Source: Burkholderia pyrrocinia (lineage in GTDB: Bacteria > Pseudomonadota > Gammaproteobacteria > Burkholderiales > Burkholderiaceae). From it: a stretch of DNA of 64,000 nucleotides. Below are positions 1 through 64,000 of the stretch, piece after piece. The stretch's first letter is position 1, and every line of letters begins with the position of its first letter. The notes beneath the pieces are model-generated. The model was given only the letters and a program-made list of their open reading frames with translations. It did not search any database and was not told where the DNA came from. A program made the position numbers and the translations under genes. The stretch lies in assembly GCF_003330765.1 (NCBI RefSeq), contig NZ_CP024903.1, positions 2,294,001 through 2,358,000 of the forward strand, read 5' to 3'.

Positions 1-267
1 GCCGCCGCCCTTGCCGCCCGTCGAACGCGCGACGAGCGGCTCGCCGGCGAGATTGTTCATCGTGTCGACCGCATCCCAGGCGGCCTTGTAGCTGAGGCCG
101 ACGGCCTTTGCCGCGCGCGTGATCGAACCGGTATCGCCGATCGCCGCGAGCAGCGCGATGCGCGTGGCGCCGCCGAGCGTCTGCTCGCCCGCGCGCAGCC
201 ACAGCTCGCCGCCCAGTTCGAGCGGTTCGGCGGACGGGGAAGAATGCGGTGCGTCGGTCATCGGCAT
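1..267 (-). CDS. modE: ModE-type molybdate-responsive regulator, partial (C-terminus outside window)
   Basis: The gene runs leftwards off the window edge, so only about 89 N-terminal residues are visible. They form a LysR-like winged helix-turn-helix of the ModE type: a segment around ELWLRAGEQTLGG, then LLAAIGDTGSITRAAKAVGLSYKAAW and DTMNNLAGEPLV. ModE binds DNA when loaded with molybdate and represses molybdate-uptake genes; the molybdate-binding MOP domains would lie beyond the edge. Two in-frame ATGs (267 and 261) are possible starts; neither has a clear ribosome site. It begins 43 bp downstream of the CHAD gene on the same strand and could be co-transcribed. Family assignment is good; the exact subtype (with or without MOP domains) cannot be seen. 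Confidence 0.8.
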   Translation of the reverse strand, partial: MPMTDAPHSSPSAEPLELGGELWLRAGEQTLGGATRIALLAAIGDTGSITRAAKAVGLSYKAAWDAVDTMNNLAGEPLVARSTGGKGGG

Positions 268-309
268 GCGTGCAGGAAACGGGCGGCCATTATAGTCAGC
301 GCGCGCCGC

Positions 310-1926
310 TCAGCCCGACTTGCCGTCGAGCTTCGGCGGACGCAGGCTGGCCAGCAGCGTCTCGGCGTCGCGCGCCGCGCGCTGCTCGAGCGCCGCGCCG
401 TAGCCGCGCACGAAGCCGAGCTGGTACGGCGGCGCGGCCAGTTGCTCGAGATGATGCAGCGCGACCATCGTGTCGTTCGCTTCGCCAAGCACGCTCTGCA
501 CACGCGCGAGCGTCTTGACGGTCTCGCTGCGCGTGCGGCGCGACGCCAGCGACGCGAAGAATTCGAGCGCATAGCGCAGCCGCTTCGCATCGATCCGCAC
601 CCGATGGCGCGCAGCCGTGTCGAGCGAAGTGAGCGACGGCGATGCGTACAGATGGCCGAACAGCCGACGCACCCGCTTCGTCGCGTGACGCCGCAGCGAT
701 GGCGCGTCGCCGCCGTCGGCAGGCGGCAGCGCGAGCGTGCTCAGCCATTCGAGCCAGCCGAGCGTCAGCCGCGCGTAGCGGGCCGAATGCAGCGCCTGCC
801 GCAGTTCGACGCGTGCCGTCATGCATTGCGCGCGCGCGGCGTCGAGCGTGCCGTTCCAGTCGGCGCCGCCGCCGTCGGCCGCGATCAGCGCAGGCAGGCT
901 TTCGGTCGAGAACACGTCCCAGTCGCGCACCGTGCCGAGCAGCGCGGCGAGCCAGCGCAGGTCGACACCGAACGTGTCCTGCCACTGGCGGTCGGCAAAG
1001 AGCGGGAAGAAGCGCATCAGCGTGCGCAGGCGGCGCAGCGCGACGCGCATCTGGTGCACGAATTCGGGATCGTCGCGATCGAGCACACCGCCCTCGTTGC
1101 CGAGCCATTGCGCGACGATGTCGCCGGACAGCGCGAACAGCGCGGCGCGCTGCGAGCGGATGCCGGTCAGGTCGACGAGTTGCGCCTTGACCGGCCCGGC
1201 GGCCACCGCTTCGCCCGCACATGCGCGGTCGATCACGCTCGTCAGTTGCACGAATGCGGGCCACGCGCCGCTCAGTTCGCGCGCCGCGGCAAACAGCGCG
1301 TGCAGCGCGGCCGTGCGCGCGGCGAAGGTTTCCCAGTCGGGCGCTGTGAGACGCAGCTCGACGTAGCGGCGCGGCGGCTCGCCACCGCCGTACAGCGTGA
1401 CGTCGTCAAGCGTCATCTCGACCACGACGCCGCTGTCGTCGGCCCACCGCCCGCGCCGCCGTTCGCTGACGAGGCGCAGGGCCGACGGTTCGGGCTGCGC
1501 GGTGGTGTCCGGCGCGACGCCGTCGACTTCGCCGATCGGCGCGTCGGCATCGGGCGCGGCGGCCGTCGCGGGCACGGGTAGCGGCATTGCGACGACGATG
1601 CCCGCATGCTCCGCGTCGAACAGTTCGCGCTGCGTGACGCCTGGCGCGAACGCCTTGCTGCGGGACGCGACGACCCGCCTTCCGTGCGCATTCGACTCGA
1701 CCCAGGTCCACCAGCTCGCGCCGGGGCTCGGCTCGGCCTCCTCGACCTGGCACGGCTCGATCGTCACGCGCTCATGGCCCCGACGCATCCGGACCTGCGG
1801 GCAGATCCGCCACGCGCGCACGAGTTCGGTGCCGAAGTCGCGCTGCGCGCCACGGGCGCGACTTGCAGCCTTGACCGGCCAACCATCCAGCGACAGCGAC
1901 AACACGATTTCCAGCACACGCGACAT
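310..1926 (-). CDS. CYTH and CHAD domain protein
   Basis: A 538-residue protein with an N-terminal CYTH (triphosphate tunnel) region of about 200 residues and a C-terminal CHAD helical domain from about residue 250. The CHAD part shows the paired basic signatures HQMRVALRRLRT and HRVRIDAKRLRYALEFF, typical of a domain that binds inorganic polyphosphate. The CYTH signature ExExK expected at the N-terminus is degenerate: it reads EIVLS, so the second Glu and the Lys are missing, which argues against triphosphatase activity. The start at 1926 was chosen because AGGAG lies 6 bases upstream; a longer open frame to 1989 lacks this. Likely role, by inference, is polyphosphate-granule association. 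Confidence 0.85.
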   Translation of the reverse strand: MSRVLEIVLSLSLDGWPVKAASRARGAQRDFGTELVRAWRICPQVRMRRGHERVTIEPCQVEEAEPSPGASWWTWVESNAHGRRVVASRSKAFAPGVTQRELFDAEHAGIVVAMPLPVPATAAAPDADAPIGEVDGVAPDTTAQPEPSALRLVSERRRGRWADDSGVVVEMTLDDVTLYGGGEPPRRYVELRLTAPDWETFAARTAALHALFAAARELSGAWPAFVQLTSVIDRACAGEAVAAGPVKAQLVDLTGIRSQRAALFALSGDIVAQWLGNEGGVLDRDDPEFVHQMRVALRRLRTLMRFFPLFADRQWQDTFGVDLRWLAALLGTVRDWDVFSTESLPALIAADGGGADWNGTLDAARAQCMTARVELRQALHSARYARLTLGWLEWLSTLALPPADGGDAPSLRRHATKRVRRLFGHLYASPSLTSLDTAARHRVRIDAKRLRYALEFFASLASRRTRSETVKTLARVQSVLGEANDTMVALHHLEQLAAPPYQLGFVRGYGAALEQRAARDAETLLASLRPPKLDGKSG

Positions 1927-2052
1927 GGAGGCTCCTGCACATGAAGAATCGCCGGCGCATCGACCGCGCCGGCGTCGCCCGTGAAGCAACTTCCATAGTA
2001 CACGCCGCCAAAACCCTCTGGCGACGATCCGGCCCTGTCGCGCTGTCGCACA

Positions 2053-2436
2053 TCAAACGGCGTATTGCGCGATGCCGTTGCCGAACGACCAGTCCTCCTT
2101 CAGCACCTCGACAAGACTGATGAATACGTCCTGCTGCCGCACGCCGGGCTGCTGCGCGAGGTTCTCCGCGATCGTCCGGTACAGCGCCCGCTTCTGCTCG
2201 AGCGTGCGCGTGTTGTTCGCGGTGATCTGGATCATCACGAGATCGTCGCTGCGTTCGATATCGAGGTAATGGCGGCCGAACACGAAGTTCTCGGCCGCAT
2301 GCTCGGTCACGACCATGAAGATGTCGTCCTCGGGCACGTTGAATGTGTGCATCAGCGCGCGATGCACGCCGTCGACGAGTGCCGCACGGTAGGCGGCCGG
2401 TTTGCCTTCGCGCACTGCGATACGGGTGAATGGCAT
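2053..2436 (-). CDS. tautomerase family protein
   Basis: A 127-residue protein of the 4-oxalocrotonate tautomerase superfamily, long form like cis-CaaD or MSAD. The start at 2436 gives MPF, so removal of Met exposes the catalytic Pro1; AGGAG is placed 7 bases upstream. Later conserved parts are the VPEDDIF segment and the C-terminal VEVLKEDWSFGNG stretch. Such enzymes use Pro1 as a base or nucleophile on enol or haloacid substrates in the cytosol. It is divergent from a LysR gene (start 2546) across 109 bp, the usual arrangement in which the LysR protein controls the enzyme. Substrate unknown. Confidence 0.88.
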   Translation of the reverse strand: MPFTRIAVREGKPAAYRAALVDGVHRALMHTFNVPEDDIFMVVTEHAAENFVFGRHYLDIERSDDLVMIQITANNTRTLEQKRALYRTIAENLAQQPGVRQQDVFISLVEVLKEDWSFGNGIAQYAV

Positions 2437-2499
2437 GGTCCTGCTCCTGTCGGTAACGTTGAAGAACGGAAACACGGCATCAGGTTAGGCCCGCCGATC

Positions 2500-2521
2500 T
2501 ATAATAAACAGTCATCGACTG
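2500..2521. promoter_or_regulatory. divergent control region: TATAAT and CAGTC-ATC-GACTG palindrome
   Basis: In the 109-bp gap between the tautomerase and LysR genes, a perfect TATAAT at 2500-2505 (plus strand) is followed at 2509-2521 by the perfect 5-3-5 palindrome CAGTCATCGACTG. The position, just downstream of a possible -10 of the LysR gene and 73 bp from the tautomerase start, fits an autoregulatory LysR site. No good -35 is visible. Function is inferred. Confidence 0.45.
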
Positions 2522-2545
2522 ATATTTCATCTATTTACATCAGAA

Positions 2546-3403
2546 ATGAAAGTACTCGACCTCGATGCGGTGCGCGCGTTCGTGCTGGTCGCCGATCTCG
2601 CCAGCTTCACGCGCGCCGCCGATGCGCTCGGCACCACGCAATCGGCCGTCAGCCTGAAGCTGAAGCGGCTGGAGGCGCACCTCGGCAAGCCACTGCTCGC
2701 GCGCACGCCGCGCGTCGTCAAGCTGGCCGCCGACGGCGAGAACTTCCTGCCGGCCGCCCGGGCGCTGCTCGACGCGCACGATCACGCGCTCGGCGCGATT
2801 TCGGCCGGCACGCACCGCCTGTCGCTCGGCGTCAGCGAGCACGTCGCGGTGCCCGACCTGCCGGCCGTGCTCACAAGCCTGCATCGGCAGGATCCGGGGC
2901 TGTTGCTGGAAATGCATCTCGGGATGTCGTCGAGCCTGCTCGCGCAATACGACGAACGCCGGCTCGACGCGGCGATCGTGCGGCACGAGCCCGGCGAGGA
3001 CCCGCCGCGCGAAGACGGCACGCTGCTGTTTGCCGAACCGCTGGCCTGGCTTGCCGCGCCGGACTGGTCGCCGCGCGTGGGCGAGCCGCTGCCGCTCGCG
3101 GTGCTGGCCGGCCCGTGCGGCGTGCGGGCCGCCGCGCTGCGCGCGCTCGACCATGCGGGGCGGCCTTGGCGCGAACGCTTCACGGGCGGCGGTGTTGCGG
3201 CGGTCGCGGCCGCCGCCGCGGCGGGGCTCGCCGTCTGCCCGCTCGCGCGGCGTGTCGCGCCGCGCACGCTGATCGACGTCGGCGCGAAATTCGGGCTGCC
3301 GCCGCTGCCGCAGTCGCAGGTCGTGCTGTACTCGCGCGTGCGCGACGCACGTGCGGCCGCCGCGTTGCGCAGGTTTGCCGACAGCCTTGCAATCTCGGCG
3401 TAA
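2546..3403 (+). CDS. LysR-family transcriptional regulator
   Basis: A 285-residue LysR protein. Residues about 5-62 form the winged helix-turn-helix (DAVRAFVLVADLASFTRAADALGTTQSAVSLKLKRLE split over the usual positions), followed by an effector-binding domain from about residue 90. The effector is not predictable. The ATG at 2546 is the only reasonable start before the helix-turn-helix. It is divergent from the tautomerase gene, its most likely target, and is followed after 41 bp by an EamA-type exporter gene on the same strand, which could be co-transcribed. Confidence 0.9.
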   Translation: MKVLDLDAVRAFVLVADLASFTRAADALGTTQSAVSLKLKRLEAHLGKPLLARTPRVVKLAADGENFLPAARALLDAHDHALGAISAGTHRLSLGVSEHVAVPDLPAVLTSLHRQDPGLLLEMHLGMSSSLLAQYDERRLDAAIVRHEPGEDPPREDGTLLFAEPLAWLAAPDWSPRVGEPLPLAVLAGPCGVRAAALRALDHAGRPWRERFTGGGVAAVAAAAAAGLAVCPLARRVAPRTLIDVGAKFGLPPLPQSQVVLYSRVRDARAAAALRRFADSLAISA

Positions 3404-3444
3404 ACTGTCTGGCTTCGCCGCCAGCAATCTCCAGACGAATTCCG

Positions 3445-4368
3445 ATGAAGCCCGAAGCCCGCAAGCACCTCCGCGCCAACCTGCTGATGCTCGCCGCCGC
3501 CGCGATCTGGGGCACGGCCTTCGTCGCGCAACGGCTGAGCCTCGACGTGATCGGGCCGTTCCTGTTCACGGGGCTGCGCTTCCTGCTCGGCGCGCTCGTG
3601 CTGGTTCCGCTGCTGATGCTCAACACGGCGTCGCGCGCACAACTCGCGGCGATCCGCCGCGATCCGGCGCTGCTGCTGCCGGGCCTCGCGCTCGGCGGGC
3701 TGCTCGCCGTGTCGATCTCGCTGCAGCAGTTCGGCCTGCAGTACACGCGGGTCGCGAACGCGGGCTTCATCAGCTCGCTGTACGTCGTGATCGTGCCGCT
3801 GATGGGCGTGTTCGCGCGCCACCGGATCGGTGCGGGCACGTGGTTCGGCGCGCTGCTCGCGGCGATCGGCCTGTATTTGCTCAGCATCGACGAGCATTTC
3901 TCGGTGCTCTACGGCGACTGGTTCCAGCTCGCGGGCGCCGTCATCATCGCCGCGCACGTGATGGCCGTCGGCCATCTCGCCAAGCGCCACGATCCGCTCG
4001 TGCTCGCGTTCCTGCAGTTCGCCGTATGCGGCGTGGCGTGCCTCGCGGTCGGCCTCGCCGTCGAGCCGGTCAGCGTCGCGATGCTGCACGGCGCGCTGCC
4101 GACGCTGCTGTACGGCGGGCTGCTGTCGGTCGGCGTCGGCTATACGCTGCAGGTCGTCGCGCAACGCGACGCGGCACCCGCACACGCGGCCGTGATCTTC
4201 AGCATGGAAGGCGTGTTCGCGGCGATCGCCGGCTGGGCCGCGCTCGGCGAAACGCTGACGCTGCGCGCGCTCTTCGGCTGCGCGCTGATGCTGGCCGGCC
4301 TGCTCGCGTGCCAGTTGCTGCCGAACGGCGACGCACGGAAAAAGGACGAAGACGCGCTGCCGGCCTGA
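3445..4368 (+). CDS. DMT-superfamily (EamA) transporter
   Basis: A 307-residue inner-membrane protein with about ten hydrophobic segments arranged as two EamA repeats; the first starts LLMLAAAAIWGTAFVAQRLSL, the second around the WFQLAGAVIIAAHVMAVG segment, and the E-x6-A-x6-GE motif near the end (MEGVFAAIAGWAALGE) is typical. The family exports metabolites and amino acids; substrate unknown. The ATG at 3445 fits the usual family N-terminus; upstream in-frame sequence belongs to a long antisense-like open frame and was excluded. Confidence 0.88.
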   Translation: MKPEARKHLRANLLMLAAAAIWGTAFVAQRLSLDVIGPFLFTGLRFLLGALVLVPLLMLNTASRAQLAAIRRDPALLLPGLALGGLLAVSISLQQFGLQYTRVANAGFISSLYVVIVPLMGVFARHRIGAGTWFGALLAAIGLYLLSIDEHFSVLYGDWFQLAGAVIIAAHVMAVGHLAKRHDPLVLAFLQFAVCGVACLAVGLAVEPVSVAMLHGALPTLLYGGLLSVGVGYTLQVVAQRDAAPAHAAVIFSMEGVFAAIAGWAALGETLTLRALFGCALMLAGLLACQLLPNGDARKKDEDALPA

Positions 4369-4381
4369 CACGCACCGTCCC

Positions 4382-4387
4382 TATAAT
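4382..4387 (+). promoter_or_regulatory. TATAAT -10 element before the kinase-like gene
   Basis: A perfect TATAAT lies in the 67-bp gap after the DMT gene, 48 bp before the GTG at 4436. No convincing -35 is at the right spacing, so an extended or activator-dependent promoter is assumed. It suggests the next gene can be transcribed separately from the transporter. Confidence 0.45.
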
Positions 4388-4435
4388 GGCGGTTCGCGTG
4401 ACTGCCACGCCAACCGCTTCCGACAGGCCTGCTCC

Positions 4436-5215
4436 GTGACGTCCACTTCCGTCGATCCCGCCGCCGACCTGCTGCGCGAACGCGCAGCGCACTACGCCAC
4501 CCAGGCGGCGCTGTTCCTGCGCGACCAGGCGCTCTCCACCGCGTCGCACGACCTGCGCAGCCCGCTGAACGCGATGCATAGCTGGGCGTACGTGCTCGAG
4601 CGCCAGCTCGCCAACGCCGACCCCAACCTGCAGCGTGCGCTCGCGGGCATCCGCACCGGGATCGACCAGCAGGTCTCGCTGATCGACGACGCACTCGACG
4701 CGCCGCGCGCGGAAACGCGCACGCTCGCGATCACGCCGCGGCCGTTCGCACTGCGCGCGCTGCTCGACGACACGATCGCGCTGGTCCGTTTTGCGCTCGC
4801 CGATGCACGGCAGGTCGCGCTCGACGTGACGCTGCCGGACGGCGAGCCGTCGCTGACCGCCGACCGCGAACGCATCGCGCAGGCGCTCTGGACGATGCTG
4901 ACGGCGGCCGTCGAGGCCAGCGCCGCCGGCGGCCGCGTGACGTTCGCGTGCTCGCGCGACGGCGCGCAGTTCGTCGCGCGCGCCACGTGCACCGTGAGCG
5001 CCGACGCGCTCGCCGATCCCGCGCAGCCGCACGCGTTCGAATCGTTCGCGCGGCGCGAGATGCTGCGCGAGCGCGACGCGAAGCGGAGCGCCTGGACGCT
5101 CGCGCTCTGCCAGCGCGTCGCGCTCGCGCACGGCGGCACGTTCTCGCATGGCGCATTCGCCGGCGGCGCGACGGCCGCCATCACGTTCTCCGTCCCCTGC
5201 GAGGCGCCGGTGTAA
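4436..5215 (+). CDS. histidine-kinase-like protein with degenerate ATPase domain
   Basis: A 259-residue cytosolic protein starting at GTG. Residues about 20-90 match a HisKA dimerisation/phosphoacceptor helix pair with a clear H-box (ASHDLRSPLNAM, His38). The following region (about 100-255) resembles a HATPase fold but the N-box reads LWTMLTAAVEAS, without the Mg-ATP-chelating Asn, and I see no DxGxG G1 motif. There is no transmembrane segment or sensor domain, and no response regulator next to it. It may be a truncated kinase or a Spo0B/ChpT-like phosphotransfer protein; the second is inference from the kept His and lost ATP site. Confidence 0.75.
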   Translation: MTSTSVDPAADLLRERAAHYATQAALFLRDQALSTASHDLRSPLNAMHSWAYVLERQLANADPNLQRALAGIRTGIDQQVSLIDDALDAPRAETRTLAITPRPFALRALLDDTIALVRFALADARQVALDVTLPDGEPSLTADRERIAQALWTMLTAAVEASAAGGRVTFACSRDGAQFVARATCTVSADALADPAQPHAFESFARREMLRERDAKRSAWTLALCQRVALAHGGTFSHGAFAGGATAAITFSVPCEAPV

Positions 5216-5234
5216 GCGATCGGCCGCCCGATAC

Positions 5235-5262
5235 ATTACATATTCCTTTCTGGCTCTATACT
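5235..5262 (+). promoter_or_regulatory. putative sigma-70 promoter for the CNNM/CorC gene
   Basis: ATTACA (5235-5240), a 16-base spacer and TATACT (5257-5262) lie 30 bp before the TTG start of the next gene. The match to the -10 consensus is 5 of 6 and to the -35 consensus 4 of 6. Confidence 0.4.
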
Positions 5263-5291
5263 GGCGGGCCTGTCATAACTGGAGCGATTCT

Positions 5292-6635
5292 TTGTTACAG
5301 ATCTTCGCGCTCATCGGCGCGTTGTTCCTGGTGGCCCTGAACGGGTTTTTCGTCGCGGCCGAATTCGGCCTCGTCAAACTGCGCGCGACGCGCGTCAAGA
5401 CACTGGCCCGCAAGCACGGCCTGCGCGGCCGCATCCTCGGCATCGTGCACGGCCGCCTCGACGCATATCTTTCCGCGTGCCAGCTCGGCATCACGCTCGC
5501 GTCGCTCGGCCTCGGCTGGGTCGGCGAGCCGGCCTTCGCGCAACTGATCGGCCCGCTGCTCGACGTGATCGGCGTGCATTCCGAACGCCTCGTGCACCTG
5601 ATCTCGCTCGTGTTCGCGTTCTCGCTGATCTCGTTCCTGCACATCGTCGTCGGCGAGCTTGCGCCGAAATCGATGGCGATCCGCCAGTCCGAGAAGGTCG
5701 GCCTGTGGGTCGCGCTGCCGCTGTATGCGTTCTACTGGGCGATGTATCCGGCGATCTGGCTGCTCAACAACAGCGCCAACGCGGTGCTGCGGCTCGCGGG
5801 GCTGTCGGCCGACCACGGCGGCGACGCGCACTATTCGACCGACGAGTTGAAGCTGATCCTGCGCGGTCGCCGCAGCACGGCCGGCAATGCGGCGCAGCCG
5901 GCACGCGGCACGTATAGCAACGACGAGTGGAACACGCTTGCGCATTCGCTGGATTTTTCGTCGATGACCGTGTCGGACCTGATGCGGCCGGCCCATGAAA
6001 TGATCGGCCTGCGGCGCAACCTGCCGTTGCCCGACAACATGGAGATCGTCGCGCGGCACCGCTTCAGCCGCTATCCGCTGTTCGACGATGCGTCACGCGA
6101 ACAGGTGAACGGACTGATCCACCTGAAGGACCTGCTGCTCGCGCGTCACGCCGGCGCAGCGCTGGAAGACCTGTCCGACTATGTGCGCCCGGTGCAGTAC
6201 GTGCGGCCCGACACACCGGCGCTCGACCTGTTCCGCCGCTTCCGCAAGGGCGCGCCGCACTTCGCGCTGGTCGGCAACAAGGGCGAGAAGCCGATCGGCT
6301 TCCTGACGCTCGACAACCTGCTCGGCGCGCTGGTCGGCCAGATCCACGACGAGTTCCGCCAGGGCGACGCCGACTGGAGCCGCCTCGACGACGGCACGCT
6401 GATGGGCAAGGGCAGCCTGCCCGTCGTGTCGCTCGAGCAGGCGCTCGGCATCGACATCGACGAAGGCCGCGCGGAATCGGTCGGCGGCCTCGTGATCCAG
6501 GCGCTCAGCGACCTGCCGACCGAAGGGCAGCGCGTGTCGTTCGACCGTTTCGACGTCGTCGTGAAGAAGATGAACGGGCCGCGCATCGTGCTCGTGCGCG
6601 TCTACCCGAAGATCGCGAAAGAGGCCGACGAATGA
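5292..6635 (+). CDS. CNNM/HlyC-CorC family membrane protein
   Basis: A 447-residue protein with an N-terminal DUF21 (CNNM) membrane domain of about 190 residues beginning LQIFALIGALFLVALNGFFVAAEFGLV, then a CBS pair (about residues 215-340; RHRFSRYPLFDD is the typical linker) and a C-terminal CorC/HlyC domain. Family members are linked to Mg or Co export and were first called hemolysin-like; no haemolytic role is implied. The TTG at 5292 is chosen because it places the hydrophobic start directly after GGAG (5280s) and removes an implausible long leader. It is followed after 22 bp by the ThiE-like gene. Confidence 0.88.
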   Translation: MLQIFALIGALFLVALNGFFVAAEFGLVKLRATRVKTLARKHGLRGRILGIVHGRLDAYLSACQLGITLASLGLGWVGEPAFAQLIGPLLDVIGVHSERLVHLISLVFAFSLISFLHIVVGELAPKSMAIRQSEKVGLWVALPLYAFYWAMYPAIWLLNNSANAVLRLAGLSADHGGDAHYSTDELKLILRGRRSTAGNAAQPARGTYSNDEWNTLAHSLDFSSMTVSDLMRPAHEMIGLRRNLPLPDNMEIVARHRFSRYPLFDDASREQVNGLIHLKDLLLARHAGAALEDLSDYVRPVQYVRPDTPALDLFRRFRKGAPHFALVGNKGEKPIGFLTLDNLLGALVGQIHDEFRQGDADWSRLDDGTLMGKGSLPVVSLEQALGIDIDEGRAESVGGLVIQALSDLPTEGQRVSFDRFDVVVKKMNGPRIVLVRVYPKIAKEADE

Positions 6636-6657
6636 CGGCCTCGCATCGCCGCGCGCG

Positions 6658-7242
6658 ATGACCGCGACGCTGCCGCGCTGCTGCGTGATCACGCCGGAAC
6701 CGGCGTCCGCGTCGGCGGCCGATTGCGCGGCGTTCCTCGACCGGCTGTCGGCCGTGCTCGCGCGCGGCGACACGCTCGTGCAACTGCGGGTGAAATCGCT
6801 CGACGCGGCCGCGTTCGCGCGGCTCGCCGCCGCGGCGCTCGCGCGCTGCGACGCGGCCGGCGCGCACCTGATGCTGAACGGCCCGATCGATGCGGCCGGC
6901 GTAATGCGGCTCGACGGCGCCGGCTGGCATCTCGACGGCGCCGCATTGCGCGCCGCCGCGCAGCGGCCGTTGCCGGCCGGACGATGGGTGTCCGCCGCAT
7001 GCCACACGCACGACGACCTGCTGCTGGCCGCACGCGCCGGTGCGGATTTCGTCACGCTGTCGCCGGTGTTGCCGACGCTCAGTCATCCCGGTGCGCCGAC
7101 GCTCGGCTGGACACAGTTCGACGCGCTGGCCGCGCAGGCCGCGATGCCCGTCTACGCGCTCGGCGGGATGACGCGCGCACATCTCGACGATGCGCGCCGC
7201 CACGGCGCGTACGGAATCGCAGGCATTCGCGGATTCTGGTAG
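6658..7242 (+). CDS. ThiE/TenI-like TIM-barrel protein
   Basis: A 194-residue protein of the thiamine-phosphate synthase/TenI family. Visible motifs are LVQLRVKSL near residue 40 (the ThiE LReK strand), FVTLSPVLPTLSHPG near 125, and the phosphate-binding end ALGGMTRAHL...GIAGIRGFW. True ThiE couples HMP-PP to thiazole phosphate; TenI-type relatives aromatise the thiazole tautomer or are uncharacterised. The protein is short for ThiE (usually 205-220) and is not with other thiamine genes, so a TenI-like or accessory role is equally likely. No TPP riboswitch is seen upstream. It sits 22 bp after the CorC-like gene. Confidence 0.75.
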   Translation: MTATLPRCCVITPEPASASAADCAAFLDRLSAVLARGDTLVQLRVKSLDAAAFARLAAAALARCDAAGAHLMLNGPIDAAGVMRLDGAGWHLDGAALRAAAQRPLPAGRWVSAACHTHDDLLLAARAGADFVTLSPVLPTLSHPGAPTLGWTQFDALAAQAAMPVYALGGMTRAHLDDARRHGAYGIAGIRGFW

Positions 7243-7313
7243 TTCAGGGTGTTCCGGCAGCGCAGTCGGGCGCGGATGCGCCCGGCCGTTCGGACATTCA
7301 CGCTTTCATACGC

Positions 7314-8966
7314 TCATGCGTTCAGATTCGGACGCATGCCGCGCCACGAGCCGTCGTCGATGCGACGCGCGTCGTGTGTGAGCGCGTACCGGTTGACGTC
7401 GCCCGTCAGCCACGCGACGAGCGAATACGGCGGCAACTCCCCTTCATCGACCCGGTCGCGCGCACGCGCCGGCGTCTCGAACACGACCATTCCTCTCGGC
7501 GCGTCGAACGGCAGCGCATCGGGTGACAGGTTCAACGCGATCGTCAGCGTCTCGTCGTCGGCGAGCCGCCATGAGGCGAGCAGCGCGTCGGCATCGCCGT
7601 CGCCGCCCGCCTTCAGTGCATGCGCGTCCTGCGGCCGGCAATCGGACAGCCGCGGCGCGATCAGCTTCGCGCGCACCGCGAGCGCCGACTGCACGAAATG
7701 CGCGCGATCGGCATCGCGCGCGGTTTCGTCGAAGATCAGCGGGATCTGCGGCGTGAGCAGCGACAGCGCGAGCGCGGCCAGACCGGCCTCCTGCCCGCCG
7801 GCGCCCTGGCCGCTGTCGCGCCACGCACCATCGGACAGCACGAGCGACGTCAACGACAGCCCGCTGTCGGCGGCCATGCCTTCTCCCGACGGGGCCGGCT
7901 GGAACGCCGCGCCGGCCGCGGTCAGCGCGCGGGCGAGCGTGTGGATCGACTGGTGCGTGGAAATGCCTTCATGGGCCGACGTGTCACGCCCCGTCAGCCG
8001 GTGGAGTGCGCGCTCGCCGCAACCGTTCCATTGCGCATCGAAATGGGTATCGGCGAGATGCGCCGGATGCCGCTCGCTGCCGAGTACGAGATGGATGAGC
8101 CGGTCGGCCGGCACGGCCGCACGCACGCGATCCGCGATCTCGCGCAGCCACGACACGCCGATCCGGTCGGCTTCGCGCAGGCGCAGCCCGTCGCAACGGT
8201 ATTCGTCGAACCAGTACAGCGCGTTGTCGCAAAAGAAATCGCAGACTTCCGGATGATCGAGCGCCAGCGGCTGCGGCTGAAGCGGATCGTCGCGCGTGTG
8301 GAAGAACGGCGCCGCGTAGTGGCGCAGCGCATCGGTGCCGCTGCCGAAGCGCGCGTAGTCGACCTCCAGCAGCACCGCGAGACCGTAGCCGTGCGCGTCG
8401 TCGATCAGCGCCTTCAGCGCATCGGGACCGCCTTCGGCCGCAAGCGGCGCGAACGGCAGGCTGTCGTGCGGCGATGCGAGCAACTCCAGCGCGGTCACGC
8501 CGAGGCGCGCGAGTTGCGGCAGGCGGCGGCGCACGCCGTCGAAGCCGCCCACCGCGTGCGGGCGGATCGCGTAGAGCGCGATGTCTTCCCACGCGCGCCC
8601 GCGCCAGAACGTGTTACGCCACGTGAACGCGCGCGGATCGACGACCTCGCTCGGGCCGTTGAGCCCTTCGGGCTGCGAGCGCGACGCGGGATCGGGAATC
8701 GACACGGCATCGTCGAGGCGATAGCGGTAGCGCGCACCCGCGCCGCAGTCGGCGAAGACTTCGAACCAGTTCGGGCCGGCGGCCATCATCGGGACGAGCG
8801 TCGGGCCGTAGCCGGTATCGAGTTCGAGTTGGACCTGCGTGCTGCCCGGCGCCCACAAGCGAAAATGCGTGCGCGGCGTCGCGCTGAGCGCGCCACAGGG
8901 CTGCGCGCCGAACGGCAAACAATGAATGTAGTGCTGCGCATACGGATCGTGCGGACAATCGGACAT
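7314..8966 (-). CDS. TreZ-like GH13 protein lacking catalytic residues
   Basis: A 550-residue protein with the layout of malto-oligosyltrehalose trehalohydrolase: an N-terminal beta-sandwich (HFRLWAPGSTQVQLELD, residues 34-50), a GH13 barrel and a C-terminal DUF3459-type sandwich. At the places of the three catalytic acids the sequence has changed: DGLRLREADRIG (259-270) has Arg264 where the nucleophile Asp of DGLRxDAVH should be; HLVLGSERH (292-300) has Gly296 for the acid/base Glu; and the NHDQ segment is absent. The glycan-binding scaffold is otherwise preserved, so this is probably a non-hydrolytic paralogue. There is no treY or treS beside it. Start 8966 has GAGGAG at 6-base spacing; ATG 8969 is an alternative. 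Confidence 0.85.
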   Translation of the reverse strand: MSDCPHDPYAQHYIHCLPFGAQPCGALSATPRTHFRLWAPGSTQVQLELDTGYGPTLVPMMAAGPNWFEVFADCGAGARYRYRLDDAVSIPDPASRSQPEGLNGPSEVVDPRAFTWRNTFWRGRAWEDIALYAIRPHAVGGFDGVRRRLPQLARLGVTALELLASPHDSLPFAPLAAEGGPDALKALIDDAHGYGLAVLLEVDYARFGSGTDALRHYAAPFFHTRDDPLQPQPLALDHPEVCDFFCDNALYWFDEYRCDGLRLREADRIGVSWLREIADRVRAAVPADRLIHLVLGSERHPAHLADTHFDAQWNGCGERALHRLTGRDTSAHEGISTHQSIHTLARALTAAGAAFQPAPSGEGMAADSGLSLTSLVLSDGAWRDSGQGAGGQEAGLAALALSLLTPQIPLIFDETARDADRAHFVQSALAVRAKLIAPRLSDCRPQDAHALKAGGDGDADALLASWRLADDETLTIALNLSPDALPFDAPRGMVVFETPARARDRVDEGELPPYSLVAWLTGDVNRYALTHDARRIDDGSWRGMRPNLNA

Positions 8967-9270
8967 CATGCGCTCCTCGTACGTGCCGAGCGGCATGGCC
9001 ACGCCAGCGGCGCGGCGCATCGGGGCCCGGCATGCGATGGCCAGGCGGGGGGAGAGAAACGAGTATGCGCCGGATTCGCCACCGCGATGCATCATGTATA
9101 GACATTTTTAAATGCGAATCGACCCCCGGAAAACCGGCAGGCCGGCACGTGCCGAGTCGGGTAGTCGGCATACCGGAATGACCGCTCGCCTTGTTGCGTC
9201 GGCCGCGCCCGCTTACGCTCTGCGCCATGCTCGCGGACACGTCGTCCGCGTCCGACCCAAGGAACCCGCC
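8967..9270. other. intergenic region between divergent TreZ-like and methyltransferase genes
   Basis: A 304-bp divergent gap. It carries one AT-rich patch with the inverted repeat CATTT-TT-AAATG at 9103-9114 and, on the minus strand, a TATACAT near 9094-9100 that could be a -10 for the TreZ-like gene. No coding sequence recognised. Confidence 0.4.
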
Positions 9271-9978
9271 ATGTCGCTTCCTGTCAGCGCCGCGAAATTC
9301 GATCCGTCACGCGCGCACGCATACGCCGAGCAATCCCGCATCGCACTCGCCGGCTACGACGCCTGCCATGAACTCACCGCGTGCATGCTGGCGTCGGCGA
9401 TCGGCGCCCCCGATGCGCGGATACTCGTCGCGGGTGCGGGCGGCACCGGGCAGGAAATCTGCGTGTCGGCCGCGCTCGAGCCGGGCTGGCGGTTCACGGC
9501 CGTCGACCCGTCCGCGCCGATGCTCGCGCTCGCGCGCACGAACGTCGAAGCCGCGGGCTTCGGCGCGCGCACGACGTTCGTCGAGGACGGCGTCGATGCG
9601 CTGCCCGACGCACCGGCGTTCGACGGCGCGACGCTGATCGGCGTGCTGCACCATGTCCCGAGCGACGAGGCGAAGGTCGCGCTGCTGAGTGCGATCGCGC
9701 AACGCCTGAAGCCCGGCGCGCCGCTCGTGCTCGCCGGCAACCATCGCCGCTATGCGGACCACCCACGCCTGCTCGACGCGTGGCAGCAGCGCTGGCGCAT
9801 GAAGGGCGCGACGCCCGACACCGTGCGCGCGCAACTCGCGAAGATCCTGCAGGGTGCCGATCCGCCCGCGTCCGAGGAAGCCGTTTCCGGTCTGCTGCAC
9901 GATGCGGGCTTCGATGCGCCGCTGCGCTTTTTCGCGAGCCTGTTCTGGGGCGCGTGGATCGCGGTGCGGCGCGCGTGA
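9271..9978 (+). CDS. class I SAM-dependent methyltransferase
   Basis: A 235-residue Rossmann-fold methyltransferase. Motif I is ILVAGAGGTGQE (about residues 52-63), the acidic residue after beta-2 is in FTAVDPSAPML, and the later LIGVLHHVPSD segment matches motif IV of the UbiE/TehB-like group. It is cytosolic and the acceptor is unknown. The start at 9271 has AAGGAA at 7-base spacing. A GST gene follows after 85 bp on the same strand; nothing else in the context names a pathway. Confidence 0.85.
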   Translation: MSLPVSAAKFDPSRAHAYAEQSRIALAGYDACHELTACMLASAIGAPDARILVAGAGGTGQEICVSAALEPGWRFTAVDPSAPMLALARTNVEAAGFGARTTFVEDGVDALPDAPAFDGATLIGVLHHVPSDEAKVALLSAIAQRLKPGAPLVLAGNHRRYADHPRLLDAWQQRWRMKGATPDTVRAQLAKILQGADPPASEEAVSGLLHDAGFDAPLRFFASLFWGAWIAVRRA

Positions 9979-10063
9979 CGGCTCGACACGGCGCGCAACG
10001 CGATTCGCGTGCGCACCACGCACGCTGGGTATGATGTCGTTCCCGCCCCCTTCCGGCCTCGAC

Positions 10064-10732
10064 ATGCTCACCGTCCATCACCTGAACAACTCGCGCTCGC
10101 AGCGCGTGCTCTGGCTGCTCGAAGAACTGGATGTGCCGTACGAGATCGTGCGCTACGAGCGCGATCCGAAAACGATGCTCGCGCCGCCCACGCTGCGCGC
10201 GATCCATCCGCTCGGCAAATCGCCCGTCGTCACCGACGACGGCCGCACGTTCGCCGAATCGGGCGCGATCATCGAGTACCTGGTCGAACGCTACGGCAAC
10301 GGGCGCCTCGCGCCGCCGCCCGGCACGCCCGAACGGCACGACTACACGTACTGGCTCCACTACGCGGAAGGGTCGGCGATGCCGCCGCTGCTGCTCAAGC
10401 TCGTCGCGTTGCGGATCGCGCACGCGCCGATGCCGTTCTTCGCGCGGCCGATCGCGCGCAAGATCGCCGCGACGCTGCAGTCGGGCTTCGTCGATCCGCA
10501 GATCGCGCTGCATCTCGGCTATATCGACGACACGTTGAGCCGCACCGGCTGGTTCGTCGGCGACGGCTTCAGCGCGGCGGACATCCAGATGAGCTTTCCG
10601 CTCGAAGCCGCGACCGCGCGCGGGGGCCGCAGCCCGCATCCCGCGATCGCGCGCTTTCTCGACACGATCCACGCGCGGCCCGCGTACCGGCGTGCGCTGG
10701 AACGCGGCGGCCCGTACGAACTGCTCAAGTAG
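10064..10732 (+). CDS. glutathione S-transferase
   Basis: A 222-residue GST. The thioredoxin-like N-terminal domain (residues 1-80) has LNNSRSQRVLWLLEEL, with the Ser of NSRSQR in the catalytic position, KSPVV with the cis-Pro, and FAESGAIIEYLVERYG, the glutathione gamma-Glu-binding ES pair. An all-helical C-terminal domain follows with the N-capping motif GDGFSAADIQM. Substrate unknown; such proteins act in the cytosol on electrophiles or peroxides. The ATG at 10064 begins exactly at the family N-terminus. Confidence 0.9.
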   Translation: MLTVHHLNNSRSQRVLWLLEELDVPYEIVRYERDPKTMLAPPTLRAIHPLGKSPVVTDDGRTFAESGAIIEYLVERYGNGRLAPPPGTPERHDYTYWLHYAEGSAMPPLLLKLVALRIAHAPMPFFARPIARKIAATLQSGFVDPQIALHLGYIDDTLSRTGWFVGDGFSAADIQMSFPLEAATARGGRSPHPAIARFLDTIHARPAYRRALERGGPYELLK

Positions 10733-10738
10733 GCCGCG

Positions 10739-11392
10739 TCAACTCAACAGGCCCGCCGCGACGTTGATCGACAGCCCGAGCACGGCCATGTTGAAGTAGA
10801 ACGACAGGATCGACTGCGCGAGCACCGCGCGCCGCGCGGAGCGGTTCGCCAGCGACACGTCGGCCGTCTGCGACGCAACCGCGAGCGTGAACGCGAAATA
10901 CAGGAAATCCCAGTAATCGGGTTCGGGGTTCCGGTCCGGGAAGCGGAGCGCACGGTCGCTGCTCGGCGAGCCGTAATAGAGCCGCGCATAGTGCAGCGTG
11001 AAGATCGTCGGGATCAGGAACCACGCGCCGAACAGCGTCGCGCCCGTGATCGCATAATGGCTGAGCCCCGCGCGGAAGCCGACGCTCTTGGCGGTCGCGA
11101 GCTCGATCGCGATCGCGGCCACGCTCGCGACGGTCGCGAGGCAGATGACGGTCAGCACGGTCGTCGCGTTTTCGTCGTCGCGGATCGCGATGTCGCGCAC
11201 CTTGTGATGGTGCGCGGTGACCATGCGCACCCACATCAGCGCGAGATACAGCCAGATCGCGCAATCCCAGCCGATCAGCATACGCACGGTCGGACGCAGC
11301 GGAAACGGCAGCAGCACCGCGCACAGCAAGCCGGCGGCGAACGCCGCGACCATGCGAGGCCGGTTGCGTAATACCTGCGGATAAAACGTCAT
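10739..11392 (-). CDS. DUF1345 membrane protein
   Basis: A 217-residue inner-membrane protein with about five hydrophobic segments and the family features [22 protein letters not shown] (split by charge) near residue 35 and a C-terminal half with [20 protein letters not shown], the most conserved DUF1345 block. Function is unknown. It is convergent with the GST gene (6 bp between stops). The start at 11392 is the first ATG giving the normal N-terminus; the ribosome site is weak. Confidence 0.85.
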
Positions 11393-11529
11393 CGTGGGAT
11401 TCCGAAAGCGGATGGAAAGGGTTCGGCCGGCGCGCGGGGCAGCCCGCTGCGCCGCACCGGCGGGTACCGCCCCGATTATCGCCATTCCATCGTGACGTGG
11501 CGATGGGCACGAGCGCCTAAGATAGGGGG

Positions 11530-12261
11530 ATGACTGCCACCGCCCCCCTCTGCCGCCATCCCGCGAACACGGCCGGCCGCGACTTCGTCGTCGGCGACCT
11601 GCACGGCTGCGTGGACGTGCTGCGCGCGCTGCTGCACGACATCCGCTTCGATCCGGCTCGCGACCGCCTGTTCTCGGTCGGCGATCTCGTCGACCGCGGC
11701 CCCGCATCCGAAACCACGCTCGACCTGCTCGACCGCCCGTGGTGCCACGTCGTGCGCGGCAATCACGAGGAAGTGCTGAGCCTCGTGTCGCGCGGCAAGC
11801 TGTCGCCCGACGCGTGGCGCGGGATCGGCGGCGACTGGGGCGCCGACCTGCCGCCGGAACGGCTGCGCGCGCATGCGGCGCGCGTCGACGCGCTGCCGCT
11901 GGTGCGCGTGATCGGCGACGGGCCCGGGCGCTTCAACGTGCTGCATGCGGAATTCTTCGGCTCGGATGCCGATCTCGACACGGGCAGCTATTCGCACGAC
12001 GTGCGCGAGCGGCTGATCTGGGGCCGCGATCTCGTCCAGGGGCTCGCCGATCCGGCGCGGCAGGCCGGGCTGTCGCTGACCTGTACCGGGCATACGCCCG
12101 TGCGCGCCCCGCAGCGGATCGGCGCGCAGTGGTTCATCGACACGGGTGCGTTCGCGCCGTCCGGGCGGCTCACGCTCGCCGAACCGCGCACCGGAAGCAC
12201 GTGGTCGATGACGCAGGCCGAAGCGCGCGAACGCCACGCGGGCGACTGGCCGCTGCCCTAG
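11530..12261 (+). CDS. calcineurin-like metallophosphoesterase (PrpA/PrpB type)
   Basis: A 243-residue protein phosphatase. The metal-binding motifs are in order: [11 protein letters not shown] (about 19-29), [11 protein letters not shown] (about 48-58), and VVRGNHEEV (about 74-82), with a late TCTGHTP (about 180) and a final DTGAF. These are the GDxHG, GDxxDRG and GNHE signatures of bacterial PPP-family Ser/Thr or tyrosine phosphatases such as PrpA. GGGGG lies directly against the ATG, an unusual spacing, and a TAAGAT 7 bases upstream could be a -10 of a nearly leaderless transcript. It is divergent from DUF1345. Confidence 0.9.
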
Positions 12262-12298
12262 CAGGCTGTTCACGCCCGCAACGGCTCGCGAGCGAGCG

Positions 12299-12994
12299 CT
12301 AGCCGACCTGGCTCAGTTCGAACACCGCATCGACCGCCGAGCCGTTCCAGTTGTATTCGAGGTAGGCCGCGTGATGGCAGTCGCGCAGCAGCGCGGTGCG
12401 GAACGCCGCCAGACACTCGCCGCGCGGGTCGCGCACCGACGGATAGACGATCCCCGCACCGCCCGCGTTACGCACCGCGCGGCCGAGCGCCTGACCGGCG
12501 CTGTAATCGAGCGGATGCAGCAACGCCGGATCGCGCTGCGGCCACGCGCGCACATCGGCCACGTCGCCTGCTGCGAACACCGTGTAGAGCCGCATCTGCT
12601 GACGCATCGGCGGCTCCTGCGTCGCGGCCAGGAACAGCCCGCTGTGATAACGCGTTTCGGCGATCGCCGTATCGCGCGAGCGGGCGCAGTAGAACACGCC
12701 GTAGCTGCCGTCGGAAAAGCGGCTGCCCTGCGGATTCAGGTGCGTGAACGCGGCCATGATCGGCCCCCATCCCAGCCCGTAGCGGCGCTCGGCGGGCGGC
12801 ACGAGGTCGAGCGTGCCGACTTCGTTGCGGATGCGGTCGTTGGTCAGCGATTCGAGCGCGTAAAGCGCGTCGAAATCGTCCGCCGACGCCACGCGGTCGA
12901 ACAGGTTGATGGCTGGAAAACGGGTGGGGATCACGCGATAGGCAGGTGCCCAGTCGACGGCGGTCGTGGGCCATTGTTTTGCTTCGATCGGCAT
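12299..12994 (-). CDS. RES-domain toxin
   Basis: A 231-residue RES-family protein, the toxin half of an Xre/RES toxin-antitoxin pair. The RES residues are visible: Arg in AYRVIPTRFPAINLFDR (near residue 20), the Tyr/Glu pair in YGVFYCARSRDTAIAETRYH (about 105-124), and the Ser in the C-terminal VYPSVRDP. Characterised RES toxins (ParT, Res, MbcT) are ADP-ribosyltransferases or phosphorolyse NAD+, stopping growth. Its ATG is 2 bp after the antitoxin stop, so the two are translated together. All key positions look intact, so it is probably functional. Confidence 0.9.
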   Translation of the reverse strand: MPIEAKQWPTTAVDWAPAYRVIPTRFPAINLFDRVASADDFDALYALESLTNDRIRNEVGTLDLVPPAERRYGLGWGPIMAAFTHLNPQGSRFSDGSYGVFYCARSRDTAIAETRYHSGLFLAATQEPPMRQQMRLYTVFAAGDVADVRAWPQRDPALLHPLDYSAGQALGRAVRNAGGAGIVYPSVRDPRGECLAAFRTALLRDCHHAAYLEYNWNGSAVDAVFELSQVG

Positions 12995-12996
12995 CG

Positions 12997-13416
12997 TCAC
13001 GCCCAGCCACCTCGCATCGCGTCGAGATATTGCCGGACGGCGACCAGATCGCCGACGTTGCCGGCGAGCATCCGGTCGAGTGCGCGCTTGCCGCCGAACG
13101 GCGCCGCGTCGTTGGGCCGCTTGACCCATGCGTCGGCCGCGGCCGGCTGCGGCAGCAGGATCTGCAGCGCCTTGTAGATGCCGAGCAGCAGCGATAGCCG
13201 CTCGAGCGTATCGCGCGGCAGGCGTGCCGATTCTGGCGCGGCCTTCCACTTGAAGAACGTCGAACGGCCGGGCGACCCGAGCAGCACGATCTGCTCGTCG
13301 ATCGTCAGCGCCCAGTCGCGCGCGATGTTGAAAAACGCACGCAGGCCGGCCGCCGACATCTGCGCGACCGAAGCCTGCGGCGGGGCGGAATGCGAATCGT
13401 AGGCGGGCTGTGACAT
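12997..13416 (-). CDS. Xre/MbcA/ParS-type antitoxin (DUF2384)
   Basis: A 139-residue antitoxin encoded immediately before the RES toxin. The N-terminal half is an Xre-like helix-turn-helix (FFNIARDWALTIDEQIVLLG, then STFFKWKA), and the C-terminal half is the DUF2384 toxin-binding region with LERLSLLLGIYKALQILLP and the terminal AGNVGDLVAVRQYLDAMRGGW. It neutralises the toxin by covering its active site and represses the operon. The ATG at 13416 is followed, upstream, by a set of TTAGT half-sites in which it probably binds. Confidence 0.9.
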   Translation of the reverse strand: MSQPAYDSHSAPPQASVAQMSAAGLRAFFNIARDWALTIDEQIVLLGSPGRSTFFKWKAAPESARLPRDTLERLSLLLGIYKALQILLPQPAAADAWVKRPNDAAPFGGKRALDRMLAGNVGDLVAVRQYLDAMRGGWA

Positions 13417-13420
13417 GATC

Positions 13421-13455
13421 GTTAGTCTCGAAATGAATTTACTAACAAGATTAGT
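13421..13455. promoter_or_regulatory. putative antitoxin operator: three TTAGT half-sites
   Basis: Directly upstream of the antitoxin ATG are GTTAGT (13421-13426), ACTAAC (13441-13446) and TTAGT (13451-13455). The first two form a 6-bp inverted repeat around 14 bp, and ACTAA-CAAGA-TTAGT (13441-13455) is a perfect 5-5-5 palindrome. The region is AT-rich compared with the flanking genes. This fits autoregulation by the Xre antitoxin; binding is inferred. Confidence 0.6.
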
Positions 13456-13650
13456 CCATTTTCGTATTTTTGCAAGGGTCGACACCCGCCGATCGGCCAA
13501 CGCACCCGGCAAAACGATATTTTTTGTCCATTCTGGACTCTTATTTTATTTTCTGCGTTAATGGCCGTGCGGACACCGCGCGCCGACGCGGTTCGTGTCC
13601 GTGGAACCGTGTCGCACCGAAACCGGAAGCACCCCGCCAAGGAATACACC

Positions 13651-14433
13651 ATGAAGAGACTGATTGCCGCCGTTTCGATCGCCCTGCTCGCGGTATCCGC
13701 AGGCCCCGCCGTCGCGAAGGACTGGACCACGCTCCGCTTCGGCACCGATGCCAGCTACGCACCGTTCGAGTCGAAGGCGCCCGACGGCAAGCTCGTCGGT
13801 TTCGACATCGACCTCGGCAACGAGATCTGCGCGCGCCTGAAAGCGAAGTGCGTGTGGCTCGAGAATGATTTCGACGGGATGATTCCGGCACTGAAGGCGA
13901 AGAAGTTCGACGCGGTGCTGTCGTCGATGTCGATCACGCCGCAGCGCGCGCAGCAGATCGGCTTCACGACGAAGATCTACAACCAGCCGACGCGGCTCGT
14001 CGTGAAGAAGGGCTCGCCGCTGCTGCCGACAGCCGAATCGCTGAAGGGCAAATCGATCGGCGTCGAGCAGGGCACGACGCAGGAGACGTATGCGAAGGCG
14101 TACTGGGGCAAGCAAGGCGCGAACGTCGTTTCGTACCAGAACCAGGACGGCGTGTACGCGGACCTGACCTCGGGCCGTCTCGATGCCGCGCTCCAGGATG
14201 AAGTGCAGGCCGCGATCGGCTTCCTGAAATCGCCACGCGGCGCGAGCTACCAGTTCGTCGGGCCCGAACTCGTCGACGAGAAGGTGCTCGGTATCGGTGC
14301 CGGCATCGGGCTGCGCAAGGAGGACGCCGACCTGAAGGCGAAGATCGACCGCGCGATCGTCGACATGGTCAAGGACGGTACCTACAAGCGGCTCGCGTCG
14401 AAGTACTTCGACTTCGACATCTACGGCAGTTGA
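13651..14433 (+). CDS. periplasmic basic-amino-acid-binding protein (ArgT/HisJ type)
   Basis: A 260-residue solute-binding protein of ABC family 3. Residues 1-22 are a signal peptide (MKRLIAAVSIALLAVSAGPAVA), followed by the two-lobed domain: FGTDASYAPFESKAPDGKLVGFDIDLG at the entrance, FDGMIPALKAKKFDAVLSSMSITPQR, and the second-lobe IGVEQGTTQETY. This pattern fits lysine, arginine, ornithine or histidine ligands. No permease or ATPase genes are adjacent, so it either pairs with a transporter elsewhere or is an orphan binding protein. AAGGAA precedes the ATG by 7 bases. A GC-rich hairpin follows the stop. Confidence 0.9.
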   Translation: MKRLIAAVSIALLAVSAGPAVAKDWTTLRFGTDASYAPFESKAPDGKLVGFDIDLGNEICARLKAKCVWLENDFDGMIPALKAKKFDAVLSSMSITPQRAQQIGFTTKIYNQPTRLVVKKGSPLLPTAESLKGKSIGVEQGTTQETYAKAYWGKQGANVVSYQNQDGVYADLTSGRLDAALQDEVQAAIGFLKSPRGASYQFVGPELVDEKVLGIGAGIGLRKEDADLKAKIDRAIVDMVKDGTYKRLASKYFDFDIYGS

Positions 14434-14441
14434 AACGGCGT

Positions 14442-14475
14442 CGCGCGCGTACGGGCACAACTCCCGTCGCGCGCG
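14442..14475 (+). terminator. GC-rich hairpin after the binding-protein gene
   Basis: Eight bases after the stop, CGCGCGCG-T-ACGGG pairs with CCCGT-CGCGCGCG across the 7-base loop CACAACT: 13 base pairs with one bulged T. No U-run follows, so it may stabilise the 3' end or act with Rho rather than terminate alone. Confidence 0.45.
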
Positions 14476-15512
14476 TCCGACCGCCCTCCCCTCACCACCG
14501 GACGGCAACGGCATTGCGCCGTTTACCGTCACATCGAATTCATCATCCGTCGCACGCGCAGCACCGCTGCTTCGAGCATGATTCGGATTGCAGATCAATC
14601 GTTCGCGGGAACGATGGGCAACACAACCGGATACCGCGCGGCTTCAGTCAGTACGCGAAGATCGGGCGTCGGGGTACCGGCGCCCGTGCGCACATGCCCT
14701 TGCGAATCGGGTTGGCGTGCAGGAAAGTGCCGACCCGGCGCGGATGACCGGCAACCAGCCGGATCCGCCTCGCACCGGGCGCGGAGAGATGGCCTGTCGA
14801 TGCATGCCGGTCAGCTGCGAGAGCGACGTTCGACCGGCGATGCTCCGGATCACTGCGATCGCGGCTTGCCGGCCGCGGCATGTGACGATCGATCATTTTT
14901 CTACCCCGTTTTCAGTCTGGTTCTTGTTCCGGCAACCGGACGATGCCGGTGCCCCGACGACCAGGCGACGACGTTCCGTGCTCGCCGGAACGCGGCTGCT
15001 GCGCCGCGTTCCGCCGCCGCATCCCCGCGGACTGCATCCTGGCCAGTATTGACAGGGTTCGCTGCCAAACCGGACGGGACCTCGCGTCGTCGACTTTCGT
15101 ACGCTCGTATCCGCAAGGAGCGGGCCAGCTTCGCGCGAGCCCGTCCGGACAAGGCGTTGGTCGGGTGAGTGGGTGGCCGGAACGGGCGCGGAATGCCGGA
15201 GGTTGCGAAACTGAAACACGCGGCGCGCGGCATGCGCCGGTCGCGTGGCGGCCGAGCCTTGCCGGATAAGGCTGAACAATGGGCCACGGAACTTTTACCG
15301 ACGGGCGTCCGGCCGTTCGGCCCGATTCATCACGAAAATTCGCCCGGTTGCCGAGGCGAAGTGTTTCATGCGCTTTACATGCCGCCGGCGGCATGGGGTC
15401 GCGGGCGTCCGCGGGATGGCTCGGCCCGTGCCGGGCCGGCCGATCGCACGGCTAATCGGTGAAACCGGCGCCGGACCTATCGCTGACCCGGCACACACAC
15501 ATCGCGCGCCGC
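14476..15512. other. 1-kb stretch without a recognisable gene
   Basis: Several overlapping open frames exist on both strands, but none has a plausible ribosome site, family-like composition or recognisable motif; their residues (Arg, Ala, Pro, Ser, Cys-rich mixtures) are typical of chance frames in GC-rich DNA. One AT-richer patch lies near 14890-14925. I see no repeat, tRNA or mobile-element end. It may be a decayed gene region or long control region of the sigma-54 regulator locus. Confidence 0.5.
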
Positions 15513-16985
15513 TCAGCCGACCCGCTGATGCCCCGCGTCGCCGGACGGCGCGCCGTCGTGCCCGCCGTTGTCGCCGTTGTTGTCGTGATCGTTCAACCCG
15601 TGCTCGATCATCATCCGGTAGAGCGTCACGCGCGAAATGCCGAGTTCGGCTGCGGCCCGGTTGATCCGGTGATCGTTGCGCAGCAGCGCGTTCTCGATCG
15701 CGGTGCGCTCGGCGAGCGCCCTCGCCTGTTCGAGCGTCACGGGTTCGGTTTCGCCGGGCGTGTCGAGCCCGAGATCGTGCGGCGTCAGCAGCCGGCTCTC
15801 GGCCATCACGATCGCGCGCCGCACGCGGTTGATCAGCTCGCGCACATTGCCGGGCCACTCGTAGCGACGCATCGCATCGAGCGCGGCCGACGTGAAGCCG
15901 CTGATCTTGCGGCCGCTGTCGGCCTTGTATTTCTGCAGCACGTAGTGCGCGAGGATGTCGATGTCCTTGCCGCGCGCGCGCAGCGGCGGCTCGTGGATGC
16001 GCAACACGCACAGGCGGTGATAGAGATCCGCGCGGAAGCGGCCGGCCTCGACCGCGCTGTCGAGATCCACGTGCGTGGCCGAGATGATCCGCACGTCGAC
16101 CACGACCGACTCCTGCCCGCCGAGCCGCTCGATCTTCCCCTCCTGCAGGAAGCGCAGCAGGCTCGCCTGGCTTTCGACCGGCATGTCGCCAATCTCGTCG
16201 AGAAACAGCGTGCCGCCATTCGCCGATTCGATCCGGCCCGCGCGCCGCTGGTTCGCGCCCGTGAACGCGCCGCGCTCATAGCCGAACAGTTCCGACTGCA
16301 ACAGGTGATGCGGAATCGCGCCGCAATTGATCGCGACGAACGGCCCCTTGCCGCGGCCGGAACGCTCGTGAATCGCGAGGGCCGTCAGTTCCTTGCCGGT
16401 GCCCGACTCGCCCGAAATGAACACGCTGGCGTCGGTCTTCGCCACCTTGCGGATCGTGCTGAACAACTGCTGCATCGCCTCGCAGTTGCCGATCATCCCG
16501 TGCTCGCCGATCGACGCCGCATAGGCCGCGCCGTCGACACGATCGAGCGCGGCCATCCCGCGCGCATGGCCGAGCACGTGCGAAATCCATTCGTAGGGCA
16601 GCGGCAGCGTCACATAATCGAAACAATAGCTGCGGATCAGTTCGCGCACGGCGGGACTGATCGTGATGCCGGCCTGCGCGATGGAAATCCAGCCGATTGC
16701 CGGCTGGCTCAGGCACGCCTTCAGCGCGGGATAGTCGCGCGACGTGAACCCCGTGAAATCGACCAGCCCGGCGGCGACGCTGACGCCGGATGTCATGTTC
16801 TGCGCGGCGCCGGCCGTCTTCGCGACCGCGATCTCCCAGCCGAGCCCGCGCAGTTGCGCAAGCAACGGCTCGTCGGGCGAACGCATGATCACGAACAGCT
16901 TGCGGCCGGCCTCGGGAGCGGTGACGGACACGTGCGTCATCTCGGGCGCCGCTTGCCCGTTTGCGTCGGGTGACCTTGCAACCAT
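15513..16985 (-). CDS. sigma-54-dependent activator with VpsR-like N-terminal domain
   Basis: A 490-residue enhancer-binding protein. Residues about 25-150 form a receiver-like domain without an obvious phosphoacceptor pocket (KLFVIMRSPDEPLLAQLRGLGWEIA at the start), as in VpsR/FlrA/BerB. The AAA+ domain has Walker A GESGTGKE (192-199), the sigma-54 contact loop GAFTGA (239-244), Walker B GTLFLDEIGDM and the R-finger region FRADLYHRL. The C-terminus ends in a Fis helix-turn-helix (INRAAAELGISRVTLYRMM). Relatives control exopolysaccharide and biofilm genes, some by binding c-di-GMP. It lies 6.8 kb from the end of the cepacian operon, so a role there is possible but unproven. Start 16985 has GGGGA at 6 bases; 16988 is an alternative. 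Confidence 0.9.
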   Translation of the reverse strand: MVARSPDANGQAAPEMTHVSVTAPEAGRKLFVIMRSPDEPLLAQLRGLGWEIAVAKTAGAAQNMTSGVSVAAGLVDFTGFTSRDYPALKACLSQPAIGWISIAQAGITISPAVRELIRSYCFDYVTLPLPYEWISHVLGHARGMAALDRVDGAAYAASIGEHGMIGNCEAMQQLFSTIRKVAKTDASVFISGESGTGKELTALAIHERSGRGKGPFVAINCGAIPHHLLQSELFGYERGAFTGANQRRAGRIESANGGTLFLDEIGDMPVESQASLLRFLQEGKIERLGGQESVVVDVRIISATHVDLDSAVEAGRFRADLYHRLCVLRIHEPPLRARGKDIDILAHYVLQKYKADSGRKISGFTSAALDAMRRYEWPGNVRELINRVRRAIVMAESRLLTPHDLGLDTPGETEPVTLEQARALAERTAIENALLRNDHRINRAAAELGISRVTLYRMMIEHGLNDHDNNGDNGGHDGAPSGDAGHQRVG

Positions 16986-17438
16986 CATTGTTCCCCGCTT
17001 GGCGTTGGTATCGCGCACCGGCTCGCCGCCGCGTACGACGGACCTCGATCGAACCGACATATTGGCCGCATTTCCGTCCGAATAAAATCCCCCTGCGCAC
17101 GAATCGCACGCCAGGGCAGATGCTGTCATGAACGGTATATCGATGCGGAGGGCGTGCGACTAGATGGGTGTTATCCCTGTAGCATGCGCGGCGCGAAGCC
17201 GTGACGGGCGAACGCCCTGCGCGCAAAGCCGTGCCGGTGCTGGCGCGCAGCGCTCGCGTGCGATGCGGCGCACGCGAAATCGGCTCGCCGGAATGCGCGT
17301 GCGCGGCCGGTCGGCCGGGCACGCGAACGCCCGTGTAACCGCTTCCGATTGACTTCGCTCAATCATCAGATGAAGCCGGATGATGCAGGAATGCAACATG
17401 CGCGGCCCGACGCCGCGCAGGGTGGCGCGGCGGCCGGG
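16986..17438. other. gap between metal hydrolase and sigma-54 regulator
   Basis: 453 bp, both flanking genes on the minus strand. It holds overlapping small hairpins at 17347-17364 (GATTGA-CTTCGC-TCAATC) and 17362-17384 (ATCATC paired with GATGAT), which share three bases and so exclude each other; they lie about 55 bp after the hydrolase stop and may end its transcript. An AT-rich patch around 17080-17095 may be the regulator promoter. No gene recognised. Confidence 0.4.
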
Positions 17439-18356
17439 TCAGCGAACCGACGCGAGCGGCGCCGGTGCGTTCGCGCGGCCGCGGCCGGCCGGCGTACCGC
17501 CGTGCTCGCCGTAAGAGGCGGCGAGCGCGTCGACCCGCGCGAGATGGTGGTGGTTGTCGTGATCCCACGGATGAAAGCCCGGCCGGAAAAAGCTCAGCCA
17601 TTCGCCGGCGATGCGCGGGAACAGCCCGCGGCGCGGCCCGTAAAGGAACGCGATCATCCGCAGCATGCCGCGCACGTGACGCCTGGCGCCGCGATCGCGC
17701 CACAGCAGCGTCACATGGATCAGGAACACGGTCGGCCAGAACGTCAGCGTCGTCAGCAGATACACGCCGATGCGGATCAGGTAACGGCGCAGCCCCGGCT
17801 TCATGGCGGCATTCCATACGTCGAACGACACGGCCTTGTGCTCGGTTTCCTCGAGCGCGTGCCATATCCACATCTGGCGGTAGCCCTCGACCGAGCCTTC
17901 GAGGCGCGTCGGATCGCGCAGCAGCCAGTCGGCGAGCATCGCCGTGTAGTGTTCCGCCGCGACCGTGTGCGCGAGTTGCACCGAATGCGGCAGCTTGCGC
18001 TTCATGTAGCCGAGCACCGCCCACACGCGCTTGTCGAGCTTGCGCGCGGGCAGGTGGTTCGCCTGCATCAGCTCATTGTATTCGGCGTGCTCGCGCGTAT
18101 GCATCGCCTCCTGGCCGATGAAGCCGAGCACCTGCCGCTTCAGCACGGGATCGTCGATCCGGTCGCGGTAATGGCGCACCGAATCCATGAAGAAGCGCTC
18201 GCCAGCCGGGAACAGCAGCGACAGCGCGTTGAAGAAATGGGTCACATGCGACCCGAGGCCATGCCAGTCCTTCGCGCGTTCGACCGGCAGGTCGAAGCGC
18301 AGGTCGCGGCGCACCGGCATGATCCCGGCTGCGGTGGCGGAAGCGGCTGACTTCAT
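17439..18356 (-). CDS. PF10118-type metal-dependent hydrolase
   Basis: A 305-residue protein of the predicted metal-dependent hydrolase family (COG3687). It has the ferritin-like metal-ligand pattern: EAMHTREHAEYN near residue 96, an Glu/His pair in AAEHYTAMLADWLL near 148, and HALEETEHKAVSFDVW near 178; a hydrophobic pair of helices around residues 205-235 suggests membrane association. The function is not established; relatives are common near fatty-acid or lipid stress genes. The start at 18356 has AGGAG with a long 10-base spacer. A TetR-type palindrome lies about 90 bp upstream, which suggests ligand-controlled expression. Confidence 0.85.
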   Translation of the reverse strand: MKSAASATAAGIMPVRRDLRFDLPVERAKDWHGLGSHVTHFFNALSLLFPAGERFFMDSVRHYRDRIDDPVLKRQVLGFIGQEAMHTREHAEYNELMQANHLPARKLDKRVWAVLGYMKRKLPHSVQLAHTVAAEHYTAMLADWLLRDPTRLEGSVEGYRQMWIWHALEETEHKAVSFDVWNAAMKPGLRRYLIRIGVYLLTTLTFWPTVFLIHVTLLWRDRGARRHVRGMLRMIAFLYGPRRGLFPRIAGEWLSFFRPGFHPWDHDNHHHLARVDALAASYGEHGGTPAGRGRANAPAPLASVR

Positions 18357-18446
18357 GTTTTTCGTTCTCCTTGTTCCGGAGCGGCCCGGCGCGTCATCCG
18401 ACGCAACCAGCTCCAGCCCGGGCAGCGCGTCGCGCACCGCCAAAAT

Positions 18447-18468
18447 CTTGACATCGACAGATGTAAAG
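18447..18468. promoter_or_regulatory. TetR-type operator palindrome upstream of the metal hydrolase
   Basis: CTTGACATC-GACA-GATGTAAAG: 9-base arms with one mismatch, inner ACATC/GATGT perfect, in an AT-richer patch 91 bp upstream of the hydrolase start. Read on the minus strand it is CTTTACATC-TGTC-GATGTCAAG, close to sites bound by many TetR-family repressors. No tetR gene lies in the window near it, so the regulator would be encoded elsewhere. Confidence 0.6.
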
Positions 18469-18899
18469 ATAGGCTGGCCGCGCCCGCGCGCGCAAGCCGC
18501 GCGGTAGATGCGCGCTTCCAAACAGGGCACGGTCGAAAAGGCAGAAAAAACGGCGCTCGAATGGCGCCCGGACGGGCCTCGATTCGAACGCTCGCGCCGG
18601 CCAGCGAGCGATGCGTGCCGGTTGGCACCGCGTCCTGCCGCCGGCCCGAAAGCCCCGTGCAGCGGGTGTTTTGACGAATCCGGCGGCGCCGCGCAGCACA
18701 CCGCCGACCGCCCCGGCAGCACCGATTCATACGCGCGGCGCACTCGCGTGGTGCAACCTCAGCCGCGCGGCCCGCGAAAAATTCAAACGCGCGTTCCATT
18801 TGCGTTTCGGGCGATCAGGGGCGCTCCTGCCGGCTGCCGCCCCTGACGCACGTTCGACGGGGTGGCCAGCCATGCGCGACGACCCGCTGCGCGCTCGCC

Positions 18900-18905
18900 T
18901 ACAAT
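18900..18905 (+). promoter_or_regulatory. putative -10 (TACAAT) of the FKBP gene
   Basis: TACAAT, 35 bp before the FKBP ATG, matches five of six -10 positions. No clear -35 is present 17 bp upstream. Confidence 0.4.
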
Positions 18906-18939
18906 AGCGTTTTTAGTCAACCCACTTTCAGGAGAAGTC

Positions 18940-19281
18940 ATGTCTGTCACCACGACCGAATCGGGCCTCAAATACGAAGACCTGACCGAAGGCACCGGCG
19001 ACGTAGCGCAAGCCGGCCAGACCGTCAGCGTCCACTACACGGGCTGGCTGACCGACGGTCAGAAATTCGATTCGAGCAAGGACCGCAACGACCCGTTCGC
19101 GTTCGTGCTCGGCGGCGGCATGGTCATCAAGGGCTGGGACGAAGGCGTGCAGGGCATGAAGGTCGGCGGCGTGCGTCGCCTGACGATCCCGCCGCAACTC
19201 GCCTACGGCCCGCGCGGCGCAGGCGGCGTGATTCCGCCGAACGCGACGCTCGTGTTCGAAGTCGAACTGCTCGCCATCTGA
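18940..19281 (+). CDS. FKBP-type peptidyl-prolyl isomerase
   Basis: A 113-residue single-domain FKBP. It has [20 protein letters not shown], then [23 protein letters not shown] and [32 protein letters not shown], the complete FK506-binding core including the active-site Tyr, Phe/Asp, Val-Ile and Trp. It catalyses cis-trans isomerisation at prolyl bonds in the cytosol, as there is no signal peptide. Its length and sequence match the small Burkholderia FKBPs studied as virulence-related Mip-like proteins. GGAG is 6 bases before ATG. An AraC gene follows after 26 bp. Confidence 0.95.
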
Positions 19282-19307
19282 CGACGCAGCCGGCCGGGTT
19301 CCTTCCA

Positions 19308-20081
19308 ATGGAGCGCATCGCCTCCCCCGCCATCGCGCTGCGCCGCTACGACACGTGCGAAGCGTCGGACGTGCACGACTTCCACCAGGTCGTGCTCGGC
19401 GTCGATGGCGCGATGGTGATGGCGGTGGACGGTATCGGCCGGTGCATCGACCGGCATGCGGCCTGGCTGATTCCGGCCGGCGCGCGCCACGACTACGCGG
19501 GCCTCGGCGACAATCGCCAGCTCGTGATCGACCTGCCCGCCGCGTCGCTCGCGGTGCCGCAGCGGCTGTTCGACCGCGCGCGTGCCGTGTCGATCGATCC
19601 GGCCCTGACGTTGCTCGTCGCGCAGGTCGCAGCGGCCGCCGCGCAGCTCGATGCGCCGGCCGGCGACGCGCGGCAGGCGGCCGCGCACCGTTTCCAGTGG
19701 CAGGCCGCCGCGCGCCTGTGCGGCGCGCTGCTCGACGACGCCGGCATCGCCGCGCCCGCGTCGGGTCTCGATTTCGCGCGCATCGACCGCTGGCTGCGCG
19801 CGCGGCTCTCCGAGCCGCTGCGCATCGCCGATCTCGCCGCGCACTGCGGCTACGGGATGCGCCGGTTTCATCAACTGTTCGTCGAAGCATTCGGCGAAAC
19901 GCCGCATCGCTACCTGCAGCGGCTGCGGCTCGACGCGGCGGTCGTGCTGCTCGCCGACGGCCGGCATCCGCTCGTCGACATCGCGGGCATGGTCGGCTTC
20001 GCGGACCAGAGCACGTTCACGCATGCGTTCACGAAGCGCTTCGGCGTTGCGCCGGGACGCTGGCGCGGCGAACGGCATTGA
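19308..20081 (+). CDS. AraC-family regulator (cupin sensor)
   Basis: A 257-residue AraC protein. Residues about 10-90 look like a cupin effector domain (FHQVVLGVDGAMVMAVDG...AAWLIPAGARHDYAG). The C-terminal DNA-binding domain has both helix-turn-helices: LRIADLAAHCGYGMRRFHQLFVEAFGETPHRYL and LVDIAGMVGFADQSTFTHAFTKRFGVAPGRWR, split here by the linker. It lies 26 bp after the FKBP gene and 198 bp before a drug-exporter-like MFS gene, which may be its target. Effector unknown. Confidence 0.88.
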   Translation: MERIASPAIALRRYDTCEASDVHDFHQVVLGVDGAMVMAVDGIGRCIDRHAAWLIPAGARHDYAGLGDNRQLVIDLPAASLAVPQRLFDRARAVSIDPALTLLVAQVAAAAAQLDAPAGDARQAAAHRFQWQAAARLCGALLDDAGIAAPASGLDFARIDRWLRARLSEPLRIADLAAHCGYGMRRFHQLFVEAFGETPHRYLQRLRLDAAVVLLADGRHPLVDIAGMVGFADQSTFTHAFTKRFGVAPGRWRGERH

Positions 20082-20279
20082 GCGAACCCGCCTCACTGAA
20101 CCCGCGTCAACGCACGTAGCGGCGGCACAGGCCGGCAAACCTCGTCCGCGTCGCCCCGGTCTCGGCGTTCGTGTTCCCCGCTTCTGTCGCGCTCGCAGCC
20201 CCGCTGCATCGCGTCGCACGTATCGACGCTTCACGTCCCGCTGAAACATCGCCCGCCCGTCGCGTCCTACGATGGGCGC

Positions 20280-21728
20280 ATGGATACGACCACACCCGCC
20301 TCCGCCTTCCCGCCCGCGCTCGCGCGCGTCGTCGCGACCGTCAGCATCGGCTTCGTCGTCACGCAACTCGACGTGACGATCGTCAACATCGCGCTCGCAC
20401 ATCTCGCCGGCGACCTGCATCTGCCGGTCGCCGGCCTGCAGTGGGTCGTCGATGCGTACACGCTCGCGTTCGCGGTGCTGATGCTGTCGGGCGGCGCGCT
20501 CGGCGACCGCTTCGGCGCGCGCCGCCTGTACGTCGCGGGCCTCGTGCTGTTCGCGCTCGCGTCGCTCGCGTGCGGCGCCGCGGTCGCACCCGCGATGCTG
20601 ATCGCGGCCCGTGCGCTGCAGGGCGTCGGCGCCGCGGCGATGCTGCCCAATTCGCTCGCGCTGCTCAACGACGCGTGCCGGCACGACCCGCACCTGCGTG
20701 CGCGGGCCGTCGGCTGGTGGACGGCGGCCGGTTCGATCTCGATCGCGGCCGGCCCGGTCGTCGGCGGCCTGCTGATCGCGGCGTGGGGCTGGCGCGGCAT
20801 CTTCCTCGTGAACCTGCCGCTGTGCGCGGCCGGGCTCGCGGCCGCCTTCGCGTGGGTGCCCGCGCACCGCGGGAAGGCTGCGCCGGCCGCGCCATCCCGT
20901 TCCGTCCGCGCACTCGACCTGCGCGGCCAGCTCATCGCGATCGCGATGCTGACCGCGCTGACCGGCGCCGTGATCGAATGGCGGCCGCTCGGCTTCGCGC
21001 ATCCGGTGGTGGCCGGCGGTTTCGCGATGGCGGCGCTGGCCGCGCTCGCGTTCGTCGCGGTCGAATCGCGTACGGCCACGCCGATGCTGCCGCTGTCGCT
21101 GTTCCGCCACCGCACGTTCAGCGCGGCCGTGCTGTTCGGGATCTGCGTGAACCTCACGTACTACGGCACCGTGTTCGTGCTCGCGCTCTACCTGCAGCGC
21201 GCACGCGGCGAATCGGCGTTGCAGGCGGGCCTCGCGTTCCTGCCGCTGACGGGCGGCTTCCTGCTGTCGAATCTCGCGAGCGGCCGGGTGGTCGCGCGTC
21301 ACGGTTCGCGCGGGCCGATGCTGGCAGGCGCGCTGGTCGCCGCACTCGGCTACGGGTCGCTACATTTCGTCGACGCGTCGACGCCGCTGGCCGCCCTGCT
21401 CGTGCCGTTCCTGCTGATTCCGTCGGGCATGGGTTTCGCGGTGCCGGCGATGACGACCGCCGTGCTCGCGTCGGTCGCGCCCGAGCGGGCCGGTATCGCG
21501 TCGGCCGTGCTGAATACCGCGCGACAGGCCGGCGGCGCGATGGGCGTCGCAGCGTTCGGCGCGCTCGCCGGCGGCGGCGGCGCGTGGCAGGTCGTGGACG
21601 GGCTGCGGATCGAAACGGCCGTGTCGGTCGCGCTGCTGGTCACGGCCGCGCTGCTCGCGACGCTGGTCCGGCCCGATGCGCATCGCGGCGCATCGCCCGC
21701 CCGCCAGGTGGTGCGGGCTACCGATTGA
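20280..21728 (+). CDS. MFS transporter, DHA2 (14-helix EmrB-like) family
   Basis: A 482-residue inner-membrane exporter with about 14 hydrophobic segments. The DHA2 signatures are present: FVVTQLDVTIVNIALAHL (motif D1) in helix 1, GGALGDRFGARRLYVAG (motif A), and QGVGAAAMLPNSLALL and PVVGGLLIAAWGWRGIF (motif C). Such proteins export drugs or metabolites using the proton gradient. No periplasmic adaptor gene is adjacent. Its gene converges with hxlR-like gene at 21821. Substrate unknown; regulation by the upstream AraC protein is possible. Confidence 0.88.
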   Translation: MDTTTPASAFPPALARVVATVSIGFVVTQLDVTIVNIALAHLAGDLHLPVAGLQWVVDAYTLAFAVLMLSGGALGDRFGARRLYVAGLVLFALASLACGAAVAPAMLIAARALQGVGAAAMLPNSLALLNDACRHDPHLRARAVGWWTAAGSISIAAGPVVGGLLIAAWGWRGIFLVNLPLCAAGLAAAFAWVPAHRGKAAPAAPSRSVRALDLRGQLIAIAMLTALTGAVIEWRPLGFAHPVVAGGFAMAALAALAFVAVESRTATPMLPLSLFRHRTFSAAVLFGICVNLTYYGTVFVLALYLQRARGESALQAGLAFLPLTGGFLLSNLASGRVVARHGSRGPMLAGALVAALGYGSLHFVDASTPLAALLVPFLLIPSGMGFAVPAMTTAVLASVAPERAGIASAVLNTARQAGGAMGVAAFGALAGGGGAWQVVDGLRIETAVSVALLVTAALLATLVRPDAHRGASPARQVVRATD

Positions 21729-21820
21729 CCGTGTGCGGTCATGCTTCGCCGGGATCGCGCTGGATCAGATGACGCCACGGAAAGACGTCGAGCTTGAAGC
21801 GCGGCCGTCGCGCACCGCGC

Positions 21821-22291
21821 TCACCGCCGCGCCGCGCCCGCTTCGTCGCCGACCTTCCTCACGAGCGTGTCGGCCGCCTTCACGGGCCGGCCATCGTCGT
21901 GCCGCAGCGCGAGCTTGCGGATCGCGCGCCCCGTGCCGCGGTCGACCAGCACCGAATGCGGCTCGCCGCGCGCGAACAGGTTCGCCTCGCCCCACTGCCG
22001 CAGCATCACGATGACCGGAAACAGCCCCTCGCCCTTTTTGGTCAGCGCGTACTCCTGATACGCGGTGCCGTCCGACGCCGGCACGACGTCGAACACGCCG
22101 GCGTCCACCAGCATCCTGAGTCGGTCGGACAGGATATTGCTCGCGACACCGAGGCTCGCGCGGAAATCGCCGAAGCGGCGCACGCCATCGAACGCATCGC
22201 GCACGATCAGCAACGCCCAGCGATCGCCGACGATATCGGTCGCCCGTGCCACCGGGCACGGCGAATCCGCAAGACTTTTCTGCCTGGCCAT
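21821..22291 (-). CDS. HxlR-family transcriptional regulator
   Basis: A 156-residue winged-helix protein of the HxlR (YodB/HypR) family: SPCPVARATDIVGDRWALLIVRDAF with the redox-type N-terminal Cys (residue 12), followed by RRFGDFRASLGVASNILSDRLRMLVDAGVF and the wing YQEYALTKKGEGLFPVI. The C-terminal 55 residues are longer than in minimal HxlR proteins. GAGAGGAAC sits before the ATG. It is divergent from an MFS transporter across 153 bp containing matched repeats, so it probably represses that transporter in response to a quinone, aldehyde or oxidant. Confidence 0.9.
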   Translation of the reverse strand: MARQKSLADSPCPVARATDIVGDRWALLIVRDAFDGVRRFGDFRASLGVASNILSDRLRMLVDAGVFDVVPASDGTAYQEYALTKKGEGLFPVIVMLRQWGEANLFARGEPHSVLVDRGTGRAIRKLALRHDDGRPVKAADTLVRKVGDEAGAARR

Positions 22292-22372
22292 GTTCCTCTC
22301 CGCAATCGTGCCGGCCGCGCTCGCGGCCGCGCCAGCCATCCGTGCGCAGGCCCGTCGCCCGCCGCACAACAG

Positions 22373-22430
22373 GTTGCATTTTAAAACTACTTTTCCTACA
22401 CTCACACCAGTTTCAAATTGCAACTACTTT
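22373..22430. promoter_or_regulatory. repeat pair in the HxlR/MFS divergent promoter
   Basis: The AT-rich part of the divergent gap contains GTTGCA (22373-22378) and TTGCAAC (22418-22424) as an inverted repeat, and AACTACTTT twice in direct orientation (22385-22393 and 22422-22430, 37 bp apart). HxlR proteins bind such spaced sites; binding here is inferred. Confidence 0.5.
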
Positions 22431-22444
22431 GCGTGAGGAAACCC

Positions 22445-23677
22445 ATGGCGTCTTCCTGTCATTCAAGCACCGTCCCGTCGAATGCATCGCGCGCGGCGCA
22501 TCCTGGCGACGGCGGCCGCCTGTCCGCGGCGCGCGTCGCGCTGCTGGCCATCTGCTGCGCGGCGAGCGTCGCGAACGTCTACTACGCGCAGCCGCTGCTC
22601 GATTCGATCGCGCGCGATTTCGATGTGTCGCAGGCCGCGGTCGGCGGCGTCATCACCGCCACGCAGCTCGGCTGTGCGCTCGCGCTGCTGTTCGTCGTGC
22701 CGCTCGGCGATCTGCTGAACCGCAAGCGCCTGATCGCCGTGCAGCTTCTGCTGCTGACGGCGGCCTGCATCGGCGTGGCCGCGTCGTCGACGCGCATCGC
22801 GCTGCTGGCGGGAATGGTCGCGGTCGGACTGCTCGGCACCGCGATGACGCAAGGGCTGATCGCGTGCTCGGCCGCACTCGCGGGCGCCGGCGAACGCGGA
22901 CGCGTGGTGGGCGCCGCGCAGGGCGGCGTCGTGATCGGGTTGCTGGCCGCGCGCTCGCTGGCGGGCGTCGTCACCGATATCGCCGGATGGCGGGCGGTCT
23001 ATCTCGTCTCGGGTGCGCTCGCGATCGCCATGCTTGCCGTGCTGTCGCGGCTGTTGCCCGACACGAACGAACCGCGCGAACGGCTCGGTTACGCGGCACT
23101 GCTGCGATCGATGGTGTCGCTGCTGCGCAATGAACGCGTGCTGCGCGTGCGCGGCGCGATCGCGCTGCTGATGTTCGCGGCGTTCAGCATCTTCTGGAGC
23201 GCGCTCGTGCTGCCGCTCAGCGCACCGCCGCATTCGATGTCGCATACGCAGATCGGTGCATTCGGCCTCGTCGGCGCACTGGGCGCGGCGGCTGCCGCGC
23301 GCGCAGGCCGGCTCGCGGATCGCGGGCGCGGCGAAGCGACGACCGGCGCCGCGCTCGCGCTGCTCGCGTGCTCGTGGCTGCCGCTCGCGTTCGGCGATAC
23401 GTCGATTGCGCTGCTGATCGTCGGCATCGTGCTGCTCGACGTCGGCGGGCAGGCCGTCCACGTCGTCAACCAGAGCATGATTCTCGCCGCGCGGCCCGAT
23501 GCGCATGCGCGCCTCGTCGGCTGCTACATGCTGTTCTACTCGGCCGGCAGCGGGCTCGGTGCGATTGCGTCGACGATGATGTATGCGCGCGCCGGATGGA
23601 CGGGCGTCTGCGTGCTCGGCGCGGCTGTGAGCGTGGCCGCGCTCGGCTGGTGGGCCGCGACGCTCAGGCGCGCGTGA
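22445..23677 (+). CDS. MFS transporter (YnfM/AraJ-like 12-helix)
   Basis: A 410-residue inner-membrane protein with about 12 hydrophobic segments. It has VANVYYAQPLLDSIARDFDVS at helix 1 and VPLGDLLNRKRLI, an MFS motif A variant, followed by the central loop at about residues 205-225. The family includes sugar-efflux and drug-efflux carriers; the substrate is unknown. The ATG at 22445 is preceded by GAGGAAACCC. Its expression probably answers to the divergent HxlR regulator. Confidence 0.85.
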   Translation: MASSCHSSTVPSNASRAAHPGDGGRLSAARVALLAICCAASVANVYYAQPLLDSIARDFDVSQAAVGGVITATQLGCALALLFVVPLGDLLNRKRLIAVQLLLLTAACIGVAASSTRIALLAGMVAVGLLGTAMTQGLIACSAALAGAGERGRVVGAAQGGVVIGLLAARSLAGVVTDIAGWRAVYLVSGALAIAMLAVLSRLLPDTNEPRERLGYAALLRSMVSLLRNERVLRVRGAIALLMFAAFSIFWSALVLPLSAPPHSMSHTQIGAFGLVGALGAAAAARAGRLADRGRGEATTGAALALLACSWLPLAFGDTSIALLIVGIVLLDVGGQAVHVVNQSMILAARPDAHARLVGCYMLFYSAGSGLGAIASTMMYARAGWTGVCVLGAAVSVAALGWWAATLRRA

Positions 23678-23709
23678 AGCGTGCCGGCGACGCGAATCGG
23701 ACGGGGAAA

Positions 23710-23737
23710 GCCGGCTCGCCCGCTTCGGGTGGCCGGC
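23710..23737. terminator. hairpin between convergent MFS and bceK genes
   Basis: GCCGGC-tcg-CCCG-ctt-CGGG-tg-GCCGGC forms a two-part stem 33 bp after the MFS stop and 72 bp from the bceK stop. It has no U-run; it may serve both convergent genes. Confidence 0.35.
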
Positions 23738-23808
23738 GCGCGAACCGACCGCGCACGCGCGGCGGTTCGACCTTCGCTGCGGCACGCCGGTTGCGCGCCG
23801 CGGGGGGC

Positions 23809-24975
23809 TCAGCCCGCTGCCTGGATCGCCTCTTCGTACACGCCGGCGACACGCCGCGCGATCACCGCGTTGTCGAAATGATCGCGCGCATAACGCTTGC
23901 ACGCGGCCTCGTCGGGCAGTGCGATCGCGCCCGACAGCACGCCGCCGAGCCCTTCCGCGATCGCGTCCGCGCCGGTCGACGGCAGCACGAGATCGCTGGA
24001 CAGCCCGGCGACCGCCTCCGGCAGCCCGCCGACCGGCGTGACCAGCACGGGCGTGCCGGACGCGAGCGATTCGACGGTGATCAGCCCGAAGCCTTCGAGC
24101 GCGACCGTCGGCACGACGCTGACCGTCGCCGCGCGGTATAGCGCCGCGAGATGATGGTCGGGCACGAAGCCGAGCAGCTTCACGTTGTCCTGCAGCCCCG
24201 CCGCGTCGATGCGCTGCTGCAGTTCCTCGCCGATCTTGCCCTTGCCGGCGATCAGCAGCAGCACGTCCGGGTGACGGTGCTTGACGAGGCCGATCGCGTC
24301 GATCAGGTCCTCCAGCCCCATGCGCCGCACGAGCCGGCGCACGGCCAGCACGATCGGCCGGTCCTGCGGCAGTTGCAGCTTGTGCCGCGCCTCGCCGGGC
24401 GTGAGCGGCGTGTCGAACTGCGCGGTATCGACGCAGCCGGGAATCACGCGCACGCGCGACGGATCGATTCCGTAGCGGTTCGTCAGGATCTGGCCGAACG
24501 CCTGAGACAGCACGATCAGCCGCGACGAGCGCGTATAGACGGCCTGTTCGAGATAGCGTTTCGCGCGCTGCCCGAGCGACGCGGCGCCCTCGACCTGGCT
24601 TTCGTCGGCCCACGGCCCCTGGAAGTGCGACACCTGCGGAATCCCGCGCGTCACATCGAGGCCCGGGAACGTGTACAGCGCGAAGTGCGACGAAATCACG
24701 TCCGGCCGCTCGCTGCGGATCTCCTCGCGCAGCGCGCGCCGCGCGGCGAGCATCCGGCGCGCGAGCGTCTGCGACGCGGGACCGAAGCCCTGGATCGCCC
24801 CGCCGGTGTCGTCGGCGACCTTCGGCGAGCCCGCGACGAGCCCGCGCACCTCGACGCCCGCGCCCGGCAGCGCGCCGACGAGCGAGTAGTACATCCGGTC
24901 GAGGCCGCCCGCGCGTTCGGGAAACCAGTGCATGCCGATCTGCAACGATTTGATCGGCCGGGAAGATTGAGACAT
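23809..24975 (-). CDS. bceK: cepacian glycosyltransferase BceK (GT4)
   Basis: A 388-residue cytosolic glycosyltransferase, last gene of the leftward cepacian operon. It has the GT-B fold: an N-terminal acceptor domain (LQIGMHWFPERAGGLDRMYYSL) and a C-terminal nucleotide-sugar domain with RVIPGCVD, LAVRRLVRRMGLEDLI and the E-x7-E pair in VALEGFGLITVESLASGTPVLV. It adds one sugar of the branched acetylated heptasaccharide repeat on the lipid carrier. The ATG overlaps the bceJ stop as TGATG, so translation is coupled. The specific sugar is known from cepacian work only in part and cannot be read from the sequence. Confidence 0.9.
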   Translation of the reverse strand: MSQSSRPIKSLQIGMHWFPERAGGLDRMYYSLVGALPGAGVEVRGLVAGSPKVADDTGGAIQGFGPASQTLARRMLAARRALREEIRSERPDVISSHFALYTFPGLDVTRGIPQVSHFQGPWADESQVEGAASLGQRAKRYLEQAVYTRSSRLIVLSQAFGQILTNRYGIDPSRVRVIPGCVDTAQFDTPLTPGEARHKLQLPQDRPIVLAVRRLVRRMGLEDLIDAIGLVKHRHPDVLLLIAGKGKIGEELQQRIDAAGLQDNVKLLGFVPDHHLAALYRAATVSVVPTVALEGFGLITVESLASGTPVLVTPVGGLPEAVAGLSSDLVLPSTGADAIAEGLGGVLSGAIALPDEAACKRYARDHFDNAVIARRVAGVYEEAIQAAG

Positions 24976-26159
24976 CACGATTGCTCCTGCGTGACCGCAT
25001 GCTCGACCCGCTCGAAAGCGGACGGCTGCGAGGGTTGGCCGATGCGCCGATACAGCGCGACGTACTGGGCACCCATGTGCGCCCAGCCGAAACGGGTCAT
25101 CAGTTCGCGGGCCGCGTCGCCCATCGCGCGGCAGGTGTCGCGCGAAGCCGCGAGCGAGCCGATCGCCTGCGCGAGCGCGGCCGGATCGTCCGGGTCCTCC
25201 AGCACGATCCCGCATTCGCGCGTAATGATTTCCGCGCCGCCCGCGGTGCGCGCGGTGACGACCGGCAGCCCGGCCGCCATCGCCTCCAGCAGCGACAGGC
25301 TCATCGCTTCGTAGCGCGACGGAAACACATACGCGTCGACCGAGCGCATCAGCGTCGGCATGTTTTTTACCAGCCCGAGGAAATGCACGCGCGAATCGAT
25401 GCCGAGCGCGCGCGCCTCTTCCGGATACGGGCTGCCGGGCAGATACCCGGCCACCGCCAGATGAACGTTCGCCGGCAGCTTCGTCAGCGCCTTCAGCACC
25501 GTGCCGAGGTTCTTGCGCGGCGTGCGCAGGTCGCCGACGAACAGCAGCAGGAACGCGTCGTCCGGCAGCTTGAACGCCGCGCGGTCGGCCTGCGCGCCCG
25601 CGAACGCGCTGCCGTCGACGCCGTTGTAGATCACGCTGATCTTGCGGCTGTCGATGCCGAGCCCGGCGATCTCGTCGGCCACCTTCTGCGACACGCCGGT
25701 AATCGCACGCGAACGCCGGTACGCCCAGCGCTCGAGCACGGTGTTCACGCGCGTATAAACATACTGGTAAGCCGACCAGATCCCCTTCGTGGGCCCGAAC
25801 GGATAGTACGGACTCTTGAACCAGCCGCCGTGCACGAAGTGCGCGGTATTCACGTCGGCCTTGATCCACGAAATGAAGCCGTTCACATGCAGCACGTCGT
25901 ACTCGCTGCGGTGCGCGCGCAGCCACCACGCGCTCTTCAGTGCGAACACCTGCTGCTTGACGAGATTCGACGGCCAGAAGCCGCCGACCCTCACGGGCAC
26001 CCAGCGCACGCGCGGGTCGGCCAGCAGTTCGGGCGCGACGTGCGACGCGACCAGCGTGACCTCGTAGTTCTCGGCCAGCGCCGCGCGCGCGATTTCGTAA
26101 TTGACGCGGCCTTGCCCGTCGTTATGTCGCACGACGTGCGTGACGATAGCGATTCTCAA
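24975..26159 (-). CDS. bceJ: cepacian glycosyltransferase BceJ (GT4)
   Basis: A 394-residue GT-B glycosyltransferase starting at TTG 26159. The start is supported by GGGGAGGCGACCA immediately upstream and by the family N-terminus LRIAIVTHVVRHNDGQGRVNYE. The donor domain has VIYNGVDG, LLLFVGDLRTPRKNLGTVLKAL and SRYEAMSLSLLEAMAAGLPVV with the E-x7-E pair. The TTG and the bceI stop overlap as TTGA, and the stop overlaps bceK. It belongs to the stepwise assembly of the cepacian repeat at the inner face of the membrane. Confidence 0.9.
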   Translation of the reverse strand: MRIAIVTHVVRHNDGQGRVNYEIARAALAENYEVTLVASHVAPELLADPRVRWVPVRVGGFWPSNLVKQQVFALKSAWWLRAHRSEYDVLHVNGFISWIKADVNTAHFVHGGWFKSPYYPFGPTKGIWSAYQYVYTRVNTVLERWAYRRSRAITGVSQKVADEIAGLGIDSRKISVIYNGVDGSAFAGAQADRAAFKLPDDAFLLLFVGDLRTPRKNLGTVLKALTKLPANVHLAVAGYLPGSPYPEEARALGIDSRVHFLGLVKNMPTLMRSVDAYVFPSRYEAMSLSLLEAMAAGLPVVTARTAGGAEIITRECGIVLEDPDDPAALAQAIGSLAASRDTCRAMGDAARELMTRFGWAHMGAQYVALYRRIGQPSQPSAFERVEHAVTQEQS

Positions 26160-27622
26160 TGGTCGCCTCCCCGTAAACGCGCGGCGGCCAGCAGGCGCTG
26201 TGCCTTCTGCCAGTGCGCCGCGGAAAGAATCGAAAAAATGGCTGTGAACATCAGCAGGCCGCCCGTGCCGATCAGCGAGTTCGTGAACACGAGCATCGCG
26301 AACGTCGACAGGCACAGGCTCAGGCAGGCGCCGACGAACTTGTCCTTGCGCAGCTTGAACGCCGCGCGCAGCGTGCGGCCGAACAGCATCACGACGCCGG
26401 CGAGGTACAGCAGCGTGCCGGGCCAGCCGAGCACGAACGGCACGTTCATCACGCCGCTGTCGAAGCTGCCGTACTTGCCGAGCTCGCCGCTATCGCTCGA
26501 CAGCTTCGTGGATGCGCCCGTCGCGCCCATCCCTTCGCCGGCGACGTCGGTGAACGCCGTCTGCGCGAAGGTCGCGTAGAACTTGTTGCGGTCGTCGTAG
26601 CTGCGGTCGTCCTTCAGGTTCGTGATCGACTGGAGACGCTGGCCGAGACGGTCGGCAACCGGCCCGACGGTCAGGAGCGGCACGCATAGCCCGACCAGCA
26701 CGACGCCGCTGATAAGGATCCGCATCCGCACGCGGTTGTTCGACTGCGCGAGCTGGATCGCCAGCGCGATCACCCAGCCGCCCCACGTCGAGCGCACCAG
26801 ACACAGCGCGAACGACACGAAGCCGGCCGCACCGGCGAACCAGCGAATCTTCTGCGGCGCCGCGAGCACGAACACCAGCGCGCCCATCATCGCGAACGCG
26901 AACGGCCCCGACGAGTTCATCGTGCTGAATACCCGGACGCCATACGGCACCGGCTCGCCCTGCGAACCCATGTCCGAACCGATCATCCACAGCACGTCCC
27001 ACGGCGGCATCACGAAGTACTGCACGACCCCGTATACGCCCATCACGAGCATGCCCCACATGAACGTGGACAGCAGCACGTCGCGGTACTCGGGATAGTC
27101 GCGCGCGTTGACCATGATGTGAAAGCCGATCAGCACCGGGTACACCCAGTTCGCCAGGTCGTAGGTCGCGGCCATCACGCCGCTCGACACGATCCCGACG
27201 AGGTACGCGTACGCGAGCCCGAACAGCATCAGCAGCACGGGTATCCCGCGCCGCTGCGCGAGCACGCGGTAATGCCGGATCAGCCCGAAGCCGGCGATCA
27301 TCGTCACCGCAAGCGGCGCGACCTGGATCAGGCTCGTCGGCGTGAACGCGCCCTTCGACCAGTCGGCGAGACGCCGCACTTCCGGACTCAGGAACCACAC
27401 CCACCACATGAAGCCGACGTAGCGCGCCGGGCTCTTGAAATACAGCCAGATGCCGACCCCGATGGCCAGCACCGGAAACGCGAGCGTCAGCACCTTGCCC
27501 TGGTGGATGGCGATCAGCGCGGCGGTAAACGTCCACAGCCCGGCCTGCCCGGCCCAGTGCTTCGGGTCGGCGAACCAGCTGCGGTTGCGCGACGATGCGC
27601 GTTCGGCGGTAATCGTACTCAT
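26156..27622 (-). CDS. bceI: cepacian repeat-unit polymerase BceI (Wzy-like)
   Basis: A 488-residue integral membrane protein with about 11-12 hydrophobic segments, including LWTFTAALIAIHQGKVLTLAFPVLAIGVGIWL early and ILISGVVLVGLCVPLLTVGPVA in the middle, and a large polar loop near residues 335-385. The O-antigen-ligase-like layout and the position between glycosyltransferase genes fit the Wzy polymerase of the Wzx/Wzy pathway, joining repeats in the periplasm. Its ATG lies 10 bp after the bceH stop. No flippase (Wzx) is in this cluster; it is elsewhere in Burkholderia (bce-II). Confidence 0.88.
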   Translation of the reverse strand: MSTITAERASSRNRSWFADPKHWAGQAGLWTFTAALIAIHQGKVLTLAFPVLAIGVGIWLYFKSPARYVGFMWWVWFLSPEVRRLADWSKGAFTPTSLIQVAPLAVTMIAGFGLIRHYRVLAQRRGIPVLLMLFGLAYAYLVGIVSSGVMAATYDLANWVYPVLIGFHIMVNARDYPEYRDVLLSTFMWGMLVMGVYGVVQYFVMPPWDVLWMIGSDMGSQGEPVPYGVRVFSTMNSSGPFAFAMMGALVFVLAAPQKIRWFAGAAGFVSFALCLVRSTWGGWVIALAIQLAQSNNRVRMRILISGVVLVGLCVPLLTVGPVADRLGQRLQSITNLKDDRSYDDRNKFYATFAQTAFTDVAGEGMGATGASTKLSSDSGELGKYGSFDSGVMNVPFVLGWPGTLLYLAGVVMLFGRTLRAAFKLRKDKFVGACLSLCLSTFAMLVFTNSLIGTGGLLMFTAIFSILSAAHWQKAQRLLAAARLRGGDH

Positions 27623-27632
27623 CGATCCGCTC

Positions 27633-28781
27633 TCACCGCGACGACGGACGCGAATCCGCGAGCGGCATCGTCACGCCCGCGGCCGCCGGCGTCCGGCGCC
27701 GGCGCAGCATGTCGCGCGTGATCCGCACGTGCTGCTCGGCGAACGCCTGCGTGGTCAGGTCGCGCTCGCGCAGGCACGCGGCGGCAGCCCGCGCGCAATC
27801 GAGCGCCGCAACCGGATCGGCCGCGAAGCGGTCGGCGGCCTGGCGCATCGCCTGCGCGTCGAACGCCGGCACATAGGCGGCCGTATCGTGCGGGAAATAA
27901 TCGCTGAGCCCGCCGACGTCGGACACGATCATCGGCTTGCCGACGGCTGCCGCCTCGAGCATCACGGTGATGCCCGACGCGTGGAAATTCGGCCGCAGCG
28001 GCACGACGATCACGTCGGCCCACGCGTACAGTTCGTGCTGCTTCGCGAGCCCCGACGCCGAGCCGATCTTCACGTTCGGCGCATGCCACTCGCGCGGCAC
28101 GCGGCGCCGCGTCGCGAGCCGCACCTCGTAGCGCTCGTCGCCGCCGAACGCGGCGAGGAACGTGCGCCAGTCGCGGTCGCGGTCATTGCCGATCGCCGCG
28201 ATCCGCAGCGGCCGGTTCGGCTGCCACTGCTGCGGCTCGGTGATCGGGAAGTCCTGCGTGTTCAGCCCGTAGTAGACGAACTCGGCATCGCGCCCGAGGT
28301 AGCGGCGGCACAGCTCGGCGTTGTCGCGGGCGAGCGTGGTCAGCGCGTCGGCGCGCGCGAGCAGCTTGCGGTACAGCCAGCGGCGCAGGCCGCCGAAGCT
28401 GCCCCACTTGTCGAACAGCCACACGCTCTGTGCAAGCAGCAGCGGGCGCTTGCCGTGCGAGCCGGCGAACTTCAGGATCAGCGAAGCGGCAAGATGCTCC
28501 TGCTCGGTGTGCGTCCAGATCACGTCGGTGTTCAGAAGCGCGGCGCGGTTGCGCCACGCATGCACGACGTCGAAGCCGAGCGCCGCCTTCAGCGCGCGGC
28601 GTACGAGGCCGGCGACGCGGTTCTCGCCGCCGTCCTGCGAATAGGTCAGCCGGAATTCGTCGGATTCGGCATGGTGATAGCCATACAGGCAGCCGATGTT
28701 CTCGCCTTTCCGGTAGGTACGCGGATCGGCGCCGTAAAACAGATGAACGTGAACTTTCGTTGCAGCTTTCGTTGCAGTCAT
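27633..28781 (-). CDS. bceH: cepacian glycosyltransferase BceH
   Basis: A 382-residue glycosyltransferase of GT-B type. The N-terminal domain starts KVHVHLFYGADPRTYRKGENIG, and the C-terminal donor domain has LRIAAIGNDRDRDWRTFLAAF, ADVIVVPLRPNFHASGITVMLEAAAVGKPMIVSDVGGL, the E-x7-E-like region of GT4 enzymes. It ends with a basic tail. Its gene is 43 bp after bceG and 10 bp before bceI. It transfers one sugar of the cepacian repeat; which one is not readable here. Confidence 0.88.
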   Translation of the reverse strand: MTATKAATKVHVHLFYGADPRTYRKGENIGCLYGYHHAESDEFRLTYSQDGGENRVAGLVRRALKAALGFDVVHAWRNRAALLNTDVIWTHTEQEHLAASLILKFAGSHGKRPLLLAQSVWLFDKWGSFGGLRRWLYRKLLARADALTTLARDNAELCRRYLGRDAEFVYYGLNTQDFPITEPQQWQPNRPLRIAAIGNDRDRDWRTFLAAFGGDERYEVRLATRRRVPREWHAPNVKIGSASGLAKQHELYAWADVIVVPLRPNFHASGITVMLEAAAVGKPMIVSDVGGLSDYFPHDTAAYVPAFDAQAMRQAADRFAADPVAALDCARAAAACLRERDLTTQAFAEQHVRITRDMLRRRRTPAAAGVTMPLADSRPSSR

Positions 28782-28824
28782 GCGAGCCCTCCTGGGGTGG
28801 CCGCGCGCGATGCGCGCAGCCCGT

Positions 28825-29784
28825 TCAAGACGTCACCGGCGGCATCGCCGCACGGTGGGGGGCAAGGTTCGTGCGGCGGGCATCGCGCGCGCCGCGGCGC
28901 ACCGCGCGCCAGTGCGCGAGCACGCGGCCGCGCCGTGCGGTATGCAGCGACAGCAGCACATGCGCGAAGCCCGGGTAGACGCGCGTGCCGACCAGCGCCC
29001 ACCACCACCACGCGATCTCGCGCCGTACCGGCGGCAGATGCTCGCGCAGCGTCAGCTGCAGGTTGTACGCGCCGTTGCTGATCGCGTTCAGCGACGCGGC
29101 ATCGCGCCGGTCTTCGTCGAAGCGTTCGGCCGGATAGTGATCGACCGCGATCGCCGGGTCGTAGACGAGCTTCCAGCCGCCGCGCTGCACGTGCATGCTG
29201 AACGCCATGTCGTTGTGCACCTGCGCACCGGTGCCGCGCAGCCGCGTGTCGAAGCGCAGCCGTTCGATCGCGGCGCGGCGGTAGCTCATGTTCGCGCCTT
29301 TCAGCATGTCGACTTCGCGCGCGCCGCCGACGCCGAGGTGATGATTGCCGACGATCTTGCCGGACAGCGTGAGCTGGCCGACGAGTTCGCGCGATTCGTC
29401 GAGCACGCGGCCTTTCTCGTGCACCCAGTCGCGCCCGCCGACCGCACCCACGCGCGGATCGGCCTGGAATACCGACTCGATGCGCGCGAGCCAGTCGGGA
29501 TGCGGCGCCGCATCGTCGTCGGTGATCGCGACGATGTCGCCGCTCGCGGAGTCGAGCCCCTTGTTGAGCGCGGCGACCTGCCCCGTCACGTCGACCGGCA
29601 CGATGCGCAGCGGCAGCGCGCCACCGACCGACGGATCGGCGAGTCGTTCGTGCGTGGCGTCGTCCTCCGGGCGCGCAACGACGATCACCTCGTCGGGCAG
29701 CCGCTGCTGGCGCTGCAGCGCCAGCAGGCAACGCGCGAGGTCGGCGGGACGCCGGTAGGTCGGAACGAGCACGGAAATTTTCAT
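28825..29784 (-). CDS. bceG: cepacian glycosyltransferase BceG (GT2)
   Basis: A 319-residue inverting glycosyltransferase of family GT2: KISVLVPTYRRPADLARCLLALQRQ at the N-terminus, the metal-binding DxD motif in DIVAITDDDAAPHPDWLARIE near residue 93, a middle with EVDMLKGANMSYRR, and a hydrophobic WWWWALVGTRVYPG region near 260 that may hold it to the membrane. GGAG precedes the ATG at 29784; a longer open frame upstream lacks support. It lies 62 bp after bceF. Confidence 0.9.
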   Translation of the reverse strand: MKISVLVPTYRRPADLARCLLALQRQQRLPDEVIVVARPEDDATHERLADPSVGGALPLRIVPVDVTGQVAALNKGLDSASGDIVAITDDDAAPHPDWLARIESVFQADPRVGAVGGRDWVHEKGRVLDESRELVGQLTLSGKIVGNHHLGVGGAREVDMLKGANMSYRRAAIERLRFDTRLRGTGAQVHNDMAFSMHVQRGGWKLVYDPAIAVDHYPAERFDEDRRDAASLNAISNGAYNLQLTLREHLPPVRREIAWWWWALVGTRVYPGFAHVLLSLHTARRGRVLAHWRAVRRGARDARRTNLAPHRAAMPPVTS

Positions 29785-29846
29785 CGATGGTTCTCCAGTC
29801 GGCCGGGCGGGCGCCGCTTGCGCCGGCCCGGTTGCGTGCAATGCGG

Positions 29847-32072
29847 TCAGGCGCTCAGGTATTCATGCACGGCCGCATAGCCGCGGCCGTAGCCGCGCGC
29901 CTTCGGCGGCACGCCATTGAAGATCCCGCCTTCCAGATCGACGCCCGCGGTGCGCAGGCGCTTGATCGCATCGGCGATCTCGCCTTCGGTATGCATGCCC
30001 GAGCGCAGCACGAGGAACGTCGAGCCGGCCATGCGGCCGATGATGGTCGCGTCGGTCACCGCCAGCACCGGCGGCGAATCGATCAGGATGACGTCGTAGC
30101 GCTTGCCGAGCCCTTCGAGGTATTGCGGCAGGCGCGTCGACATCAGCAGTTCCGACGGGTTCGGCGGGCGCGTGCCGGCCGCGATGAACGACAGGCCCTG
30201 CACCGGCGTCTCGCGCACGGCATCCTCGAGCGGCGACTGGTCGCTCAGCAGCTCCGACAGGCCCGGCTGCGCGGTGAGACCGAAATAGCGGTCGAGCAGG
30301 CCGCGACGCATGTCGGCGTCGATCAGCAGCACGCGCTTGCCCGAATGCGCGAGCAGCACCGCGAGGTTGACCGTCAGGAAGCTCTTGCCGATGCCGGGCG
30401 TCGGGCCCGTCAGCACGATCACGCGGTTCTTCGCGTCCATCATCGCGAACTGCATCGCGGTACGCAGGCTGCGCAGGCTCTCGACGCTGAGATCCTTCGG
30501 ACGCAGGCTCGCGAGGATCGGCCGCGCGCGGCCGCCGCCCTTCTCGGCCATCGCGTCGAGCTTCACCTGCTCGGCGCTCTGCGGCACCAGCCCGTACAGC
30601 GGCAGGTTGAACACGCGTTCGATGCGATCGGGATCCTCGATGCCCTGGAACATGTTGCGGCGCAGGAACACGACGCCCGTGCCGAGGATCAGCCCAAGGA
30701 ACACGGCGGCCGACAGGATCAGCACCTTCTTCGGCTTGATCGGATCGCCCGGACGCAGCGCCGAATCGATGAGGTGGATGTTGCCGCCCGTGCCGGCCTT
30801 CTGCACCGACAGCTCCTGCACGCGGTTCAGCAGCAGCACGTAGATGTCCTCGGCGACCTTCGCGTCGCGCTGGAGCTGGACGGCCTTCACTTCGGTCGCC
30901 GGCAGGCTGCGGAAGCGGTTGCTGAACTTGTCCTTCTCGGCCTGCAGTTCCCCGAGCTGCTGCTTCGCGGCGATCACCATCGGGTGCGAATCGGTGAAGC
31001 GCTGCGCAAGCGACGCGAGCTGCAGGCGCTGCGCGGCGATCTGCTGCTCGTACTGCACGCTGCCCTCGAGGTAGACCTTCGCCTCGTCGCTGGCGTTGAT
31101 CGAGCCCGACGTGCGCTGGTACTGCGTCAGCGCGGCTTCCGCGCGTTCGAGGTCGGCCTTCAGGCGCGGCTCCTCGCCCTTCAGGAAGTCGAGCATCTTG
31201 GTCGCTTCGGCCTGCTTCGCGACCACGTGCTGGTTCAGGTACGACTGCGCGAGCGCGTTCGCGATCGCGGCGGTCTGGTCCGGATCCTTGCCTTCGAGCG
31301 AGATCTGCACGACGCCCGTCTGCTTGCCCTGCTCGGTCACCTGGATGCCGGTCTGGAAGCCGCTGATCGCGTCGAGATCGTTGTAGCGGACCACCGTGAA
31401 CTGCGTGCCGGGGCGTGCGACGAGCTTCTTCACGAACAGCGTCACGCCGCCGCCCTGTGCCGATTCGCCGACGTTGCCCGACAGCAGCCGGCCGCCGTTC
31501 TCGCTGGAGAGCGCATAGGTGCCTTCCGGACCGGCCGTCAGCGTCAGCTTCTTGCCTTCGAGCGCGGGCGCGACGTTGATCGTGTCGATGTCGGCGATTT
31601 CGCCGCCCCATGCGTACGACTTCAGGCCGAGCCACGGCCGCGCCGGATCGCCGGGCGTCGCAATCCGCGCGGCGAAGCTGCCGATCACCGGCAGCGTCTT
31701 CGGCACGACCGAGAAGTTCAGCTTGAACTGCTCGACGACCGGTGCGACGACGCCGCGGCTCTTGATGATCTCGATTTCCGCATCGGTCGGCGCCTGCTGC
31801 GGACCGCTGTTGATCGTCGCGCCCGTCTGCGTCTGCGTCAGCGCCTGCGACGTGCTGTCGTTGCCTTCGACCCGCACATGCACGTCGGCCTGGTAAACCG
31901 GCTTCGCGATGTAGCAGTAAAGACCGGCGAGCGCGATGACCGTCACCGCGATGCCGAACAGCAGCCAGATGTCGTCCATGATCACCTGGAGCAACTGGCC
32001 GAGGACGAAGTCCTCTTCCTCGGTTTTGGCGGTCAGATCCGCGTAGGAGTGTTTCGCTTGCGTGTTCACCAT
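29847..32072 (-). CDS. bceF: cepacian tyrosine autokinase and co-polymerase BceF (Wzc-like)
   Basis: A 741-residue inner-membrane protein. Two membrane segments (about 35-55 and 450-470) enclose a periplasmic Wzz-type domain with coiled-coil stretch (about 295-420). The cytoplasmic BY-kinase domain has Walker A GPTPGIGKS (556-564), Walker A' VLLIDADMRRG (581-591) and Walker B VILIDSPP (661-668). The C-terminal Tyr cluster is short, with Tyr728, Tyr732 and Tyr738. It sets chain length and drives export together with BceE, and BceD removes its phosphates. All catalytic motifs are intact. Confidence 0.95.
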   Translation of the reverse strand: MVNTQAKHSYADLTAKTEEEDFVLGQLLQVIMDDIWLLFGIAVTVIALAGLYCYIAKPVYQADVHVRVEGNDSTSQALTQTQTGATINSGPQQAPTDAEIEIIKSRGVVAPVVEQFKLNFSVVPKTLPVIGSFAARIATPGDPARPWLGLKSYAWGGEIADIDTINVAPALEGKKLTLTAGPEGTYALSSENGGRLLSGNVGESAQGGGVTLFVKKLVARPGTQFTVVRYNDLDAISGFQTGIQVTEQGKQTGVVQISLEGKDPDQTAAIANALAQSYLNQHVVAKQAEATKMLDFLKGEEPRLKADLERAEAALTQYQRTSGSINASDEAKVYLEGSVQYEQQIAAQRLQLASLAQRFTDSHPMVIAAKQQLGELQAEKDKFSNRFRSLPATEVKAVQLQRDAKVAEDIYVLLLNRVQELSVQKAGTGGNIHLIDSALRPGDPIKPKKVLILSAAVFLGLILGTGVVFLRRNMFQGIEDPDRIERVFNLPLYGLVPQSAEQVKLDAMAEKGGGRARPILASLRPKDLSVESLRSLRTAMQFAMMDAKNRVIVLTGPTPGIGKSFLTVNLAVLLAHSGKRVLLIDADMRRGLLDRYFGLTAQPGLSELLSDQSPLEDAVRETPVQGLSFIAAGTRPPNPSELLMSTRLPQYLEGLGKRYDVILIDSPPVLAVTDATIIGRMAGSTFLVLRSGMHTEGEIADAIKRLRTAGVDLEGGIFNGVPPKARGYGRGYAAVHEYLSA

Positions 32073-32122
32073 TCATTCCCGCTTGAGTGGTGCCGGGGCG
32101 GAGGCGCCGCCCCGGCGGGCTA

Positions 32123-33301
32123 TCAGCGCGTGATTTGCCGCATGAAGAAGATCGTCTGGATCGTCGGCAGCACCTGCTGCAGCACACGGTTGAACTGCAC
32201 CGAGCTGGCCGTGCTGACATAGACGACGTCGAGCGGCTGAAGCGGGAAGCGGCTCGACAGCATCAGCGCATCGGGCTGCGTCATGTCGAGACGGAACACT
32301 TCAGGCTTCGTCGGGTTGTCGCGCATCCCGCGCATCACGTAGATCTTGCGCGGGTTCGCATCGGTGTCGAGGATGCCGCCGCCCGCGGTCAGCGCGTCGG
32401 CGATGGTCAGCCTGCCCTTGAGCATCGGCACCGCGACCGGCGTCTTGACCTCGCCCATGATGTACACGCGGCTGTCGCTGCGGTCCGGCACGTTGACGAT
32501 GTCGCCCGGCTGCAGCATCACGTTCTGCCGCACTTCGCCGCGATCGAGCACGCCGTTCGCGTCGAGCGTATAGAGCTTGCCGTCGCGCGTCAGGCGCACG
32601 CGCTGCAGGTCGGCCTCGCTGGTCGAGCCGCCCGAGCGCGAGATCGCGTCGACGAGCGTCAGCGGCACGTCGCTCACGGCGAGCGGGCCCGGCTGCTTCA
32701 CCTCGCCCGTCACCTGCACCTTCTGGCTGCGGAACGACAGCACGCGCACGTCGAGCTGCGGATTCTTCACGTAGTGCGACAGACTGGACGCCATCTGCTC
32801 GCGGATCTGCGCGACCGTCTTGCCCGCCACGCGCACGCGGCCGACGAACGGGAAGAAGATCGTGCCGTCGGCGGCCACCGTCTGGCCGTACGGATCGGCC
32901 TGGCCCGGCAGCGCGGTCGTATACGGCTGCTGCAGCGCGCCCGCGACCGACTGCGTCGTGTTGCCGCCGCTCGAGAACGACTGGCCCTGCGGCGTCGTCA
33001 GCTCGGGGTGGTCCCATACGGTGACGCCGAGGATGTCCTGCGGGCCGACGCGGTACACGTACTGCGACGGATCGGTATAACGTCCAGGCGGCAGCGGATG
33101 GTCGACCTGCTGCTTCTGCAACTGGTCCATCACCACTTTGGCGTCGATGAAATGAACCGGATAGGTCTCGGCCGCTTCCTTCCGGCCTTCGTCCTTCAGG
33201 TTCGACGAATCGAGGTAGTTGCCGGGTGCGGTTGCACAGGCTGACAGGAAAGTCGTCAGCGCGACGGCAAGCGCCACCGGGCGCATCGGGCGTTTCAGCA
33301 T
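32123..33301 (-). CDS. bceE: cepacian outer-membrane export lipoprotein BceE (Wza-like)
   Basis: A 392-residue polysaccharide export protein. The signal peptide ends in the lipobox LSAC (Cys about residue 22), then the Poly_export domain with YRVGPQDILGVTVWDHPELT and repeated SLBB domains (VQVTGEVKQPGPLAVS, VYIMGEVKTPVAVPM). It should form the outer-membrane channel. The ATG at 33301 overlaps the bceD stop as ATGCTGA, so translation is coupled; an in-frame ATG at 33316 would add five residues before the signal peptide and has a badly spaced ribosome site. Confidence 0.93.
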   Translation of the reverse strand: MLKRPMRPVALAVALTTFLSACATAPGNYLDSSNLKDEGRKEAAETYPVHFIDAKVVMDQLQKQQVDHPLPPGRYTDPSQYVYRVGPQDILGVTVWDHPELTTPQGQSFSSGGNTTQSVAGALQQPYTTALPGQADPYGQTVAADGTIFFPFVGRVRVAGKTVAQIREQMASSLSHYVKNPQLDVRVLSFRSQKVQVTGEVKQPGPLAVSDVPLTLVDAISRSGGSTSEADLQRVRLTRDGKLYTLDANGVLDRGEVRQNVMLQPGDIVNVPDRSDSRVYIMGEVKTPVAVPMLKGRLTIADALTAGGGILDTDANPRKIYVMRGMRDNPTKPEVFRLDMTQPDALMLSSRFPLQPLDVVYVSTASSVQFNRVLQQVLPTIQTIFFMRQITR

Positions 33302-33738
33302 AATTTCTGTAGCCATCCTTGAACCAGACGTTCGATCTGCGAGTAGCTCTCGCGGTAATCGGCCTCGGGGCCGCCGTGCGGATCGGCAATCTCGGCCCCT
33401 TCCCACTTGCCGAGCAGGTGGACCTTGCCGCGTGCGAACGGATCGACCGATTCGACGGCCGTGATCTGTCGGCGCTCGCTGACGAGAATCAGGTCGGCGT
33501 CGCGCACGATCCGGCGCGACAGCCGCCGCGAGCGGTGGGGCGTCGCATCGACGCCCCGCTCGGCGAGCAGTTGTCGCATCACCGGATCGATGCCGTCGCC
33601 GTCGTTCGCATGCACGCCGGCCGAGTGGAACGTCGGGCGCGGGCCGCCGCGCGACCCGGCGTGCGACTTGAACAGCATTTCCGCTGCCGGGCTGCGGCAG
33701 ACGTTGGCGTGGCAGACGATCAGGATGTTCCGGAACAT
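33295..33738 (-). CDS. bceD: low-molecular-weight protein tyrosine phosphatase BceD
   Basis: A 147-residue LMW-PTP. The P-loop CHANVCRSP starts at Cys9 (CX5R, Arg15) in ILIVCHANVCRSPAAEMLFK, and the later acid segment is SVDPFARG near residue 103 of the loop region. It is slightly smaller than many family members. It dephosphorylates the BceF kinase, and the phospho cycle adjusts cepacian amount. It lies 30 bp after bceC and overlaps bceE. Confidence 0.93.
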   Translation of the reverse strand: MFRNILIVCHANVCRSPAAEMLFKSHAGSRGGPRPTFHSAGVHANDGDGIDPVMRQLLAERGVDATPHRSRRLSRRIVRDADLILVSERRQITAVESVDPFARGKVHLLGKWEGAEIADPHGGPEADYRESYSQIERLVQGWLQKLC

Positions 33739-33768
33739 GGCGTCTCTTAACGAGTGACGGGAAACGGG

Positions 33769-35181
33769 TTACGCGCTCGCGCGCGCGGTGCCCGGCACGC
33801 GGGCGGCGACGGCCTGGCGCGAGCCCGGCCGGCCGATCGGGTGGTATTCGATGCCCTGCTCGCTCATCGTCTCCGGCTCGTACAGGTTGCGGCCGTCGAA
33901 GATCACCGGCGTCTTCCACAAGCGGCCGAGCGCGACGAAGTCGGGGCTCTTGAATGCCTTCCATTCGGTGACGATCACGAGCGCGTCGGCGTCGCGCGCG
34001 GCCTGCGCTTCGTCGTCGACGAAGCTCAGGCGCTCGAGCCAGCTCGGGTGATCCGCAAGATCGAGCGCGATCACGCGGCTCGCCTCCTGCTGCGCGACCG
34101 GGTCGTACGCGGCGACGCGCGCGCCGCGCGACAGGAGCTCGGCGATCAGCTCGCGGCTCGGCGCTTCGCGCATGTCGTCGGTATTCGGCTTGAACGCCAG
34201 GCCCCAGATCGCGAACGTGCGGCCCGTCAGGTCTTCGCCGAAGCGCGCGACGATCTTGTCGGCGAGCACGCGCTTTTGCGTGGCGTTGACCGACGACACG
34301 GCCTTCAGGATCTGCAGCGATTGCCCGTGCTCGTCGGCCGTGCGGATCAGCGCCTCGACGTCCTTCGGGAAGCACGAGCCGCCGTAGCCGCAGCCGGCGT
34401 ACAGGAAGTGATAGCCGATGCGCGGATCGGAGCCGATCCCGCGGCGCACGGCCTCGATGTCCGCGCCGAAGCGGTCGGCGAGGTTCGCCAGCTCGTTCAT
34501 GAACGAGATGCGCGTCGCGAGCATCGCGTTCGCCGCGTACTTCGTGAATTCGGCCGAGCGCACGTCCATGTACAGCGTGCGTTCGTGGTTGCGGTTGAAC
34601 GGCGCGTACAGCTTCTTCATCAGCTCGCGGGCGCGCTCGCCCGGCACGTCGTCGTCGCAGCCGATCACGATGCGGTCCGGCCGCGTGAAATCGTCGACCG
34701 CCGCGCCTTCCTTCAGGAATTCCGGATTCGACACGACCGAGAACATCTGGTCGCCGCCGCGCTTCGCGAGCTCCTCGGCAACGGCCGAACGCACGCGCTC
34801 GGCGGTGCCGACCGGCACCGTCGACTTGTCGACGATCACCTTGAAGCCCGTCATGTAGCGGCCGATGTTGCGCGCCGCCGCGAGCACGTATTGCAGGTCG
34901 GCCGAGCCGTCCTCGTCGGGCGGCGTGCCGACCGCGATGAACTGCACGTCGCCGTGCGCGACTGCCGCCTCGACGTCGGTCGAGAAGCGCAGGCGGCCGG
35001 CCGAGCGGTTGCGCGCGATGACTTCCTTGAGGCCCGGCTCGTGGATCGGCACGCCGCCGTTGTTCAGGATGTCGATCTTTGCCTGGTCGACATCGAGACA
35101 GAACACGTCGTGCCCGATGTCGGCGAGACAGGCGCCGGTGACAAGACCTACGTAACCGCTGCCGATGATAGTCAGATTCAT
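33769..35181 (-). CDS. bceC: UDP-glucose 6-dehydrogenase BceC
   Basis: A 470-residue enzyme making UDP-glucuronic acid for the glucuronate residue of cepacian. The NAD-binding motif is [22 protein letters not shown] (residues 5-26), the catalytic Cys270 is in [14 protein letters not shown], and the catalytic Lys is in the [13 protein letters not shown] block near 214. Length and order of domains match the Ugd family. Its start at ATG 35181 is at the normal N-terminus. It lies 75 bp downstream of bceB. Confidence 0.95.
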
Positions 35182-35256
35182 GATGTGTCGGACCCCTTGA
35201 CCAATGATTCGAAATTCGTAAAACCGGAATGTCTGCGCGGCGATGCTTCAGTACGT

Positions 35257-36630
35257 TCAGTACGCGTTGCTGCCGGTGAAGCCTTTCCAGAGCGTCAGCG
35301 CGACGATCTTGATGTCGAGCCAGAACGACCAGTTCTGCATGTAGTACAGATCGAGCTTCACGCGTCCCATCATCTTCTCGATCTGGTCGGTCTCGCCGCG
35401 AAAGCCGTTGATCTGCGCCCACCCGGTGATGCCCGGCTTGATCCGGTAGCGGAACATGTAGCCCTTGACCAGATCCTTGTAGATGTCGTCGTGCGCGAGC
35501 GCATGCGGGCGCGGGCCGACGACCGACATCTCGCCCTTCAGCACGTTGATGAACTGCGGCAGCTCATCGAGGCTCGTGCGGCGCAGGAACCGGCCGACCG
35601 GCGTCACGCGCGTGTCGTTCTTCGTGGCCTGCGTGACTTGCCCCACCGCTTCCTGGTGCACCTTCATCGAGCGGAACTTGTAGATCTCGAACTCGTGCCC
35701 GTCGATGCCCTTGCGCTTCTGGCGGAAAAACACCGGCCCGCGCGACGTCAGCTTGATCAGGCCCGCGATCAGCAGCATCACGGGCGCGAGCGCCGTGAGC
35801 GCCGCCAGCGCGAACAGCCGGTCGAACACGAACTTCGGCAGGATCCGCACGTCGGTGATCGGCGACGCCGCGAGGTTGATCGCCGGCACGCCGAGCACCT
35901 CGACCACTTCCTGGTTGAAGAACGACAACGTGCGCACGTCCGGAATGAAACGGATATTCACGAAGTCGTGGCGGAACACCGTCACGATCTGGTGAATCCG
36001 GCGCTCCTCCGAGACCGGCAGCGTGAGCCACAGCTCGCTGATCGCGCGGCTGCGCACCAGCCACACCAGCGATTCGAACTGCCGCTCGATGCGCACGTCG
36101 TCGAGCGCGACTTCGCCCGGCGCCTCGCTTTCGTCGTACACGCACACCGGGTTGAAGCCCGCTTCCGGCCGCGCCCGCATCTGCGCGATCAGCCGCCGCG
36201 CCGCCGGCGTGCCGCCGACGATCGCGACCGCCTTCAGGTTGTAGCCGCCGCGGCGCAGTTGCCGCAGCACGACGTGCACGCAGGCCTTCGAGCCGGCGAG
36301 CAGCGCCATCGTCACGAGCGCCCAGTAACCCAGCCACAGCCGCGACAATTCGCCCGACTGGTGAAAGCTGAAACTCATCAGGATGCCCGCGAGCTCGACC
36401 ACGAGCCACGCGAACGCAACCCGGCCCACCAGCCCGACGAGACGCTTGCCGCGCCACGACTGGTAAATGCCGACGGCCGGAAAGAACACGACGACGAGCA
36501 GGCAGTCGAACAGCACCGTCGTGCGCTGCAGGTCGTTGAGCCAGATGCTGCCGCCGTGCAGCGCGGCGGCGATCAGCGCCCCCGCCACGACCATCGCGAT
36601 ATCGATGACTCTCGCCAGCACGCTCAACAT
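35257..36630 (-). CDS. bceB: undecaprenyl-phosphate glucose-1-phosphate transferase BceB
   Basis: A 457-residue polyprenol-phosphate sugar transferase of the WcaJ/PssY family, which primes repeat synthesis on undecaprenyl phosphate. There are four N-terminal membrane segments, a CoA-binding-like domain near residues 130-240 ([18 protein letters not shown]), a fifth segment and the catalytic domain with [23 protein letters not shown] and [26 protein letters not shown]. The ATG at 36630 has GAGGAAG at 6 bases. The frame is unbroken; from memory, strain J2315 of B. cenocepacia has an 11-bp deletion in its bceB and makes no cepacian. Confidence 0.93.
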
Positions 36631-37058
36631 GTCTGCTTCCTCTTTGAACAGGCGTTTGCCGAACAGCTCCTTGCGCGACCCGTGCCGCACATTCGATTCA
36701 AACGTTGCATGACGCTATTGAACCGGTAAGAAAATTCGTCCTCAAGCGCACAAGTATTTCGAAAAATAATCGGAAAATCTTGCCGCGATCTTTTTTAATT
36801 AAATCGGCACGTTTTCCCGAATCGACCGGAAATCGAGAGGTTTTCGGAAGCTTTACGCTTCCCGCTCACCCTTTGCGGGCGGTCATGTCCGGTTGGCGAT
36901 CGGAATTATTTTTTACTTTTTTATTTGCATCCAATGCTATCGCTGAAAATTCTTCCAGATGAATGCCTGGCGAATCTCAGCCAATCGGCCAGGTTTTATT
37001 GTCGATTTACTTCATGCTACAACGTCAGGCACTGACTTCAACCATGGAGAGTGTCATC
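36631..37058. promoter_or_regulatory. AT-rich divergent control region of bceA and bceB
   Basis: 428 bp between the divergent cepacian transcripts, with long A/T stretches at 36730-36820 (including TTTTTTAATTAAAT) and 36900-36960. Short inverted pieces occur, for example CGGAAAAT with ATTTTCCG-like partners and GAAGCTTTACGCTTC near 36846-36860. A possible bceA -10 is TACAAC near 37018, 41 bp before the ATG, with a poor -35. The composition suggests binding by H-NS-type silencers; this is inference. Confidence 0.5.
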
Positions 37059-38585
37059 ATGAATGCTCCGGCCGTGGCAGCCGAAACGCGCCATTCCTCT
37101 TCCGCCGCACCCGCCGCCGGCACGCGCCTCGCCGTGCAGCCGGTGATCCTTGCCGGCGGTTCCGGCACGCGCCTGTGGCCGATGTCGCGCGAACGTTTTC
37201 CGAAACAGCTGATCGGCCTGCTCGGCGATCATTCGCTGCTGCAATCGACCGCGCTGCGCCTCGACGGCCTGACGGCCGACCATCCGCTGAACGACGACGT
37301 GCTGATCGTGTGCGGCGAGGATCACCGCTTCACGACCGCCGAACAGCTGCGCCTGACGGCCAAGCGCGCGACGATCATGCTCGAGCCGCTCGCCCGCGAC
37401 ACCGCGCCCGCGCTGACGCTCGCCGCACTGCGGCTCGTCGCCGACGGCAACGATGCGGTGATGACCGTGATGCCGGCCGACCATGCGGTCGCCGACCTGC
37501 CGCGCTTCCACGCAGCCGTCGCGGCCGGCGTGCACTGCGCGGCGCAAGGCAAGATCGCGACGATGGGCATCGTGCCCAAGCATGCGGAAACCGGCTACGG
37601 CTACATCCGCGTCGGCGCGCCGCTCGGCGACGCCGCGACGGGCAGCCTCGACGTGCGCCGCCTCGACCGTTTCGTCGAGAAGCCGCATCTCGAACTCGCG
37701 CAGCAGTACGTCGCATCGGGCGAATACTGGTGGAACAGCGGGATCTTCATCGTTCGCGCATCGGTCTGGCTGAATGCGATCCGTCAGCTCGAACCGGCGA
37801 TCTACGCGGCCTGCGAACAGGCCGTCGCACAGGGCAAGGGCGATGGCGACTTCTTCCGCGTCGATCGCGACGCGTTCGCCGCGTCGCCGTCGAACTCGAT
37901 CGACTACGCGGTGATGGAGCCGCTCGCGAGCCTGCCCCAACTGTGCGAGAGCGTCGTCGTGCCGCTCGACGCGGGCTGGTCGGACGTCGGCTCGTGGGAC
38001 GCGATCTGGCAGATCTCGGCGAAGGACGATGCCAAGAACGTCGGCCGCGGCCACGTGCTGTTCGAAGACGCCGAATCGACCTTCGCGCATTCGGAAAGCC
38101 GGCTCGTCGCCTGCGTCGGCACGCAGAACCTCGTCGTCGTCGAAACGCCCGACGCCGTGCTCGTCGCGGATAAATCGCGCGTGCAGGACGTGAAGAAGAT
38201 CGTCGGGCGCATCAAGGCGCAACGCGGCGCGGAAGCGACCGATCACCGCAAGGTGCATCGCCCGTGGGGCCACTACGACTCGGTCGACATGGGTGAGCGC
38301 TTCCAGGTGAAACGCATCGTCGTGAAGCCGGGCGCGCAACTGTCGCTGCAGATGCATCACCACCGCGCCGAACACTGGATCGTCGTGCGCGGCACCGCGC
38401 GCATCACGCGCGGCGACGAAACGTTCCTGCTGTCCGAAAACGAATCGACGTACATCCCGCTCGGCGTATCGCACCGCCTGGAGAATCCGGGCAAGATGCC
38501 GCTCGAGCTGATCGAAGTGCAATCGGGCGCCTATCTCGGCGAGGACGACATCGTCCGCTTCGACGATACCTACGGCCGGCAGTAA
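37059..38585 (+). CDS. bceA: bifunctional mannose-1-phosphate guanylyltransferase / mannose-6-phosphate isomerase BceA
   Basis: A 508-residue type II PMI/GMP enzyme supplying GDP-mannose. The guanylyltransferase domain has the nucleotide loop ILAGGSGTRLWPMSRERFPK (about 31-50), VMPADHAV, and FVEKPHLELA; the isomerase domain at the C-terminus has the zinc site QMHHHRAEHWIVVRG and the sugar-binding GVSHRLENPGK. From GDP-mannose the cell makes mannose and rhamnose residues of cepacian. The ATG at 37059 is preceded by GGAG at 9 bases; ATG 37044 is an alternative. It is divergent from bceB and ends 9 bp before a long hairpin. Confidence 0.95.
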   Translation: MNAPAVAAETRHSSSAAPAAGTRLAVQPVILAGGSGTRLWPMSRERFPKQLIGLLGDHSLLQSTALRLDGLTADHPLNDDVLIVCGEDHRFTTAEQLRLTAKRATIMLEPLARDTAPALTLAALRLVADGNDAVMTVMPADHAVADLPRFHAAVAAGVHCAAQGKIATMGIVPKHAETGYGYIRVGAPLGDAATGSLDVRRLDRFVEKPHLELAQQYVASGEYWWNSGIFIVRASVWLNAIRQLEPAIYAACEQAVAQGKGDGDFFRVDRDAFAASPSNSIDYAVMEPLASLPQLCESVVVPLDAGWSDVGSWDAIWQISAKDDAKNVGRGHVLFEDAESTFAHSESRLVACVGTQNLVVVETPDAVLVADKSRVQDVKKIVGRIKAQRGAEATDHRKVHRPWGHYDSVDMGERFQVKRIVVKPGAQLSLQMHHHRAEHWIVVRGTARITRGDETFLLSENESTYIPLGVSHRLENPGKMPLELIEVQSGAYLGEDDIVRFDDTYGRQ

Positions 38586-38594
38586 CGCATCATG

Positions 38595-38631
38595 CGCCGG
38601 GGGCGCCGCAACCACTGCGGCGCCCCCGGCG
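38595..38631. terminator. 16-bp hairpin after bceA
   Basis: CGCCGGGGGCGCCGCA (38595-38610), loop ACCAC, and TGCGGCGCCCCCGGCG (38616-38631) form a perfect 16-bp stem nine bases after the bceA stop. No U-run follows. It lies between bceA and the convergent fusion gene and can serve both. Confidence 0.7.
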
Positions 38632-38708
38632 AGGCAGACATGAAGAGACGGGATTTCCACGCGGGCGTCGTGGCACACGACAGCCCGCGCCTTACATCGG
38701 AACGGCGC

Positions 38709-39650
38709 TCAGCCTACGCGGTACGCGTATTCGTGACGCTCCGACTGCACGGGATCGTTGCGGCTTTCGGACAGCGCGCCGGTGCGACGCTCGGCGATGA
38801 AGCGCTTGATGTCCGACTCCGCGCGCGCCAGCGCGGACAGGCCGGCCAGCACCTCGCTTTGCGGCTCGCGCGCCGGCGCGTCGCTCGCACCGTGGCGATC
38901 GATCCACTGGCGCGCCCAGTCGAGCGCGAACTGCTCGGCTTCCTCGGCATCGGTGAAGCGCGGACCGATGAGGCCCGAGCGCTCGACGCGCCGGTCGCCC
39001 TGCGAAATCTCGGCCCATGCGCGATACATCAGGTTCTGCACGGGCTGCGCAATGCCGCTGATCGTATAGCCGCGATACTCGTCGACTTGCGGTTCGGTCG
39101 CGGCGAAGCTCGCCGACGGCGCATGCGCATGGCGCAGCTCCGCCGCCGGCGCACCGGGCACCACGAACGACGCGTCCGACGGGACGACCGCTTCTTCGCC
39201 CGGCATCGCGGTCAGCGACGCGCCCTCGCCGTCCCAAACGTTTGCCTGCGCAACCGGCAATTGCCACGATTCGGGGTTCTGCCAGAACACGCCGCGCAAA
39301 CGATCGTTGTCAGGCATGGGCTCCGCGCGGCGCGCGGGAACGACCGGCACCGGCGGCGGCGGAATATACGCGAACGTGCGCCCGCTGAACTGGGTCAGCA
39401 CGTCGATCATCTGCAGCAGCGTACCGGTCGCGAGCCACTCTTCGTAGCGGCGACGGCACGTCGGCCCGGACGGATAGCGACCGGGCAGCTTGGACCACGC
39501 TTCGCCGGTCGTCAGGATCCAGAGCACCGCGTTGGCAACGACGCGCGGTTCGGCTCGTGGACGCCCACGGCGGTTCAGCCGGATGGGTTCATCGGCGATC
39601 AGCGTTGAAAGACGAAACCACTCTTCATCGTTAAGCTCATCGAAGAACAT
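38709..39650 (-). CDS. transposase-domain (DUF4096) fusion protein
   Basis: A 313-residue protein. Residues about 5-80 match the DNA-binding domain of IS5/IS402-type transposases: LNDEEWFRLSTLI, RRGRPRAEPRVVANAVLWILTTGEAWSKLPGRYPSGPTCRRRYEEWLATG in successive pieces. The transposase DDE catalytic part is absent; instead there is a Pro-rich linker (about 95-110) and about 200 residues with YRGYTISGIAQPVQ and FTDAEEAEQFALDWARQWID, which I do not recognise. No terminal inverted repeats or IS remains are seen around it. It looks like a domesticated DNA-binding protein. The ATG at 39650 has GGAGAG at 8 bases. It is convergent with bceA. Confidence 0.75.
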   Translation of the reverse strand: MFFDELNDEEWFRLSTLIADEPIRLNRRGRPRAEPRVVANAVLWILTTGEAWSKLPGRYPSGPTCRRRYEEWLATGTLLQMIDVLTQFSGRTFAYIPPPPVPVVPARRAEPMPDNDRLRGVFWQNPESWQLPVAQANVWDGEGASLTAMPGEEAVVPSDASFVVPGAPAAELRHAHAPSASFAATEPQVDEYRGYTISGIAQPVQNLMYRAWAEISQGDRRVERSGLIGPRFTDAEEAEQFALDWARQWIDRHGASDAPAREPQSEVLAGLSALARAESDIKRFIAERRTGALSESRNDPVQSERHEYAYRVG

Positions 39651-39976
39651 AGTAGATCTCTCCACGCAGCCAGGCCGGGGCTGCGATTGGCGGCGCCGTC
39701 GCGACTCATCGCGTCGCGGGGCGGCCAGGTTGCACATTATGGTTATCCGGTGTTGTGCATGCCGGACGACACCGCACTTTCACGGTGCCGCAATTCCCGG
39801 CAATGGCGCACAAATCGCGGTCTCACTCCAATGTGGGAATTTTTGTGCACGAAGCATACCATCCTCAGGGTTTATCTCAATATGACAATGACTTAATGTT
39901 ACGCACTGAAACAACCTGCCATGAATGCGTAATCCATTTACGCTTGAATTTTTTTGCGAGATCTTTATGCCTGTCG

Positions 39977-40007
39977 CTGCAAAGCCCCGTCTGGCGGGGC
40001 TCCGCAG
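39977..40007. ncRNA. compound hairpin, candidate small RNA or terminator (copy A)
   Basis: CTGC-AA-AGCCCCG-TCTGG-CGGGGCT-CC-GCAG: a perfect 7-bp stem with a 5-base loop, then a 2x2 internal loop and a second 4-bp stem. A near-identical architecture, sharing CGGGGCTCCGC, occurs at 47885-47917. No flanking gene ends next to it, so a simple terminator of a known gene is less likely than an element of a small transcript. Strand unknown. Confidence 0.45.
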
Positions 40008-40086
40008 GGTCTGAAGAATGCCATCCGGCGGGCCTTTGCGGGCTGCTCCGACCCTTGCCGAAACAATCCCGTGAATCGCTGCCTAA

Positions 40087-40139
40087 AATCGGTAAATCAG
40101 GGGAAATTTCGTAACAATATATTCACGAATCGGTAAATC
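40087..40139. repeat. 12-bp direct repeat AATCGGTAAATC
   Basis: AATCGGTAAATC occurs at 40087-40098 and again at 40128-40139, 41 bp apart (about four helical turns), in the AT-rich gap. Paired sites on the same face of the helix suggest regulator binding; regulator unknown. Confidence 0.55.
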
Positions 40140-40372
40140 GTTCGATTTCCGTTCAACCCGATTATCTCCGTGCACAATCTTTTTATTGTTTCTCTGCGAG
40201 TGATGAAAGCATGGTGACGTGCGATGCAATTATTTCCTTGCATGCAAACTCGTGACGTCTGTTACATCTTCGCGGCGACCGGCGAGCACACGCGCCGCAT
40301 CGCGTGCGGAAATCCTGTTTCGGGTCGGAACGGAAAAGCAGAAACCGGCGCGCAGGACGCGCAACGGTTGCG

Positions 40373-40954
40373 TCAGTGCAGATCGCCGGCCAGCGATGCG
40401 GCCACGTCCGCCGCCACGCGCTGCGGCGGCATCGCGTAGGCCGGGTGATCGCAGCCGATCGACAGCGCCGCCCCGCCCCTGAGCGCCGCGCGCATCGGCG
40501 CGTCGAGTTCGAAGCGCACGAAGTGCACGGCCGATGTCTTCTCGGCGGTGTCGCGCTCGAGATCCTCGTCGGCGATCGCATAGACGCTCGCATGCCCGTC
40601 GACCCGCAGGTACACGCGATCCTCGACGCCGATCAGCCGTGCGAGCGCCGCGCGCCGTTCGATCTCGTGCTCGTATTCGATCTGCATCGTCGCTTTCAGG
40701 TTGGTGCCGTCGGGCACGAGCGGCAAATACGCTTCCAGTTCGCCTTCGATGCCCGCCTGGTCGAAGATCTTCTCGATGTGCAGCATCTCCTGGATCTGAT
40801 AGCGGATCGTCGTCTCGTCCTCGAACAAAAAACGCAGGTGGTTGCCGAGCGCCACCGCACGGCGGCGCTTGTACGCGACGAGCCGCGCGTGTTCGGTCTT
40901 GCGGATCTTCGCGTACGCTTCGAGCGTCAGCAGGGAGTCGCGGGTCAGCGTCAT
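40373..40954 (-). CDS. DUF3501 family protein
   Basis: A 193-residue soluble protein of DUF3501, with LLTLEAYAKIRKTEHARLVAYKRRRAVALGNHLRFLFEDE at the start and TIRYQIQEMLHIEKIFDQ, the most conserved region. Function unknown. It is the third gene after rubrerythrin and an Fe-S oxidoreductase, 31 bp after the latter; this trio recurs in many proteobacteria, which suggests one peroxide or iron-related function. The ATG at 40954 has GAGGA at 7 bases. Confidence 0.88.
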   Translation of the reverse strand: MTLTRDSLLTLEAYAKIRKTEHARLVAYKRRRAVALGNHLRFLFEDETTIRYQIQEMLHIEKIFDQAGIEGELEAYLPLVPDGTNLKATMQIEYEHEIERRAALARLIGVEDRVYLRVDGHASVYAIADEDLERDTAEKTSAVHFVRFELDAPMRAALRGGAALSIGCDHPAYAMPPQRVAADVAASLAGDLH

Positions 40955-40985
40955 GGGATGTCCTCGTGGGTCGGCCGGCATCGGC

Positions 40986-42323
40986 TCAGATGCCGTAGGC
41001 GCGACGCAGCAGCGTGAGCGGATGCGCGAGCGGCGCGGACGGCAGGCCCTTCTCGTCGATGCCCTGCACGATGTGATGGCCGGCCAGCGCGCAGTCGGAC
41101 GACACGAAATCCGGTTTCGGCTCGGCCATCGCCTTGAACACGGGCGCGCCGATCCGCATCGCGGCCGCATGGAATTCCTTCTTCACGCCGAACGTGCCCG
41201 CGTGGCCCGAGCAGCGCTCGACGACATTCACGCGCGTATCGGGCACGAGCGACAGCGCATCGGCCGTCTTGCGGCCGATGTTCTGCACGCGCGCATGGCA
41301 CGGCACGTGATACGACACGGTGCCGAGCCCGGTCTTGAAATCGGTCTTCAGCAGCCCGTCGCGATGCCGCGCGATCACGTATTCGAACGGATCCCAGAAT
41401 GCGTCGGCCACCGCGCGCACGGCTTCGTCGCCGGGGAACATCAGCGGCAGTTCGCTCTTGTACATCAGCACGCAACTCGGAATCGCGCCGATCAGCGCAT
41501 AGCCTTCGCGCGCATAGCGTTCGAGCACCGGCATGTTCACGGCCTTCTTCGCGGCGACGCCCGCGAGGTTGCCCTGCTCGAGCAGCGGCATCCCGCAGCA
41601 GGCTTCGCGCGTGACGAGTTCGTACGGGATGTCGTTGTGCGCGAGAATCGCGAGCAGGTCGTGGCCGATGCCGGGTTCGTTGAAATTCACGTAGCACGTC
41701 GCGTAGATCGCGACCTTGCCGGGCGTGCGTTCGCCGTCGCGCACGGGCGGGTTGTCCGAGCGCTTCGCAGCGCGCCGGAACTTGCGCGGCGCAAACTCCG
41801 GCAGCCACGCGTTGCGGTCGACGCCGAGCGCCGCTTCGAGCGCATGGCGCGCGGGCGGCGTGCGGTTCACCGCGTTCACCGTCTGCGTGACGATCGGAAT
41901 GCCCGCGAAATGGCCGAGCGCATCGGTATTCGACAGCAGCTTGTCGCGCAGCGGCGCTTCGCCGCGCTGGTAGCGCGCGGCCTTGCCGCGCAGCATCAGG
42001 TGCGGGAAGTCGACGTTCCACGCGTGCGGCGGCACGTACGGGCATTTCGTCATGTAGCAGAGATCGCACAGATAGCACTGGTCGACGACCTTGCCGAACG
42101 CGTCCTTCGGCACTTCCTCGATGTCGCCCATCGACGTGTCGTCGACCAGATCGAACAACGTCGGAAACGCGCCGCACAGCGACACGCAGCGCCGGCATCC
42201 GGCGCAGATGTCGAACACGCGCGTCATTTCCGCATCGATCGCGGCCTGGTCGTAGAACGCATCGGACTGCCAGTCGAGCGGATGCCGGGTCGGGGCTTCG
42301 AGACTGCCTTCCTTGTGGGGCAT
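40986..42323 (-). CDS. Fe-S oxidoreductase with two 4Fe-4S and two CCG domains
   Basis: A 445-residue protein of the GlpC/HdrD type. It has two 4Fe-4S clusters at the N-terminal part (CAGCRRCVSLCGAFP and CYLCDLCYMTKCPYVPP) and two cysteine-rich CCG domains (ATCYVNFNEPG with EACCGMP, and HVPCHARVQ with ERCSGHAGTFG). Such proteins pass electrons between a soluble flavoprotein and a membrane or partner enzyme. Here the partner is likely rubrerythrin, 122 bp upstream. The ATG at 42323 has GGAG at 7 bases; an upstream in-frame ATG at 42359 has none. Confidence 0.9.
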   Translation of the reverse strand: MPHKEGSLEAPTRHPLDWQSDAFYDQAAIDAEMTRVFDICAGCRRCVSLCGAFPTLFDLVDDTSMGDIEEVPKDAFGKVVDQCYLCDLCYMTKCPYVPPHAWNVDFPHLMLRGKAARYQRGEAPLRDKLLSNTDALGHFAGIPIVTQTVNAVNRTPPARHALEAALGVDRNAWLPEFAPRKFRRAAKRSDNPPVRDGERTPGKVAIYATCYVNFNEPGIGHDLLAILAHNDIPYELVTREACCGMPLLEQGNLAGVAAKKAVNMPVLERYAREGYALIGAIPSCVLMYKSELPLMFPGDEAVRAVADAFWDPFEYVIARHRDGLLKTDFKTGLGTVSYHVPCHARVQNIGRKTADALSLVPDTRVNVVERCSGHAGTFGVKKEFHAAAMRIGAPVFKAMAEPKPDFVSSDCALAGHHIVQGIDEKGLPSAPLAHPLTLLRRAYGI

Positions 42324-42445
42324 GGGGCGCTCCAGCGTGGCGCGCATGCGCGCGAGCACGCCGCCCGCGCGATGCGGGCAGCGATGAACGAATAGCCGGC
42401 CGCTTGCCGGTCACACGGTCGTGCCGTGCGGCCTGCGGCGGCCCG

Positions 42446-42868
42446 TCAATCGACGAGACTGTCCAGCGCCTTCGTATAACGGTTCGCGTGGCTGCGTTCG
42501 GCTTTCGCGAGCGTCTCGAACCAGTTCGCGATTTCGTCGAAGCCTTCGTCGCGTGCCATCTTCGCCATGCCCGGATACATGTCGGTGTATTCGTGCGTTT
42601 CGCCGGCGATCGCCGATTCGAGATTCAGCCGCGACGAGCCGAACGGCAAGCCCGTGGCCGGATCGCCAACAGCTTCCAGATATTCGAGATGGCCGTGCGC
42701 ATGGCCGGTTTCGCCTTCGGCGGTCGAGCGGAACAGCGCGGCGAGGTCGTTCTGGCCTTCGACGTCGGCCTTCGAAGCGAAATACAGATAGCGCCGGTTC
42801 GCCTGCGATTCGCCCGCGAATGCGGCCTTCAGGTTCTCTTCGGTTTTGCTGCCCTTGAGTTGAGCCAT
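42446..42868 (-). CDS. rubrerythrin (rubredoxin-less form)
   Basis: A 140-residue di-iron protein of the erythrin type. The ferritin-like helices carry the ligands: [56 protein letters not shown] and [18 protein letters not shown]. The C-terminal rubredoxin domain of classic rubrerythrin is absent, so electrons must come from another protein, probably the Fe-S oxidoreductase encoded next. It reduces hydrogen peroxide to water. GGAGG is 6 bases before the ATG. Confidence 0.93.
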
Positions 42869-43106
42869 TTGCGCCTCCGTTCGAGTCGGCGCAGCCGCGT
42901 GCGAAGCCGGGCCGATGATATATGTGGGGAGCGATGCGTTTGCCGGGGGCGCGCGCATCGTGCTCTTTAATCTAGGCGCTCGCGTTCGCATCCCCCAATA
43001 GACTTTTTCAATCCGCGCGATAGTGCCGGGCGGGAAACGGGAAGCGGGGATCGTCGGGAGGGCGGGTTCGGCGCGCCGGGCAGCGCGCTCGCGCGCGTGT
43101 CAGGCG

Positions 43107-44375
43107 TCACGCATCCGTCGCGCGCTTGAGCAGCAACTCGCGTTCGCGCTCGTTGCGCGTCAGCTCCGCCGCGCGGCGGAACTCGAGCTTGGCCTCGTCG
43201 GCGCGGCCGAGTTTCGCCAGCAGGTCGCCGCGCACGCTCGGCAGCCAGTGATAGCGCGCGAGCGCGGGATCGGCGCGCAACACGTCGACGATTTCGAGCG
43301 CTGCGGCCGGCCCGAACGCCATCCCCACGGCCACCGCGCGATTCAGCTCGACGACGGGCGACGGCGCGACTTCGACGAGCGCGTCATACAGCGCGACGAT
43401 CTGCGCCCAGTCCGTGTCCGACGCGCGACGCGCGCGCGCATGGCAGGCGGCCAGCGCGGCCTGCAGCGCATACGGCCCGCGCACGCCGCCCAGCTTCGTC
43501 GCCCGTTCGAGCGCCGCGAGACCGCGCCGGATCAGCAACGGATCCCAGCGGCTCCGGTCCTGGTCGAGCAGCAGCACGGGCCGGCCCTGTGCATCGGTGC
43601 GCGCATGCATGCGCGACGCCTGCAGTTCCATCAGCGCGACGAGCCCGAGCACTTCGCTCTCGTCCGGCGCGAGCCCGGCCAGCACGCGACCGAGCCGCAG
43701 CGCCTCGTCGCACAGCGCCGGACGCGTCCAGTCGTCGCCCGCCGTCGCCGCATGGCCTTCGTTGAACACGAGGTAGATCACTTCGAGCACCGACGCGAGC
43801 CGCGCGGGCCGCGCATCGGCGGCCGGCACCTCGAACGGCACGCGCGCCGCCGCAAGCGTGCGCTTCGCCCGCACGATCCGCTGCGCGATTGTCGGCTCGG
43901 GCGTCAGGAACGCGCGCGCGATCTCGCCCGTCGTCAATCCGCCGAGCAGCCGCAGCGTCAGCGCGACGCGTGCATCGGTCGACAGCACCGGGTGGCACGA
44001 CGTGAAGATCAGCCGCAGCAGATCGTCGCCGATGTCGTCTTCGCTCGCGTCGGCGAGCGCATCCGCGATGTCGGGGACGACATGCGCTTCGAGCGCATCC
44101 ATCTCGTGGCCGAGCCGGTCGCGCTTCGCCGCGTGGAGCGACTCCTGCCGGACCCGATCGAGCGCGCGACGCTTCACGGCCGTCATCAGCCACGCGGCCG
44201 GGTTGTCGGGTACGCCGTCGACGGGCCAGTGCTCGAGCGCCGCGACGAGCGTGTCCTGCGCCAGTTCCTCGGCCACGCCGACGTCGCGCACCACGCGCGC
44301 GGCGCGCGCGATGATCTTCGGCGCCTCGATCCGCCAGACCGCTTCGATCGCACGATGAGTCGCCTCATGCGTCAC
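43107..44375 (-). CDS. ECF42-type RNA polymerase sigma factor with C-terminal TPR-like domain
   Basis: A 422-residue ECF sigma factor. Sigma2 lies at about 10-75 (ARVVRDVGVAEELAQDTLVAALEHWP...AAWLMTAVKRRALDRVR), sigma4 at about 130-185 (ALTLRLLGGLTTGEIARAFLTPEPTIAQRIVRAKRTL), and an about 230-residue helical extension follows with NEGHAAT, ALLIRRGLAALERA-like repeats and LNRAVAVGMAFG. This extension and the neighbouring DGPF genes define the ECF42 group, in which the extension is required for activity and no anti-sigma factor exists. The GTG at 44375 overlaps the VOC stop as GTGA. Confidence 0.9.
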   Translation of the reverse strand: MTHEATHRAIEAVWRIEAPKIIARAARVVRDVGVAEELAQDTLVAALEHWPVDGVPDNPAAWLMTAVKRRALDRVRQESLHAAKRDRLGHEMDALEAHVVPDIADALADASEDDIGDDLLRLIFTSCHPVLSTDARVALTLRLLGGLTTGEIARAFLTPEPTIAQRIVRAKRTLAAARVPFEVPAADARPARLASVLEVIYLVFNEGHAATAGDDWTRPALCDEALRLGRVLAGLAPDESEVLGLVALMELQASRMHARTDAQGRPVLLLDQDRSRWDPLLIRRGLAALERATKLGGVRGPYALQAALAACHARARRASDTDWAQIVALYDALVEVAPSPVVELNRAVAVGMAFGPAAALEIVDVLRADPALARYHWLPSVRGDLLAKLGRADEAKLEFRRAAELTRNERERELLLKRATDA

Positions 44376-44788
44376 GACGCCGGCCCCTGGGTGGACGCGT
44401 CCTGCTCCATGTACATCAGCTCCCACGCGTGACCGTCCGGATCGGTGAACCCGTGGCCGTACATGCCCGGATACTCCAGCGGAGGACGCGGCGCGGTGCC
44501 GCCGGCCGCACGCGCCTTCGCGACGACCTCGTCGACTTCGGCACGGCTTTCGCACGACAGGCACGACAACACCTGCACGTGCGTCGCGGGTTCGACGATG
44601 GTCTTGTCGGTGAAGGTCTGGAAAAACGGCCGCACGAGCAACATCGCGAAGATCGTGTCGCTGATCCGGAGGCAGGCGGCCTGGTCGTTCGTGTAAGCCG
44701 GCACGACCTCGAAGCCGAGCCCCTGGTAGAACGCCTTCGCGCGCGGCAGGTCGGTCACGGGAAGGTTGACGAAGATCATTTTGTGCAT
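44372..44788 (-). CDS. VOC-family (glyoxalase-like) protein
   Basis: A 138-residue protein with two beta-alpha-beta-beta-beta modules of the vicinal oxygen chelate fold: MIFVNLPVTDLPRAKAFYQGLGFEVV at the start and PLEYPGMYGHGFTDPDGHAWELMYM at the end, with the metal-ligand positions mostly kept (His and Glu near the C-terminus). The reaction is unknown. It lies between a DGPF gene and the ECF42 sigma gene and overlaps the latter, so it belongs to the same regulon. Confidence 0.9.
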   Translation of the reverse strand: MHKMIFVNLPVTDLPRAKAFYQGLGFEVVPAYTNDQAACLRISDTIFAMLLVRPFFQTFTDKTIVEPATHVQVLSCLSCESRAEVDEVVAKARAAGGTAPRPPLEYPGMYGHGFTDPDGHAWELMYMEQDASTQGPAS

Positions 44789-44814
44789 GACGGGTGCTCC
44801 CGGTGGTAATGGAT

Positions 44815-45237
44815 TCAGGCGGCGTTGTTGCGGCCAACGTGGAGTTCGCGGAACCGCTCGACCGCGTCGCTCGGCGTGAGGTCGTCGAGCTCGAACAGCG
44901 GCCGCACCTCGATCTCGCAATCCATCTCGGCGCCGAACGGCGCGGGAAACCGGCGCGTCCATTCGAGCGCCTCGTCGCGCGAACGCACCTGGATCAGCGT
45001 ATAGCCGGCGATCAGCTCCTTCGTTTCGGTGAACGGGCCGTCGACCACCGTGCCCTTGCCGCCCGTATAGCGCACGCGCCAGCCACGCGCGCTCGGTCTC
45101 AGCCCGTTCGCGTCGAGCAGCACGCCTGCGTTGGCCAGTTCCTCGTGATAGACGGTCATGGCCTCGACCAGCCGGTTGTCCGGCAACGCATCGGATTCGC
45201 TGACGGCGTTCGCCCGGATCATGATCATGAATCGCAT
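44815..45237 (-). CDS. YCII-related DGPF-domain protein, copy 1
   Basis: A 140-residue protein of the YCII/DGPF family with the name-giving motif in TVVDGPFTETKELIAGYTLIQV near residue 65-85, a conserved N-terminal RFMIMIRAN strand and a typical EWTRRFPAP region. The function is unknown; one to several copies typically lie beside ECF42 sigma genes and are its main targets. The reading frame is intact, unlike the second copy. It is 26 bp upstream of the VOC gene. Confidence 0.92.
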   Translation of the reverse strand: MRFMIMIRANAVSESDALPDNRLVEAMTVYHEELANAGVLLDANGLRPSARGWRVRYTGGKGTVVDGPFTETKELIAGYTLIQVRSRDEALEWTRRFPAPFGAEMDCEIEVRPLFELDDLTPSDAVERFRELHVGRNNAA

Positions 45238-45264
45238 CGTTCACTCCTTGTCGTCGATGGAAAG

Positions 45265-45286
45265 AGGCGCCCGTTCATCGGCGCCT
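45265..45286 (-). terminator. hairpin between the two DGPF genes
   Basis: AGGCGCC (45265-45271) and GGCGCCT (45280-45286) around an 8-base loop; on the minus strand it is followed by CTTTCC, a weak U-containing tract. It may reduce transcription from the first (frameshifted) DGPF gene into the second. Confidence 0.5.
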
Positions 45287-45336
45287 TATCCGGACGACGG
45301 GCGGGACCCGGCCGGATCGACGCGCGCCACGACAAA

Positions 45337-45711
45337 TCAGGGTAAATACCGAGTCGCGGCATTCACAGGAAGCACGGGCCGACTGCGCGCACCTCGACCG
45401 TGCACCATTGCGCGGCCGGACACTGGCGCGCGATCTCGATCTTCGCGCGTGTCGACGTCGACGAGGAAGAAGCCGCCGACCATCTCCTTCGCCTCAGCGA
45501 ACGGGCCGTCGAGCAGGCGCGTCTCGCCGTCGCGAACCTGCACGCGCGTACCGCGCTCGGAGCGCTCCAGCGATTCGACGCCGCGCAGCACGCCGCGCGC
45601 CTTCAGCGTCCCGGCGAAATCGACCATCCGTGCGTAAAGCGCCTGACCTTCGTCGAGCGTGCGCTCGGCGCGCTGGTCGGTCGGTTCGACAATCAACAGC
45701 ATGTAAGACAT
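45337..45711 (-). CDS. YCII-related DGPF-domain protein, copy 2, frameshifted near C-terminus
   Basis: The first 85 residues are a normal DGPF protein (SYMLLIVEPTDQRAE start, RLLDGPFAEAKEMVGGFFLVDVDTRE). After that the frame gives an Arg-rich tail ending at 45337 (124 residues). One base shift instead gives EIARQCPAAQWCTVEVRAVGPC and a stop at 45365-45363, the expected family ending. The switch lies near 45440-45450, in a repetitive GATCGAGATCG stretch. It is therefore either a real frameshift mutation or a sequencing or assembly error. The start has AGGAG at 7 bases. Confidence 0.85.
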   Translation of the reverse strand: MSYMLLIVEPTDQRAERTLDEGQALYARMVDFAGTLKARGVLRGVESLERSERGTRVQVRDGETRLLDGPFAEAKEMVGGFFLVDVDTREDRDRAPVSGRAMVHGRGARSRPVLPVNAATRYLP

Positions 45712-45890
45712 GGACTTCTCCTGTGGGAACGGGATGCGGCGCCCGGTGCGAAAGCGTAACAGCCGCGGAGCGGCCTGCCTGCATCGTTGGCTGACCGGCA
45801 CTGGCCGAACGGCCATTTCGGCCGCTTCCTGACATTTTGCCGTCAAGATGCCTTCCCGAACTTTCGGATTTTCTTCCTGTGGACCACCCC

Positions 45891-47750
45891 ATGTCACGCC
45901 TGCTTCCGTCGCTTGCCGTTGCGCTGTCGCTCGCCCTCGCCGCCCTCGCCACCCTCTCCGTCCGGCCGGCCACGCCGCCGGTCAGCGCCGGCTGCGGCAA
46001 CGCAACCACGTCGATTGCCGACCTCCGCAGCGCCGGCGGCCCGTCGCCGCTGGCCGGGCAAACCACATCGATCGAAGCGGTCGTCACCGCGGCGTTCGGC
46101 GGCGCCGACGGCTTCGGCGGCTTCTTCGTCCAGCAGGCCGACGCGCAGCGGCAGCGCAGGCCGGGCGTGCCGGAAGGCGTGTTCGTGTACGCGCCGGACG
46201 CGCGCGCGAAAGCCGGCGATCTCGTGCATCTCACGGGCAGGGTCGACGATCAATACGGCCGGACGCAGTTCACGCTGTCGGGCAACATTGCCGTCTGCGC
46301 ACACGGGCAGACGGTCACACCGGCGACGCTCACGCTGCCGGTCGACACGCCGGCCGTGCTGGCCGCGCACGAAGGCATGCTGGTGCGCCTGCCGCAAACG
46401 CTGACGGTCAGCGACACGCACGAACTCGGCCGCTACGGCAGCGTCGTCCTCAGCAACGGCCGGCTGCGCATCCCGACCCACGTCGCGGCGCCGCCCGAAG
46501 CCGCCGCGCACGCGGCGGCCAACGCGCGCAACCGCATCGTGCTCGACGACGGCTCGAACCGCCGCGACCCCGCGACCGTCCGCTATCCGCCGCCCGCGCT
46601 GAGCGCCGCCAACACGCTGCGCGCGGGCTACACGGTGCGCGGCGTCGAAGGCGTGCTCGAACTGCGCTACGGCACGTGGCGGCTGCAACCGACCGCCGGC
46701 GCGGCGCCAAGGTTCGACGCCGCCGCGAATCCCCGTGCCGATGCGCCGGCCCGGCATCCCGACGCCGACGTGCGCATCGTGTCGTTCAACGTATTCAACT
46801 ATTTCAACGGTGACGGCCATGGCGGCGGATTCGACGCTCCGGCTGGCCGCGGCGCGAAAACACGCGCCGTGTTCGCGCGGCAGGAAGCGAAGATCGTCGC
46901 GGCCTTGCGTGCGCAGCGCGCCGACGTGATCGGGCTGATGGAAATCGCGAACAACGGCCACGGCGACGCGAGCGCCGTGCGACGTCTCGCCGCGCAACTT
47001 GGCGATGGCTGGCGCGCGGTCGATCCGGGCACCGCGCGGCTCGGCCGCGATGCGATCATGGTCGCGCTGCTGTACGACAGCCGCACGGTCGAGCCGGTCG
47101 GGCGCGCCGCAACCATCGCGCTCGGCGGCCGGCACCGTCCGCCGCTCGCGCAGACCTTCCGGCGCATCGGCGGCACGCGCGCGTTCACGGTCTCGGTCAA
47201 TCACCTGAAGTCGAAGAACTGCCCGGACGCGACCGGCGCCGACCTCGACCAGTCGGACGGCCAGGGCTGCTGGAACGCGGCCCGCACGCGGGCGGCCACG
47301 CGCATCGCCGACTGGCTCGCCGCGTCGCCGACGGGCGCCGCGGCCGACGGCGTGCTGCTGATCGGCGACCTGAACAGCTATGCGAAGGAAGATCCGGTCC
47401 GCGCACTCGAAGCGCGCGGCTATGCGAACCTGGTTGCCCGCTTCGTCGGCGATGCTGCGTACAGCTACGTATTTCGCGGCGAAGCCGGCGCCCTCGACCA
47501 CGCGCTCGCCACCTCGACGCTCGCCGCGCGCGTGAAGGGCGTGCACATATGGCACATCAACGCCGATGAACCGTTTGCACTGCAACCCGTGCCCGATTAC
47601 AAAACGTCCGCGCAACGGTCGTCTTATTACGCACCCGACGCATACCGCTCGTCGGACCACGATCCCGTCGTGATCGACATCGCGCTTGACGATAGCGGCA
47701 CATTACCGGCCCCGGGCACAAACCCTGCTCGTCGACACAGCGTGGACTAG
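45891..47750 (+). CDS. secreted ExeM/NucH-like endonuclease
   Basis: A 619-residue protein with a signal peptide (MSRLLPSLAVALSLALAALATLS) and an OB-fold part near residues 45-160 (TSIEAVVTAAFGG, LVHLTGRVDDQYGRTQF), followed by an endonuclease/exonuclease/phosphatase domain from about 295: RIVSFNVFNYFNGDG, IGLMEIANNG with the catalytic Glu, VNHLKSKNCPD, LIGDLNSYAKEDP and SSDHDPVVIDI with the final His. It probably degrades extracellular DNA, as ExeM/NucH-type nucleases do in biofilm remodelling and phosphate use. There is no C-terminal membrane anchor. Start 45891 fits the signal peptide. Confidence 0.88.
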   Translation: MSRLLPSLAVALSLALAALATLSVRPATPPVSAGCGNATTSIADLRSAGGPSPLAGQTTSIEAVVTAAFGGADGFGGFFVQQADAQRQRRPGVPEGVFVYAPDARAKAGDLVHLTGRVDDQYGRTQFTLSGNIAVCAHGQTVTPATLTLPVDTPAVLAAHEGMLVRLPQTLTVSDTHELGRYGSVVLSNGRLRIPTHVAAPPEAAAHAAANARNRIVLDDGSNRRDPATVRYPPPALSAANTLRAGYTVRGVEGVLELRYGTWRLQPTAGAAPRFDAAANPRADAPARHPDADVRIVSFNVFNYFNGDGHGGGFDAPAGRGAKTRAVFARQEAKIVAALRAQRADVIGLMEIANNGHGDASAVRRLAAQLGDGWRAVDPGTARLGRDAIMVALLYDSRTVEPVGRAATIALGGRHRPPLAQTFRRIGGTRAFTVSVNHLKSKNCPDATGADLDQSDGQGCWNAARTRAATRIADWLAASPTGAAADGVLLIGDLNSYAKEDPVRALEARGYANLVARFVGDAAYSYVFRGEAGALDHALATSTLAARVKGVHIWHINADEPFALQPVPDYKTSAQRSSYYAPDAYRSSDHDPVVIDIALDDSGTLPAPGTNPARRHSVD

Positions 47751-48035
47751 TGCATTTGCATCAGCACAACGCGTGCAACGGCACTATTTACCTGGCGACC
47801 CTGGCGACGCCATATTTACCGGGCCATCACTTCGTACCGCTGCCCGATACGCTGCTTCGCCCGCAGCGCGAAATTTTTTCAACCGCCGCACCGCCCCGCG
47901 CGACGGGGCTCCGCGGCGATCCTGCCAACGAATTGAAAAATTGTCTCGAAACTCAATTGGGGCAAGTGAATCACATTGATTGCTGGGATTCGTCTTATCT
48001 TCAAATTGGCCTTGAATCGAAGGAGGATAAACATC
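47751..48035. other. AT-rich gap with large inverted repeat
   Basis: 285 bp before the DUF883 gene. Besides the hairpin listed at 47872-47942, it holds several A/T-rich parts typical of a regulated promoter upstream of an envelope-stress-type gene. No gene seen. Confidence 0.4.
47872..47942. ncRNA. nested hairpin, candidate small RNA or 5' element (copy B)
   Basis: Outer arms AATTTTTTCAA (47872-47882) and TTGAAAAATT (47933-47942) pair with one bulge. Inside, GCCGC-ACC-GCCCCG-CGCGA-CGGGGC-TCC-GCGGC (47885-47917) forms a compound stem with a 3x3 internal loop. The inner part resembles the hairpin at 39977-40007 and shares CGGGGCTCCGC. It lies 94 bp upstream of the DUF883 gene, so it could be a 5' element or a separate RNA. 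Strand unknown. Confidence 0.45.
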
Positions 48036-48422
48036 ATGGCGCTCACCGACTCGATCGAACACAAGCTGGACCGCGGTCTGTCCGAAATCCGTCGCACCGG
48101 CCGGCGCGTGGGACGCACGACGCGCTCGGCCGCCCGTGACCTGCATGCCGACGTGACCGACGATCTGCGCGGGCTGGTCGACGAACTGGAAGACCTGCTG
48201 AAAAACGATGGCGACGGCGATATCGCCGCGCTGCGCAAGCGCGTGCAATCCAGACTCGATGAAGCACGCAGCGCGCTCGACTACGCGTCGGGCAGCGCGG
48301 CCGCCCGGCTGCGCGATTCGGCCGAACGCGTGTCGCAGGCCGTGCACGACAACCCGTGGCAAACCGCCGGCGTCGTCGCGGGCCTCGCGTTCGTTGCGGG
48401 CCTGCTCCTTGCCCGCCGTTGA
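48036..48422 (+). CDS. DUF883 (ElaB/YqjD-like) protein
   Basis: A 128-residue protein: a charged amphipathic N-terminal helical part and a C-terminal membrane anchor with NPWQTAGVVAGLAFVAGLLLARR, the typical DUF883 ending. ElaB/YqjD of E. coli bind ribosomes near the inner membrane and are induced in stationary phase. AGGAGG is 7 bases before the ATG at 48036. It is followed after 64 bp by a SYLF lipoprotein gene. Confidence 0.88.
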   Translation: MALTDSIEHKLDRGLSEIRRTGRRVGRTTRSAARDLHADVTDDLRGLVDELEDLLKNDGDGDIAALRKRVQSRLDEARSALDYASGSAAARLRDSAERVSQAVHDNPWQTAGVVAGLAFVAGLLLARR

Positions 48423-48486
48423 ACGGGGCTGCCCGCACCGCTGCCCGCACCGTCCGTCCTCAATCAGACAACGAAGGAGAACCGCC

Positions 48487-49071
48487 ATGCAGAAGTCCCT
48501 CGCCATGAAAGCCGCCGCCGCCGTCATGCTCGGCAGCCTCGCGCTCGCCGGCTGCACCACCACGCCCGACAAACCCGAAAACGCGTCGACCAGCGCGTCG
48601 AAGCGCCAGTCGATCGACGCCAGCGTCAACGCGACGCTGTCGCGCCTCTATTCGACCGTGCCGGGTTCGCGTGAACTCGTCGCGAAATCGCGCGGCGTGC
48701 TCGTGTTCCCGAACGTGCTGCAGGCCGGCTTCATCGTCGGCGGCCAGTCCGGCAACGGCTCGCTGCGCGTCGGCGGCAGCACGGTCGGCTACTACAACAC
48801 GTCGTCGCTGTCGGTCGGCCTGCAGGCCGGCGCGCAGTCGAAGGCGATCGTGTTCCTGTTCATGACGCAGGATGCGCTCGACTCGTTCCGCAAGTCCGAA
48901 GGCTGGGCAGCCGGCGCCGACGCATCGGTCGCGGTCGTGAAGGTCGGCGCGAACGGCGCGGTCGACACCACCACGGCCACCGCGCCGGTCGAGGTGCTGG
49001 TCCTGACCAACGCGGGCCTGATGGGCGACCTGTCGGTGAACGGCACCAAGGTCACGAAGCTCCATATCTGA
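48487..49071 (+). CDS. SYLF-domain lipoprotein (YSC84 family)
   Basis: A 194-residue lipoprotein: signal peptide with lipobox LALAGC (Cys about residue 23), then the SYLF domain with ATLSRLYSTVPGSRELVAKSRGVLVFPNVLQAGFIVGGQ and GSTVGYYNTSSLSVGLQAGAQSKAIVFLFMTQDALDSF. SYLF proteins bind lipids; the bacterial role is uncertain. AAGGAGA is 7 bases before the ATG. Together with the DUF883 gene it forms a small envelope-stress-like pair. Confidence 0.9.
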   Translation: MQKSLAMKAAAAVMLGSLALAGCTTTPDKPENASTSASKRQSIDASVNATLSRLYSTVPGSRELVAKSRGVLVFPNVLQAGFIVGGQSGNGSLRVGGSTVGYYNTSSLSVGLQAGAQSKAIVFLFMTQDALDSFRKSEGWAAGADASVAVVKVGANGAVDTTTATAPVEVLVLTNAGLMGDLSVNGTKVTKLHI

Positions 49072-49320
49072 CGATGCGGCGCGCGGCCTTCGCCGTGCCC
49101 GCCTCCCGGCAGCGCCGCGGCCCCGGCCGCGGCGTTTTCGCATGTGTCGCACGCAGCGGCTATGATGGCGGCACCTTTGCGGGCATACTCCGGATGCGCC
49201 GCCCGGCGGATGGCCGCCCCGCAGCGCGTTTCACCGCGAACCCGCAACGTTCGCGAACCGATCGCGGCCGGAGCAACCAAATTCAGTCAAACCAAGCATC
49301 AATCTGCGCGAATGCCACCC

Positions 49321-50376
49321 ATGGATAGCGGACACCACGATCACCAAAAATTCTTCTATTTCCTGCTGTTCGCGGTCACCGTCGGCATGTGCGGGATTCT
49401 CGCGCCGTTCTCCGGCGCCGTGTTCTGGGGCACCATTCTCGCGATCCTGTTCCAGCCCGTGCAGCGCTGGCTCGCCGCGCGCTTCGGCAAGCGGCGCAAC
49501 CTGGCCGCGCTCGTGACGATGTCGCTGATCATCCTGATCGTGATCCTGCCGCTCGTGTTCGTCGCCGCAACGCTCGTGCAGGAAATCGCGTACGTGTACC
49601 AGGAAATCAAGACCGCGCAGCCGAACTATTCGCAATACTTCCAGGACATCATCCACGCGCTGCCGTCGTCGATCCAGCACCTGCTGCAGAAATACGGGCT
49701 GACCAACATCCCCGGCATCCAGAAGAAGCTGACCGACGGCGCCGCGCAGATCAGCCAGTTCGCGGCGACCCAGGCGCTCAGCATCGGCCAGAACACGTTC
49801 CAGTTCGTCGTGAGCTTCGGCGTGATGCTGTACATGGTGTTCTTCCTGCTGCGCGACGGCGGCGAGATCGGCCGCCGCGTGCGCCGCGCGCTGCCGCTCG
49901 ACGAAGAACACAAGATCCTGCTGCTGGCGAAATTCACGACGGTCGTGCGTGCGACCGTGAAAGGCAACATCGCAGTCGCGCTCGTGCAGGGCGCGCTCGG
50001 CGGCCTGATCTTCTGGATCCTCGGCATCCAGGGCGTCGTGCTGTGGGGCGCGCTGATGGCGTTCCTGTCGCTGCTGCCCGCGATCGGCGCGAGCCTCGTG
50101 TGGATACCGGCCGCGCTCTACTTCCTGGCGACCGGCGAGATCTGGAAATGCGTGATCCTCGTCGCGTTCTGCGTCGGCGTGATCGGCCTCGTCGACAACC
50201 TGCTGCGCCCGATCCTCGTCGGCAAGGACACGAAGATGCCCGACTGGGTCGTGCTGATCTCGACGCTCGGCGGGATGGCGCTGTTCGGCATCAACGGCTT
50301 CGTGATCGGGCCGCTCGTCGCCGCGCTGTTCATGGCGAGCTGGGACATCTACGCACGCGCCGAACAGGCCGAATGA
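49321..50376 (+). CDS. AI-2E family transporter
   Basis: A 351-residue inner-membrane protein with about eight hydrophobic segments and a helical region near 95-155. It has FSGAVFWGTILAILFQPVQRWL and AFLSLLPAIGASLVWIPAALYFL and DNLLRPILVGKDTKMPDWVVLISTLGG, the conserved family signatures. Relatives are linked to AI-2 export (TqsA), to Na/H exchange or to permease function; the substrate here is unknown. ATG 49312 in the same frame is an alternative start; no clear ribosome site decides. Confidence 0.85.
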   Translation: MDSGHHDHQKFFYFLLFAVTVGMCGILAPFSGAVFWGTILAILFQPVQRWLAARFGKRRNLAALVTMSLIILIVILPLVFVAATLVQEIAYVYQEIKTAQPNYSQYFQDIIHALPSSIQHLLQKYGLTNIPGIQKKLTDGAAQISQFAATQALSIGQNTFQFVVSFGVMLYMVFFLLRDGGEIGRRVRRALPLDEEHKILLLAKFTTVVRATVKGNIAVALVQGALGGLIFWILGIQGVVLWGALMAFLSLLPAIGASLVWIPAALYFLATGEIWKCVILVAFCVGVIGLVDNLLRPILVGKDTKMPDWVVLISTLGGMALFGINGFVIGPLVAALFMASWDIYARAEQAE

Positions 50377-50442
50377 CGCGGCGCGCGGCCACGTGCCATG
50401 CGTCCGACGGCCGGTGATCGGCACACCTGCCGAAACCCTCGG

Positions 50443-50964
50443 TCACGGATGACGAATGCGGATCACGACGGGCGCCGCGGCGCCCGTCGCGTCATCCGCC
50501 GCAACGGTCATCACGCCGCCATACGGGCCCACGCGATAAGCGCGGCCCGACACCAGCGGCACGCTTCGATCGTCGTGCGCATCGCGCCACGTTGCGCGCA
50601 CGCCCGCACCGGCCGCCGGCGCGAACGGCGTACCGTCGGGCCCGACCAGCGCCACATGCGCACCCGGCAAACGCCGGCCATGCGCATCGAACCGGAGCGT
50701 CGCCGCCGCCCCGCTGCCCGTGGCCTCCCATCCTTCGACAACCGCGCCTGACGGTGCGTCGAACGTCACGTCGTAGAGATCGACGAGCGCGCCGGTGAAC
50801 CGCACGATGCCGTCCGTCGCAGCCTGCCCGGCCGCCATCGCATTCGACATCGCGAACGCAACGCCCAGCCCGATCGCCATCATCCGCACCGCGTCGGCGC
50901 GCCACACCGTTCGATTGCGCATCGCTGCCGATGCCGATGCCACCCGCTTCGCGTCGTTCTGCAT
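50443..50964 (-). CDS. secreted fimbrial-like hypothetical protein
   Basis: A 173-residue protein with a likely signal peptide after about 20 charged residues (VRMMAIGLGVAFAMSNAMAAGQAA). The mature part starts TDGIVRFTGALVDLYDVTFDAP, which resembles the first beta strand of type-1-pilin-like subunits, but the pilin Cys pair is absent and there are no chaperone or usher genes nearby. The rest is beta-rich and ends PVVIRIRHP. Function unknown. The start has AGGAGAGGG at 5 bases. It is preceded by an intrinsic terminator on the same strand. Confidence 0.55.
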   Translation of the reverse strand: MQNDAKRVASASAAMRNRTVWRADAVRMMAIGLGVAFAMSNAMAAGQAATDGIVRFTGALVDLYDVTFDAPSGAVVEGWEATGSGAAATLRFDAHGRRLPGAHVALVGPDGTPFAPAAGAGVRATWRDAHDDRSVPLVSGRAYRVGPYGGVMTVAADDATGAAAPVVIRIRHP

Positions 50965-50991
50965 GTTCCCTCTCCTCTGCCGCGTGACCAG

Positions 50992-51027
50992 AAAAAAAGG
51001 CGGCGTGACGCGTCGGTCACGCCGCCT
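50992..51027 (-). terminator. intrinsic terminator after the SDR/reductase operon
   Basis: AGGCGGCGTGAC and GTCACGCCGCCT form a perfect 12-bp stem around a 6-base loop; on the minus strand it is followed by a run of seven T. This is a textbook Rho-independent terminator, 134 bp after the reductase stop and 28 bp before the start of the fimbrial-like gene. Confidence 0.85.
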
Positions 51028-51160
51028 GTCTGCTGGCAATCACTTTAGGGAGAGAGGCCGGGACAATATATGGGACAAGTCCTAAATTGAGGCCCGGTTG
51101 ATCGAACTCACCGCATTCGACCACCCCTCGCGGCCACCTGCGGCCGGCATCGCAAACCGG

Positions 51161-52177
51161 TCACGCGTCCGGATCGACGCGCAGCACGAGCTTGCCGCGA
51201 TGGTCGCCGTCGAACAGGCGATTCAGCACGTCGGGCGCATTTTCGAGGCCGTCGGCCACGGTCTCGTCGGCCTTGAGGCGGCCGTCGCGCAGCCAGCCCG
51301 CGAGCGTCTGCACGGCTTCGCGGCTCTTGCGGTAGTCGAGGATCAGGAAGCCGCGCATCGTGAGCCGCTTCGAGATCAGCACGCCGACGTCGTCGGCCGC
51401 GCGTCCGCTGTTGTAGTTCGAGATCACGCCGCACAGCGCGACGCGCCCGCCGATCACCATCCGCGACAACACCGCGCGCATCACCTCGCCGCCGACGTTC
51501 TCGAAGTTCACGTGCACGCCGTCCGGCGTCGCCGCCTTCAGTTGCTGACGGAAATCGTCGGCCTTGTAGTCGACGGCCGCATCGAAGCCGAGCGTCTCGG
51601 TCAGGTAGCGGCACTTGTCCGCCCCGCCCGCGATCCCGACCACGCGTGCGCCCTGGATCTTGCCGATCTGCCCGGCGATCGAGCCGACCGATCCGGCCGC
51701 CGCCGACACGACGAGCGTTTCGCCGGGCTGCACCGGCGCGATGTCGGTCAGCCCGTAGTACGCGGTCAGCCCGCTCATGCCGCACGCGCCGAGCAGCGTC
51801 GGCAGCGGCAGGCCCGACTGCGCGGGCAGCTTCACGATCTGCGCGGCCTGGTCGGCCGGCACGACCGCGTAATCCTGCCAGCCGACAAGCCCCTGCACGA
51901 GATCGCCTTCCGCGAAACCCGCATGGCGCGACGCGACCACACGCCCGATGCCGAGCGCGCGCATCACCTCGCCGATCGCGACGGGCGGCAGGTACTGCGG
52001 CACATCGCTCATCCACACGCGGTTGGTCGGGTCCATCGACAGGTACAGCACGCGCACGAGCACCTCGCCGTCCGCGAGCGCCGGCACCGGCGCCTCGACG
52101 AGCGAAAAATGTTCGCGGCCGACCCGCCCTTCCGGGCGCGTCTTCAACAGCAACTGGCGGTTCACGGGTGTCGACAC
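51161..52177 (-). CDS. zinc-free MDR oxidoreductase (CurA/prostaglandin-reductase-like)
   Basis: A 338-residue NADPH-dependent alkenal/one or curcumin reductase-type enzyme of the medium-chain superfamily. It has LSMDPTNRVWMSDVPQYLPPVAIGEVMRALGIGRV at the N-terminal part, then the Rossmann motif VVSAAAGSVGSIAGQIGKIQGARVVGIAGGADKCRYL near residue 155 and VHVNFENVGGEVM. It reduces activated C=C bonds. It starts at GTG 52177 (GGAGAG 6 bases upstream) and follows the SDR gene by 37 bp, so the two form an operon. Confidence 0.9.
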   Translation of the reverse strand: MSTPVNRQLLLKTRPEGRVGREHFSLVEAPVPALADGEVLVRVLYLSMDPTNRVWMSDVPQYLPPVAIGEVMRALGIGRVVASRHAGFAEGDLVQGLVGWQDYAVVPADQAAQIVKLPAQSGLPLPTLLGACGMSGLTAYYGLTDIAPVQPGETLVVSAAAGSVGSIAGQIGKIQGARVVGIAGGADKCRYLTETLGFDAAVDYKADDFRQQLKAATPDGVHVNFENVGGEVMRAVLSRMVIGGRVALCGVISNYNSGRAADDVGVLISKRLTMRGFLILDYRKSREAVQTLAGWLRDGRLKADETVADGLENAPDVLNRLFDGDHRGKLVLRVDPDA

Positions 52178-52214
52178 AATGCTCTCCTCCGGTAGTTGTT
52201 ATGCAGGGTGTGCG

Positions 52215-53003
52215 TCAGACCGCGCACATGCCGCCGTCGATCACGAGTTCGGCGGCCGTCACGAAGCGGCTCTCGTCGGACGCGAGATACACGGCCGCAT
52301 GCGCGACGTCGTCCGGCTCGCCGAGCCGGCGCAGCGGAATGCCGCGCGCGAGCTTGCGCGTCGCGTCGCGTTCGCCGAGCGTCTGGAACAGCGGCTCGAC
52401 GATCCCCGTGCGGATGAACGCCGGGTGAATCGAGTTGCAGCGCACGTCGAGCTCGCGGCGCGCGCAGTCGATCGCGACCGACTTCGTCAGCGACGCGACC
52501 GCCGCCTTCGACGCGTTGTACGCGGTGAAATCCGGCTCGACCTTGAACGCGGCCACCGACGAAATGTTGATGATCGAGGCGGGACGGCTCGCCCCCAGGT
52601 ACGACAGCGCATGCTTGCAGCCGAGCACGATGCTTTCGACGTTGATCGCCATCACGCGCCGCCATTCGTCGAGCTCGATTTGCGCGGGCGAGCCGATCGA
52701 GCCGACGCCCGCGTTGTTGACGAGCACCGACAGCCCGCCCATCGCATCGTTCGCCTGCGCGAGCAGCGCCTGCCAGCGCGCTTCGTCGCGCACGTCCTGC
52801 GTCGCGGCGAACGCGACCGGCGTCGCGTGGCCCGCGTTGAGTTCCTGCGCGAAGGCGTCGAGCACCGCCGTTTCGGCGATGTCGGTGACGAACACGCGCG
52901 CACCCTGTTCGACCATCCGGCGCGCGATCGCGCGGCCGAGGCCGCCCGCGGCGCCCGTGATGTATGCGCACTTGCCGGCGAGGCGCGAAGAAACGGCTGT
53001 CAT
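52215..53003 (-). CDS. SDR-family oxidoreductase
   Basis: A 262-residue short-chain dehydrogenase. The cofactor motif is [26 protein letters not shown], the strand-4 motif LVNNAGVGS, the catalytic Ser in [10 protein letters not shown] and the YxxxK in [17 protein letters not shown]. Asp at the end of beta-2 (VTDIAE) suggests NAD(H) preference. It sits upstream of the enoyl-reductase-like gene, as in a two-step oxidation/reduction of a hydrophobic compound. Substrate unknown. Confidence 0.92.
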
Positions 53004-53445
53004 GTGAACGGCTCCTGTCGTGAATCGTCGTCGCGGAACGCTGCTGCGACGGGTTGTCCGTGCCTATCCCGGCCGACGCATGCCGGTTGGCGGCGCCTCG
53101 ACGTGACGGGATGCCGGACGGTTTCCGCGAGTATATCGAGATGAACGTGACGCGCGCCGGGCAGCCGGCCCGGTTGAACGACAGCCAGCGTACGCGAATG
53201 CCGCCAATCGATGAAATGAATATTCGTTATGCCCGGTCATAGATTTCGTTCATGACCTTCGCGTACCTGCACCAATGCGCAAACCAGCGCGGCCGATCCC
53301 GTGGGCAGGCAGGTTCGTTGACTTGGGGGAATGACGGGCGTTGCGTTCCGAGGCGGGCAGGAAGCGATCGGGAAGAAGAATCGGGCAGCCGCCGGGCGAT
53401 CGCCGGCGGCGACACAGGGCGCGGGAGCGCCGCCATGAACAATCG
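53004..53445. other. gap between PAP2 and SDR genes
   Basis: 442 bp. The flanking genes both point left. I see only chance open frames and one AT-richer patch near 53210-53255 with imperfect inverted repeats; no gene or clear control site recognised. Confidence 0.35.
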
Positions 53446-54036
53446 TCAGAATCCGTCGCCCGACGGTGCGCGCACGAACGCGCAGAGTTGCGGCGAATGC
53501 GTGTCGATCATCTGCTGGAACGGCGCACGGTGGCCGTACGCGATGCCCGACACGAGCAACAGGCAGACCGCCGCGACGCGTGGCGAGAACGCGCGCTGCC
53601 GCGCGCCGTCGTAGCCGCGCAGGAACACCAGCGCGACCAGTGCGCCGAGCATCCAGCCGACGACGACTTCCGGCATGGTGTGCGAGTGATCGAATACGCG
53701 CGCAACCGCCGTGACCGCCCCGACGGCCAGCCCGGCCACGATGCCGGGCGCCTTCCCCGGCCGGAACGCCTGCCACAGCATCGACAGCGCGACCGTCCAC
53801 ACGGACGTCGACAGCATCGTATGGCCGCTGATCACGCGGAAATCGAATTGCGGGATCTCGATGCCGCACCCGGCATACAGGATCTTCGTTGCGCCGACCA
53901 GGCCCATGCCGGCGGCGAGCAGCACGCCCCAACGGACGGCGAGGCGCCAGTCGGTCAGCGCGAGCCACGCCGCGCAGGTCACCGCGATCGGCAAGGTCAG
54001 CGCGGCATCGCCGATGTTGCTGATTTCACTCCACAT
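53446..54036 (-). CDS. PAP2-family phosphatase
   Basis: A 196-residue membrane phosphatase with about five hydrophobic segments. The PAP2 motifs are VISGHTMLS near residue 75 and RVFDHSHTMPEVVVGWMLG near 115 (the HxxxEVxxG ending). The Ser-Gly-His and the final His are preserved; the first motif (KxxxxxxRP) is not obvious. Such proteins hydrolyse lipid or isoprenyl phosphates at the membrane. TTG 54048 is a possible longer start. Substrate unknown. Confidence 0.82.
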   Translation of the reverse strand: MWSEISNIGDAALTLPIAVTCAAWLALTDWRLAVRWGVLLAAGMGLVGATKILYAGCGIEIPQFDFRVISGHTMLSTSVWTVALSMLWQAFRPGKAPGIVAGLAVGAVTAVARVFDHSHTMPEVVVGWMLGALVALVFLRGYDGARQRAFSPRVAAVCLLLVSGIAYGHRAPFQQMIDTHSPQLCAFVRAPSGDGF

Positions 54037-54117
54037 GACGCACTTCAAAAGGGGGCTGAAAGGCCGCAGTTTACCGCACGCCCGCGACGCCTCTGTTTCA
54101 GCCTGTTTCAGGCTGTA

Positions 54118-55434
54118 TCAGCCCGCGACACCGGTAATCAGCAGCAGGTTCGTGCCGGTGATGACGACGAACAGCGCCCACGCGGCAACCTGCATCCCGC
54201 GGCCGATCGTGTGCTCGCCCATCGTGTTGCGATCGCTGACCGACCGGATCAGCGGCCACATCGCGAACGGTAGTTGCAGGCTCAACAGCACCTGGCTCCA
54301 GACGAGCAACTGCCCGACCGACCCGTCGCCGAGCCACAGCACACCGATCAGCGCCGGCACGAGCGCGAGCCCGCGCGTGATCAGCCGGCGCTGGTAGCAC
54401 GGGATCTTCGTATGCAGGAAGCCGTCCATGATCACCTGGCCGGCGATCGTGCCGGTCAGCGTCGAGCTTTGCCCCGACGCGAGCAGCGCGATGCCGAACA
54501 GCAGCGCGGCCGCGCCGCCGGCGATCGGCGTGATCAGCTTGTAGGCCTGCTCGATGTCGGTCACGTTGTGCTGGCCCGTCGCATGGAACGCCGCGCCCGC
54601 GACGACCAGGATCGCCGCATTGACGAGCATCGCGACGAACAGCGACACGCAGGTATCGATGCGCACGAGTGCGAGCGTGTCGCGGACCAGGCCGCGCGCG
54701 CCGCCGACGACATGCCGCGTCTGCACGACCGACGAATGCAGATACAGGTTGTGCGGCATGATCGTCGCACCGACGATGCCGAGCGCGAGCACGATCGCGT
54801 CCTTGCGGTCGTGGCCCGGATCGCCGGGCACGAGCCCGCCGACCACCGCGTGCCAGTCGGGCGGCGTGATCGCGACCTGCGCGACGAAGCAGAACGCCAT
54901 CGTCGCGATCAGCCCGAGCACGATCGCCTCGATCTGCCGGACCCCCTTGCCCTGCAGGCCGAGCACGATCACCGTGTCGAGCGCGGTCAGCACGATCCCC
55001 CACGCGAGCGGCACGCCGAGCAGCAGCTTGAACGCGAGCGCGCAGCCGAGGACTTCCGCGATGTCGCACGCGATGATCGACACTTCGGCGGTCACCCATT
55101 GCACGATGCGGCCGAACCGGCCGTAGCGGTCGTAGCTGGCCTGCGCGAGATCCTTGCCCGCGACGAGGCCGAGCCGCGCCGCGAGCATCTGCAGGAAGAT
55201 CGCCGCGAGGCTCGAGAACGCAACGACCCACAGCAGCGAATAGCCGAACTGCGAGCCGGCCTGGATATCGGTCGCCCAGTTGCCGGGATCCATGTAGCCG
55301 ATCGCGACGAGCAGGCCGGGGCCGAAGAAACGCTTGAGCTTCTGCCAGCGCGGCGCGCCGGCGTCGATCGTGATGCTGCCCTTTACTTCCGACGGGCAGA
55401 AAGGGGCGGTAGCGGTAGTGGGGAGGAAGGGCAT
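54118..55434 (-). CDS. mntH: NRAMP-type divalent metal transporter
   Basis: A 438-residue inner-membrane protein with about 11 hydrophobic segments. The metal-binding DPGN motif is in VAIGYMDPGNWATDIQAG (about 45-62) and the second motif is MPHNLYLHSS near 230. It imports Mn(II), and possibly Fe(II), with protons. The start at 55434 (MPFLP) has GGAAGGGC before it and overlaps the end of the upstream AraC frame by 52 bp; no separate promoter region or manganese riboswitch is seen. Confidence 0.93.
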   Translation of the reverse strand: MPFLPTTATAPFCPSEVKGSITIDAGAPRWQKLKRFFGPGLLVAIGYMDPGNWATDIQAGSQFGYSLLWVVAFSSLAAIFLQMLAARLGLVAGKDLAQASYDRYGRFGRIVQWVTAEVSIIACDIAEVLGCALAFKLLLGVPLAWGIVLTALDTVIVLGLQGKGVRQIEAIVLGLIATMAFCFVAQVAITPPDWHAVVGGLVPGDPGHDRKDAIVLALGIVGATIMPHNLYLHSSVVQTRHVVGGARGLVRDTLALVRIDTCVSLFVAMLVNAAILVVAGAAFHATGQHNVTDIEQAYKLITPIAGGAAALLFGIALLASGQSSTLTGTIAGQVIMDGFLHTKIPCYQRRLITRGLALVPALIGVLWLGDGSVGQLLVWSQVLLSLQLPFAMWPLIRSVSDRNTMGEHTIGRGMQVAAWALFVVITGTNLLLITGVAG

Positions 55435-56501
55435 GGAAACCGGGGATCGAGATCGCGACAGGACGATTTTACGGGTATCCGCCCCGTTTTCTCCCGCGCG
55501 TCGGCGCACGCGCCGCAAACTGCCCCATCGCCATCGCAAAACGCGGATGCGGGCCCGTCGTCCGCATCGGGCGACGCGACGCCGCGGGTGAGGATCTTTT
55601 CCCGCTCGGCGACGCGAAATTCGGTCGGCGACATCAGCAGGCGCTGGCGAAACAGCTTCGCGAGCCGCTCGCCGCTGCCGAACCCCGTGCGGCGCGCGAC
55701 CTTGTCGGCCGGCAGCGTCGTATGGATCAGCATGTGGCATGCGCGCTCGAGCCGCACGTGCTGGACGAACTCGGTCGGCGTCACGCCGATCTCCTTCTTG
55801 AAGCGCCGCAGGAAATTGCGCTCGCTCATCGCGGCGGCCTGCGCGGCGTTCGCGATCGAGATGCGGTTCACGCTCTGCGCGCGCAGCCGCTGCGCCGACA
55901 TCCGGATCGACGGGCTCGCGCTCAGTTCGCGAAACGCCCACATCGATTGCGCATAGCGTTGCTCGAACGGCCGCAGCATGTTGCTGGCGATCTCCTGCGC
56001 GGCGCTGTCACCGAGATCGTCGCGGAACATGTCGAGCGCGGCGGCAAACACGTCGGTCTCGCCGGCCTGCAGTTCGACCGTCGTGGCGGCACGGCGCCCG
56101 GCCCTGCCGGGCCGCACGCCGATTGTCGCCGACGGCCGCTGCGCGGCCGCGAGCGCGGGCAGGTTCATCGCGTCGACGATCCAGCGCGCATGATGGCGAA
56201 TGTCGGTCAGGCGCCGCTGCAATGCGTCGTCCCAGTTGACGGCCGCGCGGTCGCCGTGAAGATGAAAGAACGCGAGCGCACGGCGGCCGTGCTCGTCGCC
56301 GAACGGATCGGCCGCGATTCTCACGCCGGACGACGACTGCAACAGTCCCCCGCTTTCGGATACGTACTTCAACTGGTAATCCGCACTGAACGCATGCAGG
56401 CGATTCGCCAGATTGAAGGCCTCGCCGAGACGCGCGGCCTGGGCCAAGGAAAACCCCGTACTCAAATAGATAACGACCCACCTCTGATCTGCTGCATTCA
56501 C
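55383..56501 (-). CDS. GlxA-type AraC-family regulator with unusual C-terminal tail
   Basis: A 372-residue protein. Residues 1-175 are a DJ-1/PfpI-like (GlxA) sensor (STGFSLAQAARLGEAFNLANRL), followed by two AraC helix-turn-helices (ISIANAAQAAAMSERNFLRRFKKEIGVTPTEFV and ADKVARRTGFGSGERLAKLFRQRLLMSPTEFR). After the domain, about 70 residues of low-complexity sequence (rich in Asp, Cys, Pro) overlap the start of mntH by 52 bp. The tail may be a readthrough caused by a lost stop or frame change. The regulator and mntH are co-oriented and likely co-transcribed. Confidence 0.85.
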   Translation of the reverse strand: MNAADQRWVVIYLSTGFSLAQAARLGEAFNLANRLHAFSADYQLKYVSESGGLLQSSSGVRIAADPFGDEHGRRALAFFHLHGDRAAVNWDDALQRRLTDIRHHARWIVDAMNLPALAAAQRPSATIGVRPGRAGRRAATTVELQAGETDVFAAALDMFRDDLGDSAAQEIASNMLRPFEQRYAQSMWAFRELSASPSIRMSAQRLRAQSVNRISIANAAQAAAMSERNFLRRFKKEIGVTPTEFVQHVRLERACHMLIHTTLPADKVARRTGFGSGERLAKLFRQRLLMSPTEFRVAEREKILTRGVASPDADDGPASAFCDGDGAVCGACADAREKTGRIPVKSSCRDLDPRFPCPSSPLPLPPLSARRK

Positions 56502-56933
56502 TGGCCAAGCCCCCGACTCGTTTCGACTTCTTCTAATACCGTCGAACTGTCAGGCTTATATTTGGTTTGAATGCGTGCGACAGGACGGCTATCCCGAAAT
56601 ATGAAGCGACGGCATCTTAGCCGAACGGGTAGCGCCTTTGGCGCGAAATGGCCGACGTGGACAGCATGATGGCGGATTACTACAGGCTGTCACGAGCCGC
56701 GGGTATGCCGGCACGGAATCGTGCGCTCGATGCAGCCGATTGTTGCGGCCGTCATGCATCGCGGCGCGTGCGTTTTGTTGCGCCGCGCATCGGACCAAGC
56801 CGTGGTCGCATATCGGTTCGAACGGCATCGACATGCACCGAACGCCATCGATCGCCGCGCACGACAACCCGCGCATCCGTTGCCTGCGCATCCTTTAGAA
56901 TCGATCCATCCTTCACCACGCCGTCCGCGCTCC
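56502..56933. other. divergent gap between GlxA-type AraC and LysR genes
   Basis: 432 bp. There is an AT-rich patch at 56535-56575, near the AraC start, that could hold its promoter. Chance open frames cover the rest. No recognisable gene or matched repeat. Confidence 0.4.
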
Positions 56934-57857
56934 GTGCCCGCCGATCACCGCCTCGACCTGAACCTGTTTCGCGTGCTCGACGCCGTCTACGTGCACGGCG
57001 GCATCGGCGCGGCCGCCCGCGCGCTGCATCTCACGCAGCCGGCCGTCACGCATGCGCTCAACCGGCTGCGCGCGCATTTCGACGATCCGCTGTTCGTGCG
57101 CCAGGGCAACCGCGTCGTGCCGACCGAACGCACGCGTTCGATCATCGCGGACGTGCAGTTGCACCTGAAGGGCCTGCAAGGCACCGCGCGCGACCCGTCG
57201 GCATTCGATCCCGCAACGCTCGATTTGAGCATCGCGGTGGGCATTCGCGACGTGCTCGAATCGATCGCGCTGCCAAGGATCGTCGCCGCGTTCGCCGACG
57301 AAGCGCCGGGCCTGCGGCTCGTGAGCCGCCGCATCGCGGTGCCCGACATCGAGCGCGAGCTCGCATCGGGCAATCTCGATCTTGTCGTCGATCGTCGCGT
57401 GCCGACGGGCCCGCGCATCGCCACCGAACACCTGCTCGACGATTCGCTCGTCATCGCGCTGCGCCGCGATCATCCGCTGGCGCGCGACCCGCTGCGGCGC
57501 GGCGACTATTTCGCGGCGCAGCATATCGCGGTGTCGTCGTTCGGCGAACCGCAATCGCTCGACGTGCTGCTCGGCAACGACGGACGCATCCGCGATATCC
57601 GGCTCACCTGCCAGCACTATTTCGCCGCGTGCCAGATCGCCGCGACCGGCGACCTGCTGGTCACGCTGCCGCACACCTATGCGCTGCGGATGGCCGCGAT
57701 GCTGCCGATCGTCGTGCGGCCGCTGCCGTTGCGGCTCAAGCCGTTCCCGCTCCTCGCGTACTGGCACGAATCGCGCGACGCCGATCGCGCGCACCAGTGG
57801 GTGCGCGAACGCATCGCCGCGCTCGTGCGCAGCAGCGCCGGCGTCGCCGACGCGTAG
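56934..57857 (+). CDS. LysR-family regulator (NodD/SyrM-like)
   Basis: A 307-residue LysR protein starting at GTG 56934. The N-terminus RLDLNLFRVLDAVYVHGGIGAAARALHLTQPAVTHALNRLR is typical of the NodD/LeuO branch, followed by an effector domain with IAVPDIERELASGNLDLVVDRRV. The GTG is chosen because it places DLNLF at the usual position; longer frames upstream are not supported. It is followed after 98 bp by an OsmC-family gene. Confidence 0.88.
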   Translation: MPADHRLDLNLFRVLDAVYVHGGIGAAARALHLTQPAVTHALNRLRAHFDDPLFVRQGNRVVPTERTRSIIADVQLHLKGLQGTARDPSAFDPATLDLSIAVGIRDVLESIALPRIVAAFADEAPGLRLVSRRIAVPDIERELASGNLDLVVDRRVPTGPRIATEHLLDDSLVIALRRDHPLARDPLRRGDYFAAQHIAVSSFGEPQSLDVLLGNDGRIRDIRLTCQHYFAACQIAATGDLLVTLPHTYALRMAAMLPIVVRPLPLRLKPFPLLAYWHESRDADRAHQWVRERIAALVRSSAGVADA

Positions 57858-57955
57858 CCGCGCGGCGCACGCCGGTGCGATCGGGACGGTATGCTGACGG
57901 CTTCACGCCGCCACGCGGCGCACGCTTCCTTCTTCCCGCTTACCGGAGACTTGCC

Positions 57956-58357
57956 ATGTCGCTCATCCATGCCGCCGCCGTCCTCGACGCCGAGGCGCCC
58001 GACTACGTCGTCCAGCTGCAGGCCGGCACGCACGCGCTGACCGGCGACGAAGCGCCACGCGAAGGCGGCCAGGATCGCGGGCCGGCGCCGTACGAGTTCG
58101 TGCTTGCCGGTCTCGCACAATGCACGGCCGCGACGCTGCGTATGTACATGCAGCGCAAGTCGTGGCCGGCCGCGCGCATCGACGTGCGCACCGAGCTGCA
58201 TGCGGATCGCGAAGGCGCGCAATACGTGCGCCGCGTCGTGACGCTCGACGGCCCGCTCGACGACGCGCAACGCCAGCGCCTCGCGGAGATCTGCGAGAAG
58301 ACGCCGGTGACGCAGTTCATCAAGCGCGGCACGCGAATCGAAACGACGTTGAAATGA
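57956..58357 (+). CDS. OsmC-family peroxide-reductase-like protein
   Basis: A 133-residue OsmC/Ohr-related protein. It has the EGGQDRGPAPYEFVLAGLAQCTAATLRMY block, with the resolving-type Cys in AQC, but only one Cys of the usual pair is clear. OsmC/Ohr proteins reduce organic hydroperoxides; YhfA-type relatives have fewer Cys and unknown function. GGAG is 8 bases before the ATG. It converges with a DyP peroxidase gene across a strong hairpin. Confidence 0.88.
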   Translation: MSLIHAAAVLDAEAPDYVVQLQAGTHALTGDEAPREGGQDRGPAPYEFVLAGLAQCTAATLRMYMQRKSWPAARIDVRTELHADREGAQYVRRVVTLDGPLDDAQRQRLAEICEKTPVTQFIKRGTRIETTLK

Positions 58358-58400
58358 CGAGAGCGGCGAGCGCGCATAAAATCGCCGCCTGAAAAGCAGA

Positions 58401-58435
58401 ACGGGCGGGCCGCGCATGATGCGCGGCCCGCCCGT
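58401..58435. terminator. 16-bp bidirectional hairpin between osmC-like and DyP genes
   Basis: ACGGGCGGGCCGCGCA (58401-58416), loop TGA, TGCGCGGCCCGCCCGT (58420-58435): a perfect 16-bp stem in the 98-bp convergent gap. It can act for both genes. Confidence 0.75.
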
Positions 58436-58455
58436 CCATCGAACCAGCCCGGCGC

Positions 58456-59337
58456 TTACAGTCCGAGCGCGGACAGGTCCAGCTTGCCGTCCTTCATCGG
58501 CGGGCACCAGAAATACGCGCCCGTCAGCGGCCGCGTGAAGCGGAACAGGCCGTCGACGATCCCGTCGTCCGCGCCGCTCATCCGGCGCATCTGCACGTCG
58601 AACGCGCGGAACGAGCAGCCGAACGCGACGAAATAGAGGCCCGCGCGGCGCGCGTCCGACCACGGCGACGAACGGCGCAGCATGAACGCCTCGGGCTCGA
58701 AGCTTTCCTGCGCGGTGCGCTTCACGTGCGCGAACTCGGGCGCATCGTCGAGCTCTTCGTTGTCCGAGCGGCGGCGCCCGATGATGTTGTCCATGTCGCC
58801 CGACGGAATGCGCTCCATCTGGTCGAAGTCGTGCAGCCATTGCTGGACCGCGACGAAGCTCGAACCGTCGAGCCCCGCGCCCTGCCCCGTCACGATCGCC
58901 GCGTCGACCGCGTCGCCGCCGGTCGGGTTCTCGGTGCCGTCCTCGTAGCCGGACAGGTCGCGATCGTTCGAATAGCGGAAGCCGTCGACGGCGTCCTGCA
59001 GCGCGAACGCCGGCGCCAGCGCGCGCTCGATCGCGCGCGCGCGCAGCACGATCTCGCCGCGGTCGTCGGCGCGCAGCCAGACCCACACGTCGGCCGGCGT
59101 CGCCGGCAGCGTGCGGTCCTTCACCGCGAACGCCGGGTAATCGGTCAGGCCCGGAACCGGGTGCCCGAGGTGCGCCGCCAGTGCATGTCCGAAACCGACG
59201 ACCGTGTCGCGCCCGTCGACGATCTCGCGCAGCGCGGCCAGCGCCGCCGCTACATTGCCGTCATTCGAAATCGTGAAAGTGAGGTATCGGGCCGCCGTGT
59301 CGATCGGAGCCAGAATGCCTTGCTGAACGTCGCTCAT
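58456..59337 (-). CDS. DyP-type haem peroxidase (YfeX-like)
   Basis: A 293-residue DyP-type peroxidase. The catalytic GxxDG-type motif is in LSGYEDGTENPTGGD (about residue 128-142), and the proximal haem-ligand His is expected in APEFAHVKRTAQ near 204; the late FVAFGCSFRAFDVQMRRM block is family-typical. It has no Tat or Sec signal, so it is cytosolic, as YfeX. It oxidises dyes and phenolic compounds with peroxide, or acts in haem handling. The start at 59337 has GAGGAAA at 5 bases. Confidence 0.93.
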   Translation of the reverse strand: MSDVQQGILAPIDTAARYLTFTISNDGNVAAALAALREIVDGRDTVVGFGHALAAHLGHPVPGLTDYPAFAVKDRTLPATPADVWVWLRADDRGEIVLRARAIERALAPAFALQDAVDGFRYSNDRDLSGYEDGTENPTGGDAVDAAIVTGQGAGLDGSSFVAVQQWLHDFDQMERIPSGDMDNIIGRRRSDNEELDDAPEFAHVKRTAQESFEPEAFMLRRSSPWSDARRAGLYFVAFGCSFRAFDVQMRRMSGADDGIVDGLFRFTRPLTGAYFWCPPMKDGKLDLSALGL

Positions 59338-59535
59338 CGTTTCCTCAGGAATGGTTCGGGGTGAATCTGTGAGGGCCGCGCCGGGACGCGCGCGCCGTCG
59401 CGTGCCGCGGACGCCGAAGTGTAATCGACGCGCTCGCCGGCCCACGCGCCGCCGCTTTGCGGAACGCCCGCGAAAGAAGGGCCGAAACCCTGAATACTAA
59501 CCGTATCGACGCTGCAACGCCGCATTCGTCAGACG

Positions 59536-59565
59536 TTGCAGCGCGCCGGACACTGCTGATAGAAT
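59536..59565 (+). promoter_or_regulatory. sigma-70 promoter of the ABC exporter transcript
   Basis: TTGCAG (59536-59541), an 18-base spacer and TAGAAT (59560-59565); matches are 4-5 of 6 at each element, which is good for this organism. Transcription would start near 59572, 47 bases before the leader ORF. Confidence 0.6.
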
Positions 59566-59618
59566 CTTTACACGTCTTTTCGGCGTCCTTTCAACCGTTC
59601 ACTTCAGGGGAGGTGCAG

Positions 59619-59669
59619 ATGTTCCGAATGCCAGCCACCTTCCCGAACGTGGTCCCACGGCGCTGCTGA
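59619..59669 (+). CDS. 16-residue leader peptide upstream of the ABC exporter
   Basis: ATG at 59619 opens the short frame MFRMPATFPNVVPRRC, ended by TGA at 59667-59669. The ribosome site AGGGGAGG is 5 bases before the ATG, far better than at most genes in this window. It lies 47 bases after the probable transcription start and 170 bases before the exporter start, and it contains three Pro and two Arg codons. This fits a leader peptide whose translation controls downstream folding. I do not recognise a family. Confidence 0.5.
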   Translation: MFRMPATFPNVVPRRC

Positions 59670-59730
59670 TCCAGCCCGCCGTCCGCGCAGGCTCCCGAGT
59701 TTTCCGCTAACCCGTCAGCCGCGCTTTTCC

Positions 59731-59780
59731 CGACAGCCCGTGTCGTTCCGCCCGCGTTTTCCGCGCGGCGCCGGCTGTTG
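59731..59780 (+). promoter_or_regulatory. mutually exclusive hairpins (attenuator-like)
   Basis: CGACA (59731-59735) can pair with TGTCG (59741-59745) around GCCCG. The same segment extended, CGACAGCC (59731-59738), can instead pair with GGCTGTTG (59773-59780; one G-U pair). The two folds exclude each other, and both lie between the leader ORF and the exporter start. Confidence 0.5.
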
Positions 59781-59839
59781 CGTTTTCGTCGTTCTCCGAA
59801 CCGGAAAGTCCCGTCGCGCGATGCGCCGGGCAACGATAC

Positions 59840-61702
59840 ATGACCCAAAAAACCTCCCGTCCGGGCGGCCACGCATTCCAGGCCGTCTTCGGCTTCACCT
59901 TCCGCTACTGGCGCAAGCAGCCGGCCCGCATCGCCACGGTCGCAGCCTTCGCGCTGCTCGCCGCGCTCGCCGACGTGCTCACGCCGCTGTTCGCCGGCCG
60001 CCTCGTCGATGCGCTGTCGACCGGCCTGACCGACCGCGCCGCCGCGTGGCATTCGGCCATCGTCGCATTCGGCACGCTCGCCGCGCTCGGCATCGGCGCG
60101 ACGGTGCTGCGGCAAGGCGTCTACCTGAACATCATCACGCTCACGCTGAAGATGATGAGCGAGATCGCCGCCGCGTCGTTCCATCGCGTGCAGCGCTTCT
60201 CGACCGACTGGCACGCGAACAGCTTCGCGGGCTCGACCGTGCGCAAGATCACGCGCGGGATCTGGGCGCTCGACCTGCTGAACGACACCGTGCTGATCGC
60301 GCTGCTGCCGTCGGTCACGATGCTGGTCGGCGCAACCGCGCTGCTCGGCTCGCACTGGCCCGTGATGGGGCTCGTCGTCGGCGCGGGCTCGCTGCTGTAC
60401 ATCGCGGTGACGGTCGCCGTATCGCTCGGCATCGTCGCGCCGGCCGCACGGCTCGGCAACCTGTGGGATACGCGCATGGGCGGCGCGCTCGCCGATGCCG
60501 TGAGCTGCAACGCGGTCGTCAAGGCGTTCGGCGCGGAAACGCGCGAGGAAGCGCGGCTCGCGCGCGTGATCGGCAAGTGGCGGCAGCGCACGCGTCGCAC
60601 GTGGGTGCGCGGCACGTTCAACGGCGGGCTGCAGGGCGCGATGCTCGTCGCGATGCAAGCCGCGATGATCGGCGTCGCGCTGCGGCTGTGGGCGAACGAC
60701 GAGGCAAGCGTCGGCGACATCGCGTTCGCGCTGACGATGTTCTTCATGCTGCAGGGTTACCTGCGCGACGTCGGCATGCACATCCGCAACCTGCAGCGCT
60801 CGGTGAACGACATGGAAGAACTCGTCGCGCTCGAACGCCAGCCGCTCGGCATCGACGACCATCCCGACGCGCCGGCCATCCGGATCGGGCAAGGCGAGAT
60901 CCGCTTCGAGCACGTGACGTTCCGCTACGGCAACCATCCGGTGCCGCTGTACGACGACTTCTCGATGCGTATCGCGCCCGGCGAGCGTGTGGGCCTGGTC
61001 GGCCACTCGGGGTCGGGCAAGACGACGTTCATCAAGCTGATCCAGCGCCTGTACGACGTGTCGGGTGGCCGCATCACGATCGACGGCCAGGACATCGCAC
61101 GCGTGCAGCAGGAGTCGCTGCGCAGCCAGATCGCGATCGTCCAGCAGGAGCCCGTGCTGTTCCACCGCACGCTCGCGGAAAACATCGCGTATGCGCGCCC
61201 CGACGCGAGCCGCGCGGACATCGAGCGCGCCGCGCGTCTCGCCAGCGCGCACGACTTCATCGTCGCGCTGCCGGACGGCTATGACACGCTCGTCGGCGAA
61301 CGCGGGATCAAGCTGTCGGGCGGCGAGCGCCAGCGTGTCGCAATTGCGCGCGCGTTCCTCGCCGATGCGCCGATCCTGATCCTCGACGAAGCGACGTCGA
61401 GCCTCGACAGCGAAAGCGAGCTGCTGATCCAGCAGGCGATGGAGCGGCTGATGGTCGGCCGCACGACGCTCGTGGTCGCGCACCGGCTGTCGACCGTGCG
61501 CGCGCTCGATCGGCTGCTCGTGCTCGATCGCGGCAAGGTGATCGAGGAAGGCAGCCACGACGCACTGATCCGCATCGACGGCGGCATCTACCGCCGGCTG
61601 TTCGAGCGGCAGGCGCTGGAGCTCGCGAAGGGGCTCGCCGATTCGCCGCGGCGCACCGCGGACGATGACGCCGGGCCGCTCGGCGAGCCGGCCGAGGCAT
61701 GA
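59840..61702 (+). CDS. ABC half-transporter (MsbA/MdlB-like exporter)
   Basis: A 620-residue protein with an N-terminal six-helix permease domain (about 15-320) and a C-terminal ATPase domain. The ATPase motifs are Walker A VGHSGSGKTTFIKL, Q-loop IVQQEPVLFHRT, signature KLSGGERQR, Walker B ILILDEATSSLDSE and the H-loop VVAHRLSTV. A dimer would export lipid, peptide or a drug-like compound. The ATG at 59840 is the natural start. It is preceded by a long leader with a mini-ORF and alternative hairpins, so translation or transcription control is likely. Confidence 0.9.
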   Translation: MTQKTSRPGGHAFQAVFGFTFRYWRKQPARIATVAAFALLAALADVLTPLFAGRLVDALSTGLTDRAAAWHSAIVAFGTLAALGIGATVLRQGVYLNIITLTLKMMSEIAAASFHRVQRFSTDWHANSFAGSTVRKITRGIWALDLLNDTVLIALLPSVTMLVGATALLGSHWPVMGLVVGAGSLLYIAVTVAVSLGIVAPAARLGNLWDTRMGGALADAVSCNAVVKAFGAETREEARLARVIGKWRQRTRRTWVRGTFNGGLQGAMLVAMQAAMIGVALRLWANDEASVGDIAFALTMFFMLQGYLRDVGMHIRNLQRSVNDMEELVALERQPLGIDDHPDAPAIRIGQGEIRFEHVTFRYGNHPVPLYDDFSMRIAPGERVGLVGHSGSGKTTFIKLIQRLYDVSGGRITIDGQDIARVQQESLRSQIAIVQQEPVLFHRTLAENIAYARPDASRADIERAARLASAHDFIVALPDGYDTLVGERGIKLSGGERQRVAIARAFLADAPILILDEATSSLDSESELLIQQAMERLMVGRTTLVVAHRLSTVRALDRLLVLDRGKVIEEGSHDALIRIDGGIYRRLFERQALELAKGLADSPRRTADDDAGPLGEPAEA

Positions 61703-61910
61703 CGCCAACGCGTTGCGATGCGGCCCCGCGGTGCGGTCACGACCGCCGGGCCGCATCGACAATCGGGTTCGGATCGTGGCCGTGCCGGGTGCACGGCCTT
61801 TTTTTGCTTCCGTGCATCGCGCCGGCCACCCTGAAGTCGCGCGCCGCGGCGTCGCCTCTGCCGGGATCACTTATCATGTCGGCCAGGAAATTAGCGACGA
61901 GGGATCGACC
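61703..61910. other. gap between ABC exporter and riboflavin synthase genes
   Basis: 208 bp. No FMN-riboswitch-like conserved elements are visible. The sequence is AT-richer close to the riboflavin synthase start, with TTTTTTTGCTTCC near 61800. Confidence 0.35.
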
Positions 61911-62624
61911 ATGTTTACAGGAATTGTCCAGGGTGTTGGCGTCATCAAGACCATCAAGGATCACGGGGAGCTGAGAACCTTCAGCGTCGAATTCCCCGAG
62001 CGCTTTACCGACGACATCGAGATCGGCGCCAGCGTCTCGGTCGACGGCGTATGTCTGACGGTGACGACCATCCATTCGCCGGAGCTGATCGACTTCGACG
62101 TGATGTTGCCGAGCCTGAAGATCACCACGCTGGCCGACCTGGCGACAGGCGCGCGGATCAACGTGGAGCGGGCCGCGAAGGACGGCGCGGAAATCGGCGG
62201 GCATCCGCTGTCCGGCCATGTCGACTTCCCGGGGACCATCCTGCACATCGCGTCGTCCGAACACAACCGGATGATTCGCATCGGCGTGCCTGCCGATTTC
62301 AAACGATATGTGTTCGCGAAGGGCTATATCGCGATCAACGGCTGCAGCCTCACCGTTTCGGACGTCAATCGCGACGAAGGCTGGTTTGAAATCTGGCTGA
62401 TTCCGGAAACGCGACGCGCAACCACCTTCGATGCAAAGGGCGTCAACGACAAGGTCAACATCGAGATCGAGCGCAGCACCCAGGTCGTCGTGGATACGAT
62501 CCGGGAAGCGGTCAAGGAAACGCTCGGCGAATTGACCGGCGTCGTCACGACGTTGCTGGCGGAAAAGGGCATCGATATCGAGGAACTGCTGGCCCGCAAC
62601 GTCGCGCGACTGCCGAAGAAGTAA
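61911..62624 (+). CDS. riboflavin synthase alpha-like protein, compositionally atypical
   Basis: A 237-residue protein with two lumazine-binding barrels: MFTGIVQGVGVIKTIKDHG and GASVSVDGVCLTVTTIHSP with Cys48; then AEIGGHPLSGHVDFPGTI and GYIAINGCSLTVSDVNRDEG. It resembles the E. coli RibC enzyme, which converts two lumazines to riboflavin, but it is longer, with an added helical tail of about 35 residues. At the position of E. coli Asp185 (NIEID) it has Glu187 (NIEIE). Base composition is lower in GC than the neighbours and it is alone, without other rib genes, suggesting a second, acquired copy. Confidence 0.85.
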   Translation: MFTGIVQGVGVIKTIKDHGELRTFSVEFPERFTDDIEIGASVSVDGVCLTVTTIHSPELIDFDVMLPSLKITTLADLATGARINVERAAKDGAEIGGHPLSGHVDFPGTILHIASSEHNRMIRIGVPADFKRYVFAKGYIAINGCSLTVSDVNRDEGWFEIWLIPETRRATTFDAKGVNDKVNIEIERSTQVVVDTIREAVKETLGELTGVVTTLLAEKGIDIEELLARNVARLPKK

Positions 62625-62797
62625 CGGATGCCGGCATGCCAGGTGATCCGCTGGATCACCGAGTATCGGCTCCCGTCGGAAAACACCTCGACCCACGGTT
62701 CCGATTCCTCAAGCGTCCAGAGTACGAGATCGAGGCCGATCAGTTCGTCCCCGTCGTCGTCGGGCCAGCGCATGCCATCCGCCCGCGCCCGCCTCAA
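62625..62797 (-). pseudogene. truncated gene remnant adjoining the riboflavin synthase gene
   Basis: On the minus strand, from TTG 62797 (overlapping the ClC stop as TTGA) or ATG 62773, about 55 residues read like real protein: MRWPDDDGDELIGLDLVLWT, then TLEESEPWVEVFSDGSRYSV and IQRITWHAGI, with good codon bias. After about 62630 the frame runs antisense into the riboflavin synthase gene with no stop until 62324 and no sensible sequence. The 3' part thus seems to be lost. An 8-bp hairpin (GGTGATCC/GGATCACC, 62642-62660) lies inside. Confidence 0.5.
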
Positions 62798-63999
62798 TCC
62801 GCTTCAGCCTGCGCGCCCTTCCCCACCGCCACGCGCTGCGCGCGATAAATCCCCGCGTGCCCCGAAAACAGATACGCGACGACACACGCGACGATCGCAT
62901 ACACGCCGATATCCGCGCCGAACAGTTCGATCGCCATGATCGTCGATGCGATCGGCGTGTTGGCCGCGCCCGCGAATACCGCGACGAAGCCGAGCCCCGC
63001 GAGAACCGGCACCGGTAGCGCCAGCACCTGGCCGAGCGCGTTGCCAAGCGTCGCGCCAATGTAGAACAGCGGCGTCACTTCGCCGCCCTTGAACCCCGAC
63101 GCGAGCGTGACGACGGTGAACGCGAACTTGCCCGCGAAATCGTAGAGCGGCAGCGGGCCGTGAAACGCAGCCTCGATCGTCGGGATGCCGAGGCCGAGAT
63201 ACTGCGGCACGTTCAGCACGGTGGCTGCCACGGCGACCAGCACGCCGCCGAGCATCGGCTGCAGCGGCGCATAGCGGACGACCCGGCGGAACCACGCGGT
63301 CAGCGCATGCGTCGCATACGCGAACAGTCGCCCGACGACGCCGAACGCGATGCCCGCGACGACCGTCACGGCCAGCCCCGTCGCCGACACGGCCGGCACG
63401 AACGGAATCGCATAGGCCGTGTGATGCACGCCCCACGCGCGGCACACGACGTCCGCGACGATCGCCGACGCGACGCAGGTCAGCAGCGCGTCGTAGCGCA
63501 CGCGCCCGATCGCGAGCACCTCGAGCCCGAACACGGCGCCCGCGAGCGGCGTGCCGAACACCGACGCGAACCCGGCCGCGATGCCGCCCATCAGCAGCAC
63601 GCGCCGATACTCGCGATCGAGGCGGAACACCTGCGTGACGCGATCGGCGAGCGCGCCGCCCATCTGGACGGCCGTCCCCTCGCGGCCGGCCGAGCCGCCG
63701 AACAGGTGCGTGACGACAGTCGCGACGAGCACGAGCGGCGCCATCCGCTTCGGCACGAGCGCCTTCGGGTCGTGAATCTCGTCGATCAGCAGGTTGTTGC
63801 CGCGCGCGACCGGCTGGCCGAAACGATGGTAGATCCACCCGGTCGCGAAACCGGCGGCCGGCAGCCCCCACAGCAGCCACGGATGCGCCACGCGCGTGCC
63901 GGTCGCCCAGTCGAGTGCGATCAGGAACAGCGCGGAAGCCGTGCCGGCCAGCGCGCCGAGCAGGGCCGAGAGCGCGAGCCAGCGGCATACGTAGCGCAC
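62794..63999 (-). CDS. ClC-family chloride channel (possibly partial at N-terminus)
   Basis: At least 401 residues of a voltage-gated-chloride-channel-type protein with about ten hydrophobic segments. The selectivity-filter region is HLFGGSAGREGTAVQMGGALAD (GREGP-like, here GREGT) near residue 105, and a late GFKGGEVTPLFYIGATLGNALG is the GxFxP-like part. The first codon at 63999 is GTG at the very window edge, so the true start may lie beyond. There are no CBS domains. It moves Cl- or F- or works as a H+/Cl- exchanger. Confidence 0.88.
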   Translation of the reverse strand: MRYVCRWLALSALLGALAGTASALFLIALDWATGTRVAHPWLLWGLPAAGFATGWIYHRFGQPVARGNNLLIDEIHDPKALVPKRMAPLVLVATVVTHLFGGSAGREGTAVQMGGALADRVTQVFRLDREYRRVLLMGGIAAGFASVFGTPLAGAVFGLEVLAIGRVRYDALLTCVASAIVADVVCRAWGVHHTAYAIPFVPAVSATGLAVTVVAGIAFGVVGRLFAYATHALTAWFRRVVRYAPLQPMLGGVLVAVAATVLNVPQYLGLGIPTIEAAFHGPLPLYDFAGKFAFTVVTLASGFKGGEVTPLFYIGATLGNALGQVLALPVPVLAGLGFVAVFAGAANTPIASTIMAIELFGADIGVYAIVACVVAYLFSGHAGIYRAQRVAVGKGAQAEAD

Positions 64000-64000
64000 G

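Follow-up and report, generated by a model that had tools for sequence, protein, structure and literature searches.

Control of gene expression by leader peptides is best known from Gram-positive resistance genes and from enteric metabolism. The mgtL, tnaC and speFL leaders encode peptides containing Pro or Arg and act near the stop codon; in the tnaC and mgtL leaders, a ribosome that stays at the last codons of the upstream open reading frame (uORF) shields a C-rich stretch of the RNA from Rho. For ABC exporters, the bmrB leader of BmrC/BmrD in Bacillus subtilis consists of a short translated ORF with stem-loops upstream of the exporter, and alternative stem-loops and a terminator act within it (PMC4191407). 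The ermC gene with its leader ermCL likewise combines a uORF with local RNA structure before the main gene, with a switch that exposes the Shine-Dalgarno (SD) sequence (PMC10219788). At the T4 genes 38 and 25, a hairpin between the SD and the AUG shortens the spacing, from 22 to 5 nt in one case and from 27 to 11 nt in the other; the passage on these phage genes in PMC3014915 mentions no uORF. ExsA of Sinorhizobium meliloti has been linked to succinoglycan transport (PMC1403797). PMC12239276 lists exsA-I on pSymB and cites the study in which exsA was named and described as encoding an ABC transporter, while according to PMC3568095 the exs-cluster genes exsBCD correspond to queCDE. The passages on these genes in the three sources mention no leader.

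The locus considered here lies near the end of a 64,000-nt stretch of Burkholderia pyrrocinia DNA (the window), where an ABC exporter gene is preceded by the following elements.

59536..59565, plus strand: putative promoter read from the sequence, with a weak -35 TTGCAG (59536-59541), a spacer of 18 and an extended -10 TGATAGAAT (59557-59565)
59607..59615, plus strand: leader SD GGGGAGGTG, seen in the sequence and conserved in 46 Burkholderia; also the 5' arm of helix P0
59619..59669, plus strand: leader ORF MFRMPATFPNVVPRRC, 16 codons plus TGA (ATG at 59619, TGA at 59667-59669), from sequence and alignment
59636..59644, plus strand: leader codons 6-9, which form the 3' arm of P0 and can pair with the leader SD
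59657..59682, plus strand: hairpin P1, spanning the leader stop codon
59685..59724, plus strand: hairpin P2
59731..59780, plus strand: hairpin P3 (CGACAGCC..GGCTGTTG)
59774..59795, plus strand: linker, pyrimidine-rich by composition, -66 to -45 from the exporter ATG and overlapping the end of P3
59803..59808, plus strand: putative distal SD-like GGAAAG of the exporter, invariant in 46 Burkholderia
59810..59830, plus strand: hairpin P4, which separates the distal SD-like motif from the exporter ATG
59840..61702, plus strand: ABC exporter, 620 aa, with ABC_membrane and ABC_tran domain matches

The initial annotation had proposed a 16-residue ORF behind a strong ribosome site, and this was borne out within the genus. 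A DNA search of 65 Burkholderia genomes matched 54, and 53 of the 54 aligned loci keep the frame, the length and the stop, so the frame is conserved in close relatives. The exception, L134 (G040), is a partial match that looks decayed: 83 promoter-side bases match, and neither a leader nor an exporter N-terminus was found. We counted three Pro codons in MFRMPATFPNVVPRRC, as originally reported, and three Arg codons rather than two. While the alignment confirmed that the short frame is kept, it did not yield the anticipated bias toward silent changes, since the variable columns number 6, 4 and 7 by codon position, with no concentration at the third. Nonsynonymous changes are common and the peptide sequence is loosely kept. 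Because the Burkholderia changes lack a third-position bias, the claim of an encoded peptide rests on the pattern across genera.

For that comparison, 10 of 229 loci were dropped for lack of an exporter N-terminus, as were duplicates and loci with <340 nt of upstream sequence, leaving 190. A short ATG ORF with a good ribosome site was present 120-340 nt 5' of the orthologous exporter at all 53 Burkholderia DNA-match loci, where dinucleotide shuffles predicted 0.4, and at 112 of 137 other non-duplicate loci (including Burkholderia outside the DNA-match set), where they predicted 2.0. The filter kept ATG starts with an SD score of at least 5, and the leader SD scores of 5-9 are a product of that selection. 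Short ORFs that differ from MFRMPATFPNVVPRRC, behind GGGAGG or a similar site, are usual before the exporter orthologues of Paraburkholderia, Caballeronia, Mycetohabitans, Achromobacter, Bordetella and Pigmentiphaga, as well as of Mesorhizobium, Aminobacter, Devosia, Sinorhizobium and Rhizobium. When five plasmid loci (four with a leader) were added to the 190 and no Arg filter was applied, the ATG leader was missing by filter at 25 of 195 loci. Eight of these 25, all from one Paraburkholderia clade (L089, L098, L099, L105, L203, L207, L210 and L211), have a leader with a TTG start and count as lacking one because the filter requires ATG. The leader ATG lies a median of 221.5 nt before the exporter ATG. 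Among 65 non-redundant leader peptides, 16 residues is the commonest length, and 52 have R within the last three residues, compared to about a quarter expected from the body R frequency of 0.091. When 29 diverse leaders were anchored at the stop without an Arg filter, amino acid identity was 0.143 in the real frame vs. 0.111 and 0.121 in the other frames, a modest effect. Taken as sequence comparisons, these results strongly support a conserved and presumably translated leader ORF before the ABC exporter.

The promoter had been described as clear, which is a little strong: the extended -10 is present and most of its block is retained among the aligned Burkholderia, but the -35 is weak and a consensus promoter scan with a threshold of 9 of 12 gave no hit here. 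An inverted repeat, CGCTGCAACG / CGTTGCAGCG, at 59510-59543 overlaps the -35; it is possibly the operator of some regulator, and the block ATTCRTCAGACRTTGC with this repeat is largely conserved in Burkholderia. The intergenic region of the leader is shared with a divergent DyP-type peroxidase gene (58456-59340, minus strand).

The hairpins P0 to P4 are serial and local and can co-exist. The initial annotation, from which P0 and P4 were absent, had instead seen two mutually exclusive hairpins, a view that is not borne out: the exclusive pairings tried gained no support from arm-swap tests and showed no covariation across genera. P0, P1, the P2 region and P4 all passed the arm-swap tests; leaders in the first arm-swap, ribosome-masking and frame tests were preselected for Arg in the last six residues, and the arm-swap results hold also without that filter. 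In P3, 100% of cells are paired in 46 Burkholderia, with one-sided changes only, and a P3-like stem occurs in other genera, as picked out by a search that itself favors paired arms. At leader codon 9, four Burkholderia have Ser in place of Pro together with a compensating change in the leader SD, so RNA pairing at least partly dictates this Pro codon.

Hairpin P4 is well supported by sequence comparison and was seen in both alpha- and betaproteobacteria. It lies at about -33 to -10 from the exporter ATG (86 loci), and its last paired base falls 5-10 nt before the ATG at 71 of 79 non-redundant loci. The folding z score of P4 was -1.60 vs. 0.06 and 0.04 in two control windows; the strongest P4 figure quoted is the best of several P4 centers. 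A split ribosome site calls for a conserved hairpin at a fixed distance 5' of the start codon, and such a hairpin was found. By eye, many relatives, though not all, have a GGA-type motif immediately 5' of P4. Across 190 loci, the SD score of the distal window was 3.38 vs. 3.05 in length-matched shuffles, a modest enrichment, and that of the proximal window was 1.97 vs. 2.18, hardly poorer than chance. SD matches of at least 4 bases were distal at 67 and proximal at 27 of the 190 loci, and the exporter ATG seldom has a good proximal SD. It is plausible that P4 bridges the SD and the ATG, and the pyrimidine-rich, A-poor tract 5' of the distal motif might help ribosomes to land. Four loci of one family (f88) in the phylum sample, L238, L239, L240 and L242, have GGAG and a P4-like hairpin before the ATG and no SD-led ATG uORF by filter. 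Since the hairpin occurs there without a uORF, P4 may be older or more widespread than the leader.

We also asked how closely the leader is tied to the exporter. The 5' module, cast as a covariance model (A2, R1), matched 50 of 249 family genomes at one place each, and by coordinate comparison 49 of the 50 matches are at this exporter; since 42 of these leaders went into R1, many of the matches are by construction. Of 349 genomes in the phylum sample, 11 matched, eight at the exporter and three borderline. The exporter itself is patchily distributed: at E<=1e-180 it occurs in 119 of 349 genomes at family level, 9 of 349 at order level and 32 of 398 at phylum level. At L294 (G277), a leader is retained before an exporter that aligns in three pieces and may be broken. 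No Rfam family matched the leader region, either in the window or in nine relatives, and no description of this leader was found in the literature searched, which covered few subscription papers and no supplements. The exporter did not reach the cut-off of any of the 25 NCBIfam models listed; it is a probable relative of ExsA. An S. meliloti ABC gene near exoZ, galE and queDE (L260) is ~70% identical to the window exporter and likewise has a leader, MQAFSSPYGADPRS. This gene may be exsA, going by its position. A second ABC transporter gene adjoins queE at 6800-7791 of the same locus.

We tentatively read this region as a leader that regulates an ExsA-type ABC exporter in cis and at the level of translation, a reading to which we give a little less than an even chance. 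Transcription would start near 59572, making a leader of ~270 nt. The GGA motif 5' of P4 would serve as the exporter SD, and P4 would fold out the spacer to bring SD and ATG within initiation distance, forming a split ribosome site. A ribosome that enters the uORF would open P0 and might then slow down or stall on the Arg-rich codons ahead of the stop, opening P1. The length of its stay there would decide whether the RNA further downstream is protected from Rho, RNase or refolding and can be used for exporter translation. The signal would be whatever slows the ribosome at this point, such as a translation-directed toxin or low charged tRNA-Arg, and the switch may link protein synthesis to the amount of exporter made. 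A more ambitious form of this reading, conceivable but on balance unlikely, is a leader class with two ribosome gates (a uORF site hidden by P0 and a split site formed by P4), in which the sensing is done by the Arg-rich nascent peptide or by its codons, and which has accompanied a single exporter family through alpha- and betaproteobacteria.

Other mechanisms could account for parts of these data. The ribosome held at the uORF end might instead shield a C-rich stretch on which Rho would otherwise stop transcription before the exporter. The leader is indeed richer in C than in G (C.37 and G.27 on average from -200 to -70 of the exporter; T.38, C.33, G.20 and A.09 in the linker; 61 loci each), the Arg-rich peptide end adjoins the stop, and there is no excess of intrinsic terminators; however, the strongly folded P2 and P3 region would be unfavorable to Rho loading and the conserved P4 would be left without a reason, and we regard Rho-dependent attenuation as rather unlikely. 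A classical attenuator of the trp or bmrB type, in which the hairpins exclude each other and one state is an intrinsic terminator, strikes us as very improbable. The leader ORF, the hairpins and the pyrimidine-rich tract after P3 would suit it, and BmrCD is a known ABC example (PMC4191407), but terminator-like sites occur in 24 of 61 leaders vs. 21.3 expected, the 58800-60200 portion of the window has one such site where 1.1 are expected, and covariation for alternative pairings is absent. Of the translation-sensed attenuator in the initial annotation, the conserved leader ORF is supported and the exclusive-hairpin switch is not, there being no conserved exclusive pairing, no terminator excess and, as described below, hardly any effect of a simulated ribosome on the exporter SD.

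In an ermC-type translational attenuator, an upstream strand would sequester the exporter SD until the leader ribosome stalls. Consistent with this, UUUCC 5' of P3 pairs with GGAAA of the distal SD in 97% of Burkholderia cells, without two-sided changes, and the mean predicted accessibility of the exporter SD is low (0.25). Across genera, pairing tests gave the sequestering helix a Z between -1.9 and 0.2, which lends no clear support to an upstream strand that hides the SD. When we folded 116 of 158 leaders, with Burkholderia thinned, and masked a ribosome at each leader codon, mean exporter SD accessibility shifted by at most 0.017, which does not amount to a switch; with the ribosome at the third codon before the stop, accessibility went up in 16 and down in 2 of the 116. 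We consider sequestration of this kind quite improbable. It could also be that the uORF is translated but senses nothing, only stabilizing the mRNA or priming ribosomes. The loosely kept peptide would fit, yet the Arg-rich end next to the stop across genera, the pairing of P0 with the leader SD and the near-exclusive link to one gene all speak against it, making a non-sensing uORF fairly improbable. Returning to the regulatory leader, we place most weight on control at the level of translation or through Rho or decay, and little on a terminator switch.

Like the mgtL, tnaC and speFL leaders, the present one would combine a Pro/Arg leader peptide with control near its stop codon. It shares with bmrB, compared by description rather than sequence, the short ORF and stem-loops upstream of an ABC exporter, but neither the alternative stem-loops nor the terminator is supported here. 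With ermC/ermCL it has in common a uORF and local RNA structure before the main gene; the two differ in the SD-exposing switch, which found no clear support here. A conserved exporter uORF in Burkholderia, Achromobacter, Bordetella and rhizobia would reveal how these organisms detect stress on translation and adjust their export. The T4 genes 38 and 25 resemble the exporter start in having a hairpin between SD and start codon (with the distal SD modestly supported here), but they are phage genes, whereas this is a bacterial exporter with a uORF upstream, and its stems stay paired although their sequence varies. A ribosome site bridged by a hairpin and retained in two bacterial classes would turn a phage curiosity into a general device.
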